64,000 nt of DNA from Akkermansia muciniphila. Lineage in GTDB: Bacteria > Verrucomicrobiota > Verrucomicrobiia > Limisphaerales > UBA9464. The translations under genes and the position numbers were made by a program. This document shows, piece after piece, positions 1-64,000 of this stretch. The notes beneath the pieces are model-generated. The model was not told where the DNA came from, did no database searches, and saw only the letters and a list, made by a program, of their open reading frames with translations. The stretch is from positions 1 to 64,000 of the forward strand of contig CAMDGV010000003.1 of assembly GCA_945898055.1 (NCBI GenBank), read 5' to 3'. Each line of letters starts with the position of its first letter. Position 1 is the stretch's first letter.

Positions 1-1
1 A

Positions 2-346
2 CTCAACACCGAACTCCAAGCCCAACAAAAAACCAACACCCTGATTCCCATCAGCAGTTTCGAACTCGCCGTCCTTGAACAAGGCATTGAACAAGGTATC
101 GGACAAGGCATTGAGAAAGGCATTGAGAAAGGCCGTCAAGAGGGTCGCCTAGAAGGAAACCGTAAAAAGGCTCAAGAAGCCGTCTTAGATGTTCTAGAAA
201 CTCGATTTGGAGAGATCTCTGATTTCGTGCGTGAGCAGGTTTAGTCTCTCACTGACGCGATCGAATTGAAGCGACTTCACCGTTGGGCAATCTTGGTTTC
301 TGATCTTAATTCTTTCAGTGCAGAATTTGTCGTGCCTGTAGGTTGA
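2..346 (+). pseudogene. C-terminal end of an Rpn/DUF4351-type protein, interrupted by an in-frame amber codon
   Basis: The reading frame enters from the left edge of the window. It shows the ladder of (E/G)QGI and EKG repeats typical of the C-terminal half of Rpn-family (recombination-promoting nuclease / PD-(D/E)XK transposase-like) proteins, then VLETRFGEI. A TAG at 242-244 stops it. The same frame then continues for 33 codons (LTDAIELKRLHRWAIL...) to a TGA at 344-346, and that segment matches the usual last helix of these proteins, where a Leu-rich segment ends with L..L..A...S. I read this as a gene with a premature stop removing about 35 residues; the 5' part lies outside the window. The family assignment comes from the repeat pattern and not from a catalytic motif, which would lie upstream. 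Confidence 0.6.
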
Positions 347-504
347 CCCTTCGGTTAGCGGATGTGTGCGCAGACCAATGTTGTAGTTTGATTAGCCTAT
401 TGGGAGTCTGAGGCTGGGAGATTCCTGAGTAGTTACAAAAGGGAGACTGATCCCATCGGTTACCTTGCTTCCTTTGCAACATTTGTATTAGAGTCTTTTT
501 TGTC

Positions 505-1596
505 ATGCCTACCGTTCAGGTTCCACTGGGGAATCGTTCTTACGAAATTCAAGTTGGAAACCGTCTGATTGCTACTCTCGGCGAACGTTGCCGACGGCTT
601 AAGATAGGTACCCGCTGTGCGATTATCACCGACACGCACGTCGCCGCTAAGTACGGGGATGTGGCGATGAAGGCGTTAAAAATTGCAGGGTTTACACCCA
701 CTCTGATTGTCGTTCAGCCTGGGGAGAGTTCGAAGTCGTTAGCGACGGCAGGTAAATGTTTTGATTTGTTGGCGGCGCATCGGATTGAACGTAAATCGTT
801 CATTGTTGCCCTCGGTGGCGGTGTAGTGGGTGATTTAGCTGGGTTTATAGCTGCCACCTATCTTCGGGGGATCGCTTTTGTTCAAGTGCCTACCACCCTT
901 CTATCACAGGTGGATAGTTCGGTGGGGGGTAAAGTTGGGGTGAATTTGAAGGCTGGAAAGAACTTAGTAGGGGCCTTTCATCAACCACGGTTGGTCCTTT
1001 GTGATTTAGATGCCTTGGTGTCACTCCCAGATCGGGATTTCAAATCCGGCTTAGGCGAGATCGTGAAGTATGGTATTATTCACGACGCTGCTCTTTTCCA
1101 ACGCTTGGAAAAACAAATGGACCCGATCTTAGCCAGGCAATCGACTGCACTGTCGAGTTTGGTTGCTCGGTGTTGCGCCATTAAAGCCGAGATTGTGGCC
1201 CTAGACGAGAACGACACCGGGGCGCGGGCTTCGCTCAACTTTGGTCACACTGTCGGTCACGCTATTGAAAGTTCGATCGGGTACGGCAAACTGCTACACG
1301 GTGAAGCGATTAGTATCGGTCATGTCGCCGCTGCCCACTTGTCGGCCCGTCGGCTCGGGTTTCCTGCCGCTGATGTTCAACGCATCAAAGCCTTGCTCCA
1401 ACAAGCGGGTTTGCCGGTATCTCTCAAACTCACCGCCGATAAACGGGATCGACTCTTCGCGGCGATGCGTTTGGATAAGAAGGTAAATGCAGGTGAAATT
1501 CATTTTGTGCTCGCTGAATCTCTAGGGAAGGTGGTTTGGGGACAACGAGTTCCCGATGCTGAAGTGAATTGGGCACTCGATCAGATTAAGGAGTGA
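505..1596 (+). CDS. aroB: 3-dehydroquinate synthase
   Basis: This cytoplasmic enzyme converts DAHP to 3-dehydroquinate, the second step of the shikimate pathway, using NAD+ and a divalent metal. At 363 residues it has the normal family length. The NAD-binding glycine-rich segment GGGVVGDLAGF is near residue 105, and VPTTLLSQVDSSVGGK follows near 130. The metal ligands are visible as the Glu of LGEIVKYG (about residue 185) and the two His of NFGHTVGHA (about 247-251), with a further His in LLHGEAIS. The ATG at 505 is the first in frame and gives a standard N-terminus. No strong Shine-Dalgarno site precedes it. The gene is monocistronic; the next gene converges from the other strand. Confidence 0.95.
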   Translation: MPTVQVPLGNRSYEIQVGNRLIATLGERCRRLKIGTRCAIITDTHVAAKYGDVAMKALKIAGFTPTLIVVQPGESSKSLATAGKCFDLLAAHRIERKSFIVALGGGVVGDLAGFIAATYLRGIAFVQVPTTLLSQVDSSVGGKVGVNLKAGKNLVGAFHQPRLVLCDLDALVSLPDRDFKSGLGEIVKYGIIHDAALFQRLEKQMDPILARQSTALSSLVARCCAIKAEIVALDENDTGARASLNFGHTVGHAIESSIGYGKLLHGEAISIGHVAAAHLSARRLGFPAADVQRIKALLQQAGLPVSLKLTADKRDRLFAAMRLDKKVNAGEIHFVLAESLGKVVWGQRVPDAEVNWALDQIKE

Positions 1597-1753
1597 TCCT
1601 GCACTTCTTTGGGCTATAAACCGGTTGCAGGCATCCTTCTTAGTTTGGCGCAAAAAATTCTCCCGCAGTTCAGTTAACCCAAGCTTTTCTTGGATTAAAG
1701 TGCTCCGTAGTCGGAATCCACTTCCTTAATTAATTTTTAAATTCAGTTCGCTT

Positions 1754-3676
1754 TCAGTGCAGTAAATGAGTTTTGAGGAAAAGTAGCGTACTGAGGAATT
1801 GGAAGTCTATGTTTCGCTTTTTAGCGAAGCCGTGGCCCTCGTCTTTTGCCATTAGATACCAACAGATACCGCCTTTTTCGCGGACCGCTTTTACCATTTG
1901 CTCGGCTTCACTAAGGGGAACACGTGGATCATTCTTTCCTTGAACAACAAACAGCGGAGCACGAATTTTTGAGACATTATTTAAAGGCGAAATCTGTTCT
2001 AAATGAGTTCGCATTTTGGGATCTCGTTCGTCCCCATACTCGACACGTCGTAAATCTCGACGGTAATCCTGCGTGTGGGTCAAAAATGTGACAAAGTTAG
2101 AAATACCTACAATGTCGACCCCACATTTAAATCGCTCGCCGTACATGACTAGCGAGGCCAGCGTCATATAGCCGCCGTAACTCCCTCCCATTACCGCGAC
2201 ACGGGCAGCATCGAGACCCGAATCATTTGCAATCCAATCGAGAAAAGTCCCGATATCTCGGACGGAATCCTCTCGCTTAAAGCCGTCGTCGAGTGTGAGA
2301 AAAGTCTTCCCATAACCGGCAGAGCCCCGGACGTTGGGTACGACGAGAGCGATTCCGAGTTCATTGATGAGATAATTATAGCGCGCCTGAAATAGGGGGC
2401 GTGACTGAGACTCGGGGCCGCCATGGATGAGGACCAGCGAGGGACGCGGCCCAGGAAATCGACTTGGGTCTGGTCGATAGACAAAAGCACTGATGGACAA
2501 ACCGTCGAAGCTGGGGGTGCGTATGAGTTCGGGTTGTTGAAATATTTTTGGATCTAGGCCTCCGGTTTCGCTTTCGGTCCAACGGGTCACTTTCCCTGAT
2601 TTGACCTCCAAGGAATAGGCATCGGTCGGCGATTGGGCATAAGTTAAACTAAATCCTATGTCCCCTCCGGTGTCATGCCATTCTAGTCCAGATAGAACGC
2701 CAGAGGGAAGGGGCGGACCGTGCTTAATAGTGCGCGTTTTAAAATCAAAAAACTTAAGTCGACTTATGCCCTCTTCATTGATGGCAAAGGCCACCGATTT
2801 TCCGTCGGGCGAAAGGTCAAACGATTCAATGTCCCACTTGAGCTCTGGAGTAAGAAAGGAAAGGAGGCAAGTGGTCAGATCAAGTCGAGCCAATCGCAGA
2901 AATTCCGACTCTTTATCCGTCGTGCAGATCACTGACTTCCCATCCCGTGTCAGACGAGCTGAATTATAGGAGACTTTTCGGTCGGATTCGGGGGTGAGTC
3001 GAGTCAAAGAACCGAGAGTAACATTGAGAAAATAGAGTTCGCTATCGTTAATTGACCGTCGATTTTGCACCAAAACGCGTAAACCATCCCCGTTGACATC
3101 GAGTAGGGCCCAACCGCCGCCAGAGACTTTCAGCACGAGCTTTGCGGACTCGGGATGTCGGGGATCCATGCACCAAAGGTCGGTGTCTTTGCCGCTACGA
3201 CGGGTGGAGTTAAAGAACAGCCATCGGCCGTCGCCAGAAAAGCGGGGGTTGCTATTACGCGACAAACCATCGGTCAGCAGCGTTACACGGCCATCGGCTA
3301 AATCCAGTCGGTGAAGCTGATGGAACTCACCGCCGCCAGTATCTTGACTAAATACTAGGAAGCTCCCAGTTTTAGGTTCAAAGAGTCCTCTTTCAACCGG
3401 CTCCGAGGAGAAAGTAATTTGACGTCGCGCGCCCCTAGGCTGGGCAACGGAGTGGAGTTGAAGCGTATCAGCGAAGCGGGTCGCGATGAGCATTTCCCGT
3501 CGAACAGGGTGCCAAGCGATAAAGCCAGCCGCGCGAAATTCCAGATAGCGGGCCGCATCACCTCGAAGTTCGGTGGTGAAAGGAGGAATACCTTCGACGA
3601 CGAGGTTCTCGGGTGTCTGCGCGAGGAGCGAAGCGGCCATGATAAAAGCAGAAATTAAAATTCGGACACAGATCAT
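1754..3676 (-). CDS. Secreted S9-family prolyl oligopeptidase-like serine peptidase
   Basis: This 640-residue protein has an N-terminal signal peptide (about residues 1-20, ending ASLLAQ). A WD40-like/TolB-like beta-propeller follows at about 45-370, with repeated SPDGK and SGDGRW motifs, then an alpha/beta-hydrolase peptidase domain at about 390-640. The catalytic triad is complete: Ser499 in GGSYGGYM, Asp583 in GKNDPRVP and His615 in DEGHGF. The oxyanion segment LIHGGPESQ lies near 416. The arrangement is that of acylaminoacyl-peptidase/dipeptidyl-peptidase-like enzymes, which trim short peptides in the periplasm or outside the cell. It lies 82 bases downstream of a small secreted protein gene on the same strand and may share its transcript. 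The exact peptide specificity cannot be read from the sequence. Confidence 0.92.
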   Translation of the reverse strand: MICVRILISAFIMAASLLAQTPENLVVEGIPPFTTELRGDAARYLEFRAAGFIAWHPVRREMLIATRFADTLQLHSVAQPRGARRQITFSSEPVERGLFEPKTGSFLVFSQDTGGGEFHQLHRLDLADGRVTLLTDGLSRNSNPRFSGDGRWLFFNSTRRSGKDTDLWCMDPRHPESAKLVLKVSGGGWALLDVNGDGLRVLVQNRRSINDSELYFLNVTLGSLTRLTPESDRKVSYNSARLTRDGKSVICTTDKESEFLRLARLDLTTCLLSFLTPELKWDIESFDLSPDGKSVAFAINEEGISRLKFFDFKTRTIKHGPPLPSGVLSGLEWHDTGGDIGFSLTYAQSPTDAYSLEVKSGKVTRWTESETGGLDPKIFQQPELIRTPSFDGLSISAFVYRPDPSRFPGPRPSLVLIHGGPESQSRPLFQARYNYLINELGIALVVPNVRGSAGYGKTFLTLDDGFKREDSVRDIGTFLDWIANDSGLDAARVAVMGGSYGGYMTLASLVMYGERFKCGVDIVGISNFVTFLTHTQDYRRDLRRVEYGDERDPKMRTHLEQISPLNNVSKIRAPLFVVQGKNDPRVPLSEAEQMVKAVREKGGICWYLMAKDEGHGFAKKRNIDFQFLSTLLFLKTHLLH

Positions 3677-3758
3677 AAGCGGAGAAAGGTTCTACTGAAG
3701 GTGTCAGTAAACGGGTGACCCAAATAATCCGTGTGATGGGTGGGCTCTCGGCAATGTC

Positions 3759-4232
3759 TTACCAACGCCAGTTGAAGAGAGGGATAGCGAGTGATTCCGC
3801 CCTGATAAAATCCTGTTGGGAGTAAGGTAAAGGCTGAGTTGCCTCGAGCGAATTCGGCTGATTTAACGGAGCCAACGGGTTCAAAAGACCGAGAACTTTC
3901 TTTGGCTTAGGGTCGGTGATCAAAATTCGACCTAACCCGCCCTGTTCCATGAGTGATTTGGGGCGTGGTTCTTGCAAACGGTCTCGGACGAGGTCTTGGC
4001 TCAGCCTAGAGAGATCTTTGCGTCTTTCGGCTACGGTGAGAGAGCTGACGGAGTTTACCCCTAAAGGTGTCAGCGAGGGGCGCACTCGGAGGACAGTTTG
4101 TTGAGAAACGGTGTTGGATGACCCACTAGGGGCTGCGGGGCGAAGTTCCTCGGCAAATGATTCAAACTGAATAAGGAGAGCCGCCGTGAGAAGGTGGCCT
4201 AACTGACGAGAGAATCGAGGGGTGAAGGTCAT
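3759..4232 (-). CDS. Small secreted protein of unknown function
   Basis: This 157-residue protein starts with a likely signal peptide (hydrophobic LLTAALLIQ, with cleavage near SFAEE). The rest is rich in Arg, Pro, Leu and Ser with no motif I recognise. Its ATG (4232-4230) overlaps the TGA of the upstream hydrolase gene in an ATGA arrangement, so translation is probably coupled. I chose this start over the longer frame reaching 4436 because that extension lies inside the upstream gene and its translation looks like an out-of-frame shadow. The coupling suggests a shared process with the metallo-hydrolase, but no function can be assigned. Confidence 0.7.
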   Translation of the reverse strand: MTFTPRFSRQLGHLLTAALLIQFESFAEELRPAAPSGSSNTVSQQTVLRVRPSLTPLGVNSVSSLTVAERRKDLSRLSQDLVRDRLQEPRPKSLMEQGGLGRILITDPKPKKVLGLLNPLAPLNQPNSLEATQPLPYSQQDFIRAESLAIPLFNWRW

Positions 4233-5068
4233 AAAAACCAAGGGTTGTGTGCCTTTTCCTCTTCCACTGTGGTGAGAGGGCCGTGACCGGGACAGATGAG
4301 AGTGGGAAGAGGGAGGGAAAAGATTTGTTCGCGAACCTTTGACCGAGCGAGCTCCAGTTGATCCCGAGCTCCACCCATGGAACCAGCAAAAATAGCATCG
4401 CCGACCACAGCAACGTGAGAGCCATCCTCCGGCCAATTACCGACAACGTAAGTGACCCCATCTTCGGCATGGCCTGGGGTGTCGCGGTTGGTGATCCGCA
4501 AACTCCCCAGCATAATGAAGTCGGTGGCTCTATTCCGGTGTTCGACCGGCGCGTGTTTTGAACTGGTATGAAGGCGGACTTTCGGGAATCGAGCGCGAAT
4601 ACTGGGCAGTGCGGCGACGTGGTCACCATGGGAATGGGTGATGAACACGTGCATCAGCTTTAAGTTCTCTGTGTCAATCACCGCAAAGATCGGAGTGGCC
4701 TCGAATCCCGTATCAAAGAGGGCAGCTTCGCGGGTTACCTCGTCCCAGATAAGGTAACAATTGACACTCATACCGTCGCCTTCGGTGGTGATCACCCGAA
4801 GTTCACGCCACGCGGAAATATCGACTGAACGCGGAGTCCATCCTTGGGCCAAGCCTTGGAGACGTGGGCCAGCCAATCCGAGTGCGGTTCCTAAGGGGAG
4901 GAATCGAGTACCAGGCGCCGGTTGCCCAGATAATTCCATAGAAGAGTAAGCCTCCTCTGTCAGTCCCGCCGCCCCGGCTGCAGTCTCGACACTCATACCT
5001 CCGGAAAGGCGGGCCTTGCGCAGAATATCCCCAATTGAATCTTCAAGTGTCACAGGCAAACCCTGCAC
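4229..5068 (-). CDS. Metallo-beta-lactamase-fold hydrolase with N-terminal XRE-type helix-turn-helix
   Basis: This is a 279-residue protein in two parts. Residues about 10-75 resemble an XRE/Cro-type HTH domain (ILRKAR...MSVETAAGAAGLTEEAYSSME). Residues about 90-275 are a metallo-beta-lactamase-fold hydrolase of glyoxalase II type. All seven usual metal ligands are present: His145, His147, Asp149 and His150 in THSHGDH, His200 in TPGH, Asp224 in VVGDAIF and His262 in PGHGP. The active site is therefore likely functional with two metal ions. Known family substrates include thioesters, lactones and phosphoesters; which applies here is unknown. There is no signal peptide, so the protein is cytoplasmic. 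It overlaps the next gene by 4 bases. The HTH may bind DNA or simply serve as a packing domain. Confidence 0.88.
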   Translation of the reverse strand: MQGLPVTLEDSIGDILRKARLSGGMSVETAAGAAGLTEEAYSSMELSGQPAPGTRFLPLGTALGLAGPRLQGLAQGWTPRSVDISAWRELRVITTEGDGMSVNCYLIWDEVTREAALFDTGFEATPIFAVIDTENLKLMHVFITHSHGDHVAALPSIRARFPKVRLHTSSKHAPVEHRNRATDFIMLGSLRITNRDTPGHAEDGVTYVVGNWPEDGSHVAVVGDAIFAGSMGGARDQLELARSKVREQIFSLPLPTLICPGHGPLTTVEEEKAHNPWFL

Positions 5069-5157
5069 TTCCCAACGTTATTGGGCAAGACTACTAGCGG
5101 TGTTTGATTCAGGAATTGAGTGGCCTTCTTGACCCCTTGTGAGTTGCCCGTATTCTT

Positions 5158-7140
5158 TTGCCCGTGATCAGATCCTTGGGATTCAGTTTATTAAACCGGC
5201 AGCCAGCTTGGGTGGCGGGCCTAGTTCTTCTTCTCTCCCTTTTTGGGCGAGCGGGTCGTGCCGAGGAACTACCCGGTCTTTCCTTAGCCGTTCATTCTGG
5301 TTCTGCTGCAGATTATCAATCGATCGACGGGATTTATCTCTTTGTTCCGATGGGACAACCGGCGACGCCCTTTGTTCCCGTCGGACCGTTTACCGCAGTG
5401 TGGACAGGCTCAGTGCTGATGGATCTCCGGGCTGATCTCGTTTTTCACGCGGCCTTTACTGGAAGCCTGACCGTAACCATCAATGATGCAGTCGCCCTAA
5501 AAGCGGACGGACGTGGCGATGCAATTGTGGATGGGCAGAAGGTCCGATTAAATAAAGGGCCAAACCGGATTCAGGTCGACTATCGTTCTGCTGATAAAGG
5601 AGACGCCTTCGTGCGTGTTTATTGGTCCGGAAAGGAGATCCCCTTTAATCCAATCCCACTGACCGCCTTAGCTCATACGCCGAGCCCAGAAATCCGAGCG
5701 GCCAACGAGGTTCGACACGGTCGAGGTCTCTTTGTGGAGCACCGATGCGCGGCTTGTCATAATGTGTCGAACGGAGCAATGCCTGAACTGAAGGCCGATG
5801 CACCCTCGTTTAGCGGGATTGGATCACGACGGAAGTTTGATTGGATGGCGCGCTGGATTGAGTCGCCGGCGACGCTACGGCCTGGGACACCGATGCCTGC
5901 GGTTTTTCACGGTGCCAGAGGTAAAACAGACTCGGAAGCGGTCGCCGCTTATTTGATCTCGCTGAAGGCCCCGATTAATTTGGCGCCGGTTACATTTCCA
6001 GCGGACGCCGTGGAATCAGGGAAAGTCCTGTTTGAAAAGTTGCACTGTGTGGCCTGCCATGGGGTTGCAGAGGCGACTAAAGTGGAAGCCGGAAAAATTT
6101 CTCAGAAACAGGTCTTAGCTAAGTTTACCCCCGGAGCATTAGTGGCTTTTTTGAAAAAGCCGTCGGAACACTTTGCTTGGATTCAGATGCCTAATTTTAA
6201 ACTCAGCGATGGAGAGGCTATCGGTTTAGCGGCGTACCTTGAGTCGGTGGCCGATAAACCACTGGACCGTATCGTTCCAATAGATGAGTCGATGGTGAAG
6301 GCCGGGCGGGCGTTGGTTCAGAATTCAGGCTGTTTGAACTGTCATCGGTTAGATGTCCCCAATGCATTTATTGCTAAATCGCTTCTTGATTTGAAGGGGT
6401 CAAGTTGGACGACTGGATGTCTCGCTGAAACGGTGGTGGAAGGTTCAAAGGCGCCTAAATATGTTTTCTCAGCAGAAGATCGAAAAGCACTGAAGGCCTT
6501 TGCTGCCACCGACTGTTCTTCGCTGACCCGTCACACTGATACTGAATTTTTAGAGAGACACTCTAAGACATTAAACTGCCGCGAGTGTCACGGGAAGTTC
6601 GAAGGATTCCCAACGTGGGGCTTACTCGGAGGGAAATTGAAACCGGAGTGGGCCTCGAAATTTATTGCGGGCGAGGAGGCGTGGAAACCTCGCCCTTGGC
6701 TGGAGTCCAGAATGCCTGCTTTCCCAGCCCACGCCAAGGGATTAGGGGCGGGGTTAGCGACACTGCACGGCTACAGCCCTAAGACCGCGCCCGACGAGGC
6801 CCCTAATTCCGAAATGGCCAAAATCGGAGTTAAACTGGTCAGTGCAAATGGAGGCTTCGCCTGTGTATCGTGTCACAGTGTTGGTGATTTCGGAGCAACT
6901 CAAGTTTTTGAAGCACCGGGAGTGAATCTGGCGCATTCCTTTGAGCGATTGCAGCCTGACTTCTTTCGGCGATGGCTTCGGAATCCGCCGTCAATTGATT
7001 CCAATTCCAAGATGCCAGCCTACTTCGACGATGAAGGCCGAAGTGCTTTGGCCGACGTATTGGAGGGAGATGGTCCGAAGACAATTTGGGCAGTCTGGGA
7101 ATATCTTCGGTTGGGTGACAAGATGCCCAAACCGGAATAA
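5158..7140 (+). CDS. Secreted multi-haem c-type cytochrome (five CXXCH sites) with PA14-like N-terminal domain
   Basis: This 660-residue exported protein has a signal peptide up to about residue 35 (GLVLLLSLFGRAGRAEE). A PA14-like beta domain follows at about 45-165, then cytochrome c segments. Haem-binding CXXCH motifs begin at Cys197, Cys297, Cys392, Cys474 and Cys569, so five covalently bound haems are expected; several downstream Met residues (for example in IQMPNF and SRMPAF) are plausible sixth ligands. Such PA14-cytochrome fusions occur in Planctomycetes and Verrucomicrobia and probably move electrons in the periplasm, but the partner oxidase or dehydrogenase is not in this window. The start is TTG at 5158; a GTG at 5164 would give nearly the same signal peptide. 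A secreted thioredoxin-like gene follows on the other strand. Confidence 0.85.
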   Translation: MPVIRSLGFSLLNRQPAWVAGLVLLLSLFGRAGRAEELPGLSLAVHSGSAADYQSIDGIYLFVPMGQPATPFVPVGPFTAVWTGSVLMDLRADLVFHAAFTGSLTVTINDAVALKADGRGDAIVDGQKVRLNKGPNRIQVDYRSADKGDAFVRVYWSGKEIPFNPIPLTALAHTPSPEIRAANEVRHGRGLFVEHRCAACHNVSNGAMPELKADAPSFSGIGSRRKFDWMARWIESPATLRPGTPMPAVFHGARGKTDSEAVAAYLISLKAPINLAPVTFPADAVESGKVLFEKLHCVACHGVAEATKVEAGKISQKQVLAKFTPGALVAFLKKPSEHFAWIQMPNFKLSDGEAIGLAAYLESVADKPLDRIVPIDESMVKAGRALVQNSGCLNCHRLDVPNAFIAKSLLDLKGSSWTTGCLAETVVEGSKAPKYVFSAEDRKALKAFAATDCSSLTRHTDTEFLERHSKTLNCRECHGKFEGFPTWGLLGGKLKPEWASKFIAGEEAWKPRPWLESRMPAFPAHAKGLGAGLATLHGYSPKTAPDEAPNSEMAKIGVKLVSANGGFACVSCHSVGDFGATQVFEAPGVNLAHSFERLQPDFFRRWLRNPPSIDSNSKMPAYFDDEGRSALADVLEGDGPKTIWAVWEYLRLGDKMPKPE

Positions 7141-7217
7141 TGGGTACCAAAGCGGGACAGACGAAGTTCACAGCTGAGAACTCGTCTGCCGCGTCTTTGA
7201 AGAAAGCAAGCTGACCG

Positions 7218-7655
7218 TTACTTTTTCAACTTGGCGAGATCAGCCACATAGCCTTTGGCCGCAGTGCCGTCATAGCCCACTTTGCGAAAAACTTCTTTTC
7301 CGGCAGCATCAAGAACAATGAGGGTTGGATATCCCTCAATCTTGTAGTCTGCGGAGAGTTTTTTATTGGCGGCCTTAAGTTCAGAAGATTGTTTTTTGCT
7401 ATTGGGAAAATCGAGTTCGACCAAGACTAAAGAGGTCTTTGCAAAAGCGGTGAACTCTGGGGAGGTAAGTACATTTTTATGGAGTGCTTTGCAGGGCGGG
7501 CACCAATCGGAACCGGTGAAGTCAATCAGCACCATTTTATTCTCTGTCCTAGCTTGTTTTTGAGCAGCAGGCAGGTCGGTGAGCCAAGCAGTTTCGGCGA
7601 CACAGGTTTGGAAGACGGCCCAAGTTAGTGAAACAAGGAGGAGTGTTTTTTTCAT
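7218..7655 (-). CDS. Exported thioredoxin-like disulfide protein
   Basis: This 145-residue protein has a signal peptide (MKKTLLLVSLTWAVF...CVAE) and a thioredoxin fold. The active-site motif is DWCPPC, near residue 47, preceded by VLIDFTGS, and the cis-Pro loop is GYPTLIV. WCPPC and the preceding GSDW are characteristic of the thioredoxin_7/DsbD-gamma-like family. It probably reduces or exchanges disulfides in the periplasm, which would suit haem attachment to the neighbouring five-haem cytochrome. I chose the ATG at 7655 over the longer frame from 7748 because it places the signal peptide at the N-terminus. The gene converges on the cytochrome gene. Confidence 0.9.
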   Translation of the reverse strand: MKKTLLLVSLTWAVFQTCVAETAWLTDLPAAQKQARTENKMVLIDFTGSDWCPPCKALHKNVLTSPEFTAFAKTSLVLVELDFPNSKKQSSELKAANKKLSADYKIEGYPTLIVLDAAGKEVFRKVGYDGTAAKGYVADLAKLKK

Positions 7656-7795
7656 CGGATGATTAGGTTGAACAGAGCGGAAACCGAACCTTTCATTGAG
7701 ACCCACCTTGAGTAAACTCGGATTGTTCGCTGGGCAAGTTTGTTTCATCGTGAATTTGGATCGGAGTCGGAGACAATTTTAAGCCAAGAGTTCCG

Positions 7796-7920
7796 TTAAA
7801 GTTCTAAAATCTTCAGTCGAATCTCTTCCCCATTGGAACGTAAGTCCGGCCCATACTTAGCCGCGGCCTTAGCGGGGAGGGCATGGAATTTACCGAGTGT
7901 TTCTGCCCGGTAAACCCCTC
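7796..7920 (-). pseudogene. Short C-terminal relic, possibly of a bacterial alpha-2-macroglobulin-like protein
   Basis: A reading frame with no start of its own encodes about 40 residues (ETLGKFHALPAKAAAKYGPD, then LRSNGEEIRLKILEL and TAA at 7796-7798). The pattern of a small domain with PAKA..(M/K)Y.P and a final beta strand resembles the last residues of bacterial alpha-2-macroglobulins, but this is a recollection of family style and weak. Nothing upstream extends it, so it is the tail of a gene whose body has been deleted. Confidence 0.3.
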
Positions 7921-7959
7921 AAACTTCCCAAAAGGTCTGAGTTAATCGGCTCAAAAAGT

Positions 7960-8440
7960 CTGAGTTAGGGAATCGAGTTTGGATAGATCTCCCTTTCCGT
8001 TCGGATGCATCCCCTCGGTGATGCCGGTGGCGTCAATGCCGAAAGTTCGTTGAAGTACGTCGTACGAATTGAGTCCGAGGTTTCGAAGTGTTTTGCGGGC
8101 AATGATAGCCGGTAGAAAACGGCTGAGAGTTTGTTCTGCTGCAACCGTAGATAGGGCGAAGGGTCCGCCGACGAATTAACTGAGCGGGAATAAGATCCAA
8201 ACGCTCCGAGGCTTCTTCGCGAATCAGGCAGCGATCTTGACCACAACGAAGGCACGTTTTGTCGGCCGGCTCCAAACGTTCCTCCACGACTTGGATATTT
8301 TCCGGCCAAGCATTGAGTTGCCAGCCGGTCATTTCGCAGGTTGGCTCCGAGGGTTTCGAGGAAGCAACGCCGGTCGATGTCGTTGTGGAAGGTGGTCTCG
8401 CGGTGGTCTCCGCGGCTCACGAGAGGGTAGCCCCCCCAGG
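7960..8440 (-). pseudogene. Mosaic of transposase relics: REP-associated tyrosine transposase fused to an IS66 zinc-finger fragment
   Basis: Reading on the minus strand, the segment near 8420-8350 gives MSRGDHRETTF...DIDRRCFLETLG, a clear match to the N-terminus of REP-associated tyrosine (Y1_Tnp/RAYT) transposases. After a frameshift near 8350 the frame continues as MTGWQLNAW, still of that family. At about 8310 it passes directly into ENIQVVEERLEPADKTC, then CLRCGQ and SERLDLIPAQ, which is the zinc-binding domain of IS66-family transposases with only part of its cysteines. A third piece, in another frame, ends at 7962 with TFGIDATGITEG...DSLTQTF and is of unknown origin. No intact transposase and no inverted-repeat ends are visible. 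I read it as the scar of two nested or fused insertions. Confidence 0.6.
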
Positions 8441-8481
8441 GGCTAGGCTTCTCAACGATCGCATCCCCCCGATTCCCATTG

Positions 8482-9204
8482 TCAATTGTTAGAACCGACC
8501 CCGCGACGGCGCCACAACGCCAGACCCAAGAGAGCGGCGGCGCTCACCGCCGCATACTCGCCCGGTTCCGGAACCGCGGTGAAGGAACCGGTGGTCGTAA
8601 ACAGGCCTTGGTTGTTCTCCGGGACGAAGCTGGCGAGGATGAGGTTCAGTTGCCCAGATCCGCCGGTCAACGCCAGCACCTCGTTGTAGAAGGTCGGATC
8701 GGAACCCGGACTAGTCAGGGTCACCAAGCCCATACCCACCGCGGTGCTGTCGCTGAGGTCGGACACCTCGGCATAGAGGTACACGGAGGTGCCCGTAGCG
8801 ATCACCGTACTGCCACCGCCCGAGGCCGCGAGGCTAATGGTGAAGGGAACCAAGCTGAGATCGACCTCGGAGTAACGCTCGAACCCGCCGCTGCTGACCG
8901 TTGGCGAGAGGAAGGAACTCAGTTCCAAATCACCAAAGTCGAAGCGGAGCAGGGTAATGTCGTGGGTCGCGAAATAATTGAACCCAGACTGGGAAATTCC
9001 GTAGCCTTCACCTGATTCAATGGACCCCCATATTTTGGAGCCGAGGACCCAATCCTGGGTAGTGAGATTGCTGGCCACGAGCTTGCCGCCGAAGTCGAAG
9101 GTCGCGGCCGAGGCCGGACCGGCGAGGGCGGCAGCCATCGCGAGGAGGGTGATGGCGGTCCGGCGGGCGGCCGGGACGAGGAATCGAGGAGAGGTAGTGT
9201 TCAT
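8482..9204 (-). CDS. PEP-CTERM sorting-domain protein
   Basis: This 240-residue exported protein has a signal peptide up to about residue 33 (AITLLAMAAALAGPASAA). The central part is beta-rich and of unknown fold (about 34-205). The C-terminal PEP-CTERM signal has the motif VPEPGEYA, a hydrophobic helix and a basic RRR cluster, the tag processed by exosortase in EPS-producing Gram-negatives. No exosortase gene is present in this window. Codons are noticeably richer in G and C at third positions than in neighbouring genes, which hints at separate ancestry. It lies beside the transposase scar. Function beyond surface targeting is unknown. Confidence 0.85.
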   Translation of the reverse strand: MNTTSPRFLVPAARRTAITLLAMAAALAGPASAATFDFGGKLVASNLTTQDWVLGSKIWGSIESGEGYGISQSGFNYFATHDITLLRFDFGDLELSSFLSPTVSSGGFERYSEVDLSLVPFTISLAASGGGSTVIATGTSVYLYAEVSDLSDSTAVGMGLVTLTSPGSDPTFYNEVLALTGGSGQLNLILASFVPENNQGLFTTTGSFTAVPEPGEYAAVSAAALLGLALWRRRGVGSNN

Positions 9205-9930
9205 TGTTAATAACGGTTTTAGATAGGCCTTTCTCCATGCAAAACAACTTTATTCTCCATCGGTTTAAATAAATCGTGACCTCGGACTCACCGTTGCCAG
9301 TTCTCATTATAGTATTTTTCCCAGAGGCTCCACTCACTCAACTAACTCAGTCACTTCTCCCTCGGCAAATTAAACTCGCTCTCGACGTTCGTGCCGGCGG
9401 CCTAAGCGGTCACAGAAGATGTCCAATGACAACTTTCTCCGGTGGGTCGTTAAACAGAGATCCCAAGCTAAAAAAGTTTTCATCTGGGCAGGCGACAACC
9501 ACGGAAGATGAATTGGGAACTATGGAATTGGGCGCGCGCTTACTCTTTTCTTACCGGGGCAGTTCCCGGATACTCAGGTTCCACTCACTAACGCCCCGGC
9601 TGAAATTATTCCGCGGGAAACTCCGCATGCTGTTCGACGGCACCGGCGGAAAAGAGGTCATTTTGGGCGAAACAGTCGGGACCACGTCACCATGGGAGTT
9701 GAACCGGTAAGATTGTTTGGACCGGATTATGTCCATCAGTTGGCCGGTGCAGTTCACGCCATTCGTAGGCTAGGTGAACGTGTGGGTCGGGCAGAGTACG
9801 ACCGTGAAGTCAGCCTCGCCCAAGGCGCGCCAGCCTAATCCGGTGCCATCCATCGTGGGCTTTGGTAGCACCGCTTCGCCGGCGTCGAGCAGTTACGTCA
9901 GCAGGGGTAAGATGATACTGACTTTGGGGC
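9205..9930. other. 726-base stretch without a supported gene
   Basis: Several open frames exist but none has a recognisable protein or a sensible start. A 144-codon plus-strand frame (9276-9710) has mixed composition and no domain. A minus-strand frame near 9780-9900 reads LLDAGEAVLPKP...LGWRALGEADFTVVL and looks gene-like in codon choice, but it ends abruptly and has no start. The stretch probably holds decayed coding DNA linked to the adjacent transposon scar. Confidence 0.5.
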
Positions 9931-11247
9931 TTACTCACTCTTCGATCTGGTGACCGGCTTCTGTCCCCATCCCTCAGGTAAATCGGGCAGAGTATCGGAC
10001 AGCATTTCTCGAAGTGCTGATCGGTCGAGGCTCGAAAGATGATGAAAAGCCTCCGGACTTTCCTGAGCGTCGAGGATCGTCTTAATTCGCTCGTAAATGC
10101 GCTTTTTAAGGGGGGGCGGTAGTGCCCCGAATGCGGCAGAGTGGATCAAGAAACTGCAAGGCAATCGGAAGAGGCGCCGTTCCAAGTCCAATTCCCTCAA
10201 AGAGTGCCCGTACCGATCGCGTAAACCTACCGCCTGAAATGCGGCCGTAAACGCTGGGTCTCCTCGAATGGGTGCCGGCAGTGGAGCTTCACCCGAAAAC
10301 AAGAGTGCCTTTACTAAGGATTCAATGGGGGACTTTAGATACTCGATATGATGGTAGGCCTCCAGATTTTGAACCGCCATATAGTGTAAGCGAGTGATAA
10401 AATTGTGGAGGCGGACCTGATGTTGAAAAACCATCAACGCCACGATGTCGCTTCCGCCTGAAGGATAATTATCCATCAAAACCGACGACCCTAAAGAACT
10501 GCGGTCACCACCCAAGCTAAGAGTGAGTTTCGCTGGAAAAGAGTCACTACCCATACGGTTACCGCGATGCTCCATCTTGCCGTATTGACCGCTCACGTAC
10601 CAACCACCCCATCGCTCAGCAAAAGGGGTTCGATCGTCAATAGGGTCGATTCCTGTCGCAAGATTTACAACCCCCTGAGTATCCGTTTCCAATGAACGAA
10701 TGAGATGACCTGGAACACCTAAGGTTCGGGCGGTAGCGTGGCACTCAAGACACGAATCAACTCGTTTTAGAACAGGATGATCCGACTTCGTCTGATTCAA
10801 GGTAAAGAAAACGGCCCCCAACCGAGAATCCACTTCCGATAATTCGATGAGTGGAGCTCCGGGAATAAATCCAACATATGAAGTGTCGTTAAAATAGAGG
10901 GCTCTGGGATGGTTAGGATAAATGAAATCTCGTTGGAGAGATGTTTTTGAGAAAACTAACAATTGGGAATGCTGAGTGATTGCGAGCGATTTTAGAAGAG
11001 CGGAAAGCCAACCTTGTCGTTCGTCCCATTCCAATCGTGCTGAGCCACCTCGCAAGCGGGCCGCAAGTTGCGCGATTGGGCCACTGGATGTCTCCTGACT
11101 GTACCGTATACCCCCGTTTTCTAAATCAACTAAATGGGTAGATCCTTGAAAATCACCGCGAAGTTCAAACCCCAACAGGAGCAGTGCGGCGCACGCTTTT
11201 AATCGGCATCCAAAGGGAGATCGAAGCACTGCGGAAACAGAGAACAT
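9931..11247 (-). CDS. Exported protein with a single c-type haem site
   Basis: This 438-residue protein has an N-terminal hydrophobic export signal (LKACAALLLLGFEL, about residues 17-30). One CXXCH motif (CLECH, about residue 167) follows the segment LKRVDS and precedes ATARTLGVPGH. The remaining sequence, including GGWYVSGQYGKMEHRGN and an Arg/Tyr-rich C-terminal half, resembles a family of 'cytochrome c domain' hypothetical proteins of PVC bacteria, without a known reaction. Flanking genes do not suggest a pathway. The single haem could act as an electron entry point or a structural site. The start at 11247 gives a normal signal peptide. Confidence 0.75.
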   Translation of the reverse strand: MFSVSAVLRSPFGCRLKACAALLLLGFELRGDFQGSTHLVDLENGGIRYSQETSSGPIAQLAARLRGGSARLEWDERQGWLSALLKSLAITQHSQLLVFSKTSLQRDFIYPNHPRALYFNDTSYVGFIPGAPLIELSEVDSRLGAVFFTLNQTKSDHPVLKRVDSCLECHATARTLGVPGHLIRSLETDTQGVVNLATGIDPIDDRTPFAERWGGWYVSGQYGKMEHRGNRMGSDSFPAKLTLSLGGDRSSLGSSVLMDNYPSGGSDIVALMVFQHQVRLHNFITRLHYMAVQNLEAYHHIEYLKSPIESLVKALLFSGEAPLPAPIRGDPAFTAAFQAVGLRDRYGHSLRELDLERRLFRLPCSFLIHSAAFGALPPPLKKRIYERIKTILDAQESPEAFHHLSSLDRSALREMLSDTLPDLPEGWGQKPVTRSKSE

Positions 11248-11311
11248 AATTCATTAACAAAATCGTGGTTTTAGACTTGAGGTAAAGAGGTAAACCTCTA
11301 TTTTTTCTGTC

Positions 11312-11860
11312 ATGGTCCGCTCTCTCTTCACTACTTTCGTGCTCGCCCTTTTTCTAGCCGCCAACCGAGGGCAGGAAGGGAGGGCCGCCGAACTTAAGGT
11401 TGGATCCTTTACCTTCAAAGTCAGTGCCCCTTGGATCCCGAAAGTCGAACCCCGAATGATGAGTGCCGGCGGATTCACCCTAACCGGCAAGGGAGGTGCG
11501 GCCCCGGTCGAGGCTGATTTTTATCACTTCGGGTCAGGGGGTGGCGGTGGCATTGAGCCGAATCTGAAACGCTGGCAGTCCCAATTTACTCCGGGAGTCG
11601 ATGGCAAACCGGTGGTCATGGAACGTGAGGAAATCGGGTCCAGAAGTCAGAAGGCACTCCTAGTTACGATCAAGGGCACTTTCTTGAGTGGCCCCGCCAT
11701 GTCTCCCAACAAGGTGCCCATGCCCAACTACGTGATGCTCGGAGCAATTCTCTCGAGTTCCGAGGGTGATGTCTTTCTCAAAGTTACCGGTCCCGAAGCC
11801 GCGACCCTAGCGATCAAGGATCAATTGAAGGAAATTGTGAAGGCGGCTTTGCCCAAGTAA
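11312..11860 (+). CDS. Small secreted protein of unknown function
   Basis: This 182-residue protein has a signal peptide (MVRSLFTTFVLALFLAANRG, cleavage near GRAAE). The mature part is beta-rich with a glycine stretch (SGGGGGIEP, about residue 75) and conserved-looking VTIKGTFL. I recognise no family by name; similar proteins of this size with an initial VGSFTF segment are common as hypothetical proteins in Verrucomicrobia. It is divergent from the preceding gene, with 64 bases between starts, so the two may share a promoter region. Confidence 0.75.
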   Translation: MVRSLFTTFVLALFLAANRGQEGRAAELKVGSFTFKVSAPWIPKVEPRMMSAGGFTLTGKGGAAPVEADFYHFGSGGGGGIEPNLKRWQSQFTPGVDGKPVVMEREEIGSRSQKALLVTIKGTFLSGPAMSPNKVPMPNYVMLGAILSSSEGDVFLKVTGPEAATLAIKDQLKEIVKAALPK

Positions 11861-12031
11861 GCCAGCGCGACTGTTCCCGCTCTTGAAGGCGCCTGTTGCT
11901 GAGATGAACAGTCACGCCGAATGCCGATTAACCTCCGTTTCGATCGGTTTCCCTGGAAGAGCGATCGGGGTAGAACTGGCGTGGTAACCAGTCCGATGGT
12001 GCCTCAACCGCGACCGAAGAGAGGTTCAATA

Positions 12032-13126
12032 CTATTTCAAAACCGTGGCAAATGCGGAGCAGACCAAGTCCACTTCTTGGTCGGTAAGATAAGGGTTCAT
12101 AGGCAGGCTCAATCCTTCATTTGAAACTTTTTCGGCGCACGGGAACTCGCCTGCTTGATGGCCAAGATAAGCGAAGACCGGCTGTCGATGCAGGGGCACA
12201 GCGTAGTAACTCACCGATGGGATACCCAACTTAGCGAGCGCGGCGCTAATCTCGTCGCGTTTCGGTGAGAGCACGGTGTATTGAGCATAAACGGACGTGT
12301 TGCCATCGGCCACGCGGGGAAGGGTTACGCCGAGGTGCCCAAGCTTTTCGTTATAGGTGGCGGCTACTCGCTGACGCTTGGCGATTTCATCGTCAAAGAT
12401 TTCCAGTTTTTCCAACAAAATAGCCGCTTGAAGGGTGTCGAGACGACCGTTGATGCCGAGGATTGGATGGTAATGTTTTCTGGCTTGGCCGTGGACGCGA
12501 ATCTGGCGCATTGCTTCGGCGAGTTGATCATCATTGGTAAAAAGCGCGCCTCCATCGCCGTAGCAACCGAGGGGCTTAGTAGGAAAGAACGAAGTGCTGC
12601 CAATCGTGGAAAGCGCACAGGATCGACGACCGTGATGTAGGGCGCCAAAGGATTGCGCCGCATCTTCTATGACAGGTAGATTGTGATTTGCGGCGATGGC
12701 GTTGATGGAGTCCATATCGGCCACTTGACCAAAAATTCCGACGGGCATAATAGCCTTGGTTCTGGAGGTGATGGCCGCTTCAAGCTTAGCGGGATCGAGG
12801 TTCCAACTATTGGGATCAATGTCTACGAAGACAGGTTTGGCTCTCAGCAACGCAATCATTTCTGCGGTTGAGATCCAAGTATAGGGCACGGTGATCACCT
12901 CGTCGTCCACGCTGATTCCCAAGGCCATCATGGCGATGAGGAGCGTATCCGTTCCACTGGCCGCACCGATGCAATGTTTCACGCCTACGTATTCCGCAAG
13001 CTTCGTTTCAAGCTCAGCGATTTCTGGTCCCATGATGTAATTACCGTGCTCGAGCACCGTGGCGATGCGTTGGTCAATTTTTCCGCGGATACGTTTCTGT
13101 TGAGATTTAAGATCAATAAATTGCAT
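12032..13126 (-). CDS. DegT/DnrJ/EryC1/StrS-family sugar aminotransferase, WbpE-like
   Basis: This 364-residue PLP enzyme of the sugar-nucleotide aminotransferase family closely follows the WbpE pattern (FIDLKSQQ..., YIMGPEI, GAASGTDTLLIAMMALGI). WbpE transfers an amino group to UDP-2-acetamido-2-deoxy-3-oxo-glucuronate for O-antigen synthesis. The PLP-binding lysine is Lys184 in FFPTKPLG; Asp155 in EDAAQSFGA should pair with the pyridine nitrogen, and GCYGDGGA follows. It is cytoplasmic with no signal peptide. Usual partner genes (wbpA, wbpB, wbpD) are not in this window, so the product is inferred from family likeness. It suggests amino-sugar decoration of a surface glycan. Confidence 0.88.
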   Translation of the reverse strand: MQFIDLKSQQKRIRGKIDQRIATVLEHGNYIMGPEIAELETKLAEYVGVKHCIGAASGTDTLLIAMMALGISVDDEVITVPYTWISTAEMIALLRAKPVFVDIDPNSWNLDPAKLEAAITSRTKAIMPVGIFGQVADMDSINAIAANHNLPVIEDAAQSFGALHHGRRSCALSTIGSTSFFPTKPLGCYGDGGALFTNDDQLAEAMRQIRVHGQARKHYHPILGINGRLDTLQAAILLEKLEIFDDEIAKRQRVAATYNEKLGHLGVTLPRVADGNTSVYAQYTVLSPKRDEISAALAKLGIPSVSYYAVPLHRQPVFAYLGHQAGEFPCAEKVSNEGLSLPMNPYLTDQEVDLVCSAFATVLK

Positions 13127-13367
13127 GTCGACGACGTGGAGGGTGAGTGTCTTGACGGGGTGTCTGGGCGGTCCACCAAGGCCGGGCGAAGCTTGCCGTA
13201 AATGAGGGCCGATCTATAGACAAAATAACGTTTCCGTAGCAGTCCCAAGGCCCGTAACCCAGCGAACAACAACAATCTTGCCTTGTTGTTTTGCGCTCGG
13301 GCTTTTCTGTTGGGTCTTCGCAGATCAAGGCTGGTGATCTGTTTCTAGCGTGAGTAAGTTCATCGAT

Positions 13368-14414
13368 ATGAACTTCCCGAGACCTTGGTTTTCACGCCGC
13401 TCTTTTCTCGAATACGGCGCAGCGACCGCAGGTAATGTCCTTGGATTTCCCCATCTGCAGGCTGCGGATCAAGTGGTACTCGGACAGGGTGATTTTCGCT
13501 ATCGAGTGGTGCCAGGTTGGGGAAATCTGGGGCCGTCAACACCGGTCAATGATTGCCACGGCCTCGTGGTGGACCGTGAAGGGCACATTCTGCTTTTTAC
13601 CAACGAGACAAAGAATAATATTATCGTCTACGATCGCAAAGGGCGATTAGTCCACAAGTGGGGCACTGAGTACCCTGGAGCGCACGGTTTATCCTTGGTA
13701 ACGGAAGGGGCCCGCGAGGTTTTATATCTTACCGATCTTGTTCGGCATTGCGTGGTGAAGACCTCGTTAGACGGGGCGATTCTTAAGGAGTGGAAGTACC
13801 CCGAAGCATCAGGAAAGTACCCGCGTCAAGAGGACTACTGTCCCTCTTGGACCTTGCACGAAGGCAGTTTGGGGTTTTTCGTCTTGGACGGGTATGGGCG
13901 AGATTACATCCATCACTACAGCCCCGATGGACGGTGGTTAAAAACCTTCGGCGGAGCGGAGGGTGGAATTGTCCATTGGGGACCGCACGGAGGGATGATC
14001 GATATCGACGCGACTGGGGTACCGACCTTGCTCATCGCCATGAGTGATCAACAGTCTTTGTTGCGGCTCACTACCGAAGGGCGTCGCTTAGGGATGATCC
14101 CGATGCCCGGAGGCAATCCACGGCAAATTCGGCGAGTTGAACGGAATTATTTTGTCGCGCATTTAGCGGATAATTGGCCGAAGGATCGGGCTAGTCGTGG
14201 GTATATCTCGGTGCTTGATCGGTCTTTGCGGGTGGTCTCGAATGTCGGCGGTACGGCGCCGGAATATGATTCCAAGGGTGTCTTGAAGCCAATGGCGCAC
14301 CTCGGCGATACCTTTCTGCATCCGCACGATTTAGCGGTGGATAGTGAAGGGAGTCTCTACGTCGCCCAGTTCGCATCGGGTCGAACTTACCCGATTAAAT
14401 TAGAGCGAATTTGA
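13368..14414 (+). CDS. Tat-exported six-bladed beta-propeller (NHL-type) protein
   Basis: The protein starts with a twin-arginine signal (SRRSFLEYGAATAG), so it should be folded in the cytoplasm and exported by the Tat pathway. The remainder, about 310 residues, is built of NHL/SMP-30-like repeats, including VNDCHGLVVDREGHI, YVAQFASG and HPHDLAVDSEGSLY, as in peptidyl-glycine lyase-like and six-bladed propellers. No catalytic residues can be named. I prefer the ATG at 13368 over the GTG at 13350 because it puts the twin arginines near the N-terminus. It may bind a ligand or hydrolyse a lactone-type substrate, but this is open. Confidence 0.78.
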   Translation: MNFPRPWFSRRSFLEYGAATAGNVLGFPHLQAADQVVLGQGDFRYRVVPGWGNLGPSTPVNDCHGLVVDREGHILLFTNETKNNIIVYDRKGRLVHKWGTEYPGAHGLSLVTEGAREVLYLTDLVRHCVVKTSLDGAILKEWKYPEASGKYPRQEDYCPSWTLHEGSLGFFVLDGYGRDYIHHYSPDGRWLKTFGGAEGGIVHWGPHGGMIDIDATGVPTLLIAMSDQQSLLRLTTEGRRLGMIPMPGGNPRQIRRVERNYFVAHLADNWPKDRASRGYISVLDRSLRVVSNVGGTAPEYDSKGVLKPMAHLGDTFLHPHDLAVDSEGSLYVAQFASGRTYPIKLERI

Positions 14415-14516
14415 GCGCAATCTAAGTCCTCGTTTAACGATCAAGCCCTGCCGCGGTATCTACCTGTTACTAGTGAGTTAATCGCCATAAATGGACTCGA
14501 TCTCTCGGGCCGTTTC

Positions 14517-17228
14517 CTAGGGTAACAAGTCTGCCTGAATCGCCTTTGCCTGCGCTTCAGCGTCGGCGAGAGGTTTACCCGCTGCCATTCCGGGTCGCTT
14601 GTGACCCGAGTAGGTCAACCAAGCATCCTTTTGAATTCGCTGGCGTTGACGGACTAGCGACAAGATTTTAGTCGCACGTTCACCAGCGAACACCGGTTCG
14701 GGTAAGGGTGCGGCGACGACCTCGGTGGGTGCGCCTAATTCAGCAAGAAAGGCGCGCGCGATAAGCCAATGGCCTTGCCTATTTGCATGGACGCCATCGC
14801 CGGCTAAACGAAAGTTTGAATCTTTTTGACGTGTCACCTCGAGGAATTGCCGCATCGGTCCATGGACGTCACTGACGGCCCATCCCTGAGTTCGTTGTGC
14901 GATTAACCAGTCGGAGTAAGCACCAAGAACGCCGTCATAACCTTCAAAGGGTTGCGGATATGCCGTAAGACCTGCCGGTAAAGTCCGTCCAGCTAGGGGG
15001 ATCGGATCAAAGGTCGGAGGGGTCAAATGAAGAACCCGAACGCCTTCGTGTGCGGCAGTTTCGTGAAGGCGACGCAACCCATCTTTGAATTTATTAAAAC
15101 GTTCTTCATTGAGTGGAAAATAAATTCCGTCGTTCATGCCGTAGCAGGCCAAAATCAAATCCGGTTTAACCTTGGCAAGAATACGGCCTAATCGTTCATT
15201 AATATCGGGTCGAGGAAAGGTGCCGCCGGCGTGCCCTTCCTCAGATAATCCAGACGCTGTTTCGCTCGGGAGGCCTAAGTTAATGAATTCGGGATGGGCC
15301 TTAGGGAAGTGAAGTCGCACCCAAGTTTCTACGAACTCCACCCAATCTCCCCCGTAGGTAATACTATCGCCCACCACCGCAATCCGATGCGCGGCCAAGA
15401 CGGCCCGGGCACTTTCCGTCGGGGCACTCCAAGGGTTCGCGGGCACGAGCCGAATTTGACGAAGATCCATCACCGCGCCGCCCGGTTTACGGCGGGGTTT
15501 TACGGCAAAAACGTGGGCACCCTCGGCGAGGGTGATCCGGCCTGGATGACGCACGATAAAGTTTTGGAAGTGGCCGGTTTCTTCCACCTTAAAGGGGACC
15601 GTTTGCCCATCAATGATCAGGTCCACCTCGCTACCACCGCTGCCACGTCCGCAGCCTTGTGTTAGTTCAATTTCAAAAGAACCCGCTGCTTTGAGAGTGA
15701 AGGTCCAAGAAGCCCAGTCTTCCACTCTCCCCCAATACCCGAGCGTGTTTTTAAAGGGCATAGGCTCGTAGCGGAGTGTGGTTCCGTGGACGACCGCCGA
15801 GCGGGAGTGAAGAAGAATTGAGCCGTCAGTGGTGGCTGTTTGCGGGGTTGCGATATAGTTCGAATTACCCATCGGCCACTGGCTACCGACTCGCCCCTGC
15901 CAGTCCGCAAGGCGACGGGCTAATTGCAAAACTTGGTCGGGTTGAGCGACGCTGAGGTCGGTTGTTTCCCCAGGATCCTCGGTTAGGTTAAAAAGCTCGT
16001 TTCGACCGTCTTCAAAATATTGGATCAATTTCCAATTATCCGAGCGGATAGCAGAATACGGGGTCGCTCCGCCCGGATGATAATGGGGATAATGCCAGAA
16101 GAGCGACTCGCGTCCTAGGGCGGCCGAGGGATCTTTAAATACAGGAGTGAGGTCGAGTCCATCGGGAGCAACGGACGCAGCTTTTTCACCCAGAGCAGTA
16201 GCAACAGTCGCCGCAATATCCATGGAAATGACCGGTTGACTCGAGGTGGATCCCTCTTGAGTGATTCCTGGCCAACGGACAATTAGAGGGATACGAACAC
16301 CGCCCTCATAGGGGGATCCTTTTCCAGATCGGAGCGGGGAGTTGGAGGTGGGAGGCTTTGCCCCTAGCACTAACCCGCCGTTATCCGAGGTGAAAATGAT
16401 TAGCGTCTTCTCAGTAAGTCCCGACTCATCGATAGCCTTAAGAATGCGACCAACCGCCGCATCAACGCTTTCGAGCATCGCCGCATAAGTGGCATTAGCT
16501 TGAGCGTTTGTTGCTTGGGCTGTTTTGGATCGGTATTTCTGTTCTAGCTCCGGTTTAGCTTGAAGGGGTGTATGAACCCCGTAGAGCGCCAGGCTGATGA
16601 AGAAAGGCGTCGATCGATGGGAAGTGATATAAGCGGCCGCATCGGCCCCTTGACGATCGGTGAGATATTCCCCCTGGGCCCCATCCTTCAGTGTTGGAAG
16701 TCCGTACGGTGCGAAGTAGGAGGGCGGTTGCCCTCGATGATCGCCCCCTAGATTAACATCGAAGCCCTGTTCTAAAGGCCCAAAGCCCTCGCCCCCTAAA
16801 TGCCATTTGCCGATATGAACAGTCGAGTAACCGGCGGCGCGCGCTCGTTCTGCGAGAGTCGTTTCGCTGAGGGGTAGTTGCTTCACCCAATCGACGGGCG
16901 GACGCAGTTTAGCCGTAGGAGCCTCGTGACCGGCGATCCAATCCGTAATCTTTAAACGTGCGGGATACTTTCCAGTAAGTAGCGCCGCTCGGGTTGGGGA
17001 ACAGACTGTGCACGCCGAGTAAGCCTGAGTAAACCGAATCCCAGTGCGAGCAAGGCGATCGAGATGTGGAGTTTTGTGAAAGGAACTTCCGGTCACACCG
17101 AGATCATGGGCACCTAAATCATCGGCGAGAATAAGCACGATATTAGGTTTTGGAACAGTCGCGGCCTGGAGGGCGGTCACGACACTGATTAACCCAACGA
17201 TGAACCGGACCAAATAGGCATGGGACAT
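14517..17228 (-). CDS. Sulfatase fused to an SGNH/GDSL hydrolase
   Basis: This 903-residue exported enzyme has three parts. Residues 1-22 are a signal peptide. Residues about 27-450 are a type I sulfatase: metal ligands Asp36 and Asp37 in LADDLGA, the formylglycine site Cys76 in CSPTR, HIGKWHLGG at 138-146 and SDNGG at 281-285. Residues about 465-600 form a beta-sandwich, possibly carbohydrate-binding. Residues about 613-835 are an SGNH hydrolase: Ser622 in GDSITYG, Asn699 in YGMNDG, Asp811 and His814 in DGVHAN. Both catalytic sites are complete. Together they could remove a sulfate and an ester group from one algal polysaccharide. Cys-type activation needs an anaerobic or FGE-type maturase not seen here. 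Confidence 0.93.
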   Translation of the reverse strand: MSHAYLVRFIVGLISVVTALQAATVPKPNIVLILADDLGAHDLGVTGSSFHKTPHLDRLARTGIRFTQAYSACTVCSPTRAALLTGKYPARLKITDWIAGHEAPTAKLRPPVDWVKQLPLSETTLAERARAAGYSTVHIGKWHLGGEGFGPLEQGFDVNLGGDHRGQPPSYFAPYGLPTLKDGAQGEYLTDRQGADAAAYITSHRSTPFFISLALYGVHTPLQAKPELEQKYRSKTAQATNAQANATYAAMLESVDAAVGRILKAIDESGLTEKTLIIFTSDNGGLVLGAKPPTSNSPLRSGKGSPYEGGVRIPLIVRWPGITQEGSTSSQPVISMDIAATVATALGEKAASVAPDGLDLTPVFKDPSAALGRESLFWHYPHYHPGGATPYSAIRSDNWKLIQYFEDGRNELFNLTEDPGETTDLSVAQPDQVLQLARRLADWQGRVGSQWPMGNSNYIATPQTATTDGSILLHSRSAVVHGTTLRYEPMPFKNTLGYWGRVEDWASWTFTLKAAGSFEIELTQGCGRGSGGSEVDLIIDGQTVPFKVEETGHFQNFIVRHPGRITLAEGAHVFAVKPRRKPGGAVMDLRQIRLVPANPWSAPTESARAVLAAHRIAVVGDSITYGGDWVEFVETWVRLHFPKAHPEFINLGLPSETASGLSEEGHAGGTFPRPDINERLGRILAKVKPDLILACYGMNDGIYFPLNEERFNKFKDGLRRLHETAAHEGVRVLHLTPPTFDPIPLAGRTLPAGLTAYPQPFEGYDGVLGAYSDWLIAQRTQGWAVSDVHGPMRQFLEVTRQKDSNFRLAGDGVHANRQGHWLIARAFLAELGAPTEVVAAPLPEPVFAGERATKILSLVRQRQRIQKDAWLTYSGHKRPGMAAGKPLADAEAQAKAIQADLLP

Positions 17229-17400
17229 ACCGGAGATTAGGCTGTCTGAGTTATCGAGAAAAGCTCAAAAATAGGTCGGATCTGAAGAAATTGGAGCCCA
17301 AATGGAGCCTCTCGAACCTGACGATGCGGACTAGGCCCCGAGTGGATTAAAGAGCGGCCTGAGTAGAGCTGAAAAGGGATCGACCTAGTCCTTTGACGGC

Positions 17401-17600
17401 TTATTTGATCGGTGACAAATCAACGGTACTTGTACCAAGGGAAAAGGCGCTCGTGATCCTTGGATAGGCGCGGTAGGACTCGCCCTTGGATTTCGGCGAG
17501 AGTTCTTCGGTCATAGGAAATCCTGTCACGTTGATGAGGAACTGGCCCATGGCGATCGGTGTGAGCAACCAAAAAAAAGTGGAGACCCCAAGACGGCGAC
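17401..17600 (-). pseudogene. C-terminal relic of a DUF1295 (steroid 5-alpha-reductase-like) membrane protein
   Basis: The last part of a minus-strand frame, ending in TAA at 17401, reads FWLLTPIAMGQFLIN, TGFPMTEELSPKSKGE and SYRAYPRITSAF. This is the C-terminal signature of DUF1295/steroid 5-alpha-reductase-like membrane proteins, which normally contain TGIPMTE...GE.YR.YQR.TSAF. Only about 65 residues match. Further upstream (17610-17877) the frame stays open by chance but its sequence is unlike the family, with no HPNY motif. I interpret this as the end of a gene deleted in its 5' two-thirds. Confidence 0.55.
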
Positions 17601-18172
17601 AGCAAAGCTCAGTCAAATAGCTGTTTCGAAAAAGTCGTTTGGAGGCCATGAGTCCTTGCTGAGTTTCGCAAAAATAGAAGGTGACTGGGTTGAAGATAGA
17701 GCCAGCAACACACGTGAGAGTGATGAGGGTCACTCGGGCGTCTGCTAGAAGGCAGAAATCTTGAGAAGCTACCTCATGGCGAAGAGAGATCTTGGTCGTC
17801 TTGTTCGAAGAGGGACGGGGACACCTCAGAGGATCCGAGTCACGAAATTCGCAAAGAGTTCGGCGATTGCGACCCAAGGGGCGTCAGGGCTGATTAATCG
17901 AGTGCAGTTCATCAAGATTGAGGCACGGAAAGAAGAGTTCAGGTTTAGGGCGATTTTTCGGTGGCTTCAAGGGCTAGGGGCACCGTTCTGGCACTCGTAG
18001 AGGCAGGAATTGACAAGCGGCATTGTTGATTTAACAGGCTGGTCCATTGACTTTTTAGAGGGGGCCCCGAATTGATTTCAAGTCGAGCCGATGGAAAATT
18101 TCGCTTCTGAAGCGGTCTTACGTGGTAGTTTTGACCGAGATGTGTATTGTCCGACACCTCGTGAACGAAGGT
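17601..18172. other. Intergenic stretch without a supported gene
   Basis: About 570 bases between the DUF1295 relic and the ABC-F gene. Frames open on both strands are short and without domain signals. The first part may be decayed coding DNA belonging to the relic. The last 50 bases contain the alternative upstream starts of the ABC-F frame (GTG 18122, ATG 18140, GTG 18161). Confidence 0.4.
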
Positions 18173-20056
18173 GTGCTTATCTCGGCGCAGGAGTTGGTCC
18201 TGCAAGTGAATGACCGTGCTCTACTAGACCGGGCGACTTTAGCCGTGTGCGGTGGCGACAGAATTGGTCTGGTTGGCCGCAATGGGGCTGGGAAATCAAC
18301 TTTCCTGAGAATGCTTGCCGGGGAGGCGCATCCGGACGGTGGGGAAATTGTTCGCCGCCGCGATTTGATCGTTGGCTATTTGCCTCAATCCTTTGAATTA
18401 GATTCGACTTTGACGGTGTACGAAGCGGCTCGCGGTGGCGCGGCGCATGTGTTGAGGCTCATCGATGAGTTCGAAAACTTACCCGGCCACACCAAGCGCC
18501 ATGACGATCTTGAAGAACGAATAATACAATTGGATGGGTGGACAGTCGATTTGCGAGTGCGGACTGCATTGAACCAACTGGGATGCCCGCCGGATGATCG
18601 CGTCATCGGTACATTGTCCGGTGGAGAACGCCGACGCACTGCGTTGGCGCGAGCTTTGGTAACTCAACCGGAACTCTTAATTCTCGATGAACCCACCAAC
18701 CATCTTGATACGGAGTCGGTTGAATGGATCACTGGGTTCCTTGGTGGTTATCCTGGAGGGTTGCTGGTGGTCACCCATGACCGCCATTTTCTGGACGAAG
18801 TAGCCACTAATATTGTGGAGCTTCGTAATGGGGTTTTCGAGCGATATGAAGGAAACTACTCGGAATATCTCGGGCAACGAATGGAGAAGTTAGCCACCGA
18901 GGAATTGGTAGAGCATAAGCGTCAGATGTTTCTGCGGCGTGAAATTGAGTGGGTGCGTCGTCGTCCGAAAGCTCAAACGAGTAAGAGCCAAGCGCGCTTG
19001 GACCGTTTTCACGATGCCGATGCCGATGCACCGCCACCGACCGAATCGGAGATGGAGTTGGTTATCCCTCCCCCGCCTCCCTTGGGTAATCGAGTTGTGG
19101 AGTTAGAAGGAGTCGGGATTGAACTCGGTGGGCGTCGTTTGTTTTCTGATTTGAGCTTTGGGTTCGCTCCCAAGACGCGAATTGGGGTGACGGGCCGGAA
19201 TGGACTCGGCAAGACAACTTTATTACGAATGGTCCTCGGAGAATTAGCACCGGCAGAAGGAGTGGTCCAGATCGGGTCACTGACTCGATTTAACTATGTC
19301 GACCAAGGGCGTCTCCGTGTGAATGAAGACCGCACCGTTTTAGAGGAAGTGTCTGACGGCACAGAATGGGTTCAGTGGGGCGATCAAAAGCTATCACTCA
19401 GAGGTTATCTCAAGCGTTTTCTTTTTACCGACGAACGGATTATGACCCAAGTACGGTACCTGAGTGGTGGGGAGCGAAGTCGATTATTGTTAGCTCGGGT
19501 TTTGAAACGTGGCGGCAACTTTCTGGTATTAGATGAACCGACCAACGATCTTGATTTGCAGACGATGCGAATCTTAGAAGAAGCCCTCACCTTTTTCCCA
19601 GGATGTGTCTTGGTGGTCAGCCATGATCGTTACTTTCTTAACCGTGTTTGCACAGGAATCGTGGCATTTGAAGGCGAAGGCCGAGTCGTCTTCAGTGAAG
19701 GCAGTTACGATTATTATTTAGAGAAACGACGGAGAGCCAAGAGCACTGGGGTTGCCGCAGATGCTCGGTCGTATCCGGCGGCTTCGTCCAAGGCGCTTGG
19801 GACAACGACCCCTAAAGTGGCGGTAAAAGCTCGAAAGTTAAATTTCAAGGAACAGCGTGAACTCGAGGGAATGGAAGCGGCAATTTTGGAATTAGAGACA
19901 GGAATTGCTGAACAAGAATCCCGTTTTCTTGAGCCCGATTTTCATCGGAAACACGGAGGGCGGGTGGCGGAATTAACCGTGGAAATCGAGGCCGGAAAAA
20001 AGAAGGTGGCAGCCTTATATTCCCGGTGGGCGGAATTAGATGCCTTCCGGGGCTAA
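18173..20056 (+). CDS. ABC-F family ATPase, Uup-like
   Basis: A cytoplasmic tandem ATPase without membrane segments; members act on ribosomes or in DNA stability. Both ABC modules are complete. The first has Walker A GRNGAGKST, signature LSGGERRRTALARAL and Walker B LLILDEPTNHLD. The second has GRNGLGKTT, LSGGERSRLLLARVL and FLVLDEPTNDLD. The interdomain arm (about residues 225-290) is rich in Arg and Gln. The C-terminal ~70 residues are predicted coiled coil (KEQRELEGMEAAILELET...), as in Uup. I chose GTG 18173 because family alignments begin at LISAQEL; the open frame extends to GTG 18122, with a possible ATG at 18140. Length from 18173 is 627 residues. Confidence 0.9.
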   Translation: MLISAQELVLQVNDRALLDRATLAVCGGDRIGLVGRNGAGKSTFLRMLAGEAHPDGGEIVRRRDLIVGYLPQSFELDSTLTVYEAARGGAAHVLRLIDEFENLPGHTKRHDDLEERIIQLDGWTVDLRVRTALNQLGCPPDDRVIGTLSGGERRRTALARALVTQPELLILDEPTNHLDTESVEWITGFLGGYPGGLLVVTHDRHFLDEVATNIVELRNGVFERYEGNYSEYLGQRMEKLATEELVEHKRQMFLRREIEWVRRRPKAQTSKSQARLDRFHDADADAPPPTESEMELVIPPPPPLGNRVVELEGVGIELGGRRLFSDLSFGFAPKTRIGVTGRNGLGKTTLLRMVLGELAPAEGVVQIGSLTRFNYVDQGRLRVNEDRTVLEEVSDGTEWVQWGDQKLSLRGYLKRFLFTDERIMTQVRYLSGGERSRLLLARVLKRGGNFLVLDEPTNDLDLQTMRILEEALTFFPGCVLVVSHDRYFLNRVCTGIVAFEGEGRVVFSEGSYDYYLEKRRRAKSTGVAADARSYPAASSKALGTTTPKVAVKARKLNFKEQRELEGMEAAILELETGIAEQESRFLEPDFHRKHGGRVAELTVEIEAGKKKVAALYSRWAELDAFRG

Positions 20057-20151
20057 TGCGCTGAAAAGAAGCGAGATCAGCGGGAAGAGGACTGAGTTAC
20101 TTCGTCCGATTCCTTGATTCGACTCCCAATGGATCAGGAAGGACCTGCTCT

Positions 20152-21159
20152 TCAAGGGTTCATTAACTTCTCTTTTGTACGTTGACGTCCGAGCACCGCG
20201 GCACCGTTGATCCCTGCTTGGTCGCCGAGCGAACTCGCGATGATCTGGACGCCCTTGAGCACCCCGGGCATGGCATATTTTTGAGCGATTTCGACGATGA
20301 TCGGCATCATTTCATTTTCGAGTGCATCCATAACTCCACCGCCAAGGACCACCACTTCTGGGCCCAGAATATTGGCAAGATTAGCGACCGCAATTCCGGT
20401 GTACTCAGCGGATTTCTTGATGACTCTTTCGGTGAGTTTATCCCCAAGGCGCAAGGCTTTGCGGAGATCACCGCTCTTCAAATGAGTGATGAGTTCCCCA
20501 GGTTGGAGGAGTTCGGTGAGAAGGGTTTTTTCACCCTCGGCTACCCGTAGTGCTAACTCGCGGAAAATCGCAGTGCGACTGGCTAGAGCCTCGAAACAAC
20601 CGGAACGTCCGCACCTGCACTTTGGGCCGGTTGCATCGATGACCATATGGCCTATTTCACCTGCGGTCCGATTGAAGCCGGAGAAAAGTTTACCATCAAG
20701 AATGATGCCCCCACCGATGCCTGTGCCGATGAAGATGCCTAAAATATTTTGATGTTTTCTCTGCAATTCAACTTCGTAAATCCCAAGAGCGCTGACATTG
20801 CAGTCATTCTCGACGAACACAGGGATACCAAGAAGTCTCTCTAACTCCTTTTGTAGAGGCGCGTTTTCCCAGGCGAGATTAGGAGCAAAAATAACCTCGC
20901 CTTTGCGCGGATTAACCGCACCGGGCGCTCCGATGCCGAGGGCACAGACTTGATTCGGGGTTAGATCTGCTGCATCCAGTGCGTCGAGGACGCAGCGAGC
21001 AATACGTTGCACCACCGCATCAAATCCACGTTCTGATTTTGTGTTGAGCTTACTGCTCTGCAAAAAACGCAATTGGGGCGTGAAAATGCCAGCGAGAATC
21101 TTGGTGCCACCCAAGTCCACGCCCACAATAACCTCCCGATTGAACGTTTCAGCCTTCAT
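20152..21159 (-). CDS. ROK-family sugar kinase (glucokinase-like)
   Basis: This cytoplasmic kinase most likely phosphorylates glucose or a related hexose with ATP. The N-terminal phosphate-binding loop is GVDLGGTKI. ENDCNVSALG near residue 130 holds the catalytic Asp. GTGIGGGII and GEIGHMV follow, and the ROK zinc motif CRCGRSGCFE (about 183-192) is complete. The length (335 residues) is usual. I use the ATG at 21159; a TTG at 21174 would add five residues. pgk follows on the same strand upstream (140 bases), so a loose glycolysis grouping is likely. No sugar regulator HTH domain is attached, which argues for kinase and against NagC-like repressor. Confidence 0.93.
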   Translation of the reverse strand: MKAETFNREVIVGVDLGGTKILAGIFTPQLRFLQSSKLNTKSERGFDAVVQRIARCVLDALDAADLTPNQVCALGIGAPGAVNPRKGEVIFAPNLAWENAPLQKELERLLGIPVFVENDCNVSALGIYEVELQRKHQNILGIFIGTGIGGGIILDGKLFSGFNRTAGEIGHMVIDATGPKCRCGRSGCFEALASRTAIFRELALRVAEGEKTLLTELLQPGELITHLKSGDLRKALRLGDKLTERVIKKSAEYTGIAVANLANILGPEVVVLGGGVMDALENEMMPIIVEIAQKYAMPGVLKGVQIIASSLGDQAGINGAAVLGRQRTKEKLMNP

Positions 21160-21311
21160 ACCGATTTTGATCAATCCAAAACTTGGCCTATTTGCAAGGA
21201 AAAGGTTAGGATATTTTCCATCTTCTAGACTTCGAGAAGGAGTATCGCTTCGGCTGAAGCCTAGATCAGTGATCTAGGTCGACCTGATGCCACTTCAACC
21301 CTGAGCAGCGG

Positions 21312-22565
21312 TTACTTATCGTTTAATGCGACAACACCGGGTAGAGGGATACCCTCGAGGAACTCGAGACTGGCCCCACCGCCGGTGCTGGCGAAGGTCA
21401 CTTTGTCGCCTAGGCCGGCCTTATTTACAGCCTTGACGCTATCGCCACCGCCGATGATGGATTTAGCCCCCTTTGATTGAGTCGCTTCAACGAGAGCCAA
21501 GGCGACGGCGGTCGTGCCTTCCGCAAAGCGTTTATCTTCGAACATCCCCATGGGCCCATTCCAAAGAACAGTTTTGGCCTCGGCGATGACTGCTGCGTAG
21601 GTCTTCGCCGTCTCAGGTCCGATATCAAACCCTTCGCAGTCGTCAGGAATGTCACCGGTGTTCACCCGTGGATTGACAAATTCAAACACCGGTCGGCCTT
21701 TTTTATTCAGTTTGCCCGTGTCTTTAAGGTCTGCAATGACGGTATCGGTCGGGAGAAGAAACCGGATCCCTTTCGCGGCAGCCTTGGCTTCGGCGGCGAG
21801 AGCGGTTCCAGTGTGATCCTTCTCAACTAATGATTTCCCAGTCTTACCACCGTGCGCCAGTTTAAAGGTGTAAGCCATCGCTCCTCCAATGAGGATGGTA
21901 TCTGCCTTTTCCAAAAGGCGATCAATGACTTTGATTTTATCGCTGACTTTGGCTCCACCTAGAATGACCACAAACGGACGGGCCGGATTTTCTAATTCGT
22001 CGCCGAGGAACTTAAGCTCCCGCTCCATTAAAAGTCCTGCGGCACAGGGTCCGCCCCAAGCACTCACGATCCGGGCGATGCCACTGGTGGAGGCGTGGGC
22101 GCGGTGGGCGGCTCCAAAGGCATCGTTGACATAGACGTCAGCGAGACGCGCCAAACGAGCGGCGAAAACGGGATCGTTTTGTTCTTCCTCAGCATGGAAA
22201 CGCACGTTTTCGAGCAAGAGGATCTCCCCGTCTTTAAGAGCATTAACCGCAGCCTCAGCCGTTTCACCGATTACCTCAGGAGAAAAGGCAACGGTGCGTC
22301 CGAGCATTTCCCCTAACTTGACCGCAACCGGAGCCAAGCTCATCGAAGGTTCCCGTTTGCCATCAGGTCGACCCAAATGCGCGGCAAGAATAATCCGCGC
22401 TCCTTTGGCGATGAGTAATTCGAGGGTAGCCAAGGTTTCTTTGATTCGCGTGGTATCGTTAATCACCATCACCCCATCTTTTTCCTCCATTGGCACGTTG
22501 TAGTCGACGCGCACGAAAACGCGTTTGCCGGAAACAGTCAGATCACGAACAGAAAGCTTGGCCAT
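21312..22565 (-). CDS. pgk: Phosphoglycerate kinase
   Basis: This glycolytic enzyme transfers the acyl phosphate of 1,3-bisphosphoglycerate to ADP. At 417 residues it has the normal bacterial length. Diagnostic segments are [11 protein letters not shown] at the N-terminus, HLGRPDG (substrate arginine), LLLENVRFH, the hinge [26 protein letters not shown] and the adenine/phosphate loop GGGDSVKA...STGGGASLE. The ATG at 22565 starts the canonical MAKLSVRDL; the frame runs on to 22646 but that extension has no family counterpart. It is followed downstream on the same strand by the ROK kinase. Confidence 0.97.
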
Positions 22566-22685
22566 AGTTGTAAAAGTCGGCCCTAACGATATCGGTAGAA
22601 GCCACTGGGGCAAAGTGTTTTTGCCAGCGAGTCGATCAGCGAGCAAAAGCGGCGGGGGATAATGCCCCTAGAACTAGGGACTCGT

Positions 22686-23297
22686 TCAGCTTTCCTCGCC
22701 TAACGAGTGTCCTGTCCCGTATTGCCATCGTGCCTCTATCACATCCAGCAATAGGCCTGCATTCTGTTGCTGAAAGAGCGATCGAAGCTGAACAACACTT
22801 CGTTTCATTCCGATCGGACCCAGTTCTAGCAACCGACTCACCCGCTGCACGACCCGATCTACCGCCGCATCGCCACTGGGTTTTCCTAGTTCCAATGAGT
22901 CTAAAAGAAGGCTGATTTTCTCTAGGCCCATCTCGCGTAGAATCTCGATCAAGACGCTGGCCCGAGCTGCACTATCAAATCCAGGGCAACCTAGAATAGC
23001 TTCCAGTGCCGTTGTCACAGCGTCGGAAGTGCTCTCCTTAACCGGCGCGATCCAACTCGATGTCGCTGACCCTGTCGGTCTTGGTATTGGGGTCGAGACG
23101 GTTAAAAAAGATTCGCGTTGCCATTCGATTGTCACTGAATGAGGGGTAGGTCCGGGGGAAATCTGCCAACAAATTTTGCCATTAGGATCCAAAGAAACAC
23201 TGAGCCCCAAGACAATTTGGAGCCTCGAGCCGGAGACTATATTCGCCGCTTCTAATTCTGCCTTTAGTTGGGCGATGGCGTCACTCAATTCGATCAT
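22686..23297 (-). CDS. Hypothetical protein with a trypco2-like N-terminus
   Basis: A 203-residue cytoplasmic protein without signal peptide or membrane segments. Its first ~60 residues (MIELSDAIAQLKAELEAAN, a short linker, then LGLSVSL and ICWQI strands) resemble the trypsin-co-occurring 'trypco2' domain, an alpha helix plus beta ridge found in defence or signalling loci. The C-terminal 110 residues are helical and Leu-rich. I chose ATG 23297 because the homology starts there; the frame is open up to 23378. It lies 120 bases upstream of pgk but is probably not functionally linked. The trypco2 suggestion is tentative. Confidence 0.6.
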   Translation of the reverse strand: MIELSDAIAQLKAELEAANIVSGSRLQIVLGLSVSLDPNGKICWQISPGPTPHSVTIEWQRESFLTVSTPIPRPTGSATSSWIAPVKESTSDAVTTALEAILGCPGFDSAARASVLIEILREMGLEKISLLLDSLELGKPSGDAAVDRVVQRVSRLLELGPIGMKRSVVQLRSLFQQQNAGLLLDVIEARWQYGTGHSLGEES

Positions 23298-23447
23298 CCC
23301 CTTAAGTGGAACGGGTCTAGCGACCGAACGCAATCTCATCAATCCGTGGACCCCGAGTTTGCATCTCGCCCCTGACAAAAACTGAATAAAGGCGCCTCCA
23401 TTCGACTTGGAGCTTCACCCTGAGTGGTTTTCGGTGATTCTTTCAAA

Positions 23448-25256
23448 ATGCTGCGTCGTTGGATCTTGTGGGCTCTGGTTATCATCCCCGCTCCTCTCTT
23501 TGCCAAAACTCCTGCACAATGGACTTCTCAGTACGCTGCACTGACTCAGTCGGCCGGGCAGGATGATGAGACCTCTCGGTTTCGCCGCTTCCTTGATTTA
23601 CATTGGTCTTATCTGATGGAGGAATCGCCCGAGGCAGCGACCTACACCGGTTTCAAGGGTTTGAACCATCGTTGGTCTGATCTTTCTCCGGAAGCAATCG
23701 CTCGTCGCAAAGGAGAACTAAAGCGGCCCCGCGCTTTTATCCAAACCCTTGCATCCGGACGATTATCCGAAGAGGACCAGTTATGGTTAGAATTATTTGA
23801 TTGGGGATTGCGACTGGACGAAGAAGGCAAGCGGTTTCCGACCGAGTTAATGCCCCTGAGCCAAATGAATGGGGTGCAACAGGACATCGCCCAAAGTCTG
23901 TCGATTATGCCTGGGAGAACAGTAACTGATTTTGAGGATATGGTACTTCGTTTAAAGACGGCCGATGGATTAGTGCGGGAGACTTTAGGGTTACTGCGAG
24001 AAGGGCTAAAGCGAGGGATCACTATGCCCCGAATCACCTTGAGAGATGTTCCTCAACAGATATTAAACCAGATGCCAGAGGATCCGAGTAAGAGCCCTCT
24101 TTATCGGCGATTTGTCGACATCCCGGCCACAGTATCCGAAGGGGACCGCGATCGATTGAGGGCCTCGGCATTAGCGGCCATCACCCATAAAGTGTACCCG
24201 GCCTATCGCGAACTGCATCGTTTTTTGGTCACTGACTATTTACCTGGGTCCCGTGAAAGCATCGCCTGTTCGGATTTACCTGAGGGTAGGGCTTGGTATG
24301 CCCATGCGGTACGCCGTTCGACTACCACTGAAATGACGCCTTCACAAATTCACGCCATAGGACAAGGCGAGGTGAAGCGAATCCGTGCTGAGATGGAAGC
24401 CATTTTGTTGAAGACAGATTTTAAGGGAACCTTGCCTGAATTTCTGATTTTTCTGCGCTCTGATAAGCGTTTCTTTTTTGACACTGCGGTCGGCTTATTG
24501 GCGGGATACCGAGATATTTCCAAGCGAATTGACGGAGAGTTACCCCGTTTGTTCGGACGCCTCCCACGCTTGCCCTACGGTGTCGTACCGATTCCCAGTT
24601 ATGCGGAAAAATCACAAACAACAGCCTACTATCAACCAGGCGCTTGGGTCTTTGGACGGCCAGGAAACTTCTTTGCCAATACCTACGCGCTTGAGACAAG
24701 ACCGAAATGGGAAATGGAAGCGTTAACCCTCCACGAAGCTGTTCCAGGTCATCATCTCCAAATTTCCTTATCTCAAGAATTGGATGGAGTTCCAGATTTT
24801 CAAAAAAACTCGGAATTGACGGTCTTTGTTGAAGGCTGGGGCTTATATGCCGAAAGCCTTGGGGCTGATTTAGGATTGTATCAGGATCCTTACAGCAAGT
24901 TTGGCCAATTGACCTATGAGATGTGGCGCGCAATTCGCCTCGTGGTAGATACTGGCATTCACTCAATGGGTTGGAGTCGGCAGCAAGCGATTGAATTTTT
25001 CAAAATCAATGCGGGTAAAAGCGAACATGACATTGTCGTCGAGGTTGATCGCTACATTGTCTGGCCCGGACAAGCCTTGGCTTACAAGATTGGGGAACTA
25101 AAGATTCAAGAATTGCGCCGAAGGGCGGAGGCGGCCTTAGGGCAGAAGTTTGATCTCCGGGCTTTTCACGACGTGATCTTGGAAAAAGGAGCCTTACCGT
25201 TGGAGGTTTTGGAGCGGCGACTGAATCGCTGGATTGAAGCCCGACGCGGCGTCTAA
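23448..25256 (+). CDS. DUF885-family secreted zinc metallopeptidase
   Basis: This 602-residue protein has a signal peptide (MLRRWILWALVIIPAPLFA) and belongs to the DUF885 family, whose characterised members are carboxypeptidase- or dipeptidase-like metalloenzymes. The zinc motif HEAVPGHH lies at about 429-436, where His429, Glu430 and His433/435 form the HExxH-type site; the downstream segment VFVEGWGLYAE provides the distal Glu. The C-terminal region with GQALAYKIGELK is typical of the family. I use the ATG at 23448 because it starts the signal peptide; a GTG at 23424 would add eight residues. It would cleave short peptides in the periplasm. Confidence 0.9.
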   Translation: MLRRWILWALVIIPAPLFAKTPAQWTSQYAALTQSAGQDDETSRFRRFLDLHWSYLMEESPEAATYTGFKGLNHRWSDLSPEAIARRKGELKRPRAFIQTLASGRLSEEDQLWLELFDWGLRLDEEGKRFPTELMPLSQMNGVQQDIAQSLSIMPGRTVTDFEDMVLRLKTADGLVRETLGLLREGLKRGITMPRITLRDVPQQILNQMPEDPSKSPLYRRFVDIPATVSEGDRDRLRASALAAITHKVYPAYRELHRFLVTDYLPGSRESIACSDLPEGRAWYAHAVRRSTTTEMTPSQIHAIGQGEVKRIRAEMEAILLKTDFKGTLPEFLIFLRSDKRFFFDTAVGLLAGYRDISKRIDGELPRLFGRLPRLPYGVVPIPSYAEKSQTTAYYQPGAWVFGRPGNFFANTYALETRPKWEMEALTLHEAVPGHHLQISLSQELDGVPDFQKNSELTVFVEGWGLYAESLGADLGLYQDPYSKFGQLTYEMWRAIRLVVDTGIHSMGWSRQQAIEFFKINAGKSEHDIVVEVDRYIVWPGQALAYKIGELKIQELRRRAEAALGQKFDLRAFHDVILEKGALPLEVLERRLNRWIEARRGV

Positions 25257-25302
25257 TGCGGGGGGAAGCTCTGAGCACGATCGCGACTCAACAAAATTGA
25301 GT

Positions 25303-26676
25303 TTAAAAGGTGAAGTAAATGAAATCGATACGAGCTCCAGCATAAGCGAGAATCAGATAACCCGCGAAGGAGGCGAGAATCCACTGAACCGGAAGAGACA
25401 GTTGAGTGAAACGGACTTGGCGAAAAGATTGGGTGAGTGGCATTTGCAAAAGAAGACAGGCAATTAGCCAGGTAACCAAAGCTCCAGGAACTTTGGACGA
25501 AGTAAATGGAGGCAGAAGCAAGCGATGAAAGTAGAGGAGGGCCTGACTGATTTCTGGAGACCGAAAGAGGACCCAAAGCAAACAGATGCCATGGAAAACC
25601 AGGAGGGTTCTTAGAGATCGTAGAAAGCGATTATCCCAAGACCTGGGTAGCGAGGGCGTATGACGTTCAATAATAAGCCACAGTCCGTGACCGAAGCCCC
25701 AAAGAAGGAAATTCCATCCTGCACCATGCCAAAGCCCAGCAAGGGTCATGGTGATCAGCAGATTGATGTCTCGATTCCGTCGATTGCCGCCGAGCGGTAT
25801 GTAGAGATAATCTCGAAACCAAACCGACAAAGTAATATGCCACCGACGCCAAAAGTCCTGCAAAGTGTTGGCGAGATAGGGGGCATTAAAATTTAGAGGG
25901 AGCACGATCCCGAAAAGCGCGGCCAGTCCAACCGCCATGGTTGAATAGCCCCAAAAGTCCGCAAATAATTGAAAAGCGTAGGCATAGAGGCCGACCCAAG
26001 CTCCGACGGTGGTGAGGACGGCCGGGTGGCGGAAGGCGTCGTCTGCAAATTGGGCAAGAACATCTGCCACCCCGATTTTAAGAGCGAGTCCTCCGATCAG
26101 CAGCCATAACCCTTGATGAAATGTCGTGGGATTGAACCGTCTTAGTTCTTGGAGTTGAGGAAGTAAATCTCGCGCTCGGACGATTGGGCCGGCGATGAGT
26201 TGCGGGAAGAAGCATTTAAAGACAGCAAACCGCAGCAAAGATGTTTCCGCCTCGATTTCGCCTCGGCGGATATCGATCTGGTAGGCGACGACTTGAAAGG
26301 TGAAAAAGGAGATGCCAAGCGGCAAAAAGGCCGGCGGACGGGGCACGGAGACGACGGCTCCGACCGCGGCCAATAAGGCGTTTGCTGAGTCGGCGACAAA
26401 GGCCGCATATTTGAACCAGAATAAAAGGGAGAGGTTGACACTAATCGCGACCAATAAAACAGGGAGAGAACGGGTCCGAGCTTGAAGACGTCCGGCGAGA
26501 TAGTTGAACCCAATGGTGCCGACCAGTAGGAAAGCACTTGGCCAGTGGTGTGCCGCATAAAAGAGAAGCGAGGCCACAAACAAAATACCTAGGCGAACTC
26601 GATGCCACGGAGTCATCCAGTAGGCTGCCACTGCAGGAAGCAGCAAGAGAAAGAAACTGAAGGAATTAAAAAGCAT
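25303..26676 (-). CDS. MBOAT-family O-acyltransferase, AlgI-like
   Basis: A 457-residue polytopic inner-membrane protein with about 11 hydrophobic segments. It carries the AlgI/DltB pattern: LGISFFTFQVVAYQID, FFPQLIAGPIVR, LQDFWRRWHITLS, WLYIPLGGNR-type loop (YLYIPLGGNRR), GLWHGAGWNFLLWG and the key His in GFGHG. Family members pass an acyl group, usually acetyl, across the membrane to alginate, cellulose or peptidoglycan partners. The gene is separated by only 3 bases from the upstream SGNH-like gene, so the two form an operon and probably an O-acetylation pair. The target polymer is unknown. Confidence 0.92.
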   Translation of the reverse strand: MLFNSFSFFLLLLPAVAAYWMTPWHRVRLGILFVASLLFYAAHHWPSAFLLVGTIGFNYLAGRLQARTRSLPVLLVAISVNLSLLFWFKYAAFVADSANALLAAVGAVVSVPRPPAFLPLGISFFTFQVVAYQIDIRRGEIEAETSLLRFAVFKCFFPQLIAGPIVRARDLLPQLQELRRFNPTTFHQGLWLLIGGLALKIGVADVLAQFADDAFRHPAVLTTVGAWVGLYAYAFQLFADFWGYSTMAVGLAALFGIVLPLNFNAPYLANTLQDFWRRWHITLSVWFRDYLYIPLGGNRRNRDINLLITMTLAGLWHGAGWNFLLWGFGHGLWLIIERHTPSLPRSWDNRFLRSLRTLLVFHGICLLWVLFRSPEISQALLYFHRLLLPPFTSSKVPGALVTWLIACLLLQMPLTQSFRQVRFTQLSLPVQWILASFAGYLILAYAGARIDFIYFTF

Positions 26677-26679
26677 TCA

Positions 26680-27699
26680 TCAAGGGCTGAGCAGTCGGGT
26701 GATCTCGATGGCTAAAGCCTGAGAATAGTGGGCCCGCCCTTCGGCATTGAGGTGGGACGGATCACGGAAGAATCGATCGGATACTTTGCTTGCGGAAAAG
26801 TCCCACACTTCGCATTGACTTCGGTACGAGACAGCCTGCAACAAAGGTTCCATTGAGGCACGTTCTGAGGTCAACGATGGGTGAGGTCGAAGGGGCGGTG
26901 AGGCAAAGACAACTTGAATCCCTCGGGCCTTGTACTGAGCAGCCACCTGACTGAACCGATCTGCAATCACCCACTGTTCAGCACCGGTATACAGCGTCTG
27001 AGCGCCGGCGTTTGAAGGAAGAACGATCGGTTGCCACGCCTGAGAATCAAAGTCTGCCGCTGGTTTTTCAGGATGGCCCAACCACACGCTTAGTTGATCT
27101 GCCCCTTTCACTTCCCACCCGCCGAGAGAGGGCGCAAAGAGCAGGAGGGCTGGGAGTCGAGCGATATTATCTGACAAAAAAGCGGAACGTTGTTTCACGC
27201 AGTGAAGCCTCTGGGCCCATTGGGTGAGTCGACCCTCTAAGGTCGAAGGGTTGGCTGTGACGACATCCCCTTTCCATGGAGTCGCTGGATTTCTCCGTTG
27301 TGGGTCTGACAATTCTATAACCACCAACTTCAATTCCGGCTTGGACAAGAAGCGGCTAGCGAGTGCTTCGAGGGCATCGAGACTCGAGCTTGTGAAGGCC
27401 GCATTATAGCCACGGATCTCCGCTAAAGCAGGGGCAAATTTTGTCACGGCCTCGGCGATCAAAGCGGGTGACACCCCATCTTGAGTTCGGGAAGTACCAA
27501 GGAAAAGGATATCCACCCGTGAATGACGCTCGAACATAGCGACCTTGGCGAGGGCGCGGTGGGAGGCAGCAGAGAAGAGCAACCCGTTGCGGCGCACTCC
27601 TAATTCCAGTAATCCAGCGAACACGATTAGACCCAGCACAAAGGCTAGAAGTCGGCGATGACTCTGGGTCAGAACAGGCATATGATTCGTTAAAGCCAT
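26680..27699 (-). CDS. Membrane-anchored SGNH-like partner of the MBOAT O-acyltransferase
   Basis: This 339-residue protein has one N-terminal transmembrane segment (LLAFVLGLIVFAGLLELG) and a periplasmic domain. FLGTSRTQDGV (about residue 68) is in the position of a GDS block with Ser, and DPSHLNAEG near the C-terminus gives the Asp/His pair of an SGNH fold (AlgX/AlgJ or DltD style). Such proteins take the acyl group from the MBOAT partner and load it onto a polysaccharide. It precedes the MBOAT gene with a 3-base gap. I accept the ATG at 27699; an internal ATG at 27681 is possible. Confidence 0.8.
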   Translation of the reverse strand: MALTNHMPVLTQSHRRLLAFVLGLIVFAGLLELGVRRNGLLFSAASHRALAKVAMFERHSRVDILFLGTSRTQDGVSPALIAEAVTKFAPALAEIRGYNAAFTSSSLDALEALASRFLSKPELKLVVIELSDPQRRNPATPWKGDVVTANPSTLEGRLTQWAQRLHCVKQRSAFLSDNIARLPALLLFAPSLGGWEVKGADQLSVWLGHPEKPAADFDSQAWQPIVLPSNAGAQTLYTGAEQWVIADRFSQVAAQYKARGIQVVFASPPLRPHPSLTSERASMEPLLQAVSYRSQCEVWDFSASKVSDRFFRDPSHLNAEGRAHYSQALAIEITRLLSP

Positions 27700-28025
27700 C
27701 CTCGAAAGTCAGAAGAGTACAACGTCAAACCTTGAGTAAAGCCACGCACTTCGGTGAGCAATCACAGAACGGGGTGCAAGCGTTCAGACTCCGGTCGGTG
27801 GTGGGCTAGTTGGTTTTGCCTGTTGGGTCTTTTGTCGACACCCCAGCAGGGAACCAGTCTGGCTCGCCCCCGACCCGTTTGCAGACCGAGGCGACACCCT
27901 TTCGGTGTCCGGCGGAGAAGGGGGGGAGGAGCCATTTACAGGAAGCCTTTGATACCCCCCGATTCACTTGACTCGTCACAAATCTGTTTCAATTAAGACG
28001 TAGTACCGTAACTTAATTAAGCAAA
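27700..28025. other. Upstream region of the araC-type gene
   Basis: A 326-base divergent intergenic region between the SGNH-like gene and the AraC-type regulator. An 80-codon frame at 27754-27996 has no plausible protein. A 6-bp stem (GACACC/GGTGTC) around 27890-27908 is GC-rich without T-run. The most notable part is the TCGTCAC-AAAT-CTGTTTC element at 27973-27990, listed separately. Confidence 0.4.
27973..27990 (+). promoter_or_regulatory. Pho-box-like direct repeat upstream of the araC-type gene
   Basis: TCGTCAC, then AAAT, then CTGTTTC, 36 bases before the ATG of the regulator. It resembles the Pho-box layout of two 7-base half sites separated by 4 A/T-rich bases. The same TCGTCA start occurs at 28902 and 33744 in the same locus, which suggests a shared regulator. 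Which protein binds is unknown. Confidence 0.35.
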
Positions 28026-28844
28026 ATGGGGGGGGTGGCTGTTTCATCTCAACTCTTTCTCCAAACCAAGCGTTTGTTGCCTGGCGAGGAATGGAGTCCG
28101 CTCGAGAAAGGTTGGACTTTTGTTCAAGTGGGGTCGGGAGAGGCCTATGTCCTCGGCCCAAATCTAGCGATTGCGTGTCCGGCAGGGTCACTTTTTGTCA
28201 GTGCAGGTGGAGTGCCAGCGCAACTTCGATCTAGCCAAATCGGACCTTCGGTCATGCACTGGTTCCGCTTGGAAGCAGAGGCGATGTTTGGCGTCTTGAC
28301 CCTCCCAGAAAGACGCCGCTTGGATCAATCGGAGGCTGTGACACCGAAATTGCCTTGGGTATTATCGCCCGAAACAGAGGCCGCCCGTCAATTTGCTCGA
28401 GGTGTTCAAGCACCGGCTACCACCTCGCTTGGTCAGCGGAGTCGTTGGCTCGAAGTTGTGGCATTGGCGTTACTCCCAGCCGTATCTATACATCAGGAAA
28501 AACACGAAACCCATCTCGACGCGGGTGACCGGCTGGAAGAACTGGTGGCTTGTTTGACCGATTCCGAACTATTGGCATTGAGTTCAGGTCAACTAGCGGA
28601 GATCTGCCACTGTGAGAAGCGCCGGTTATTGCAGCTTTTTCGAGAGCGGATTGGCGTCAGTCTTCCAGTTCAACAGAGTTTTTGGCGCAAATCTAAAGCG
28701 TGCGCTTTGTTAGGTCAGCAAGGAGCAACCGTGGCGACGGTAGCGTTAGCTTGCGGTTATGCCGATCCTGATGCCTTTAGTGCTTGGTTTCGGCGGCAAA
28801 CAGGGATGTCCCCCCTTCCGTGGAAGCGTGAAAATTCAAAATAG
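28026..28844 (+). CDS. AraC-family transcriptional regulator
   Basis: A 272-residue cytoplasmic regulator. The N-terminal ~150 residues form a sensor domain without a recognisable ligand motif. The C-terminal ~95 residues form the double HTH of the AraC/XylS family; the second HTH reads TVATVALACGYADPDAFSAWFRRQTGMSP, with the family Gly-Tyr/Asp and Phe...Phe signature. It sits at the 5' end of a block of five same-strand genes (lipoprotein, exbB, exbD, receptor, surface protein) and is a natural candidate controller of them. The ATG at 28026 follows an AT-rich segment; a GTG at 28035 is also possible. Confidence 0.88.
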   Translation: MGGVAVSSQLFLQTKRLLPGEEWSPLEKGWTFVQVGSGEAYVLGPNLAIACPAGSLFVSAGGVPAQLRSSQIGPSVMHWFRLEAEAMFGVLTLPERRRLDQSEAVTPKLPWVLSPETEAARQFARGVQAPATTSLGQRSRWLEVVALALLPAVSIHQEKHETHLDAGDRLEELVACLTDSELLALSSGQLAEICHCEKRRLLQLFRERIGVSLPVQQSFWRKSKACALLGQQGATVATVALACGYADPDAFSAWFRRQTGMSPLPWKRENSK

Positions 28845-28901
28845 TAGTCAGGTTAAAGCGTATCGGCATTAAGACAAATAGATGACAATTCCAACCTGAA
28901 C

Positions 28902-28919
28902 TCGTCACTTAATTGTAAC
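28902..28919 (+). promoter_or_regulatory. Pho-box-like direct repeat upstream of the lipoprotein/exbB operon
   Basis: TCGTCAC, TTAA, TTGTAAC, 54 bases before the preferred start of the lipoprotein gene. Same layout as the elements at 27973 and 33744: a TCGTCA half site, a 4-base A/T spacer and a TGT half site. Probably a protein-binding site, with PhoB-type binding only a guess. Confidence 0.35.
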
Positions 28920-28973
28920 AGCCGCGACAAACTCCCGTAATGCCCCTGCCGATAGTTGAAGGACATGACTCAA

Positions 28974-29288
28974 ATGTCCTGCCTCAAGACGATCACCGTT
29001 CTCGTGACTAGCCTCCTGCTTGCAGTGGGTTGTGCTTCATCATCAGCCAAACTAGGTAAAGTTGGGTTGGGAATGACCCGTGAGGAAGTGGTGAAGACAC
29101 TCGGTCAACCGCACGCGCTTACTGCGCAAGGGAATGTGGAGTTTTTCACCTACAATCTTTTGAACAAGGGGGTTGGTGATATGAAGGAGTACGTGATTCG
29201 CATGCAGGCTGGAGTGGTTGAATCCTTTGGCGAACGCGCCAGTTTTGGCCCGACTCTCCTGAGTGTTACCAATGCACCAAGCCGCTAA
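28974..29288 (+). CDS. Small SmpA/OmlA-like lipoprotein
   Basis: A 104-residue exported lipoprotein: a short signal (MSCLKTITVLVTSLLLAVGC) ends in the lipobox LAVGC with Cys20 for lipidation, followed by SSS and a domain with VGLGMTREEVVKTLGQP, the pattern of SmpA/OmlA/BamE proteins. I chose ATG 28974 because a GAAGGA box (28958-28963) sits 10 bases before it; ATG 28965 and TTG 28956 are alternatives. It is the first gene before exbB (29 bases apart). It could be an assembly or sorting accessory for the unusual receptor downstream. Confidence 0.75.
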   Translation: MSCLKTITVLVTSLLLAVGCASSSAKLGKVGLGMTREEVVKTLGQPHALTAQGNVEFFTYNLLNKGVGDMKEYVIRMQAGVVESFGERASFGPTLLSVTNAPSR

Positions 29289-29317
29289 GCTCTCCGTAAT
29301 TCTGACCCGACTTTTCC

Positions 29318-30094
29318 ATGGACTTTCAACCTCTCTTCGCTAGCGCCCTGACCTTTGCCTTTGAAAAGGCGACGATCGAAGGGAAAATGACCATTTCTGC
29401 CCTCGTTCTGGTTTCGATGATTTCGTGGTCGGTGATGATTTCCAAGGCTCGGCAGATTTTTACCGCACGAGGGGTCACCCGGAAATTTATGGCCGCCTAT
29501 CGGGCCTCGAAGGATCCCCTTGCCTTATTCCGTTCAAAGCAAGCGTTTGTGGGATCTCCAGCCTATCAGGTCTACGTCTCGGGCTGTGAAGAGCTAGAAT
29601 ATCACTTAGAAAATAACCCTTTGCAGATTAAGGGGCAGAAGCGAATCAGTGCGGAGTCTTTTCAATCGGTTCAAATCGCATTGGAACGGGGTTTAAGTGG
29701 ACAGTCACTTTCACTGGAAAAAGGCATGATTGTCCTCACCACTGCTGTCTCTGGAGGGCCGTTTATCGGATTGTTAGGAACGGTTTGGGGTGTGATGGAA
29801 ACCTTCTCCGGCATTGCGATGGCGGCCAGCGCGAGTTTGACCGCAATGGCGCCGGGGGTGGCTGGGGCATTGATTGCAACGGTCGTCGGACTGTTCGTCG
29901 CTATCCCAGCTATGTTTGCCTATAATTTGATGATCACTGCCATCCGCGGCATCACTCAAGAATTAGACAACTATAATTCCGAGGTTGCGACCGACTTTGA
30001 GCATAAGTATGTCGACAATCGAGCCTTGGCAGATGAGATCGCTGATGCCCTTCGTTCTTTGGAAGATCCGCGACGTCAGAAGGGCGCCGTGTGA
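29318..30094 (+). CDS. exbB: ExbB/TolQ/MotA-family proton channel subunit
   Basis: A 258-residue inner-membrane protein with three transmembrane segments (about residues 22-42, 145-165 and 185-208) and a cytoplasmic loop between the first two, as in ExbB. The conserved segment LGTVWGVMETFSGIA...LTAMAPGVAGALIATVVGLFVAIPAM identifies the family. ExbB forms the pentamer around an ExbD dimer and converts the proton gradient into force on TonB. The gene is the second of a same-strand set and its end overlaps exbD in a GTGA arrangement, so expression is coupled. ExbB is preferred over TolQ or MotA because of the TonB-type receptor next door. Confidence 0.92.
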   Translation: MDFQPLFASALTFAFEKATIEGKMTISALVLVSMISWSVMISKARQIFTARGVTRKFMAAYRASKDPLALFRSKQAFVGSPAYQVYVSGCEELEYHLENNPLQIKGQKRISAESFQSVQIALERGLSGQSLSLEKGMIVLTTAVSGGPFIGLLGTVWGVMETFSGIAMAASASLTAMAPGVAGALIATVVGLFVAIPAMFAYNLMITAIRGITQELDNYNSEVATDFEHKYVDNRALADEIADALRSLEDPRRQKGAV

Positions 30095-30540
30095 GTGGCT
30101 TCACTTCGCGTCGTGGGCGTAAGAAATTTTCCGTTTCGCACCATCATGCGATGGGTGAATTAAACATTACACCCTTACTAGATCTAGCCTTTGTCTTGTT
30201 GGTGATTTTTATCATCACCACCGCTCCATCAACCAACGATATCGACATTAATTTGCCTTCAGCCGGTCAGCAACCGCCGCAGAACCAAAGTAAACAAGAT
30301 ATCAATAATGTGACGGTCGATTCAGCTGGGAATGTTTTTTTCAATGCTGAACCTATTACGCTGAAGAAATTAGAAGACACGATTATTGCGTTTCGGAAGA
30401 CCAACCCTGATCTCAGCGTGGTGGTGCGTGGCGATGAGAATGTGAACTACCAGAAGGTGGTTCAGGTTCTAGATATTCTGACCAAAGCTAACGTGACAAA
30501 AATCGGTCTAGCGACCGATACAGCGGGTGCTTCCAACTAA
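30091..30540 (+). CDS. exbD: ExbD/TolR-family proton channel subunit
   Basis: A 149-residue bitopic protein with a single N-terminal transmembrane helix. The proton-accepting Asp31 lies in NITPLLDLAFVLLVIF, exactly in the family position, and the periplasmic domain (about 65-145) includes VVVRGDENVNYQKVVQVLD. It works with ExbB. Translation starts at GTG 30091, overlapping the stop of exbB by 4 bases, and the next gene begins 9 bases after its stop. The partner TonB is not a separate gene here; see the following gene. Confidence 0.93.
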   Translation: MSGFTSRRGRKKFSVSHHHAMGELNITPLLDLAFVLLVIFIITTAPSTNDIDINLPSAGQQPPQNQSKQDINNVTVDSAGNVFFNAEPITLKKLEDTIIAFRKTNPDLSVVVRGDENVNYQKVVQVLDILTKANVTKIGLATDTAGASN

Positions 30541-30549
30541 GGCCTCCCT

Positions 30550-33500
30550 ATGTCGCGTAAGGTTAAGAACGGCTCTGACAGGACGGGGTTAGCGATTTCT
30601 GTCGCTGTCCATATTGTGGCCCTGTCGGGATTGGCTTATTTGGCGCATCGTTCTGGATTCGTCCCGGCTGCCATTTACAAGATTACAGGAATTAAGGCAC
30701 CCGAAAAGCCTAAGCCTAAACCCAAGCCCCCAACTCCGCCGCCGAATGTTCCGCCGCCGAAGCAGGCTGAAATAGTCGAAGAGACGACGACGCCCCCGAG
30801 TGTTGTACCTGCGGCAGCCGCCCCACCGACGGCGAGTGCGGCTCGAACCGATGCGCCACCCGTCGCGGGGGGGGGAGTTGGTAATTTTTTTAAAACAGAA
30901 GTTCGTAAACCGGATGCCGCCCCAGTGAGAGCGATCCAAGGTAAACCGGGGACCGGTGCTGGCACGCTTGATGCGTCTAAATCAACTGCCTCGGCGACGG
31001 CCACCAAATCCGCCTTCGATGCCACCTCTACCAAGCCAAGTACGATTGCAGCGGTGCTGGAAGAGCGAAGAAGTGCGGCGAGCGCACAAGAGGCAGTGAG
31101 CAGTGAACAAATCGCTCGGAGCGGTGGCGGTGATGCCGCTCAGATAACCACAAAAATTACCGGAGTCATTGCTACTGAAAATAAGCAGATCGTGGTCCGC
31201 GGTTTGAATGATCGCTATAATATGGCGACTTTGAACGGCGGAGCGTTGCCGAGTGCCGATCCACGTCGCAGAGCGCCGCAATTGGACATGATTCCTTCGG
31301 CGATGATCGATAAAATTGTGGTCAGCAAAACCTTCACCCCCGATCTTCCCGGTGGGTTTGCAGGGGGTGCCGTTAACATTGTGACTCGATCCTTTCCAGC
31401 GAAAGCCTTTACGACGGTCACGGTCGGTTCTGCGGTAAATACGGAGACCAGTTTTAACGATGGCTTTCAACGGGTGGCCGGCGGGAAAAACGACTTTTGG
31501 GCCTTGGATGATGGAACTCGTGCGCTGCCGGCGGGAGCTTTAATTGAAGCTTCGGTCCTGACTGAAGCACAGAAACCATGGCGTCTTTCGAATCAACAAG
31601 ATTTGGGAAGTCAGCGGCTTGCCTTAGCCGAGTCCTACGACACGGCACTCCGCTCTTTTCGTAATAATTCTTTTGCTCCGACCGCTGGTGCACCCGGACC
31701 TAATTCCAATTTTGCTCTCTCCAGTGGCGATACGACTTGGTTGGGTGGCAAACGGGTTGGATGGTTCGCCACCTTCACTCAAGATCGTAGCTATCAGTTT
31801 AACCAAGGAGCTCTTCGTGGACGTTATTCGTACGGTCAAGACCCGGTCGATGGCGGCCCTCTTTTTCGCACCTCCGAGTTCAATCGTGATCAGTCGACCA
31901 TCAATAGTTCCTTTGGCGCAGTGGCCAGCACCGCAATCGAAATTGGTCCCGGCCACGAACTTTCCTTCGGCTTTGTTCACAACCAAAGTGCGCAGCAGTT
32001 TGCGATCGAAGAGAATGGTAAAACCGTCAACCAGTTCGACCCAGGATCCGTTGAGCGCACTCGGATCTATCAACTCAGTTATCGAGAACGATATCTTCAG
32101 AATTTTCAATTCAAGGGGCGGCATGAATTACGTGAGCTAGGTGCGGCCCAAGTTGATTGGAGCTATTCGATGGCCTCGACCGCGGAGAATTCTCCGGACG
32201 AGCGCATTTTCCCGATGATTCTTTTCCCCGTGGGAAATGGATTAACTAATATCGTCGCTCAGTCCGCCGAGCTTCCTAACATTAACCAACCGACTCGTTT
32301 CTTTCGCGATTCAACCGATACCAGTCGAAATCTGCGAGCGGATTTGACTCTTCCCTTTACTCCAAATAACGGGTTGGAGAGCTCGTTTAAGCTAGGGGTC
32401 AATTCCTTGGAATCAGAGCGTCAACTGCAAGAGCACCGTTTCGAATATGAGATTAGTCAAACCACGGGGGCTAATCAACGAGACATCGATACCTATGCCA
32501 ATTCCGTACTGAACTTCCAAGGTCAGCAATTTGTCACCAACTTCACCGGCAGCGGAACGACACGTCGAGCGGCTTTTAATTTTCCCAATGCCACCTTCCT
32601 GCGATCAGGGCTCCCCTCGGATGGGTATGGATACAGCGGAACTCAATCCATTCCTGCGGTCTATGCGATGGGAGACTTTTTCTTGCATCCAAAGTTCCGT
32701 TTAATTGGGGGCGCACGGGTTGAAAAAACCGACCTACAAGCTGCAGTTTTGCCTCGGAGCCAGATTCTTGGATCACCTTCTGGTGGACAAATTGCCACCA
32801 CCGACGTGATGCCGTCGGTCAGTGCGGTGATTCCGCTGACCTCACAGGTGAGCCTACGCGGGGGTTGGTCTAGTACGGTTGCGCGCCCGACTTATCGAGA
32901 GTTTGCTCCCTACGAATACTTCGACACCACCGACGGCCTCGCGTATCGAGGTAATGGAGCCTTGCGTCGCACCACCATCAATAACTTAGATGCTCGATTA
33001 GAATGGTATCCAGCGCCTGGCGAGTTATTTTCGTTCGCTTTATTTCAAAAGGATTTAACCGATCCAATTGAACCTTTGATCGCCGATAATGCTGCGGGAA
33101 TTGTGAGCTTTACAAATAATCCAACCGCGACAATCCGCGGCGTTGAACTTGAAGCTCGAAAGGGTCTTGGTTTTCTTGATCCGTCGTTTTCGGGTGTCTC
33201 CCTCGGTGGCAATTTTGCCTACATTCAGTCGGTCGTCGATGTCTACTATCCCTCAGGTGCGGGGGTCGCTCTTTATCAACGGCCTCTCTTTGATCAACCC
33301 GATTATATCGCCAATGTTGATCTCACTTGGGAGGTAGCCCGCCTCGGTTCTACTCTCTCGATTTCCTATGCTCGCAGCGCGCAACGATTGGCCGTCGACG
33401 GCGGGCAAGGCAGCCCTAACATCTACGAGCAGCCTGCCGATTCGCTGGATATCTTCCTGAGCCAAAAGTTGGGATCACGCTGGCGGTTAAGGTTGGGGGC

Positions 33501-33642
33501 AAAGAATTTAATGGATCCAGCTTTTCGCCAAATCTTAATTAATGATCTCGGCGAAACAGCCGAGCGATATGGCGATCGCTACGTGTTTCGTTCCTATCGA
33601 CGTGGCGTGACGGTCAGCCTCTCGCTCAGTGCCGACTTCTAA
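30550..33642 (+). CDS. TonB-dependent receptor with an N-terminal TonB-type inner-membrane anchor
   Basis: A 1030-residue protein in three parts. Residues 1-48 are a TonB N-terminus: one transmembrane helix (about 13-35) with Ser17-x3-His21 and Leu28 spaced as in the E. coli TonB S16/H20/L27 set, which contacts ExbB/ExbD. Residues 50-73 are a Lys/Pro-rich arm (EKPKPKPKPP...) followed by a flexible Ala/Thr linker to about 170. Residues about 175-285 are a plug domain (VVRGLNDRYN...SADPRRRAP, VVSKTFTPDLPGGFAGGAVNIVTRS), and 290-1030 form a beta-barrel ending in Phe (SLSADF). There is no cleavable signal peptide and no TonB C-terminal domain. It follows exbD directly, so the whole chain may be its own energised transporter. 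Confidence 0.9.
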   Translation: MSRKVKNGSDRTGLAISVAVHIVALSGLAYLAHRSGFVPAAIYKITGIKAPEKPKPKPKPPTPPPNVPPPKQAEIVEETTTPPSVVPAAAAPPTASAARTDAPPVAGGGVGNFFKTEVRKPDAAPVRAIQGKPGTGAGTLDASKSTASATATKSAFDATSTKPSTIAAVLEERRSAASAQEAVSSEQIARSGGGDAAQITTKITGVIATENKQIVVRGLNDRYNMATLNGGALPSADPRRRAPQLDMIPSAMIDKIVVSKTFTPDLPGGFAGGAVNIVTRSFPAKAFTTVTVGSAVNTETSFNDGFQRVAGGKNDFWALDDGTRALPAGALIEASVLTEAQKPWRLSNQQDLGSQRLALAESYDTALRSFRNNSFAPTAGAPGPNSNFALSSGDTTWLGGKRVGWFATFTQDRSYQFNQGALRGRYSYGQDPVDGGPLFRTSEFNRDQSTINSSFGAVASTAIEIGPGHELSFGFVHNQSAQQFAIEENGKTVNQFDPGSVERTRIYQLSYRERYLQNFQFKGRHELRELGAAQVDWSYSMASTAENSPDERIFPMILFPVGNGLTNIVAQSAELPNINQPTRFFRDSTDTSRNLRADLTLPFTPNNGLESSFKLGVNSLESERQLQEHRFEYEISQTTGANQRDIDTYANSVLNFQGQQFVTNFTGSGTTRRAAFNFPNATFLRSGLPSDGYGYSGTQSIPAVYAMGDFFLHPKFRLIGGARVEKTDLQAAVLPRSQILGSPSGGQIATTDVMPSVSAVIPLTSQVSLRGGWSSTVARPTYREFAPYEYFDTTDGLAYRGNGALRRTTINNLDARLEWYPAPGELFSFALFQKDLTDPIEPLIADNAAGIVSFTNNPTATIRGVELEARKGLGFLDPSFSGVSLGGNFAYIQSVVDVYYPSGAGVALYQRPLFDQPDYIANVDLTWEVARLGSTLSISYARSAQRLAVDGGQGSPNIYEQPADSLDIFLSQKLGSRWRLRLGAKNLMDPAFRQILINDLGETAERYGDRYVFRSYRRGVTVSLSLSADF

Positions 33643-33643
33643 T

Positions 33644-33665
33644 CCGGCACACCCTTTGGTGCCGG
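33644..33665 (+). terminator. Stem-loop after the receptor gene
   Basis: CCGGCAC and GTGCCGG form a perfect 7-bp stem around an 8-base loop, starting 2 bases after the receptor stop codon. No T-run follows, so it may be a factor-dependent terminator or an mRNA-stabilising structure separating the receptor from the downstream surface-protein gene. Confidence 0.4.
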
Positions 33666-33743
33666 CAAGTCCTTTCAAGTGGCTTCCTTCAATCCCTCAA
33701 AAGAGGTGCGAACTACCGCAATTTTTACAGGATAGACATAGAG

Positions 33744-33761
33744 TCGTCATCTAACTGTGAC
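33744..33761 (+). promoter_or_regulatory. Pho-box-like direct repeat upstream of the giant surface-protein gene
   Basis: TCGTCAT, CTAA, CTGTGAC, about 70 bases before the start codon; AACTG-TGA-CAGTT is also a short palindrome here. Same layout as the elements at 27973 and 28902. It suggests the surface protein has its own promoter under the same regulator. Confidence 0.35.
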
Positions 33762-33832
33762 AGTTTAATTTAAAACTAAAAATTGACTTGCTGAGTTCAG
33801 GTCGATGACAAACCAAACTAAAATTGATTCAG

Positions 33833-36800
33833 ATGAAAAAATATTGTTGGAGTCAAGGGCTTAAGGCAATCGCTGCCTTTATGCTCCTGCTCGTGTCGGA
33901 AAAGGCCTCGGCCGCAACGAACCATATATCAGGCTATTTATATGGTTCCCATCGTTGGGTCGCCACCAATTCTTATATTCTAGATGGCTTCACCTATGTG
34001 ATGAATAATGCTGTTCTCACCATCGACGCCGGTACGGTCGTTCAGGGATCGGCAGGAAGCGGTTCGTCTTCCACCGCCGCCAATGACTTCGGAAATCTCT
34101 ATGTTTGCGTCGGCGGAAAACTCAACGCGATCGGCACTCCGACTCGCCCGATTATTTTCACGTCCACTTCTGATGACGTCACCGATCCAGGCGATCTTAC
34201 ATTCCCAAGTCGCGGCCTTTGGGGTGGCATTGTTATTTTCGGCGCGGCTCGTTTGAATAATGCGGGCTGGACGACGAACTCGGTCAGCTATGATATCTAT
34301 GAAGGTCTCCCTGATCTGGCAGTGACCAACACCACAGTCGGGAGCCCCTACTTGGGGCAAGTGGATTATGTGCACCGCTTTGGAGGTTCCAATGACGAGG
34401 ATAGTTCTGGAGTTATGCGTTATGTTTCAGTGCGACATGGCGGCAAGAAACTGACCACCGATAAGGAAATTAACGGATGGTCTATGGGAGGTGTGGGGCG
34501 CGGGACAACGATGGAATATCTGGAGGCTTATTGTATTGCCGATGACGGCTATGAGTTCTTTGGTGGTTGCGTTAATACCAAGCATCTAGTGAGTGCCTTC
34601 AACGATGACGACGGCTTTGACACCGACCAAGGATACAACGGTAAGAATCAGTTTTGGTTTGGGATCCAAGAGGCCGGCGCGAAGGACAGTGGAGCGGAAC
34701 AGAACGGTCAACCTCAGGCCCCGGATGCTTATGTGACCAACGCTCTGCCCTTAGCCAACTACATCGTACAGAACGCCACCATGATTGGATCAGGAGCAGG
34801 CACAACCGGCAACGACGCCTTACGGTTTCGACGCGGGAACAAGGCAACTTGGCGGAACTCAGTGATCACCGACTTCGGCGGGGTCCGAGTACGAATCGAT
34901 GATGACGGTGAATCGACGCCCACGGTCGTTAACAATATCTTCTGGGGATTCAGCACCAATAGTAACGAGGATTACGGTAAAACCTATGTGCCAGCCGATA
35001 AGAATCCGGTCGAAAACCCGTTAATTCGTTCGATCGGCCGAACTCAGAATGGAAGATTAGATCCACGACCGATGGCAGGAAGCCCGGTCTTTACCGGAGC
35101 ACTTAATGTGGAGTCTGATGGATTCTGGAGCCCGGCACCCTTCAAGGGAGCCTTCGATGCGAATGACAATTGGGCCGACGGATGGACAGGTCTTGCCGCT
35201 GAAGGTTTTTTTGCGGCAAAAGGAGTCACTACTAATTACGTAAGTGGCTATCTCTACGGCACTCATACTTGGTCCGCTACCAATGTTTATATTCTAAACG
35301 GATTCACCTATATCATGAGTAACGCTGTCGTAAACATTGAGGCTGGCACCGTCGTAAAGGGCGTCTCAGGGAGTGGAACATCGAGCGTCTCTGCCAACGA
35401 CTTTGGTTGTTTATTTGTTGTTGCGGGAGGTAAGCTCAATGCCCGAGGCACCTCAGGGAACCCGATCATTTTCACCTCGGTGTCTGATGATGTGACCGAT
35501 CCGAGCGACCTCCCTTTTCCGACCCGAGGTCTTTGGGGCGGCATTGTGGTGTTCGGTAATGCGCGTTTGAATAATGCGGGCTGGACAACGAACTCTGTCA
35601 GCTATGATATCTATGAAGGTCTCCCTGATCTGGCGGTGACCAACACCACCTTTGGCAGTCCCTACGCGGGGCAAGTGGATTATTTGCACCGCTTTGGAGG
35701 TTCCAATGACGAGGATAGTTCTGGAGTTATGCGTTATGTTTCAGTGCGACATGGCGGCAAGAAACTGACCACCGATAAGGAAATTAATGGATGGTCTATG
35801 GGAGGTGTGGGACGCGGGACAACGATGGAATATCTCGAGGCTTATTGTATTGCCGACGACGGCTATGAGTTCTTTGGTGGCTCTGTCAATACCAAGTACT
35901 TAGTGAGTGCCTTCAACGATGACGACGGCTTTGACACCGACCAAGGATACAACGGTAAGAATCAGTTTTGGTTTGGGATCCAAGAGCCCGGCGCCAAGGA
36001 CAGTGGATCGGAACAGAACGGTCAACCTCAGGCCCCGGATGCTTATGTGACCAACGGCTTGCCTTTAGCCAACTACATCGTACAGAACGCCACCCTGATT
36101 GGATCAGGAGCAGGCACAACCGGCAACGACGCCTTACGGTTTCGACGCGGGAACAAGGCAACTTGGCGGAACTCAGTAATCACCGACTTCGGCGGGGTCC
36201 GAGTACGAATCGATGATGACGGTGAATCGACGCCCACGGTCGCTAACAATATCTTCTGGGGATTCAGCACCAATAGTAACGAGGATTACGGTAAAACCTA
36301 TGTGCCGGCCGATAAGAATCCGGTAGCGAATCCCCTTTTAGGAGGCATCAGCCGAATTCAAAACGGGAACTTGGATCCGACCCTGACCGCGGCAAGTCCG
36401 GCTTGGGCCTTTGGGGCAACTGCAACCGATGGGTTCCAAGCCGTCGCCTATGCGGGCGCCTTTGGTTCGGAAAACTGGGCACAAGACTGGACAGCCTTAG
36501 GATCTGAAGGGTTCTTCAAATTGACTCCGGTTACCGATTTACCAACCGGCCTCACGGGCCAGAACCAAGCTCCAAGCTTCACGCTACCGGTCACCAGAAA
36601 ATCTGCTGGGTCGAGTCTGGCCTGGACAAAGCTGTCTAATAACCACGATTCATGGAATGGGATATCCCTATCGACCAACGGCAGCGTGGTGGCGGTCACC
36701 TCCTCCTCCTCTTTGGTAGTTTCGAGGGACGGTGGCTTGACTTCAACCATCGAAGTGGTTCCAGGAACTGGCTCTTTCAGAGCCGTTGCGGTCTCAGCCA

Positions 36801-39349
36801 GTGGTTCGCAGATCCTAGTGGCCCGGGGCAATCGGTTGTATATCTACCGCAATGGCGCTTGGGCCTCGTCAACGAGCCCTTCAGCGAATTGGGTCTCAGT
36901 TGCCTCATCGGCTACTGGTACTCACTTGGTAGCTGCAGTTTCCAACGGTCAGATTTATTGCTCGACCGACTCCGGTTTGACTTGGACTGGGTATGCGACC
37001 GTTCAAGACTGGCAGGCGGTTACTTCCTCAGCTGATGGCACTAGGCTCGCAGCAGCGGCTTACAACGGAGCCATCTACACAACGGTCGACAACGGCAGAA
37101 ACTGGATTGCGCAGACCGTCGACGGTAGTGCAAATCGGACTTGGTCATCGATCGCATCGTCGGCCGATGGTTCCAAATTGGCAGCGACGGAAACGAACGG
37201 AAAACTCTATACCTCAACCGATGGCGGGGTGACGTGGACAGCGCGGAATTCTAACCGAGGGTGGTCGTCGGTCTCTATGTCTAGCGATGGCAAGTTCCTA
37301 GTGGCCGGTGTACTGGGTGGCGCGCTTTATTACTCGGAGGATTCGGGTGTGACTTGGACTGCCAAGGACCAGGAGCGAATCTGGGGTGGAGTTGCGATCG
37401 CTGGCGACGGCAGCAATGCTGTGGCAACGGTCAATGACGGTGGTTTATACCGCTCTATTGCCTACGATACAGAATCAACCTTAGCCGTCTTAGAAGACGA
37501 AGTGACGACCCGGCCTGGGTTTGCATCTAATCTTTCTGCCGGTCCCGCAAGTGAGGTATCCCAAGCTTTGAGTTTCGTTGTAACCACTAGTAATCCCGGC
37601 CTATTCGCCTCCGGGCCAACGATCAGTTCTACGGGTACATTGACTTTTACACCTACCCCCGAAGCCAGCGGCACAGCAGTGGTGCAAGTTTATCTCAGAG
37701 ACAACGGTGGCTCTAATTATGGTGGAACCGACCAGAGTGCTGTGAAGGTGTTTACTATAACAGTTGCTCCGGTGAACGACGTACCGGCAGTCAATTCGCA
37801 GACCGTTACGATCGACGAAGATGTTCAAAAACTTCTAACTTTGATCGGTACTGATGTAGAAGGAGCTAAGTTAACTTATACGGTAGTACGCTCGCCGGTA
37901 AAGGGGTCGCTGAGTGGTACTGGCACGAACTTAACTTATATCCCATTTGCGAATGCAAACGGAACCGACAGCTTCACCTATAAGGCTAACGACGGCGAGT
38001 TGGACTCGGCCCTCGCGACCGTATCAATTACGATCGCCGCGGTTAACGACGCGCCGGTGGTTAACGCTCTGGCGGTTGAGGCGATTGAAGACACGACTAA
38101 GCTAATCACCTTGGCGGGTACAGACGTAGAAGGGTCTGGGTTGTCTTACACCGTGGTGACCGGTCCGATCAACGGCACACTTACTGGGACGTCTCCGAAC
38201 TTGGTCTACTCTCCGAAGCCAAACGTCTTTGGTCTCGACAGTTTCACCTACAAGGCCAACGACGGTTCAGCGGACTCAGCCATCGTGACCGTATCGATTA
38301 CGATTGCGGCGGTTAACGATGCACCAATCGCTGGCAGACTGACGACTGTTGTCGTGGAAGACACAGCTAAGGCGATCACCTTGGTGGGTACAGACGTAGA
38401 AGGGTCGGTGCTGTCTTACACCGTGGTGACCGGTCCGACCAATGGCACACTGTCCGGTACATCGCCGAATCTGGTTTACTTGCCGAACCCGAATGTATCC
38501 GGGGCCGACAGCTTCACCTACAAAGTTAACGACGGCTCGGTGGACTCGGCCCTCGCGACCTCATCAATTACAATCGCGGCGGTTAATGACTCACCGGTGG
38601 CTCAAGCCCTGACGGTTGAGGCGATTGAAGACACGACTCAGGTGGTCACCTTGTCGGGTACAGATGTAGAAGGGTCAGTGTTGACTTACACCGTTGTGAC
38701 CGGTCCGACCAAGGGCACACTGTCCGGTACTCCGCCGAATCTGGTCTACTTGCCGAACCCGAATGTATCCGGGGCCGACAGCTTCACCTACAAAGCTAAT
38801 GACGGTTCAGCGGACTCGGCCCCAGCGACCGTATCAATTACAATTGCTGCGGTTAACGACTCACCGGTCGCGTTCAATGTATCGGTGAAGACAGAGCAGG
38901 GTTCCCGTACGGAATTCTCGTTGGTAGGTTCAGATCCTGATGGTTCTGAACTGACCTACGCACTGCTGACTCAACCGACGAAGGGGACCCTTTCTGGTAA
39001 CGCTCCAGACTTGATCTACACGCCGAATTCGAGTGCATCAGGGGCGGATACGTTCACTTACACGGTCAATGACGGCACTGAGACCTCTGCTGAGGCGACG
39101 GTTACTATTGAGATAGCTACAATCGAAGTGCCAATCCTGACCCTTATATCGAGTGATGGGGTGACACTGTCTTTGGAAGTGCGTGCATCGGAAGGTGCTG
39201 TAGTGACTGTTGAAGGTTCAACGGAACTTGGTATCTGGCTCGCGACGGGCAGCGAGGTAACCGGTAAAGGTATGAGCGTGCCTGTTCCGCTCTCCCTGAA
39301 GATTGATTCAAACGTGGAGGCTCGGTTCTGGCGCCTGAACATCCGGTAG
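33833..39349 (+). CDS. Giant secreted repeat protein: duplicated beta-helix-like module, propeller repeats and Ig/cadherin-like repeats
   Basis: An 1838-residue exported protein. The signal peptide is residues 1-28. Two copies of a ~438-residue module follow, each with TIDAGTVV-type strands, GGNL/IFTS, GGSNDEDSSGVMRYV and EINGWSMGGVG; this is the beta-helix-like family commonly found beside TonB receptors in Bacteroidetes and Gammaproteobacteria. A third region (about 920-1210) holds BNR/propeller repeats with SSADGTKLAA. Five ~90-residue Ig/cadherin-like repeats (about 1315-1760) each begin near VNDAPV and contain GTDSFTYKANDG. A short C-terminal beta domain ends the chain. I prefer ATG 33833 over TTG 33824. 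Probable role: surface partner of the fused receptor. Confidence 0.88.
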   Translation: MKKYCWSQGLKAIAAFMLLLVSEKASAATNHISGYLYGSHRWVATNSYILDGFTYVMNNAVLTIDAGTVVQGSAGSGSSSTAANDFGNLYVCVGGKLNAIGTPTRPIIFTSTSDDVTDPGDLTFPSRGLWGGIVIFGAARLNNAGWTTNSVSYDIYEGLPDLAVTNTTVGSPYLGQVDYVHRFGGSNDEDSSGVMRYVSVRHGGKKLTTDKEINGWSMGGVGRGTTMEYLEAYCIADDGYEFFGGCVNTKHLVSAFNDDDGFDTDQGYNGKNQFWFGIQEAGAKDSGAEQNGQPQAPDAYVTNALPLANYIVQNATMIGSGAGTTGNDALRFRRGNKATWRNSVITDFGGVRVRIDDDGESTPTVVNNIFWGFSTNSNEDYGKTYVPADKNPVENPLIRSIGRTQNGRLDPRPMAGSPVFTGALNVESDGFWSPAPFKGAFDANDNWADGWTGLAAEGFFAAKGVTTNYVSGYLYGTHTWSATNVYILNGFTYIMSNAVVNIEAGTVVKGVSGSGTSSVSANDFGCLFVVAGGKLNARGTSGNPIIFTSVSDDVTDPSDLPFPTRGLWGGIVVFGNARLNNAGWTTNSVSYDIYEGLPDLAVTNTTFGSPYAGQVDYLHRFGGSNDEDSSGVMRYVSVRHGGKKLTTDKEINGWSMGGVGRGTTMEYLEAYCIADDGYEFFGGSVNTKYLVSAFNDDDGFDTDQGYNGKNQFWFGIQEPGAKDSGSEQNGQPQAPDAYVTNGLPLANYIVQNATLIGSGAGTTGNDALRFRRGNKATWRNSVITDFGGVRVRIDDDGESTPTVANNIFWGFSTNSNEDYGKTYVPADKNPVANPLLGGISRIQNGNLDPTLTAASPAWAFGATATDGFQAVAYAGAFGSENWAQDWTALGSEGFFKLTPVTDLPTGLTGQNQAPSFTLPVTRKSAGSSLAWTKLSNNHDSWNGISLSTNGSVVAVTSSSSLVVSRDGGLTSTIEVVPGTGSFRAVAVSASGSQILVARGNRLYIYRNGAWASSTSPSANWVSVASSATGTHLVAAVSNGQIYCSTDSGLTWTGYATVQDWQAVTSSADGTRLAAAAYNGAIYTTVDNGRNWIAQTVDGSANRTWSSIASSADGSKLAATETNGKLYTSTDGGVTWTARNSNRGWSSVSMSSDGKFLVAGVLGGALYYSEDSGVTWTAKDQERIWGGVAIAGDGSNAVATVNDGGLYRSIAYDTESTLAVLEDEVTTRPGFASNLSAGPASEVSQALSFVVTTSNPGLFASGPTISSTGTLTFTPTPEASGTAVVQVYLRDNGGSNYGGTDQSAVKVFTITVAPVNDVPAVNSQTVTIDEDVQKLLTLIGTDVEGAKLTYTVVRSPVKGSLSGTGTNLTYIPFANANGTDSFTYKANDGELDSALATVSITIAAVNDAPVVNALAVEAIEDTTKLITLAGTDVEGSGLSYTVVTGPINGTLTGTSPNLVYSPKPNVFGLDSFTYKANDGSADSAIVTVSITIAAVNDAPIAGRLTTVVVEDTAKAITLVGTDVEGSVLSYTVVTGPTNGTLSGTSPNLVYLPNPNVSGADSFTYKVNDGSVDSALATSSITIAAVNDSPVAQALTVEAIEDTTQVVTLSGTDVEGSVLTYTVVTGPTKGTLSGTPPNLVYLPNPNVSGADSFTYKANDGSADSAPATVSITIAAVNDSPVAFNVSVKTEQGSRTEFSLVGSDPDGSELTYALLTQPTKGTLSGNAPDLIYTPNSSASGADTFTYTVNDGTETSAEATVTIEIATIEVPILTLISSDGVTLSLEVRASEGAVVTVEGSTELGIWLATGSEVTGKGMSVPVPLSLKIDSNVEARFWRLNIR
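33929..36327 (+). repeat. 1314-base in-gene tandem duplication with a homogenised 3' part
   Basis: Copy 1 starts near 33929 and copy 2 near 35243, a constant offset of 1314 bases (438 codons). The first ~320 bases of each copy are clearly diverged, whereas 34251-35013 and 35565-36327 are almost identical at the DNA level, including third codon positions. This indicates either a recent partial duplication or gene conversion limited to that block. Confidence 0.85.
37763..39112 (+). repeat. Five tandem 270-base repeats encoding Ig/cadherin-like units
   Basis: Units of 270 bases (90 codons) start near 37763, 38033, 38303, 38573 and 38843, each beginning with a segment encoding (A)AVNDAPV or a close variant. 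Units 3 and 4 are the most alike in DNA. The period is exact, so unequal crossing-over can change copy number. Confidence 0.85.
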
Positions 39350-39362
39350 TCTAGATCTTCGA

Positions 39363-39429
39363 CCGTTCAGCAAGTGCTGAACGGCTCAATTCAAGCGCGT
39401 TCGGAAGGGAAACCTCCGGACGCGTTTTT
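39363..39429 (+). terminator. Tandem hairpins with T-run after the giant gene
   Basis: Two hairpins in series 14 bases downstream of the stop codon. The first is a perfect 10-bp stem, CCGTTCAGCA with TGCTGAACGG around a 2-base gap (39363-39384). The second is a GC-rich stem of about 11 bp closed by a GAAA loop (39395-39424) followed by TTTTT (39425-39429), a standard intrinsic terminator. Confidence 0.75.
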
Positions 39430-39677
39430 GTATTCTAACCAACGCCCTGGACGCGTCGGCCCAGGAGGCGAATCTGCTCGCGTTAGAAAGTTGGAGACTG
39501 AACGGTCGGAAGAGGCCGAATTGGGAGGTGACAGGGTTAAGTCGATTGCGGGTATTTATCGCAAAAGAGTGGGTTCGCTGGAGGCCTTTTGAGGACTGCT
39601 AACCGCTTTCTGAATCGGTGGTGAGCGATTGAGAGTGCCCACCTTCTATGAGAGTCAAAGAGGCTTGTGAGATCGCT

Positions 39678-40193
39678 TCAGCGCCCTTGCCATTGTTGAT
39701 TCCGAGCTTTGAGGCGTTCTGCACTCGGCTTCGTTTCGGCCCTGACAATTAAGTTTGTTCCAGAGGTCCAAGGGATCTCGGTGAAGTCAACTGACAGAGT
39801 GCGAGTCACCATCTCCAAAGCATGGCCGAAAGCATTAATGGAAATGGTGCCTGGCAGTTGCGTGGTATCGAGGAAAACGATCGGACCGAAGGGCGTAACA
39901 TTGGTGTCTGGCCGACTATAGATCCAAGTGATTGGACCATTGGTCACCCGCGGTGCGGACTCGCCAGGAAAGTTAATTGAGAGTGGGCCAGCGGATAAAA
40001 TTCGAGGATGCTCGATCCGCAACTGCGGGGTCCCATCTTTGAGCGTGTCAAAAGTAAGATGCCACGCTCCGCTCCGAACGCGGTAGGCTTGGCATCCCCC
40101 GTAGATGGTCACGTAGAGAAACAGGGTGGCTAAGAAAACGCCAAAAAAGCGGCGGAGCGTTTTTTCCGCCTCGGGTGAAAGATCAGAGTTCAA
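39678..40193 (-). CDS. Single-pass membrane protein of unknown function
   Basis: A 171-residue protein with one transmembrane segment near residues 15-37 (FFGVFLATLFLYVTIYGG) and a periplasmic beta-rich domain. No motif I recognise. It lies on the same strand as, and 65 bases downstream of, the aldehyde dehydrogenase gene and may be co-transcribed. The ATG at 40193 gives a sensible short cytoplasmic N-terminus. Confidence 0.65.
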   Translation of the reverse strand: MNSDLSPEAEKTLRRFFGVFLATLFLYVTIYGGCQAYRVRSGAWHLTFDTLKDGTPQLRIEHPRILSAGPLSINFPGESAPRVTNGPITWIYSRPDTNVTPFGPIVFLDTTQLPGTISINAFGHALEMVTRTLSVDFTEIPWTSGTNLIVRAETKPSAERLKARNQQWQGR

Positions 40194-40257
40194 TGGGGAA
40201 GAGGATCTGAGGAGCGATTCGGTTCAAGATGAGAGAGCGGGCCAGTCTGGTTAAAGA

Positions 40258-41694
40258 TCACCAAGCCCGTTCGATGGATCGGCGTTGCCAGAGAAACTCA
40301 AACATATTGCCTTCATGGGGTTGATCCCACGAAATCTTCATCGTGGATACCGGCCCAATATTTAGGCGGTCGATTTCTGTAGAGGCTTCTAATTGGGCGA
40401 TGAAAGCTGGGTCTTTGGTAATTGCGGAGCAGGCAAGAGTGTAGCCGATGCTGCGGACCATTTCCGATTGTGGCACTTGAACAACACTCGCGTAGGGGCA
40501 AAGAAATTCGCGATTAGAAAGCGGGTGCTGAAAAGAATCACAACGGATGATGGTGGGCTTCAAAAAGACTCCTAGATCCCCGGTAATTTTTCGTGGGCCT
40601 GTCCGATATTTTGCAGTCACATCCTCTGCGCCAGGCACATTGAGACCGTCTTCGAGTTGACTATCGATATAGTCGGCCATCTTAGGATTGGCGAATCCGG
40701 ACAATCGAGCCTCTGGATCGTCGGGTGCCGTGGGAACAAGTGCGCCCAGACGTTGAGCAAGAGCGTCGGCAATTTCTGCGGCGTATTTGGGGACAATCAC
40801 GGCACTCGCATTGATGCAGGAGCGGCCTCCGTTGTCAGAGATACTGGCCACCATTACCTCGATAAAATCAGGCCAATTCTCGATCTGATCGTCGCCAATC
40901 AGGAACTTACTCCAACCGGGTCCGTGAACTTGGATACCTGGGTTCGAGGCATATTGTTGGGTAGTCGATTTGTCGCCGAAAATCAGGGCGCGACCGCAGG
41001 TATTGAGGATGGTAGCGGCTCCCTCGTGATCAGTGGGGTAGAAGCCGAAAGCTTCGGATGGAACCCCAGCCGCGATAAAAGCTTGGATCAGGCGGAAAGG
41101 TGTCCACGGTTCTTCCTTGCCCGGTTTAATAATCACCGGCGTCTTTAGTGAAATGGCTGGAACCCAGAGTGAATTCACGGCTGGGGAATTGCTAGGCATC
41201 ACCAATCCAAGGGCGTGAGCCGTGGGAAAAAAAGACAACTTGGTTCCAAACTGTTCGCCGTAACCACGATCTAAGATGCTTAAATCCAGTCCACGGGACA
41301 GGCCGTTCAGGATTTCCGTCATGTGGGTTAAGGCGTAGTGTATCTTTACCATATTACGCCGCACCATCACGTAAGGTAGTCCACTGGTAGTGCTCAAGGT
41401 ATGGACATACTCTTCGGCACTCTGGGTATGCCCACGGTCGCCGAGGGGTAGAGTTCCTTTGAAAAATAAATCACCCGCCTTAGCACTGATCTCCATTAAC
41501 TCCGAAACTGTAAACCGATTCAGAGCAGCACGGGCCTGACCTAACTTTTGAAGGTCCTTGCGGACGATCCCTGCATTGACCGTCGACATCACCGCTCGCA
41601 CCTCACCTGTGCGATAGTCTTTCACCTCACTTTGTTCCAGTGAAGCGTAACTGCGACCAAGACGTAAGACGGGAAGATGGGGTATTTGGCTCAT
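40258..41694 (-). CDS. Divergent aldehyde dehydrogenase-family protein
   Basis: A 478-residue cytoplasmic NAD(P)-type dehydrogenase of the ALDH superfamily. Recognisable parts are the nucleotide-binding core VMPSNSPAVNSLWVPAISLKTPVIIKPG-like segment (about 165-192) and the nucleophile Cys293 in NGGRSCINAS. The usual general-base Glu in ELGG is replaced by HGPG near residue 257. Loss of this Glu is typical of CoA-acylating or acyl-reductase members of the superfamily, so an acyl-CoA or acyl-phosphate substrate is possible. I use ATG 41694; the frame is open to 41769 but that extension does not look like the family. The substrate is unknown. Confidence 0.85.
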   Translation of the reverse strand: MSQIPHLPVLRLGRSYASLEQSEVKDYRTGEVRAVMSTVNAGIVRKDLQKLGQARAALNRFTVSELMEISAKAGDLFFKGTLPLGDRGHTQSAEEYVHTLSTTSGLPYVMVRRNMVKIHYALTHMTEILNGLSRGLDLSILDRGYGEQFGTKLSFFPTAHALGLVMPSNSPAVNSLWVPAISLKTPVIIKPGKEEPWTPFRLIQAFIAAGVPSEAFGFYPTDHEGAATILNTCGRALIFGDKSTTQQYASNPGIQVHGPGWSKFLIGDDQIENWPDFIEVMVASISDNGGRSCINASAVIVPKYAAEIADALAQRLGALVPTAPDDPEARLSGFANPKMADYIDSQLEDGLNVPGAEDVTAKYRTGPRKITGDLGVFLKPTIIRCDSFQHPLSNREFLCPYASVVQVPQSEMVRSIGYTLACSAITKDPAFIAQLEASTEIDRLNIGPVSTMKISWDQPHEGNMFEFLWQRRSIERAW

Positions 41695-41851
41695 GCAAAA
41701 ATAACGTTCGGAGAGAAACTGGAGCGTTTGGTCGGAATTGGCAAACGGAGGTTTTCGAACAGAGACCACGACCTTCTTTCGATCAGGATACTTTTTGCAT
41801 CGGCTGATCGACTCAAGGCCCCTTTGGCAGTAACTTCGTTGATTAAGTTAA

Positions 41852-43144
41852 ATGAGTGCCAGTCCAGAACCCATCGAACTTCTCGCCACAGTTCTGTTCA
41901 CGCTTGCCGTGCTACATACCTTTTGTGTGAAGCAATTTGCTCAGTGGGCCCATCGGTATCCCTCGGGATCTTTGGCGGAGAACCTCCTGCATTTTCTGGC
42001 TGAGACAGAAGTGGTCTTTGGACTTTGGGCCGCCGCTCTTTTTCTAGGTATTGCAGCACTAAAAGGATCAGTTCAAACGGCAATTGACTACATTAACAGC
42101 CTCGATTTTACCGAGCCCAAATTTGTCTTTGTTATCATGGTTGTGGCGGCAACCCGTCCGGTGGTCCGATTAGCTGAGACATTGATTTCCTTGGTCGCAC
42201 GACTCCTGCCGATGCAAGAGAGCGTCGCCTTTTATCTGGCTGCTCTTTCCTTAGGCCCCTTGCTCGGATCGTTGATTACCGAACCGGCAGCGATGACTCT
42301 CTTAGCAATTCTTCTCAAACGACGGTATTTTGATCGAGCGATTAGTCAACGCCTTGCCTATGCGACCCTTGGCCTCCTTTTTGTGAATGTTTCCATCGGT
42401 GGAACATTAACTAATTTTGCGGCTCCGCCGGTACTGATGGTGGCGAGCAAATGGAAGTGGGATGCGATCTACATGTTGACTCACTTTGGGTGGAAAGCCG
42501 CTGCGAGTTGTGTCTGTTCCACGGTGCTGGTCTGTGTCGTCTTTCGGCGTGAACTGAATGCTTTAGAACATCAACCGGCACGAAATCAACTGATCCCCTC
42601 TTGGCTGACGGGTCTTCATCTCGTCTTTTTAGCTTTGGTGGTTAGCTTCGCCCATCACGCAGATGTTTTTTTTGGGGTTTTTATGATCTTTCTCGGATTA
42701 ACCACGGCCACTCGTGAGTATCAAGATGGGCTAAAATTCCGCGAAGGTTTGTTGGTCGGCTTCTTTCTGGCGGGCCTTGTCACGCTGGGTTCCCTTCAAG
42801 CGTATTGGTTAAAGCCTCTGATTCAAAGTATGGGGGGCTCGGCTCTTTATTTCGGCGCAACAGGATTAACTGCCATCACTGATAACGCGGCCCTGACCTA
42901 TCTGGGTTCCTTGGTCGAGGGTATTTCGGAGGATTTAAAATATGCACTAGTCGCGGGCGCAGTGACCGGTGGCGGGTTGACCGTCATTGCGAATGCTCCC
43001 AATCCAGCGGGTGCTGGTATACTCCAGTCTTCAAAGGTGTTTGGTACTGAAGGAATTAGCCCGATTGGGCTCTTTCTGGGGGCCCTGTTTCCGACTGTTG
43101 TCGCTATCTTCTTTTTCTGGTTTTTCCATTCGGTACCGACCTGA
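41852..43144 (+). CDS. Putative Na+/H+ antiporter (PF07399-type)
   Basis: A 430-residue inner-membrane protein with about 11 hydrophobic helices, matching the 'putative Na+/H+ antiporter' family (Na_H_antiport_3) with its ordered motifs SLGPLLGSLITEPAAMTL, NVSIGGTLTNFAAPPVLMV, GATGLTAITDNAALTYLGSL and GGGLTVIANAPNPAGAGIL. The Asp/Asn of ITDNAALT and NAPNPAG lie in the discontinuous helices where the ions are expected to pass. It stands alone, divergent from the aldehyde dehydrogenase gene with 157 bases between. Ion specificity is not readable. Confidence 0.88.
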   Translation: MSASPEPIELLATVLFTLAVLHTFCVKQFAQWAHRYPSGSLAENLLHFLAETEVVFGLWAAALFLGIAALKGSVQTAIDYINSLDFTEPKFVFVIMVVAATRPVVRLAETLISLVARLLPMQESVAFYLAALSLGPLLGSLITEPAAMTLLAILLKRRYFDRAISQRLAYATLGLLFVNVSIGGTLTNFAAPPVLMVASKWKWDAIYMLTHFGWKAAASCVCSTVLVCVVFRRELNALEHQPARNQLIPSWLTGLHLVFLALVVSFAHHADVFFGVFMIFLGLTTATREYQDGLKFREGLLVGFFLAGLVTLGSLQAYWLKPLIQSMGGSALYFGATGLTAITDNAALTYLGSLVEGISEDLKYALVAGAVTGGGLTVIANAPNPAGAGILQSSKVFGTEGISPIGLFLGALFPTVVAIFFFWFFHSVPT

Positions 43145-43372
43145 GTTGGAAGTGGATCCAGTGAGGGCTCTAATATCACGTTCCAAGATTTCTCTCTTTC
43201 TGTTCCAGCCATTGGCCGCAAAGAAAACGCCCTGAGACACCTCACGGGACTCGCCTACAGTTTCTGATCCTACATTTGCACTCATCCAAGTCTTTTATCA
43301 AAAAGACCCACGGCATCCGCAGGTGGTTAAACTAAGCAATTAAAATCCGTTCTCCGCTTCTAAAATTCAAAA

Positions 43373-44254
43373 TTAATAAATCGCAAATTGATTCGCCGCA
43401 GACTTCTGTCTGGCAATCGCTCTCAAGGCATTCTCGACTTCATTGATTGCCTCGTCGGTAGTGGAGGTTCCTGCGGTCAAGCCAAGCGTCTCGCCTAATT
43501 CAAACCAACTCGGCTGAAGATCCGCGACGGCTTGAATGTGGTGCACACGCGGGCAGTGCTTTCGGCAAGTGGTGACGAGTTCTCTGGTGTTATTGCTGTG
43601 CAACCCACCAATCACAATCACCACACTACACTCACTCGCAAGGGTCTCAGCAGCCTGCTGACGAAGTTTGGTCGGCTGACAGACCGTGTCCCGAAACCGA
43701 ATCTCGCTTTGAGGAAACCGACTTCGAATTCTCGCCACTAAATGACGGACCTTTTCAATAGGTTGAGTGGTCTGCGAAACAATACCCAACCGCGGGTATT
43801 CGCCTAAATGATCGACCTCTGCCTCGGTTAAAACTACGTCGCAGACCTCGAGATCTTCAGTCATACCGCGGACCTCAATGTGCTGGCGTTGACCAATAAT
43901 TACCGGATGGAACCCTTCTAAAACTAACTTCTTGAGGGCGGCATGGGCAACCTGCACGAGTGGACAAGTCGCCTCCAATACGGTGCGCCCTGTCGCCCGT
44001 GCAGCGTTGATCCGCACCTCCGATGCGCCGTGGGCGGTGATCAATAGGGTCGGCGTGGCGACTTGGTTTAGATCCGTCGCAAACTGGACGCCGCGCTCGC
44101 GGAGATGGCTCAAGACTCGTTCATTGTGGACCAGTTCCCCCAGAATAGTCACCGGACCGGCCTCTGCTTGCCGTGTCGCTAGACTAATGGCGTCTCGGAC
44201 CCCAAAACACATACCGAGGTGTTCTGCCCGTAAAATCTTTATCGACTCATTCAT
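43373..44254 (-). CDS. ispH: 4-hydroxy-3-methylbut-2-enyl diphosphate reductase
   Basis: The last enzyme of the MEP pathway makes IPP and DMAPP in the cytoplasm using a [4Fe-4S] cluster. The cluster cysteines are Cys16 in GMCFGVRDA, Cys97 in ATCPLV and Cys192 in DTVCQPT. Substrate-side residues His43 in LVHNERV, His125 and Glu127 in RQHIEVRG, and GGLHSNNT with Ser/Asn are present. At 293 residues it has normal length. The start at 44254 begins MNESIKILRAEH, a usual N-terminus. The gene is alone; a winged-helix regulator lies 53 bases away on the same strand. Confidence 0.96.
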   Translation of the reverse strand: MNESIKILRAEHLGMCFGVRDAISLATRQAEAGPVTILGELVHNERVLSHLRERGVQFATDLNQVATPTLLITAHGASEVRINAARATGRTVLEATCPLVQVAHAALKKLVLEGFHPVIIGQRQHIEVRGMTEDLEVCDVVLTEAEVDHLGEYPRLGIVSQTTQPIEKVRHLVARIRSRFPQSEIRFRDTVCQPTKLRQQAAETLASECSVVIVIGGLHSNNTRELVTTCRKHCPRVHHIQAVADLQPSWFELGETLGLTAGTSTTDEAINEVENALRAIARQKSAANQFAIY

Positions 44255-44307
44255 TAGCTTTGCATGCCAAAGTATTAAATTTCATCTGTGGTTAAATTTT
44301 CAACAAA

Positions 44308-44616
44308 TCACAGTATTTTGTTCTGACGAACAATCTGTTCAAGGAGGTCGATATAGGCGGCGAAAGCGGACCGGCCTGACCCTGTCAGACAACAAGTGGT
44401 AAGGCGTCGTTTATTGTGAAACGATTTCGTCACGGCGACATAGCCCGCTTCCTGCAAGCTACGGATATGGGTGGTGAGATTCCCATCGGTCATCGCCAAG
44501 GTGTCGCGTAGTTCCGTAAATGAGATATCCACTGAGGCGGCTAACATCGACATTATCCCCAGACGCCCCTTCTCGTGGATCACCCGATCTAGATTCAGAA
44601 AAGGCTCTGTATTCAC
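44308..44616 (-). CDS. Winged-helix transcriptional regulator
   Basis: A 102-residue protein of the small ArsR/MarR-like winged-helix type ('winged helix DNA-binding' / HTH_34), with LNLDRVIHEKGRLGIMSML, the recognition helix MTDGNLTTHIRSLQEAGYV and a wing SFHNKRRLTTCCLT. It has no sensor domain. Its start overlaps the upstream membrane-protein gene by 4 bases, so the pair is translationally coupled; such pairs (regulator plus multi-pass protein) are common in PVC bacteria. It probably represses its own operon. Confidence 0.85.
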   Translation of the reverse strand: MNTEPFLNLDRVIHEKGRLGIMSMLAASVDISFTELRDTLAMTDGNLTTHIRSLQEAGYVAVTKSFHNKRRLTTCCLTGSGRSAFAAYIDLLEQIVRQNKIL

Positions 44617-45233
44617 GGCGACGGGATCCGTTCAGTTAAACGTAGGTAGAAAGCGTAGGCTAAGTGAACGACCCCGAAAATCCCCCCCATCCAGAGACAG
44701 GCTCCCCGTCCACTTAGTTCAGGTAAAATGCCTCCACAGCGAGCTAAAGTGAGGCTAATACCTAATATAATCAGCCCCCAAGAAAAAAGGCGGACGCCCC
44801 GCTGCATAAAGAACGCCGCTGAATTAAGGGCTATGCCATAGAGAACCGTCCACGCCCCAACGAGACATCCAAGATCGAGAATTTCCGGCTTCAAAATTCC
44901 AGCGATTGCTAGCGCAATGCCTGCTAAAAAGCCGGGCAGGGCAGACTCGCCAATCCGGCGGGTTGGGGCGGTCCAAAAAGGTTCCGCGGCCCCGACCGCC
45001 TGCTTGCGGATAATCCACATCGACCCAGCCAAAGCGATGAGTGCCGCACCAAACCACAAAAAAATGAATCCAACGGAATCGAACCCGCCTTTCAACCACC
45101 CCAGAAGACCCGTGGTCAGTCCAACCCCACCCGACACTAACATCGTGGGAGCCAGCGCGCGTCGATAAACAGCGGTACGCTCCATAAGAACACGAATCGT
45201 CTGCAAGTTTTCTGATGCCCAATTCGAATCCAT
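44613..45233 (-). CDS. Multi-pass membrane protein coupled to a winged-helix regulator
   Basis: A 206-residue protein with about six transmembrane segments (for example around residues 28-45, 52-72, 98-116, 122-140, 145-165 and 180-198) and short loops. I recognise no domain name. Its stop overlaps the ATG of the regulator gene by 4 bases (44613-44616). The pairing suggests it is the regulator's target or sensor. Confidence 0.8.
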   Translation of the reverse strand: MDSNWASENLQTIRVLMERTAVYRRALAPTMLVSGGVGLTTGLLGWLKGGFDSVGFIFLWFGAALIALAGSMWIIRKQAVGAAEPFWTAPTRRIGESALPGFLAGIALAIAGILKPEILDLGCLVGAWTVLYGIALNSAAFFMQRGVRLFSWGLIILGISLTLARCGGILPELSGRGACLWMGGIFGVVHLAYAFYLRLTERIPSP

Positions 45234-45394
45234 GACCTAGACTTTGAAATACAAAGTCAGGGAAGTCAAGAGAAGCAGTTGTCCTTTAATTGACCGCTCG
45301 TTCGGACCCGGGTTGTTGCCGAAACGATCCTGAATTCGGCGGCGGCACTCCCCCAACTCGACGTCTTCTGTCACCCTTGTTCAACCAGTTTTTG

Positions 45395-46085
45395 CGCAGA
45401 TATTCCTCATGACCCGCACGCTCGCCGTGTCATCGACTTTTGGAAAGTTCCTAGGTCTGGGCTTTAACCGCTCCTGATTTACATCCCGGGAGGCGGCTGA
45501 CTAACGGGAGACAAAGGTCAAAAGATGCCGGATCTCCGATCGTTTTTGACCAAGGCATCTCCGGTGCCGCTAGCAATTACCGACTGGAACCAACCAACCA
45601 CTTCCAGCGCCTGTCCCTGATGCAGCGTGGGAGGTTGCACAACACCCTGGCTTCTACTGCACGACGACCCAGCCGATCCACAGGGGACCAACTCTTTTTT
45701 ATGTCAATCCTCGAGGGTTTGCCTTGCTGCGATACAAGTGCCTCAGACCTCCATTAACCCAAAGATCATCACTGCTTGGCTCGGTTTTAATGTGCTCCAA
45801 CACCCAATCATTTTGCAGTCGGTCGGAGGAAAATCGAGAGATGCGATGCTCGAGAATTAAGCCAAATATCAAAGGCTCTACCTCGAATTTTCACCGATGA
45901 ACCATGTCGATGCCAACGATCCCCCTTTATTTATTACCTGCAGTGCAGAAATGAACCTTCCCGCGAGGGACGCCGGTCACTGTCTTCAGCAGTCCCATTT
46001 TTGGCGTCGAACTAAAAGAGAGGCCTGACTCGGTTGGGCACGAATGTCATTTGCCCATTCCAGGCATCCCAGAATCGACCCCAGG
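45395..46085 (+). pseudogene. Decayed alpha/beta-hydrolase (carboxylesterase/lipase-like)
   Basis: The protein of an esterase can be followed across three frames with several stops. PHARRVIDFWKVPRSG, at about 45405, is the family start; then PLLIYIPGGG and LTGDKGQK (oxyanion HGGG replaced by PGGG); then ISGAASNYRLEPTNHF; HDDPADPQGTN; and SPMNHVDANDPPLF near 45890-45930. This matches secreted PVC alpha/beta-hydrolases with 'NHVTADDPP'. A TAA follows WKVPRSGL and a TGA breaks the oxyanion segment, so it cannot be expressed as one protein. Confidence 0.65.
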
Positions 46086-46303
46086 TTCCGGCACAAGTGA
46101 CTTTCTCTGGTCGAAGTTGCTAGCCCTACCCTCGAGAAAAACAACTCTTCTTCCTCTGTGTCACTTGGGCTCTTCGAGGGGGTATTTCCGCACAAAAACG
46201 GCTTCAGCTGATCATCGGTTGACAGAATCGTCTCTCAGTGTTCAGCCTAGATTACGATTTCTCCGAGCGCCTTTTTTAATTCAGACCACCCTCCTTTCCC
46301 GAA

Positions 46304-47101
46304 ATGAACTACTGTCCTCAGCGTCACCGCGGATTTACTTTAATCGAACTCTTAGTGGTGATTGCCATCATTGCCATATTAGCTGGAATGCTTTTGCCAG
46401 CCTTAGGTAAGGCGAAGGTCAAGGCCAATGCCACTCGGTGTATTAGCAATCAAAAGCAACAATCCCTCGGCTATACGATGTATGCTGATGACAACCGAGA
46501 TTCGATGCCGGCCCACGGCGACTGGGGCACAGTCGGGGGTGAAATTTGGTCCTCTAAATTCGGAATTCCTCTGCGCTCGGCTCTCGTTCGGACCAAGGTA
46601 AGTATCGTCCACGATAACTACGCTTGGGAAACAAATCGCCCTCTTAACGCCTACGTCCCAGCCCCGGAAGCCTTTCGTTGTCCGTCCGATAAAGGCGACA
46701 GTGTCTGGCCTGCTGAATCCAAAAAAGGCTGTTTTTTAGCGTGGGGCAATAGCTACCTTGTCATGTGGGCGGTCGACTGGTTTGGAGTGAAACACATCAC
46801 TGGCAATCTAAGTTCACCCACCACTGCAGGAGATTCCAAGCCGATTAAAAGTTCGGAGATTGCTTTGAGCTCTTCTACCAAAATCATTCAGGGAGACTGG
46901 CCTTGGCATGGAAGTCGCGACGCTGGCGATGGAGTCGTCACCTCCGCCGCGCGGGGGGCTAGTCTCTGGCACAATAACAAAGGGCAACGCGGTTGGAATA
47001 TCATGTATGGCGATGGTCATGTCGCTCTCTTCCGATTTCCCAAGGACTACGATCCAAGCGACATGAATAATAAGGTGAACATTGAAGCCGCTTGGTGGTG
47101 A
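46304..47101 (+). CDS. Type II secretion/pilin-like protein with H-X9-DG motif
   Basis: A 265-residue exported pseudopilin. The N-terminal signal is cleaved by prepilin peptidase at [18 protein letters not shown], followed by a hydrophobic helix and [10 protein letters not shown]. The C-terminal half contains the PVC-type motif with IMYGDGHV (residues about 235-242), as in DUF1559-like proteins. In the cell it would be an inner-membrane pilin-like subunit of a type II secretion or type IV pilus-like machine, or one of the many stand-alone members of PVC genomes. The ATG at 46304 places the cleavage site at residue 10-11. Confidence 0.9.
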
Positions 47102-47148
47102 TCGGTGTTCTATCGTTGCACCGATCACCTCTCAAGTTCGGGGCAAGT

Positions 47149-48933
47149 TTACTCGGCGGTTACCCGATAAAACGTACCCTCCTCGGTTATCGCTGCTTCG
47201 CTAAAATGCCCCTCGGTTGTCCCCTCATTTATCTGCATCGGAATACCACCCCACCTCGAGATCCGCCAGACTCGATAAATCCAGCCTTTCACCGGATTCC
47301 AAAGAAGCTGGATTTCGCCTTTCAAAGTTCGTTCTAAAGTCAGCCGCAAAGTCGGATGCGTCTCACTCTCAATTATGTCGGTCAATTGGGTGGGAATCAC
47401 TTGGTATCCCTTGCTCTCGGAATTTGAGGAATCAAAAAGCCCGAGAACTCCCGTCACATCCGAGGGGCCCGCAGGGCGTTGGGTCCCAAGGATTGAAAGC
47501 GCTCGAGAATCTATCCAAACCCCGATTCCAAGGCGGCCAGCGCTATTGGTCACCGACACACTTTGATCGCTGCCAAAGATCGATTGGCTGCGGTCAAAAT
47601 AGACATGACGCAAGATCACCCGTTGCCCTTCTAAGGAGTTGAGTTGGATGGAGTTGGTGAAAGTCTCATCGAGAACGATCGGCACCGGTAGCGGGGCACC
47701 GGCTCCAATTAACGAAACGGAGGTTCCCTCGGACGATCCGTCGGGAACTAATTGGATCTGGCCATTGGAAAAGACGCAGGGGGCGATGACCCTCAGCCGA
47801 TCACCTAATTGCAATGGATGCAGTGAATTAAGCCATAAGAGCCCTAGACCCGCCGTGGCATCTTGAAGGTAAACCCGCTGGTCAGGCGAAGAGGTCAGGT
47901 TGATAGCCGTCGTCACGACTCCCTCCACTTGATATTTTTCCGCACTTTCAAGTTGATTGGAATCCAGAGCCAGTTTGATCGCTGCACCACGGACGTAGGC
48001 CAAAGATCGAAGCTGCGGCGAAGGATCTGCTGACACTCGAATCATCGCGTTTTCACTGGTGACGGTTCCCTCGCCATTACTTAACTCGACAGAATAATTA
48101 CCGGCCATAGCTGCTGTTAGCTGCGGCAAAGCAAGGACTGCGTTGGTGGCACCGGGCAGTCTTATCCCGTCTTGAAGCCACTGGAAATGGATGGGTTGGG
48201 AGCCGATATTTTCCACACTTAATTCAAGTGAGTTTCCTAGAAAACCAGACTGTGACTGTGGTTGTAGAGTCACCTTTGGCGGTCTTGCACCTCCACTAGT
48301 CTCGCTTAATGGAAATCCAGACACGGTCAAAAAATCGAACCGCCATGTTCCTGAAGATCCATAGGTCCCACTCACCGCTGCGTAGTTTGCACCGTCAAAA
48401 TCGGACACAAGACGAATCCGGAACTGTGGATTGTTGTTAGCAGCGGATATCGACGAAAGGTCGGCGGTCAATCCGTTGGTGAAAACCGCGCCAACCGCAA
48501 CCGTAAAAACGGGTCCCTCGATGAACTCGACTCCATTCAGTGAATAAAGAATTTGCAGACGGCGACTTCCAGTGTTGCTTGAACGAAAATCAAATTTGAG
48601 GACGATATTTCGGAACCCAACTGTGCCCGTTGCAATTTCGATTCCCGCACTGCGGGCCGCCGTTCCCTTGGCTGGAAATCCCGAGAGGTTTATTGCGGTA
48701 TCGCCAACCCCTAGTGGATCCGAGGAACCGGTGCCTGAAACGACGGATAACACCACCCCGCCGAGCGGAGTAATTACCCCCTCACCGATACTGGCTCTGA
48801 GAGGGCTGTTCGTCCGGTTGAAATCCCATTGGGCGACAACGGACTGGGTGGGGGAGGTGGATGCAACCGCTGCGATAGGGAGCAGCAGCAGGAGGAGAAG
48901 AATTTGACGACGGAGACGGAATGTTAGGATCAT
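47149..48933 (-). CDS. Large secreted Ig-domain surface protein
   Basis: A 594-residue exported protein with signal peptide (about 1-24, LLLLLLLPIAAVA). An N-terminal beta-sandwich (about 28-215) with VAQWDFNRT and TWRFDFLTVSGF resembles extracellular PEP-CTERM/anchor-associated domains. An Ig-like domain follows (about 220-305; LEDGIRLPGATNAVLALPQLTAAMAGNYSVELSN-type). An OB-like/DUF5689-like segment (about 310-520) with YQVEGVVTTAIN and RVYLQDATAGLG comes next. The last ~60 residues are beta-rich. Probably cell-surface or extracellular; no catalytic site is evident. Confidence 0.8.
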   Translation of the reverse strand: MILTFRLRRQILLLLLLLPIAAVASTSPTQSVVAQWDFNRTNSPLRASIGEGVITPLGGVVLSVVSGTGSSDPLGVGDTAINLSGFPAKGTAARSAGIEIATGTVGFRNIVLKFDFRSSNTGSRRLQILYSLNGVEFIEGPVFTVAVGAVFTNGLTADLSSISAANNNPQFRIRLVSDFDGANYAAVSGTYGSSGTWRFDFLTVSGFPLSETSGGARPPKVTLQPQSQSGFLGNSLELSVENIGSQPIHFQWLQDGIRLPGATNAVLALPQLTAAMAGNYSVELSNGEGTVTSENAMIRVSADPSPQLRSLAYVRGAAIKLALDSNQLESAEKYQVEGVVTTAINLTSSPDQRVYLQDATAGLGLLWLNSLHPLQLGDRLRVIAPCVFSNGQIQLVPDGSSEGTSVSLIGAGAPLPVPIVLDETFTNSIQLNSLEGQRVILRHVYFDRSQSIFGSDQSVSVTNSAGRLGIGVWIDSRALSILGTQRPAGPSDVTGVLGLFDSSNSESKGYQVIPTQLTDIIESETHPTLRLTLERTLKGEIQLLWNPVKGWIYRVWRISRWGGIPMQINEGTTEGHFSEAAITEEGTFYRVTAE

Positions 48934-49564
48934 AAGGGATTATTTTATAGGTTGGGAACTCTGTGCACTGAGAACAGAGAACGTCCGTGCGACCCTTTCT
49001 TACGAACGAACCACCCCAGTGAGGGTGTTTCATCGTAAGAAGTGGGAGCGAAACTTTGCCACGACCCGATGCCATGGCAGCGTTCGTCCCGTCATCCGAT
49101 TGATGCCAAGCCAACCCGGAGCTCTCTGAACACAAGGGGTAGACTATTGCACTTGGCGAAGCTCTCCAATGGGCACTTGGCGCCCACCTCTTCGCCCAGG
49201 ACTATTCCCAATTTTTTAACACTCAGCCGAACTTGAGTGTCCAACGGCCCATTGGATTTGCTGTTTACGGGATACCCGACGGTTAATCAGCTTCAAGAGG
49301 GGACATCTGCGCGAAGATTTCGGACGAGAGGATGGATCGATTCGCACTGCAGCTTGTCCCAAGGATGACTTGGTAAACTAATTAGTCCTCTCAGGCCACG
49401 CATCTTGACCCTTAGGCCGCTGATGATCGTTCAAGCACCACCGTTTCTCGTCATCTAACTATTGATGACCGAACTGTCGGCGGCCGGCACTTCTCCTCAT
49501 TGAATTCTTACCAATTCGCCCTGTCTTGTTTTGCAAGCGTGAGGGAAAAGAGAAAGAAAGATGA
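48934..49564. other. Intergenic stretch without a supported gene
   Basis: About 630 bases upstream of the Ig-domain gene, extending to the DUF1080 relic. Frames are short (under 120 codons) and overlap on both strands without domain likeness or good codon choice. It may include the promoter of the Ig-domain gene near 48940-48990, where the DNA is AT-rich (ATTATTTTATAG). Confidence 0.4.
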
Positions 49565-49876
49565 CTAATTTGCCCCTTGAATCGGGCGAATCTTGATGTT
49601 GCGAAAGGCAACTTCACCGTGGTCACCCTGTAGCGCGAGGGCCCCATGTCCTGTTTTGGCAAATCGACTCATTTGAGCAAATTTGCTTTTTGCCACCCGA
49701 GCCTTGAAATCGTCGCTACCCAAAACGTAGTCAAAATACTTAACTCCATTGACTCCATGCTCGCATTTCTCTGGGCTGATCAGGACCTTGATGTGATTCC
49801 ATTGGCCTGCGGGTTTGGTCGAATCGAGCGTTTTGCCGGTCTTAGGATCGATGGTTAGTAGGGGCGTTAGGACGAG
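49565..49876 (-). pseudogene. C-terminal fragment of a DUF1080 (3-keto-disaccharide hydrolase-like) protein
   Basis: An intact 103-codon frame, ending in TAG at 49565-49567, reads PKTGKTLDSTKPAGQWNHIK, VLISPEKCEHGVNGVKYFDY, GSDDFKARVAKSKFAQMSRFAKTGHGALALQ and DHGEVAFRNIKIRPI. This is the end of the DUF1080 beta-sandwich, with the family WNH..., HG.ALQDHG and FRNI.IRP motifs. An in-frame TAG at 49877-49879 cuts it at the 5' side and no start exists, so the N-terminal half has been lost. The family cleaves or binds 3-keto-glycosides in PVC bacteria. Confidence 0.7.
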
Positions 49877-49998
49877 CTAATCCTTGGATTTGAGGGTCGA
49901 ACAAAAAGGGCCGGAGTCGCTTGAGAGCGGTCCGGCCCGTGGTCTTTTAAGCGATCTAGGTGGAAGACCTAGGTCGAGTGACTTATTTCAGAAGTCGG

Positions 49999-52737
49999 TT
50001 AGCGCAATCGGAAAAAGCCGCCAGTGCCGCTCGTGGGCAGAGTGAAAGGCGAAGCCGCGCCGGTCACTTCGGTATAACTTCCAGTCAATGAATCGGACCG
50101 TTGCAGTATACCTTTAGCCCAAGTGAGGGAAGCATTGGCGCCGGAACGAGCGATAGACAAGACAAGTGGAGTGGAGGTGGCACCGGAGACGGCGGTGGTG
50201 TACTGTGCCTTAATTCGGTCCGCCGAAAGGGCTTTGTTATAAATGGCTACTTCATCGATCGCCCCGCTGAACAAGCCTTCCCAACCGTTGCCAGCAGAAC
50301 CGATCGACCAATCACCTTGGGCAGAAGCAAGGGCAGTAGCTGGGGATTGAGTGGAGGCGACTTCGGCCCCGTTACGATAAAGGCGCCAATAAGTTCCATC
50401 ATAAACCCCGGTGAGTTGGATCCACTTGCCTGCGGTAACGTCTTCGTCCGGTACTGGGAATCGAGCACCTTGAGTGACAGTGGGCTGTCCAGCGACAGTT
50501 TCGATCGAGCCAGCGATATAATAAGCAACCCCATCTATCTTTTCGATGCGTAGAGAAATCTCGGTTGTATTTGTGCACGTGGCGAGGATCTCGACACCTT
50601 CAGCCAGTTTAGCGAGGAAGGAACTCACGGTGAGCGGGCCGCGCGAGATGATATGTGCGGCACTGGTTTCAATGGTCAATTCACTGGGCTTAATCCAAGC
50701 GCTGAGGGTTAGGCGGTTGGCCGTGGCTAGAGCGCTTGGGCTATTGAGAGAAGCCCACGACTTCGCTGGAGAAAGAGACAAAGCAAGATTGTTAGATTCG
50801 AAGCCAGCAAAGGCCGGAGGACGCGGTCCCTCAGCCGTTGTATCGGTCAAGACAGCCTGGCCTGCATTACGGGAACTACCGGAATCAGCGAGGGGCGACT
50901 GAGCAGCGTCGGCGAATCGAAGATAAGTGGCGGGACCTTTACGTTCTGGACCAGTGAAAGGAGCGGTTAGGACCAAGTGCTGATAGGAAACGTCTGGATG
51001 AGCATTTGTACCGGCCTGATAGTGCGCTAGGACCTGTTCTGAGGTGAGAAGATAGTCGTTATAGAGGGCTACTTCGTCGATATTGCCCTCGAAAGGATTG
51101 CTGCCGAGACCCGATTTAGCATTGTAAGAACCGACACCCAGATCAGCTGCCACACCGGCGTCTTCAGGAATCGCGGCATTAGCTGAGTAGAGTGCAGCGC
51201 TATTGGTATTCACCGGAAGACCGTTGACATAGGCCGTTAGAATCCCAGACCACTGATTATTGCCGTTACCAGCTGGGTCAGCGTTATCGGTCTGAGGCGA
51301 CCAAGTGAAAACCAAGTGTTGCCACACGCCGATCGTGTAATCGGTGTCGGTATTGACGTCTTGGCCACTATTACCGGCACCACTATACATACGGAAGTTC
51401 CAACCATGACCTTCTGAAGCAGGGTAGGAAAGGTTCGGATTACGTTGAAACATCACCCACCCGGTGCGGCCAGTGCCACCGACCCAGCGGTTGTTGATCG
51501 GGGATTGACCTCCCTGTTGATCACGAAGTGGTTTGACCCACATCTCAAACGAGAAAGGAACTCCGGCGGCCGGATTGTTGGCAGCAGTGTAGGGGACGGT
51601 GGTGGTAGACTTGCCATTCCGGTTATGGTAGGCCGCCGAGCCATCGGTCGACTGACTAGCGAAGGCCGACGTGGCCGGATAGCGGACTTCCGCCGTGTGA
51701 AGAGCATGTCCTACGGAGCGAGTTTCACCCAAGTTGATTGCCGTCGCATCACCGGGGGAGGCTTCATCGAAGGGCAAATAGGCGACCGGGTTCAAAGCCT
51801 TAACCAACGAAGCGTAGGAAACCGTACGGGACGCATTCGTTGCATTTTGATAATGGGCCAGAATCTGTTCCGGGGTGAGTTTAGCTTGGTACAAGGCAAA
51901 TTCATCCACCCCGCCGAAATAGGGGTTTAGACTGGTGCCTGCCGTGTTGTTATAGTTGCCGATAGCGAGTCCGGCCTCACCGAATTTGGCTTGGGCTGGA
52001 TCATGCGTGTTCGAGTTGGCTACATAGCCGGGGGTAAGTCCATCAGTGCCACCTGCCCAAGTGTTTTTGTTAGCCTCTTTGCCGTCGATATACATCGTGA
52101 CAGAGGATTCGACAGCACTGATGGGATCATAGACCACGACGACATGGGTCCACTTAGCGATTTGATAGGGAACCAAACTGGTCACATCAAGACCCGTGCT
52201 CCCGCCTGAACCTCGGAACATACGAAAGTTCCATCCGACAGGCTCACCACCGGTGTAGTCCTCGCTTGGTTTGCGTTGAAAGAAGACCCATCCTTGACGA
52301 TCAGCACCCGAATAAGCGTAGCGATTGTTAATCGGGCATTGACCTGTGCCCGTCTGGTCGCTGGTTGGATAAAACCAAGCCTCAATAGTGAAAGGTTTAT
52401 CGTTAGAGGGATTCAATGCCGCATTCCAAGGAATCTGAGTTCGCGAAGTGAAATCAAAAAAAGCTGCACGCCCGGAATCGCCAACGATAGCGCCAGGCAA
52501 GCTATGCACCCGCCCTAGATCATTAGTGGCATTAGCTGCCGCACCCGCACTGCCTTGGTTGGCATTTACAGTGGTGCGCTGCGCCGCGTCATTGAGGCGG
52601 TAGTAGGCCGCGGGGGCATCAGAAGTAACAGCGTCGGAGTAGTCGGCAGCAATCGATGTAAGGGAGAATTGAGCAGAGGCCGTTAGTGTTAAAAGGAACG
52701 CTTTTGAAATAATTTTTTGTCGGTGTTTTTCGTGCAT
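49999..52737 (-). CDS. Secreted triple LamG/concanavalin-like surface protein
   Basis: A 912-residue exported protein with signal peptide (about 1-32, ISKAFLLTLTASAQFSLTSIAAD). It holds three LamG/concanavalin-like (Laminin_G_3) domains of about 210-250 residues each, recognised by repeated 'AAYYRLNDAA'/'VAYLPFDEAS', FTIEAWFYPTSDQ/FSFEMWVKP/LTLSAWIKPSE, and NIDEVALYN/GGVDEFALYQ. These domains usually bind sugars or glycoproteins and act in adhesion or polymer degradation. I chose ATG 52737 for the best signal peptide; ATG 52749 is possible and the frame runs to 52893. Confidence 0.88.
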   Translation of the reverse strand: MHEKHRQKIISKAFLLTLTASAQFSLTSIAADYSDAVTSDAPAAYYRLNDAAQRTTVNANQGSAGAAANATNDLGRVHSLPGAIVGDSGRAAFFDFTSRTQIPWNAALNPSNDKPFTIEAWFYPTSDQTGTGQCPINNRYAYSGADRQGWVFFQRKPSEDYTGGEPVGWNFRMFRGSGGSTGLDVTSLVPYQIAKWTHVVVVYDPISAVESSVTMYIDGKEANKNTWAGGTDGLTPGYVANSNTHDPAQAKFGEAGLAIGNYNNTAGTSLNPYFGGVDEFALYQAKLTPEQILAHYQNATNASRTVSYASLVKALNPVAYLPFDEASPGDATAINLGETRSVGHALHTAEVRYPATSAFASQSTDGSAAYHNRNGKSTTTVPYTAANNPAAGVPFSFEMWVKPLRDQQGGQSPINNRWVGGTGRTGWVMFQRNPNLSYPASEGHGWNFRMYSGAGNSGQDVNTDTDYTIGVWQHLVFTWSPQTDNADPAGNGNNQWSGILTAYVNGLPVNTNSAALYSANAAIPEDAGVAADLGVGSYNAKSGLGSNPFEGNIDEVALYNDYLLTSEQVLAHYQAGTNAHPDVSYQHLVLTAPFTGPERKGPATYLRFADAAQSPLADSGSSRNAGQAVLTDTTAEGPRPPAFAGFESNNLALSLSPAKSWASLNSPSALATANRLTLSAWIKPSELTIETSAAHIISRGPLTVSSFLAKLAEGVEILATCTNTTEISLRIEKIDGVAYYIAGSIETVAGQPTVTQGARFPVPDEDVTAGKWIQLTGVYDGTYWRLYRNGAEVASTQSPATALASAQGDWSIGSAGNGWEGLFSGAIDEVAIYNKALSADRIKAQYTTAVSGATSTPLVLSIARSGANASLTWAKGILQRSDSLTGSYTEVTGAASPFTLPTSGTGGFFRLR

Positions 52738-52784
52738 AATTTCATACATAAAATTGTGTGCTTTAAGCCATTTGTTCAAGACTA

Positions 52785-52815
52785 ATTTCAGCGACAGACT
52801 AGACGTTGCTGAAAT
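52785..52815. promoter_or_regulatory. Inverted repeat upstream of the LamG gene
   Basis: ATTTCAGC (52785-52792) and GCTGAAAT (52808-52815) form a perfect 8-bp inverted repeat with a 15-base spacer, about 50-80 bases before the LamG start. The length suits a dimeric regulator site. There is no other gene in the 340-base gap to 53077. Confidence 0.35.
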
Positions 52816-53076
52816 ATAATTCGAACGTAACTGAGCTCGTTGAGCTTCAGCGAAAATTGACCGTAATCTGACGCCCCACCCCATAGTTTCCAATTTGTCT
52901 TCGGCGGGTATAGCCGACGCAGATGAACTTAATTAAGACGTCTCGAGAGCGGCGTGGTCTCGTCAAAATCCAAACGCTAATCGTCGAATTTAAAAACTAG
53001 ACTCTCGAAAACCACCTCCAAAATGTTTCAAAACCCTCGTTATCGGCGAAGCTTGCCATCATGTGCTGTTTTAGAC

Positions 53077-53682
53077 TTATTGACCTTCCACCGCCGAGTC
53101 CTTCGGGGAATCACTCGCGATTCGAGCGCAACGGATTGCTGGCAGTGCGATGACCGCCCATTGCCAGAGTGGTACGAGCAGAAACCATCTTCGCATATCC
53201 GGTAATTTTGAAAGGAACAAAAATGCATAACTGTAGGCCATTAATCCGGCTAGGGCTGCCAATAGGGTGGCGATACCTAGATGACGGATCAGTGAAGATT
53301 GACGCCCCCTCCATCCGGCAACAATCACGAGGAGGAATGGCAGAATTCCCCAAGGAAGAAGAAGTCCATAAATGGGTGACCCAGCCCGCCCCGGTTCAGT
53401 TGCCAAGGTGGTGAATATTCCCGCAGGAAGCGCTCCGCCCAGAGCGGCAACGAGAACAAAAACGAAGCCTGCAGGGAGCTGATGTTCTGGTAAACGTTCT
53501 TCCTGCGTTTGAACGGGCAAATCTCTCTCCTCTTTCACGGCTGTATTCTCCTTCAGACAGTCCAAATCAGCAATCGCTGTTATAGCTCCACTCTTTCGGG
53601 ACTGGCATTTACGATAAAAATTCGGATACGATCTTCTCAGCCAAATGTCCTGTCCATTTTTCTGGCCATTCCCTTTCGACAA
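53077..53682 (-). CDS. Membrane protein with four predicted helices
   Basis: A 201-residue protein: about 65 N-terminal polar residues, then four hydrophobic segments (about 71-90, 104-122, 132-153 and 163-182). No family I recognise. The polar N-terminus, rich in Arg, Lys and Glu, looks unrelated to the membrane part and the true start could be further downstream, but no better start codon with a ribosome site is clear. It precedes no obvious partner. Confidence 0.6.
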   Translation of the reverse strand: MSKGNGQKNGQDIWLRRSYPNFYRKCQSRKSGAITAIADLDCLKENTAVKEERDLPVQTQEERLPEHQLPAGFVFVLVAALGGALPAGIFTTLATEPGRAGSPIYGLLLPWGILPFLLVIVAGWRGRQSSLIRHLGIATLLAALAGLMAYSYAFLFLSKLPDMRRWFLLVPLWQWAVIALPAIRCARIASDSPKDSAVEGQ

Positions 53683-53798
53683 TCTCTGCTAAAACAAGAT
53701 GAAAGCACCTTATTCTCACAAAGGGACGATCCTTAAAAAGCTTTGCCCTCGACACTCTTAGCTCGTCCGACCCTGTCTTTAATTATTTCCATTTTTCA

Positions 53799-54689
53799 AT
53801 GAGTCCTCTCTTTCGGCCCTCTCTTGTCATTCTCGGATTACTTATTATAACGAGTCTTAAAGCGGCACCAACTCAGGCGGGGCGCCCCCTAAAGGAACCC
53901 GCAAAGGAGGCTCTCTGGCCAGGCCTAGCCCCAGATGGATTTGGGAAAAGTGTCAGCCCAGAAGACTCGGGTATTACCTGTCACCTAGCGCTCAAACCCA
54001 ACGGCATGGCGGTCGTCGTTTGCCCAGGGGGCGGCTACGGCGGATTGATGACCGGCCCCGAGGGTCACGGAATTGCCAAGTGGCTAAATCAGCATGGAAT
54101 CACTGGAATTGTGCTGGAATATCGAATGCCCGCCGGTCGATTTGAAGTCCCCCTCTTAGACGCACAACGAGCCCTTCGTCTTACCCGAATCCGTGCCGCA
54201 GAATGGAAAGTGAACCCCAAACGGGTCGGAATTCTTGGCTTCTCAGCCGGAGGCCATCTCGCCGCGACTACTTCCACTCAATTCGATAGTGGAAAACCTG
54301 ATTCCAAGGACTTAATCGAGCGCCAGTCCAGTCGACCCGACTTCGCCGTCCTCATCTATCCGGTCATCTCCATGGGGCCTCTAGGCCATAGTGGCAGTCG
54401 TCAGGCTCTGCTTGGTGACCACCCCGCAGATGAACTAATCCACCGATTTTCCTGCGAGCGTCAGGTTACCCCGCGAACCCCACCTACTTTTCTCGCCCAC
54501 GCTGTCGATGATATCGCCGTGAGTGTCGAAAACAGCCGTTTGCATCGCGACGCGCTCAGGAAACAGTCTGTGCCACAGCGACTCTTGGAACTGCCAGACG
54601 GAGGGCACGGCCTAAATGGTTACAAAGGAACCTCGTGGGACAAATGGCAGCGCGACTGCCTCGTCTGGCTAAACCAACTCCCAAAGTAG
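53799..54689 (+). CDS. Secreted alpha/beta-hydrolase (esterase-like)
   Basis: A 296-residue protein with signal peptide (SLVILGLLIITSLKAAP). The fold is alpha/beta-hydrolase of the BD-FAE/xylan esterase type: VVCPGGGYGGLM (oxyanion GGGY, about residues 73-84), nucleophile Ser in GFSAGGH (about 147-150), Asp in LAHAVDDIAV (about 232) and His in PDGGHGLN (about 266). The triad is complete. Such enzymes remove acetyl groups from plant or algal polysaccharides. The start at 53799 is the first ATG and gives the signal peptide. Confidence 0.9.
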   Translation: MSPLFRPSLVILGLLIITSLKAAPTQAGRPLKEPAKEALWPGLAPDGFGKSVSPEDSGITCHLALKPNGMAVVVCPGGGYGGLMTGPEGHGIAKWLNQHGITGIVLEYRMPAGRFEVPLLDAQRALRLTRIRAAEWKVNPKRVGILGFSAGGHLAATTSTQFDSGKPDSKDLIERQSSRPDFAVLIYPVISMGPLGHSGSRQALLGDHPADELIHRFSCERQVTPRTPPTFLAHAVDDIAVSVENSRLHRDALRKQSVPQRLLELPDGGHGLNGYKGTSWDKWQRDCLVWLNQLPK

Positions 54690-54763
54690 CTAGCGGCAAA
54701 CTTCCCGAGGGAAAGCGTAGAGGAGATCTGCCTAGGGCCAACCTTAGCCACCCAACGCTGGTT

Positions 54764-55486
54764 TCACTGGAGTCCAACCGACATATCGTTACCGCCGGGA
54801 CCCAAGGTCTTCGTGGTTGGGAACCAAAAAAGTTTCTTTTTTTCGAGCGCGACGCTCTGAGCGTGTCCCACCCGTTCGGCGTGGCCATCCGTCATCTGAT
54901 AGTGCCCTTTTTTGTTATGGCGTATAGTTAAAGTCTTACTTCCAAAAGTGGGACCCACTTGACCTGAATAATCATTGGTTGCCATCAAAGGTTCAGTAAA
55001 TAATAACGTCTGCGACGGAGCCACAAACCCACCAATGTCCTCGTTATGACAGAGGCAGCAGTTCATAGCATAACTATAATCACGCAGTGCGAGATGGCCT
55101 CCAGGCCCACCCAGACCTCTCAAACTAGGAATTAGAATTTTCTTTTTTGAACTAATTTCTAAAGCATCTGTGGGACATAAATAAGATTTTTTCGCCCCCA
55201 CATACGGGTAAAGCTTTCCCGTAGAAAGATCTCCTAGTTTAACACAAAGCCAGTCTCGAAAGTTCGGCAATCGACTCCGGTAATCGTTGGCATAAACCAT
55301 CGAGCCCAAACCAAATTGGCGGATATTAGTGATGCAAATAACTCCGCGCGCCGACTCTTTTCCATGAGCCAAAGAGGGAAGAAGGATTGCGGCTAAGATC
55401 GCTACAATGGCGATCACCACCAGCAACTCAATCAGAGTAAACGCGCGAAGCCAAAGCCCATACTTGATCGAGGATCTTGATTTCAA
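54764..55486 (-). CDS. Pilin-like protein with Ala before the cleavage Phe
   Basis: A 240-residue pseudopilin-like protein. The N-terminal class III signal is [18 protein letters not shown], where the usual Gly before Phe is replaced by Ala. The downstream hydrophobic helix with ILLPSLAHGK is normal, and the C-terminal half has the PVC-type motif with YQMTDGHAE (about residue 200). Cleavage by prepilin peptidase may be slow or may not occur. The start is TTG at 55486, as no ATG lies closer. It converges with the esterase gene with 74 bases between. Confidence 0.85.
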   Translation of the reverse strand: MKSRSSIKYGLWLRAFTLIELLVVIAIVAILAAILLPSLAHGKESARGVICITNIRQFGLGSMVYANDYRSRLPNFRDWLCVKLGDLSTGKLYPYVGAKKSYLCPTDALEISSKKKILIPSLRGLGGPGGHLALRDYSYAMNCCLCHNEDIGGFVAPSQTLLFTEPLMATNDYSGQVGPTFGSKTLTIRHNKKGHYQMTDGHAERVGHAQSVALEKKKLFWFPTTKTLGPGGNDMSVGLQ

Positions 55487-55811
55487 AAAAAGGTTTAGAG
55501 AAACGGAAAGCGGTCAGGGAAATCTGACGTTTTTTTAGATCGAATTACGATTTAAACCAAGCCTCTTTTTGGCTTCACTGAAACTGAGCCTTCCACCTCC
55601 ATTGGGCTGTCTTAGAAAGAAAAACGGCCCTGCATCGAACATCGACACGCGGGACTGAGGTCAGAGATTCCTCAAAGGATTCAGAGTAAACTAAATCGGA
55701 AAATCGAGATTCAGATGTCTAGAGGCAGACTGATTTTCTAAGTCGCAGCCGAGCAAATCGACTGAGATATTTTATCTGGAAAAACCTTATTTCTCTAACC
55801 TGCCTGAGAAA

Positions 55812-55896
55812 TGGTGCCCACGACAGGACTTGAACCTGTACGATGTTACTCACTAGAACCTGAATCTAGCGCGTCTGCCAATTCCGCCACGTGGGC
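55812..55896 (-). tRNA. tRNA-Leu(CAG)
   Basis: An 85-base tRNA on the minus strand. Acceptor arms GCCCACG (55890-55896 side) and CGTGGGC (55816-55822 side) pair fully, followed by discriminator A and an encoded CCA (55812-55814). The D-loop GCGGAATTGGCAGACGCG and anticodon stem-loop CTAGA-TTCAGGT-TCTAG give anticodon CAG, hence Leu. The T-arm ACAGG-TTCAAGT-CCTGT is standard. The long variable arm (about 13 bases) is present but weakly paired. The close E. coli match is tRNA-Leu(CAG). Confidence 0.93.
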
Positions 55897-55984
55897 CTAA
55901 CAGATTTACTTTGGCCCAAGCGACGCAAGGAACAAAGGTTTTTTTTAATTGATGAGATTTTGCCGGTTAAAATTAAAGGGGGAA

Positions 55985-56240
55985 ATTAATCCTCTCCAGC
56001 AACCACGGACGCAGGCCGTAACGGCGTTTGAAATCCGATCCCACCCGGCGGGCGCAAAGCTCCAGAACATGCGACGCAAGATTGGCCCATGGTTTGATCC
56101 CGCCCCTGGAAAGGCCAGCCCGCCGCGAACCAGACCCGCACGGCCATCAGGTTCCCGCGCTCCCACACCAACTGACAGAGCCGATCCCCGGCTTCGCATC
56201 CCGCCCCCAATCCATGATCTCGGCCCAGAGCCACTTTAGA
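55985..56240 (-). pseudogene. Relic of a DUF4338 (DruA-like) transposon-associated protein
   Basis: A minus-strand frame reads HGLGAGCEAGDRLCQLVWER, then NLMAVRVWFAAGWPFQGRDQTMGQ, which matches the N-terminal DUF4338 pattern (HYLG..G...G..L..LV...G...A...F..A.W.....RD..IGW). A second frame gives the next part, ASHVLELCARRVGSDFKRRYGLRPWLLE, matching 'LAS.VL....RRL..DW..RYG..P.LLETF'. A frameshift separates the two and the catalytic end (TFVD...GTCYRAANW) is missing. DUF4338 proteins occur in insertion sequences and, as DruA, in Druantia anti-phage systems. The relic is 90 bases from tRNA-Leu. Confidence 0.6.
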
Positions 56241-56536
56241 CCTGCTGCCATTGTTGCCATTGCGCGACCGAATGGGCTACTTGAACTGTCAACTTACCCA
56301 ATGGTTGGGCCCGGGTCCCGCTGCTCGAACCGTCAGGTGCACTCATCAGCCTAGGACAACATTTTCAGCGGTTCACGGTTAGCCGTTTCTTTTACCCCGT
56401 TTTCATCGGCCCCTTCCAATTACCCGCCAAACGCTCCGGGGCGTACGCTTACCTTTAGTTTGTAATTTTCCTTTATAAGAGGCTCCCTCGGAGCTTAAAC
56501 AGCATAACAATTTTCACCAGTGTTGCGGTCCTATCC

Positions 56537-57490
56537 ATGCTAATAATGAAATCCAACACTGCCGATTCTTCTCTGCTCGTCGGACGCCCCTGCCCTGTCT
56601 GCGGGCACTCCGAGGCGGCAGAACGATTCCGCAAGAAGTCCTTGCGCATCGTCCAGTGTGGTCGGTGCCCGATGATCTTCGCCAACCCAATCGAAAAAGG
56701 TTGGGCTGACGGCTCGTATTACGACCAATTATCTGGACCGTTTTTTCTCTCACAAAACAAACTGGATGGCGACTACGCAAAGCCCAGATTCGCGAGGGAA
56801 TTACGGCTTTTTCGCAAGTTTTGCCCACGCGGAACAGTCATCGATGTCGGCTGCTCTACAGGTGCATTCCTTTATCAGCTGAACGTATCCTTTCCCTCTG
56901 ATTACTCGGCCATCGGTCTCGATATCGCGGGTCCCGCCCTAGATCACGCTGAAAGCAAGGGCACGCGTGTCCTCCGGGAATCGTATCCAGAGGCAACATC
57001 CCTAGCTGACAACAGTGCCCAAGCGGTGACATTATGGGCAGTTATGGAACATCTCGACGACCCACGGCGTTTCCTCGCCAAGACCGCACGGGTGCTGGCT
57101 CAAGGAGGTTACTGCTTTATTCTTGTCCCGAATTTCCGATCCCTCGCCGTTCGACTTCTTGGTCCCAAATACCGCTATATTTTTCCGCAGCACGTGAACT
57201 ACTTCACGCGTGAAACCCTCCGACACTTCGTGTCTACAGAACCGTCGCTCCGAGTGGTGTACGAGACGTCAATGCACTTCAACCCGATCGTGATTGCGCA
57301 GGATTGGCGCCGAGGTGGAGAATTTGTCTCTGACCAAGAACGCGCGCAACTTCTTAAGCGAACGACATCCTACAAGCAGAGTCCAATTCTCGCGCCGGTA
57401 AAGCTAGCTTTAGCCGGCGTTGAAGCCGCGCTCAGTCTGCTTTATCTCGCCGACAACAGTGTGATTGTACTCCAGAAAACGTCGCGCTGA
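56537..57490 (+). CDS. SAM-dependent methyltransferase with N-terminal zinc ribbon
   Basis: A 317-residue cytoplasmic class I methyltransferase of the Methyltransf_23 type often found in O-antigen or capsule loci. Residues 18-50 carry a zinc ribbon-like CPVCGH...CGRC set. The SAM site follows as VIDVGCSTGAFLYQL (about 100-115), D-loop GLDIAGPALDHA and AVMEHLDDPRRFLA. The C-terminal part lacks a known partner domain. The ATG 56537 is in-frame with ATG 56546; the first is used. It may methylate a sugar nucleotide. Confidence 0.88.
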   Translation: MLIMKSNTADSSLLVGRPCPVCGHSEAAERFRKKSLRIVQCGRCPMIFANPIEKGWADGSYYDQLSGPFFLSQNKLDGDYAKPRFARELRLFRKFCPRGTVIDVGCSTGAFLYQLNVSFPSDYSAIGLDIAGPALDHAESKGTRVLRESYPEATSLADNSAQAVTLWAVMEHLDDPRRFLAKTARVLAQGGYCFILVPNFRSLAVRLLGPKYRYIFPQHVNYFTRETLRHFVSTEPSLRVVYETSMHFNPIVIAQDWRRGGEFVSDQERAQLLKRTTSYKQSPILAPVKLALAGVEAALSLLYLADNSVIVLQKTSR

Positions 57491-57957
57491 TATTTCATCA
57501 GCGGGCTACCGAGCTCCACTCTTGTCCGACTGTCACTGCAATTACCTATCACCACCGGGCAGAGTGAGTTGGGGTGCGCAGATATAGACGACGAAACCAT
57601 TCACTTCGGCACATGAAATAGTCGAGGGGGTGTTGTGGTATTTTTAGACCTGAATTTCGATGAGAAGCATCCTTTACACCTGGCAGGGTTACATTTACCT
57701 GCCTGCCTCGAGCGTCGACGAAGTTGGATTGTCTAGGAAGCCAACATCTGCGGGGAGTCTGGCTGCTTTAAAACTGGGGCGGGCGCCTCAAATCAGCTTT
57801 CAACTTCTGAGTTTGGTTTAAAATTGACTCGCCCGAGAGCCTTTGAGTTATTGAACCTCGGGTCTATTTGAAATAAAATTAGCGAATCAGATCCGCTTCA
57901 AAGTACAGAGTAAAGCAGACCTTAATTAGGAATTTTAACGAAGGTTGCCTTGGTATC
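57491..57957. other. Intergenic stretch without a supported gene
   Basis: 467 bases between two methyltransferase genes. No open frame shows a domain or a sensible start. The 3' end is AT-rich (around 57885-57945) and may hold the promoter of the FkbM-type gene. Confidence 0.4.
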
Positions 57958-58815
57958 GTGGGTGCTAAAACTTTAGAGAATTTTTACTGCCGACTTGGAC
58001 GCTCCAAATTTCTCAAGAAACAACTTGGTATCGGAGCATTGGTGAATCAGTACTCCCAAACTCTGCAAGGGAATCCTCAGCGTATTGCTCTGATGCCTGA
58101 GTACAGGATTCTAGTCGATATCCGTGAATTTTCGGGTATGTGCAGTTACTTCTTCGGCGAATTTATCTTGCCTTGGTTTATCCCAAAATTGATGGCTGAT
58201 TGCCGTTGTTTTTTCGATGTTGGCGCCAACATGGGGCAGTGGAGTTTGCTTGCGACCTCGTTGATGAAAGAGGGGAACACCTACGCCTTCGAACCCAATC
58301 CCATTTTCGCCAGAACCATCCGCGAATCGGCTTTTGAAAATCAATTTAAGTCAGTTCAGGTCATTGAAAACGCGGCCAGCGATACAACTGGCGACTGTGT
58401 CGATTTTTACCTCTCCACCGACTCACGGAACTCGGGTACTTCCTCGATGATCTACCACGGCTTCGACCTAGATCCGGCGCATAAGATCAGTGCACGCACC
58501 CTTCGATTGGACGACTTCGTCAAGACAACGGGAATCGCATCGATCGACCTCATGAAGATCGATGTAGAGCGAGCCGAAGGGCGAGTGATACGGGGGATGA
58601 CTCAGATCTTGTCCGCTCGGTCCATTCGTTTTCTGGTTATTGAACTGCCCGTTGATTCCCCGGTGCGGGCCGAACTAGAAAGCTACGGGTATTACTGTCT
58701 TGGAGCGATTAGCCCCGAGTCCGGAAAACTGCTCTCGCCAACGGATCTGAACCCAGACCTTTGCTTCGATTTCATCTTTGAATCGGTAAAAGGCGCACTA
58801 CAGCCCTACCTCTAA
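57958..58815 (+). CDS. FkbM-family methyltransferase
   Basis: A 285-residue cytoplasmic methyltransferase with the FkbM pattern: FFDVGANMGQWSLLA (SAM site, about residue 83), YAFEPNPIFARTI, VIENAASDTTGD, DLMKIDVERAEGRVIRGM and FLVIELP. Members methylate sugars or polyketides in surface-glycan and antibiotic loci. The start is GTG at 57958. The two adjacent methyltransferase genes share orientation but not a known pathway in this window; together with the WbpE-like gene they suggest glycan decoration. Confidence 0.9.
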   Translation: MGAKTLENFYCRLGRSKFLKKQLGIGALVNQYSQTLQGNPQRIALMPEYRILVDIREFSGMCSYFFGEFILPWFIPKLMADCRCFFDVGANMGQWSLLATSLMKEGNTYAFEPNPIFARTIRESAFENQFKSVQVIENAASDTTGDCVDFYLSTDSRNSGTSSMIYHGFDLDPAHKISARTLRLDDFVKTTGIASIDLMKIDVERAEGRVIRGMTQILSARSIRFLVIELPVDSPVRAELESYGYYCLGAISPESGKLLSPTDLNPDLCFDFIFESVKGALQPYL

Positions 58816-59326
58816 TCAACTTAGCTGCCTTTCTTCGACGAAATGCCTCGTCATCAAATAAGCCAGCTTCTACGCATCGAGTTAAGAGCGGCGTAGAATT
58901 AAGGTGCATTCTTAGTCTGAGCCGTGGCTTTGAAACGGTCCCGAGCGTCGGTGGCACATTCTAATTCTTTTTTGTTTCAACTCTGGCTCTAGCGGGGCAA
59001 TCAAAAATAACTTGGGTCGACACCACGGAGGTTCTTTAACCTCAATCTTCCCACAGCCTAAATTCACCTAATTGGATCCCATCAACCACTCCTGAAGCCC
59101 AATTATCGGAGGTAGGTGAAGTACTCAACGGGCAAGATTGGGTGATTATCTAAAAGTAGATTCTGCTTATTTTCGAAGGCAACGAGATCTAGGGAGGCGG
59201 CACGGGTGGATTAACCTGCGGTCAAGGGACTGGCTTTCAGTTCATGAGCTCGCTGTGGATTCTCTACGCGGCGGTGGCCAGCCCTCTTGATCCGGCGTCG
59301 GAAGCAACCCTCCAACTCGGTCCGCG

Positions 59327-59779
59327 CCGACGATGGATTAGTCATTCGAGGTGATATCTTCTGGGTAACGCCTTTTGATCTCCGCTTGGGTATCGATGAT
59401 CCGACTCAAGGCTGTCAAGAGGGCACCGACTGCGAGGCATAACTCCGAGCTGAACACTATTTTAACGATCTAGAACCTAATTTCATTAGTGCTGCAGGGG
59501 CAACTTCCGACCCCAACTCGGCGGCTGTCTCGCCGCTCAAGTCGCCGTCGTTAGGCCAGCCCCTCGTGGACGCTACGCCCTCCCCCTGAGTGCCTCTTTG
59601 AAATCTTGCTAACCGAGTCGCCCGAGATCCATCAGGTGCAAAGGGTCCAATGGCAGCGCCGCCCGGTAGAGTGGTACCTGGATCTCAGTTAACCCCTTCA
59701 CACCACTGATGAGAATGACCTGATTTTAGAGGGCGACTCTCCGCTGACCCAGTATCAACTATCAGCGGCACGGTGGCGT
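59327..59779 (+). pseudogene. Decayed gene of unknown family
   Basis: A coding-like trace with several stops. One frame reads ADDGLVIRGDIFWVTPFDLR, LGIDDPTQGCQEGTDCEA, then a TAA, then AEHYFNDLEPNFISAAGA. After a frameshift it continues as LLTESPEIHQVQRVQWQRRP, a TAA, then DENDLILEGDSPLTQYQL. Codon choice and the continuity of polar/hydrophobic pattern argue for former coding. I cannot name the family. Earlier traces (58990-59200) are weaker. No intact gene exists between 58816 and 59804. Confidence 0.4.
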
Positions 59780-59804
59780 AGCGCAGAACCAAGGTCAGTT
59801 GGGC

Positions 59805-60785
59805 TCAGCAAAGGCCGCAGGCTACTTTCGCTTTTTCTAGCGTTTCCTTGGCCACAACTCTCGCTCGACGTGCCCCGGCCTCCAAGACGTCCCGCACATA
59901 GCCTGGCTTGGCCGCTAATTCCGCCCGACGCTCTCGGAAGGCGCCAAAATGACTCCAATATTGCTCGAATAGTCCCTTCTTCAAATCTCCGTAACCCATA
60001 CCGCCTGCCCTCAAGCGATCCTCATAATCCGTCGCTACTTCGGTCGAGGCCAACAACCGGATCAACTGAATAGCAATGTTTTTCTCGGCATCTGGCTTCG
60101 GTTCGCTTGGAGACCGACTATCCATTTGAATCGACATCATTCGCTTCCTTAAAGATTTCTCCTCCCCGTGCAGTTCAATAATATTACCGTAACTTTTGCT
60201 CATTTTCTGACCATCTGTCCCCGGGACGAGAGCCACCGATTCCTGAATCCGTGCCTCTGGCACCACAAAGGTCTCTCCATAAATGTGATTAAACTTAATG
60301 GCAATATCTCGAGTTACCTCCAAATGTTGCTTCTGATCCTTGCCCACTGGCACAACATGGGTGCCATAGAGAAGAATATCGGCTGCCATCAAAACTGGGT
60401 AGGCGAACAATCCGTGATTCACCGCGCCGGCATCCCCATCAGCTAACTTCGCCACTTTATCCTTATAACTATGGCAACGATCCAATAAACCCATCGGGGT
60501 TATCGTACTTAAGATCCACGCCAACTCGGTGTGCTCCGGCGTATCCGATTGCTTCCAGAACACACATCGCTCTGGATTCAATCCCGCCGCCAACCAATCT
60601 AAGGCGACATCGAGCGTGTACTGCCGCCGTCGGACGGCATCAGTCAACGAGGTCATTGAATGGTAGTCGGCAATGAAATAAAAGGCCTCTTCCTCCTCCT
60701 GAAGTCGAATGGCTGGCAGCATCGCTCCAAAATAATTTCCAAGATGCAGTGCCCCGCTAGGCTGAATTCCCGTCAATACGCGCAT
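59805..60785 (-). CDS. trpS: Tryptophan--tRNA ligase
   Basis: The class I synthetase charges tRNA-Trp with tryptophan in the cytoplasm. It has 326 residues, the usual bacterial length. The N-terminal ATP-site motif is TGIQPSGALHLGN (HIGH-type HLGN), followed by FIADYHSMT and the C-terminal KMSKS loop as GQKMSKSYGN. Tail residues (EQYWSHFGAFRERRAELAA) are typical of the C-terminal helix. I chose ATG 60785 because it begins MRVLTGIQPSG; a longer frame to 60821 has no family counterpart. Confidence 0.96.
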   Translation of the reverse strand: MRVLTGIQPSGALHLGNYFGAMLPAIRLQEEEEAFYFIADYHSMTSLTDAVRRRQYTLDVALDWLAAGLNPERCVFWKQSDTPEHTELAWILSTITPMGLLDRCHSYKDKVAKLADGDAGAVNHGLFAYPVLMAADILLYGTHVVPVGKDQKQHLEVTRDIAIKFNHIYGETFVVPEARIQESVALVPGTDGQKMSKSYGNIIELHGEEKSLRKRMMSIQMDSRSPSEPKPDAEKNIAIQLIRLLASTEVATDYEDRLRAGGMGYGDLKKGLFEQYWSHFGAFRERRAELAAKPGYVRDVLEAGARRARVVAKETLEKAKVACGLC

Positions 60786-61036
60786 CGATGGAGAATGAGC
60801 GATAGACACGCCGATGATCAAGACAAGGCGCGGATTCTAGATCCCTTCCTCCACGGCTATTTCAAGATCCTGCCGGACCTCTTCTCGACGACTCTCGCTG
60901 AGATTCCTCACCAAGCGATTGACAGGCGGGTGCAAAGTGGTGGGATCCTCCGACGTCCACACTGCCAAGCAATCCAGTAAAGCCCCGTCGATCTGGGTTG
61001 AGATCCGGTAAGTAAGACCTAGCCGTAATTTGCTCT

Positions 61037-62068
61037 ATGACTCTTGATCTGACCCGCTCACCGTCCACGAACCCTCTAGAAATCTACCGCTTTCGCGATG
61101 GCCTATATGCCGTCGATCTAATCACGGCTGCCATTACCGCCTTTGATTTTTTCACACGACTCGCCTGCAAACCCAGCGACCTCGCCACCGTCTGCCGCGA
61201 TTTTGGTACCTACCCTCGCCCCACAGAAGTGATGCTAACACTCTTCACAGCCAACGGTTTTCTCTCTCTAAATGACGGAATTTATGCTGTCACCGAGCTA
61301 GCAAGTGAACATCTAGTCAGCACCTCGCCGGTCTTTCTTGGGCCCTATTACGCTTCACTGCAAAATCGGCCCGTTGTGCAGGACTTCATCGTTATTCTGC
61401 GAACTGATAAACCAGCAAACTGGGGCAGTTATAAAGAAGAGAAAACTTGGAGCGAAGCAATGTTAACTGAGGAATTTGCTACTACCTTCACCGCAGCAAT
61501 GGATTGCCGAGGGTTTGTCCTCGGACCCGCCATGGCCAAAAAAACGCCTATTGGTAGCCGCACAAACTTACTCGATATCGCTGGGGGATCCGGCATCTAC
61601 GCCTGCGCTCTGGTGGCTAACCACCCCAACCTCTCCGCTACTGTCTTTGAACGACCGCCGGTCGATGTCATTGCTGGCACGATGATTCGTAAACGCCACT
61701 TCGAGAACCGAGTTCGAGTGACGCCAGGTGATATGTTCAATGACCCGCTGCCCACAGGGTTTGACTGCCACCTCTTCTCCAACGTCCTTCATGATTGGGA
61801 TACCGATAAAGTCAACTACCTGATCAACGCCTCCGCTTCTGCTCTCCCGCCCGGCGGACTGATCATCATCCATGATGCACATCTGAACGAAACGAAAACG
61901 GGTCCCGCGCCGGTGGCCGCTTATTCGGCTTTGCTGATGAGTGTGACAGAAGGTCGCTGCTATGGGATAAACGAGATGCAAACCCTCCTGACCAAGGCTG
62001 GATTCGAGCAGTGCCACCATCAAGACACCGCCGTGGACCGGAGTATTATTACCGCTGTTAAGCTCTGA
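61037..62068 (+). CDS. O-methyltransferase family 2-type protein
   Basis: A 343-residue cytoplasmic protein. Residues about 1-100 resemble the winged-helix dimerisation domain of plant/polyketide O-methyltransferases. The methyltransferase core is LLDIAGGSGIYACAL (SAM-binding, about 180-194), FERPPVDVIA, VRVTPGDMFNDPLP, and SNVLHDWDTDKVNYLI, where HDW gives the catalytic His of the family. It therefore probably transfers a methyl to a hydroxyl of a small aromatic or polyketide compound. No biosynthetic cluster surrounds it. The ATG 61037 is the first in frame. Confidence 0.88.
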   Translation: MTLDLTRSPSTNPLEIYRFRDGLYAVDLITAAITAFDFFTRLACKPSDLATVCRDFGTYPRPTEVMLTLFTANGFLSLNDGIYAVTELASEHLVSTSPVFLGPYYASLQNRPVVQDFIVILRTDKPANWGSYKEEKTWSEAMLTEEFATTFTAAMDCRGFVLGPAMAKKTPIGSRTNLLDIAGGSGIYACALVANHPNLSATVFERPPVDVIAGTMIRKRHFENRVRVTPGDMFNDPLPTGFDCHLFSNVLHDWDTDKVNYLINASASALPPGGLIIIHDAHLNETKTGPAPVAAYSALLMSVTEGRCYGINEMQTLLTKAGFEQCHHQDTAVDRSIITAVKL

Positions 62069-62892
62069 ACTTTTGTTCCGGATTCCAGTGGCAAGTGCCA
62101 AGGGTCAGGGATGGCAACGGCTCCGTTCGAGCCAAGGCGATTTCTGAGATGATCTTGCCTGCTTGCGAGCGATCTTGCAGAGATGACCGACAGATTTTCG
62201 ACCGAGCCGCAGTAGCGCCTGTCCCTTAGCGATAGCTTTGCGGATGGCTCCATTGCGCGCTCCGCCTCAACTGAGGTATCTCGGAGATAACCTTGCGCAG
62301 ATCAGTCAAAAGGGCCCGTCGGGGCTGATGAAATTGGACGGGTAATCGTCAGCGTCGAAGGCGGCTCCAACTTAAGTGGGGGAGAATGCCTTGAACCGTC
62401 AAAACAAGGCTGTTGAAAATACGACCCGCGTCCTTCCGCAAGGCGAGCCGGACCCGAAGGCTCGCGAGGGTTAGGTTGCTGATGCTAAAACCGGCGAGAG
62501 AACTGAATCGACGGATGGCCGCGAGCTTACCCAAAAGCACAAACCGAGGTATTGAACAGACTGCGCAAGTTACCCACGACTAAACCCTTATTTACCCACA
62601 CTGATCGCAAATTCATCGGTCAGCTTGGCCTCGAGGTAGACTCGATAGTGATGCGGGCTATTTCGGCAAGGGTCGTGAAAGGAGGCTTCAGCAGAGGTCA
62701 AAAACTGGGTCAGATGATGATCACCTCGGATTCCACAGACCCGACATCACGCGTCAGACCTCCTGCGATGGCCCGCCGCAACAAGGTCAAACCTAGAGCG
62801 ATTGAGAATTAGGATGCGTCTATACGGAGAGCGAGTTAGTCTGGTGACTGTCCCCTGACTGCGGCTAGCAATTCCCCTCTCTTTCTTAATCT
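62069..62892. other. 824-base stretch without a supported gene
   Basis: No frame here has a recognisable protein. A minus-strand frame at 62349-62540 and a plus-strand frame at 62552-62812 have mixed composition and lack start context. Some short segments look coding-like, so decayed DNA is possible, but I could not attach it to a family. The last ~70 bases are the leader of the permease gene. Confidence 0.45.
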
Positions 62893-64000
62893 ATGAAAAC
62901 GATATCCAATAAACTTAACCTTTTTGATCTTTCTATGATTGTGGTTAGTTTAGTTATTGGAATGGGTATTTTTAGAACCCCGGCCTCTGTTGCGGCAACC
63001 ACGGGTAGCATCCATTTATTTTTCTTGGTCTGGATGATTGGCGGAATCATCGCTCTTTGTGGGGCACTTACTTTTGCGGAAATAGGTCTTCGGCTACCCG
63101 CAATGGGCGGCTACTATAAAATCTTCGCCACTTGTTATCACCCGGCAATCGGTTTTACTATAAACACATTAATATTAATCTCTAATGCGGCCTCACTGGC
63201 CGTTGTCTCTTTAATCGGAGCTGACTATGTCAGTGATTTGCTCTTCGATCGACCATCGGGAGCGATTTTTAATTCGAGTACATCTGCCCTTGCTGTTGCT
63301 ATATTTTATATTGTAAATTTATTTGGTTTAAAAACAAGCAGTCGAATGCAAAATGTACTGACCGTAGTTAAAAGCGGGCTAGTGATAATTCTAATCTTAA
63401 GTGTCTTCAAGGGGGTTCTAATAATGCCTCATGGCTATGAGAATAATGCTCCGCTTTTTACACTCTCTGAAAAGTCAGCTCTTTCACTTTTTCTAATATC
63501 ATTAATTCCAGTCTGTTTTTCATATGGAGGTTATCAACAAAGTATTAATTTTGGATCAGAAGTAAAAAATCCTCAAATAATCCCGAAGGGAATTTTTATT
63601 GGTATGACTATTGTTGTAGCTCTATATTTATTAATTAATTACGCCTATACCCGAGTCATCGGATACGAGACGATGAAAAATGCCAGCGCTATTGGATCGC
63701 TTTTATGTGAGGCTTGGTTTGGTAAATTTGGAGGGAAAGTATTTGACGGCTTAATGTTCTTAAGTGTGCTTGCCTATGTTAATATAATACTAATGAGCAA
63801 TCCACGAGTTATGTGTGCCATGAGCGAAGATAAAGTTTTCCCAAAAGCATTCTCTTATCGCAGTCCGAAAAACCAATCGTTAGTTGTCGGGCTCACAATT
63901 TTCTCATTGGTTACAATTCTAATTACGTTCTTCGGTAAGGGCGTTGATAATATTCTAACGTTTACCATGTTTCTTGATAGTATTGGAATGAGCACAGCCG
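62893..64000 (+). CDS. APC-family amino-acid permease, cut by the window end
   Basis: An open frame starts at ATG 62893 and runs to the end of the window (369 complete codons). It encodes a multi-pass inner-membrane protein of the APC superfamily: MIVVSLVIGMGIFRTPASVA (helix 1 with the unwound GMGIF motif), MIGGIIALCGALTFAEIG, MGGYYKIFATCYHPAIGF and VCFSYGGYQQSINFGSEVKNP. The gene transports an amino acid or a related amine, identity unknown. Codons are markedly richer in A and T (for example ttaatattaatctctaat) than those of the preceding genes, so it may be a recent acquisition, possibly from Bacteroidetes. Confidence 0.85.
   Translation, partial: MKTISNKLNLFDLSMIVVSLVIGMGIFRTPASVAATTGSIHLFFLVWMIGGIIALCGALTFAEIGLRLPAMGGYYKIFATCYHPAIGFTINTLILISNAASLAVVSLIGADYVSDLLFDRPSGAIFNSSTSALAVAIFYIVNLFGLKTSSRMQNVLTVVKSGLVIILILSVFKGVLIMPHGYENNAPLFTLSEKSALSLFLISLIPVCFSYGGYQQSINFGSEVKNPQIIPKGIFIGMTIVVALYLLINYAYTRVIGYETMKNASAIGSLLCEAWFGKFGGKVFDGLMFLSVLAYVNIILMSNPRVMCAMSEDKVFPKAFSYRSPKNQSLVVGLTIFSLVTILITFFGKGVDNILTFTMFLDSIGMSTA

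Follow-up and report, generated by a model that had tools for sequence, protein, structure and literature searches.

A receptor fused in frame to a TonB-type transducer front end: a putative outer-membrane importer joined to its own ExbB/ExbD motor

The window analysed here, a 64,000-nucleotide stretch of a verrucomicrobial genome (4.63 Mb, 136 contigs, 95% complete), encodes a receptor (30550-33642, + strand) that is an in-frame fusion of a TonB-type transducer front end (residues 1-165) with a plug and a barrel. We propose, with a probability of roughly 0.7, that its locus specifies an outer-membrane importer covalently joined to its own ExbB/ExbD power transmission, which would dispense with the docking and release of TonB. 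The proposal draws on architecture, conservation, exchange and homology as read from sequence; from these we infer that the chain would escape cleavage, insert in both membranes, be energised and import a substrate.

The locus comprises six reading frames on the + strand (28026-39349), all confirmed by reading of the open frames and by Pfam domains; the six same-strand genes of the initial annotation were each found in place with the expected domains. They encode an AraC-type regulator (28026-28844; HTH_18, 52.3 bits), a small lipoprotein that is weakly BamE/SmpA-like (28956-29288; 21.5 bits against a Pfam cut-off of 23.2), the ExbB/TolQ-type motor ring protein (exbB, 29318-30094; MotA_ExbB, 95.8 bits), the ExbD/TolR-type motor axle protein (exbD, 30091-30540; ExbD, 105 bits), the fused transducer-receptor of 1030 aa (30550-33642; Pfam Plug 34.7 bits, barrel 110.3 bits) and a large surface protein (33833-39349; open frame and Pfam). 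The 1838 residues first reported for the latter agree with a start at ATG 33833, while a start at TTG 33824 gives 1841 aa. The exbB frame runs 4 bases into exbD, and the receptor gene follows exbD after a gap of 9 bases. The genes on either side lie on the opposite strand (25303-27699 upstream, 39678-41769 downstream), the two minus-strand genes upstream apparently coding for an MBOAT/AlgI-like acyltransferase and a partner. The fifth product had been described as an anchored receptor; the anchor is real, but the description understated it, since the anchor is the front end of a TonB-type transducer, which had gone unrecognised.

The N-terminus of the receptor has a positively charged start followed by one hydrophobic helix, which matches the transducer helix in profile comparison. 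Residues 1-36 (30550-30657) form a basic cytoplasmic tip and an inner-membrane helix of TonB/TolA type, with the motif S17-x3-H21. Both residues are invariant in the 17 fused proteins of our first alignment (A1), and H21 is invariant in all 19 sequences of a wider one (A2). The SHLS motif of E. coli is partly kept: its first Ser is Ala in some fused helices, and its last Ser is Ala here. The helix is followed by a linker rich in Pro and Lys (residues 37-165, 30658-31044; 129 aa, 24 of them Pro), then by a plug with a VRGLNDRY motif and no TonB-box segment upstream (residues 166-300, 31045-31449; Pfam Plug at 174-274), and finally by an outer-membrane barrel (residues 301-1030, 31450-33639), recognised by Pfam and by the match of its model to solved TonB-dependent receptors. 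The AlphaFold model is of low quality (mean pLDDT 53.5) and gives no reliable information on the N-terminal part; its comparison with PirA (5fp2) gave a VIA-align Z of 22.5, with an rmsd of 2.8 over 437 aligned residues. A phmmer search of the receptor against solved structures returned weak receptor matches only, and its best NCBIfam family was TIGR01782 (236.4 bits, under the cut-off of 310).

The fused protein therefore lacks one defining feature of each parent family. With TonB-dependent transporters it shares plug, barrel and fold, but it differs in having no TonB-box segment and in carrying an uncut-looking transducer helix and linker. With TonB and TolA of E. coli it shares the S-x3-H helix (motif as given in the accessible part of PMC12215075), the Pro/Lys-rich linker and the adjacency to exbB and exbD, but Pfam finds no TonB_C or TonB_2 domain in it, and a whole receptor stands in place of the transducer's C-terminal domain. 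For this reason we file it as a covalent transducer-receptor: its body would be that of the TonB-dependent family without being classed as TonB-box-dependent, and its N-terminus would work like the front end of a transducer without being a TonB.

A family search of 50 genomes, from which the 17 whole-length proteins of A1 were taken, recovered the whole protein in one open frame, from residue 1 or near it, in 14 genomes of the genus and three of genus g8. The fusion also occurs in an independent record, a MAG of Pedosphaera sp. recovered from the depths of Lake Baikal, where the best segment is 96% identical; there the N-terminal part continues in frame into the plug, and a frameshift lies further on, in the barrel. 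On the evidence of these reading frames, we conclude that the fusion is real and not an accident of assembly. Elsewhere in the genus, 28 further receptors were sampled by reading their frames directly, and none of the 28 has such an anchor or N-terminal part.

Run on 320 genomes of the order, the A1 profile found matches in 99 and yielded 97 classified rows: 33 fused loci, 54 ordinary loci in which receptor and transducer are split, 6 cut by a contig end and 4 others, two of which are a single locus of genome G243 with the N-terminal part present. Left out of the 97 were duplicates or fragments (L001, L002, L021, L022, the second being the Lake Baikal record), receptor-less loci (L057, L058, L060-L062), four of the 99 matched genomes (G020 and G024, both fused, and the fragments in G030 and G034) and a second, partial match in G117. 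Fused loci come from 12 families and 15 genera, ordinary ones from 20 families. exbB and exbD lie directly upstream of the receptor in 33 of 33 fused loci; since the fused class required [S/A]-x3-H, at least 13 Pro and an upstream ExbD, this figure is partly set by definition for helix motif, Pro and ExbD, ExbB being outside the definition. None of the 97 classified rows has helix and linker without ExbD.

A rule-free check with a profile of residues 1-123, which holds no receptor, gave a concordant picture across the 320 genomes: 40 matches scored at least 113 bits, in 39 genomes; the frame is 745 aa or longer for 35 of them and cut, frameshifted or decayed for the remaining five. Below 113 bits we found two fragments of a fused gene in G031 and otherwise only matches of at most 66 bits in small frames of a size like that of free TonBs; the 320 genomes showed this front part in no further receptor family. 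A scan of 236 genomes of the class gave receptor matches in 24 that lie outside the order; none of these matches extends into the first 149 of the 1000 profile positions, and nine of these outside loci show, by eye, a signal-peptide-like start followed by a carboxypeptidase-like domain. Two far relatives have a broken gene, which we count against a fused importer. In G243 (L205:2520-3120) a single in-frame TAG falls in the linker soon after the helix, for which sequencing error, decay and readthrough are all possible explanations, and in G179 (L252) the N-terminal part is intact and plug and barrel are in pieces.

Concerning the origin of the front part, the profile of the fused N-terminus matches every one of the 18 free TonB_2 proteins with scores of 45-68 bits, against at most 8.9 bits for 360 shuffles of these TonBs, at most 19.0 bits for 52 TonBs from ordinary operons and at most 0.5 bits for 54 ordinary receptor N-termini; the helix region alone gives 16.8-47.8 bits with the free TonBs against 5.7 with shuffles. 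In 16 of the 18 cases the free tonB has an exbD gene on either side, with exbB ahead of them, and in the other two the contig ends early. The likeness extends along the linker up to a shared motif (DAP...G..FF.D.R in the fused proteins, APP..G..F.F.DGAK in the free ones), which in the free protein sits just before the C-terminal domain. As it stops there, the receptor has replaced that domain. These operons come from the same taxonomic order as the fused loci and share with them homologous ExbB, ExbD and TonB front part, mid-linker motif included, but their TonB is unfused, about 220-250 aa long with its own C-terminal domain, and a second exbD follows. From these profile and alignment data we conclude that the source of the front part is an unfused TonB that carries a TonB_2 domain, of the kind encoded in exbB-exbD-tonB-exbD operons. 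G041 and G042 hold the free and fused versions together.

TonBs from ordinary operons were rejected as the source, given their profile scores of at most 19 bits and the presence of [S/A/T]-x3-H in 2 of 52 helix windows, a rough count because for several TonBs the window missed the helix. Operons of the exbB-exbD-tonB-exbD type were observed at L057, L058, L060-L062 and L224-L236, with two different exbD genes flanking the free tonB; among the larger of these loci some have very long frames upstream, which in three show a weak AraC match.

The ordinary loci have the order DUF3450, TtpC-like ExbB, ExbB, ExbD, TonB, TPR protein and then receptor, an arrangement like that of the TonB2/TtpC system of Vibrio. 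Receptor family and surface-protein family are the same as in the fused loci, but the differences lie in a separate TonB of another lineage, the TPR protein and a CarboxypepD_reg domain on the receptor (one example, by Pfam). According to gene calls or, for GC-rich loci, gene calls or tblastn, a separate tonB occurs in 0 of 33 fused and 52 of 54 ordinary loci (the two exceptions being on contigs that end too soon), the TtpC-like gene in 0/33 against 49/54, and the TPR gene in 0/33 against 54/54. A TonB-box segment before the plug was found in 0/33 fused and 52/54 ordinary receptors with a pattern that was derived from, and so fitted to, the ordinary receptors, so that a box of another shape could sit elsewhere. 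The two ordinary receptors it missed show the segment by eye, and a narrower pattern, tried first, gave 0/33 and 31/54. One genome, G177, holds both forms.

These comparisons bear on a simpler account, in which the N-terminus would consist of a normal signal peptide and, after it, a periplasmic extension rich in Pro, and a separate TonB would energise the receptor. A charged start with a single hydrophobic helix does resemble a signal peptide, and the host encodes separate TonB_C proteins that could serve. We nevertheless consider this account unlikely: it is at odds with a helix and linker that match free TonBs far above shuffled sequences, with the invariant His of the helix and with the lack of the TonB-box segment throughout the fused loci, whereas the ordinary versions of the receptor have the CarboxypepD_reg domain in that place, in the example seen by Pfam, and a tonB next door.

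The linker is 111-140 residues long across all 33 fused loci. In eight close pairs of genomes its dN/dS was 0.02-0.18, compared with 0.04-0.15 for the barrel, and the short helix region gave 0.08-0.34 in the seven pairs where it could be computed. On these ratios, selection maintains the linker as it does the barrel. The linker contains the mid-linker motif DAP...G..FF....R (residues 101-120, 30850-30909), in which A102, P103, F114 and R119 are invariant in 16 of 16 sequences and whose alignment places it at the same position as the segment preceding the C-terminal domain of free TonB_2 proteins. It may be an element of contact with the motor, possibly with ExbD. A by-eye comparison with the D-box of E. 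coli, as described in the accessible part of PMC10907165, found no clear copy of it in the linker, and we therefore treat the motif as a candidate only.

A tether of 129 residues could be accessible to proteases, and in one relative an in-frame stop codon falls in this stretch; the single chain might accordingly be cut there, leaving a TonB-like stub and a receptor to function independently. We rate this as quite unlikely. The products would have no means of meeting again, the stub being devoid of a C-terminal domain and the receptor of a TonB-box segment, and neither the steady length nor the constraint on the linker is what such a cut would lead one to expect.

As to the motor, the ExbBD/TolQR domains and the contact and proton residues are all present at the locus. 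In E. coli, according to the accessible part of a cryo-EM study, the Ser and the essential His of the transducer motif touch Ser34 and Trp38 of ExbB (PMC12215075). The counterparts of these two in the ExbB of the locus are S33 and W37; Ser and Trp are found there in 32 of 32 readable ExbBs of fused loci, one of the 33 being unreadable at that place. The membrane Asp of ExbD, D31, is kept in 33/33.

With the N-terminal part removed, 85 receptor bodies gave a tree in which the fused state needs 6 changes by a quick method, and the well-supported branches force at least 5 switches between fused and ordinary. For instance, the fused L145 groups, with full support, with seven ordinary TonB-box receptors (L054, L055, L168, L179, L186, L190, L191). 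The ExbB tree requires 2 changes between fused and free and is compatible with a single origin (29% of bootstrap trees). The simplest reading of these trees is that the cassette of anchor and motor would have had one or few origins and that its receptor body was swapped repeatedly.

The same exchange bears on whether the protein might be a mechanical tether, joining outer and inner membranes in a Tol-like manner, with import secondary and ExbB/ExbD acting as TolQ/TolR equivalents. In NCBIfam the two motor proteins indeed match TolQ and TolR best, with scores under the cut-off of every family, and a free homologue has a C-terminal domain of TonB_2 type. Against a tether stand the complete plug and barrel under strong constraint and the exchange of receptor bodies, on at least five occasions, with ordinary import operons, and we regard it as highly improbable.

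If the protein is a covalently powered importer, as we propose, its N-terminal helix would stay uncut and dock on ExbB, with S17 and H21 set against S33 and W37, and its barrel would be embedded in the outer membrane. Protons flowing through the ExbB/ExbD motor, of which a 5:2 complex is the expected form, would move the linker and so pull directly on the plug, opening the channel, with no separate TonB having to dock and let go. Each receptor would have a motor of its own and would not compete for a shared cellular TonB. At about 3 angstroms per residue, 129 residues could stretch over nearly 400 angstroms, which exceeds a periplasm, and a resting tether could therefore be slack. The host has ExbD genes in 6 places in all, TonB_C proteins in 3 places and three other plug proteins; the fused unit would thus be an added, dedicated system, and with these others present the receptor's need for its own motor is presumptive. 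More broadly, we lean towards the view that one chain would run through the whole envelope and that energised transport could proceed without docking and release of TonB in each cycle, a permanent link being enough.

The locus had initially been described as a compact and self-contained unit of six genes, with conservation of the gene order in relatives as the test. That neighbourhood does recur, and the picture of a compact, conserved, energised receptor unit holds for the core of exbB, exbD and receptor, which is kept in all 33 fused loci; it fails for the other three genes, as the AraC, BamE-like and surface genes are not kept throughout. The BamE-like gene occurs in 17 of 17 loci of the family and in 0 of 16 elsewhere. 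The AraC gene is present at all 13 loci from the genus, where its product probably regulates the unit. This adjacency, together with the short basic cytoplasmic tip, would suit a sensor, in which the tether relays binding at the outer membrane to the ExbB/ExbD-like complex or to the cytoplasm. We think a sensor decidedly unlikely, because the AraC gene is mostly absent outside the genus (0/4 in g8, 1/16 elsewhere) and because ExbB and ExbD conserve the residues of a proton motor.

The pairing of the surface protein with receptors bearing a VRGL(G/N)DRY-type plug, also suggested at the outset, is borne out in both fused and ordinary forms, but it is not strict, as nine species of the genus with enough sequence have no surface protein beside the receptor. 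Within 6.5 kb downstream, the family occurs in 16/33 fused and 27/54 ordinary loci, many of which are on contigs that end early; where at least 2.5 kb of sequence follows, the counts are 6/19 and 14/24. The protein contains two copies of a module (79% alike), a BNR/Asp-box-like stretch and cadherin/Big_9-type repeats. A model of one module has low confidence (pLDDT 56.3); Foldseek gave no match for it at E <= 0.001, and the best VIA-align hit was a PL6 alginate lyase (Z 11.3, rmsd 4.8, 268 aligned). As model and matches are both weak, we tentatively describe the module as a right-handed beta-helix and claim no enzyme. The surface protein probably helps to capture the putative substrate.

In current models of Ton systems, as outlined in the accessible part of a recent account, TonB finds the loaded receptor by its TonB box, pulls, and detaches (PMC12905483). 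The accessible part of a survey of force transducers deals with the same families and their evolution, and describes other fusions, namely CpoB-TolB-Pal in PorE (Mol Biol Evol 2025, PMC12204202). We found no natural fusion of TonB and receptor in the open PubMed Central literature (a search without preprints and with few subscription journals), nor in the accessible portions of PMC12204202, PMC11658791, PMC12215075, PMC10907165 and PMC12905483.

How force passes in Ton systems, and whether release is needed, are still debated, and a receptor with its own pull-rod would skip the steps of finding the receptor and detaching from it. If our reading is true, docking and release of TonB in each cycle would be dispensable for energised transport, and the repeated exchange of receptor bodies would make linked and unlinked supply functionally interchangeable. 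If confirmed, the protein would be what we judge to be an uncommon case of a single polypeptide with an inner-membrane anchor at one end and an outer-membrane barrel at the other, raising the question of how such a chain passes the cell wall and the barrel-assembly machinery. The fused receptor would also offer a fixed complex for cryo-EM and single-molecule work, and its layout would allow tests of how TonB-type uptake is powered, in bacteria that have been little studied.

Follow-up and report, generated by a model that had tools for sequence, protein, structure and literature searches.

Can one polypeptide carry the inner-membrane anchor of TonB at one end and an outer-membrane receptor at the other, and what would such a chain do? 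This question is raised by an open reading frame in the stretch of 64,000 nucleotides analysed here, in the following called the window. In the established picture of TonB, the helix docks on ExbBD, the arm spans the periplasm, and the plug is pulled by the C-terminal domain, which holds the receptor by its TonB box (PMC11658791, PMC5413942). The original prediction described the frame as a one-chain TonB-anchored receptor. Our analysis supports this description; a frameshift fails as an explanation of the locus, and a downstream start or a cleaved signal fits it poorly. The frame comprises the following parts.

30550..33642, plus strand: fused gene, TonB N-terminus and TonB-dependent receptor, 1030 aa (intact ORF, Pfam, order-wide homologues)
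30550..30693, plus strand: TonB-type anchor, residues 1-48, transmembrane helix at about 14-32 with Ser17, His21 and Leu28 ([SA]xxxH, shuffle z, dN/dS)
30694..31044, plus strand: Lys/Pro-rich, presumably periplasmic arm, residues 49-165 (TonB-homologous to about residue 125)
31045..33639, plus strand: receptor part, residues 166-1030, with the C-terminus ...SLSADF (PF07715, PF00593)
31069-31371, plus strand: plug (PF07715)
32266-33510, plus strand: barrel match (PF00593)

The frame starts with ATG and contains no internal stop. Pfam places the Plug domain at residues 174-274 (E 2.8e-8) and TonB_dep_Rec_b-barrel at residues 573-987 (E 2.7e-31), both above cut-off, while a TonB C-terminal domain is absent, since the same scan gave no match to PF03544 or PF13103. 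A plug and beta-barrel without the TonB C-terminal domain had been predicted, and Pfam bears this out. The receptor part is closest to TIGR01782 in NCBIfam, under the cut-off of that model, and shares 33-39% identity with conventional receptors that possess a signal peptide. The C-terminal aromatic residue expected of BAM substrates is present in 17 of 18 fused proteins. Sequence searches of the PDB, with the full chain and with an N-terminal profile, found no TonB; their single match, to the plug of the colicin I receptor, was weak. An AlphaFold2 model of the full chain, calculated as a single sequence without alignment, had a mean pLDDT of 29.8 and was not used.

That an error of sequencing or assembly merely fused two separate genes is hardly conceivable. 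Errors do occur in such metagenome assemblies: the closest named relative (L065, Pedosphaera sp. Baikal-deep-G220 metagenome assembly, Verrucomicrobiota; best segment 96% identical) carries a 1-nt insertion at codon 448, in the receptor part, and the fused homologue L022 (G109:C40) has an in-frame TAG in the arm at about codon 52, which might be a sequencing error or mark a pseudogene. Against an artefact, the fused frame is intact in numerous independent genomes, and in G098 it lies on a contig of 4.7 Mb. We searched genomes of the order, 116 and then 320, for proteins combining a TonB N-terminus with plug and barrel. Both searches together gave fused forms in about 37 genomes and 12 family-level groups, and therefore neither a hidden frameshift nor any other gene-joining artefact accounts for the fusion. 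Within the genus of the window 17 of 19 genomes, its own included, encode the fused form, and the two members without a match are only 74-77% complete. No close relative besides L065 was found among named genomes and no relative among viral contigs. In phylum- and class-wide samples, strict thresholds that would miss weaker fused members yielded only the protein of the window itself and stand-alone TonBs from its order.

The residues Ser17, His21 and Leu28, claimed for the N-terminal helix, are present as stated. Residues 1-60 were aligned with other anchors and compared with block-preserving shuffles. Against eight stand-alone TonB anchors z ranged from 7.2 to 13.8, and in each of the eight comparisons 0 of 1000 shuffles reached the real score. 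The anchors of four TonBs from conventional operons and four of the genome's own TonB_C-type proteins gave z-values of only -0.8 to 1.1. Because the conventional-operon anchors show no similarity to the fused anchor, the conventional operon's own TonB was rejected as its source. The stand-alone proteins came from a search of the order's genomes with residues 1-217, in which many short frames of 220-280 aa matched along residues 3-106. Ten of these were read in their genomic context; each is a stand-alone TonB-like protein whose gene adjoins exbB and a pair of exbD genes, in the order exbB-exbD-tonB-exbD; both of the two tested contain the PF13103 TonB_2 C-terminal domain. Their alignment with the fused protein spans the anchor and the arm up to about residue 125, where the stand-alone C-terminal domain begins. 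Judged from these comparisons, the TonB likeness is one of homology beyond mere composition, and the first ~125 residues of the fused protein are homologous to stand-alone TonBs of ~220 aa from the same order. The predicted TonB-like N-terminus with its Lys/Pro-rich arm is thus confirmed by both the shuffle scores and the arm alignment.

A helix with [SA]xxxH lies at residues 13-33, after a basic stretch, in 18 of 18 fused proteins, and its His, at position 20 or 21, is invariant. The linker between the transmembrane helix and the plug measures 133 aa in the window protein and 115-143 aa among the 18, with 13-24% Pro; as an extended polyproline helix this corresponds to about 36-44 nm and is long enough to span the periplasm. 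Purifying selection acts on both anchor and arm. A comparison of the window with L065 gave dN/dS values of 0.05 in the anchor, 0.12 in the arm and 0.05 in the plug (residues 449-1030 were disregarded because of the bad alignment past the L065 frameshift), and a second pair, L018/L019, gave 0.07, 0.04 and 0.01. The arm also contains an element conserved in fused proteins, T-x-R-A...DAP...GG..FF...R (30829-30906, residues about 94-119), in which A102, P103, F114 and R119 are invariant in 14 sequences.

An ordinary cleaved signal peptide, or a true start further downstream, with a TonB likeness due to chance composition, is very unlikely as an explanation of this N-terminus. The basic residues ahead of a hydrophobic helix do resemble a signal peptide, but shuffle z-values of 7-14, the invariant His in the helix core and the recognisably different N-termini of conventional homologues argue against it. 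An AxA-like triplet near the helix end occurs in six of the 18 fused proteins and is missing in 12. In addition, the window protein has no comparable hydrophobic stretch past residue 35: from there to the plug the maximum 15-residue mean hydrophobicity is 0.93, compared with 2.21 in the anchor, and nothing in this segment is hydrophobic enough for a clear export signal. The anchor, with its dN/dS of about 0.05, is conserved across every fused homologue. In its strong form this explanation is refuted, and both the downstream start and the cleaved signal appear to fit the sequences poorly. In the fused proteins a TonB-homologous anchor stands in place of a recognisable cleavable signal peptide.

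The genes that could power such an anchor lie immediately upstream.

29318..30094, plus strand: ExbB, cognate motor stator, 258 aa (PF01618, E 2.1e-27)
30091..30540, plus strand: ExbD, cognate motor axle, 149 aa, with Asp31 in the transmembrane helix (PF02472, E 3.9e-30)

The original prediction placed exbB and exbD directly upstream and overlapping. Their position is correct, and the exbB stop and the exbD start overlap by 4 nt, but the fused gene does not overlap exbD and starts 9 nt past its stop. Thr155 and Thr188 of ExbB and Asp31 of ExbD are located within motifs bearing functional residues, and we take them to be the counterparts of the channel Thr residues and the transmembrane Asp in E. 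coli. The linkage with exbBD extends to the relatives: every other fused receptor examined has an ExbB orthologue immediately upstream, with 57-82% identity to the window ExbB, and ExbD is linked in other fused loci too. The fused gene occupies the tonB slot of these operons, behind exbB and exbD. ExbBs from the operons of stand-alone TonBs share 52-67% identity with the window ExbB, and a weakly resolved ExbB tree does not reject a single clade of fused-linked ExbBs (p-AU 0.22). Further upstream, an AraC-type regulator is encoded at 28026-28844, a relative of which precedes both the fused locus L046 and the conventional locus L064. Just 5' of exbB, at 28956-29288, a small protein resembling lipoproteins is encoded; its match to BamE is below threshold, and it is also found in L065.

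Elsewhere in the order, orthologues of the receptor are conventional: they begin with a signal peptide and have a CarboxypepD_reg domain, and an EEYEVTA-like TonB box immediately precedes the plug. Of 22 conventional receptors, 19 match a strict TonB-box-like pattern before the plug and three have variants visible by eye; none of the 18 fused receptors matches. The box is lost in the fused form, and the arm sits where it would be. The pattern was composed after viewing the sequences, and therefore the contrast between conventional and fused receptors is the evidence, not the pattern itself. The genes upstream differ as well. All 12 conventional loci examined encode DUF3450, a TtpC-like ExbB, TonB and a TPR protein, together with ExbB and ExbD; the genes follow one another as DUF3450, TtpC-like, ExbB, ExbD, TonB, TPR. 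In the 18 fused loci and the window we found no DUF3450, TPR protein or conventional TonB, and only a weak ExbB-domain match. Downstream, both forms share a neighbour.

33824..39349, plus strand: conserved gene for a large exported partner protein (homologues next to the receptor in other loci, Pfam)

The partner protein begins with two related units of ~450 aa without a Pfam family, followed by a beta-propeller-like part and five Big_9/cadherin-like repeats. Among the loci examined, fused and conventional alike, nearly all have its homologue next to the receptor, usually downstream; the exceptions are contig ends, L063, and L049, where the partner is upstream. Many loci break off at contig ends just within the partner gene. 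The protein is possibly a cargo or a surface partner. As receptor and partner are kept in both forms, it is the energising part that differs. On a plug-barrel tree fused and conventional forms are intermixed, with six changes, at least four of them forced by well-supported branches, and a single clade of the fused form is rejected (p-AU 3e-5). Thus the energising module has been repeatedly exchanged at the junction of arm and plug, or repeatedly lost, although part of this switching could be tree error at open nodes. The phylogenetically independent pairs number four, too few for a significant sign test of linkage.

With good confidence we propose that the locus encodes a Ton system that is hard-wired by nature, the pull of ExbBD reaching the plug via a covalent link. 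The N-terminal helix would stay in the inner membrane, with Ser17 and His21 docked on the cognate ExbB-ExbD in a TonB-like manner, and the Pro-rich arm would cross the periplasm. BAM would fold the C-terminal part into an outer-membrane barrel closed by the plug. The N-terminus of the plug would be the covalent end of the arm, so that the proton-driven action of ExbBD could reach the plug directly. A single chain inserted in both membranes would then probably be a permanently coupled, motor-driven outer-membrane transporter. What the sequences show is the architecture, its conservation and purifying selection, the homology of each half, the place in the operon and the missing TonB box; the uncleaved anchor, the insertion in both membranes at once and the transmission of force, like any direction of transport or substrate, are inferred from them. 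The usual reversible clasp, formed by the C-terminal domain of TonB with the TonB box, would be absent because it is not needed. Without this clasp, gating would not proceed via exposure and release of the TonB box, and plug stability, control of the motor or substrate binding might take its place. Such a protein may have arisen when TonB residues 1-125 of an exbB-exbD-tonB-exbD type operon were joined to a receptor that used a separate TonB elsewhere. The own genome has four other TonB-C matches, three of them above cut-off, which counts against a hard-wired system; these separate proteins could in principle act on the barrel, yet no TonB box is visible in it.

Proteolysis between anchor and plug could likewise occur and would speak against a covalent link. 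Once the chain has arrived intact in the envelope, a periplasmic protease might cut the arm and so release a receptor of the ordinary kind from a TonB stub, with the anchor serving mainly for export or assembly. The arm is long and presumably flexible, and the AxA triplets mentioned above are signal-like. We nevertheless regard such a cut as unlikely, since the released receptor would have to be energised through a TonB box, which essentially all conventional and none of the fused receptors have, and the cut would leave the conservation of His21 and of a cognate ExbBD without a reason. A powered mechanical tether between the membranes is quite improbable. It would keep or constrict the envelope in a Tol-like manner and use the barrel as a handle instead of a transporter. 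The link between the membranes would be permanent, and ExbB and ExbD of the window score best with the NCBIfam models of TolQ and TolR, both below cut-off. Against a tether, the plug, the orthology to receptors with TonB boxes and the partner gene are all kept, suggesting that receptor function is unchanged, and by inspection the neighbours of related stand-alone TonB operons are unlike tolB or pal. Upstream of exbB in two such operons (L097 and L098, order exbB-exbD-tonB-exbD) lie the gene of a haemagglutinin-like exported protein of ~1500 aa and an ORF that resembles outer-membrane proteins; by their look the two may represent two-partner secretion.

If the hard-wired Ton system is real, motor and receptor, which otherwise meet only temporarily, appear to be linked for good in a group of Verrucomicrobiota. 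A review names as open questions whether TonB binds and releases in every cycle and whether ExbBD acts by pulling or by rotation (PMC11658791), and according to force spectroscopy the non-covalent clasp at the TonB box seems to hold until about half of the plug is unfolded (PMC5413942). A natural system without the clasp would be a direct test object for the question of binding and release. Should it transport, this would mean Ton-powered transport without TonB-box exposure, a TonB C-terminal domain or TonB release; release and TonB-box signalling would be dispensable. A freely spinning arm would be hard to reconcile with a fixed barrel, and the arm would not have to be able to turn without limit against the receptor. 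The architecture also raises the question of how the barrel is delivered to the outer membrane while its N-terminus is held in the inner membrane, and BAM would have to be able to assemble such a barrel. The fused protein could further serve as a one-chain template for structures of the complete path from motor to receptor.

Compared with TonB, the fused protein shares the N-terminal Ser/His helix, the Lys/Pro arm, the ExbBD genes immediately upstream and the homology to TonB_2 proteins of the order, but it lacks the TonB C-terminal domain, and its arm runs on into a receptor. With TIGR01782-like TonB-dependent transporters it has in common the plug and barrel, the C-terminal aromatic residue and the orthologous conventional receptors. 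In contrast to them it has no recognisable signal peptide, CarboxypepD_reg domain or TonB box and is covalently joined to its energiser. The Vibrio TonB2 system (TtpB2-TtpC2-ExbB2-ExbD2-TonB2-TtpD2), in which TtpB2 and TtpD2 are essential, shares its gene order with the conventional twin loci (PMC6957404). The fused form, in contrast, drops these extra parts and has another ExbBD subfamily. We found no description of a fusion of TonB with a receptor in the open-access papers searched, among them a review on TonB-dependent transport from 2024 and a survey on periplasmic force transducers from 2025; the original prediction knew of no example either.

VirB10 of type IV secretion likewise unites in a single chain a helix in the inner membrane, an arm through the periplasm and a part in the outer membrane. 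VirB10, however, forms an alpha-helical oligomeric ring in the outer membrane and lacks both the plug and the beta-barrel of a receptor. The Pfam scan of the fused chain gave no VirB10 match, and the likeness is one of analogy only. Both halves of the fused protein belong to known families, the TonB half without the C-terminal domain and the receptor half without the TonB box and, judged from the sequence, the signal peptide that define them, and their joined architecture is new to us.
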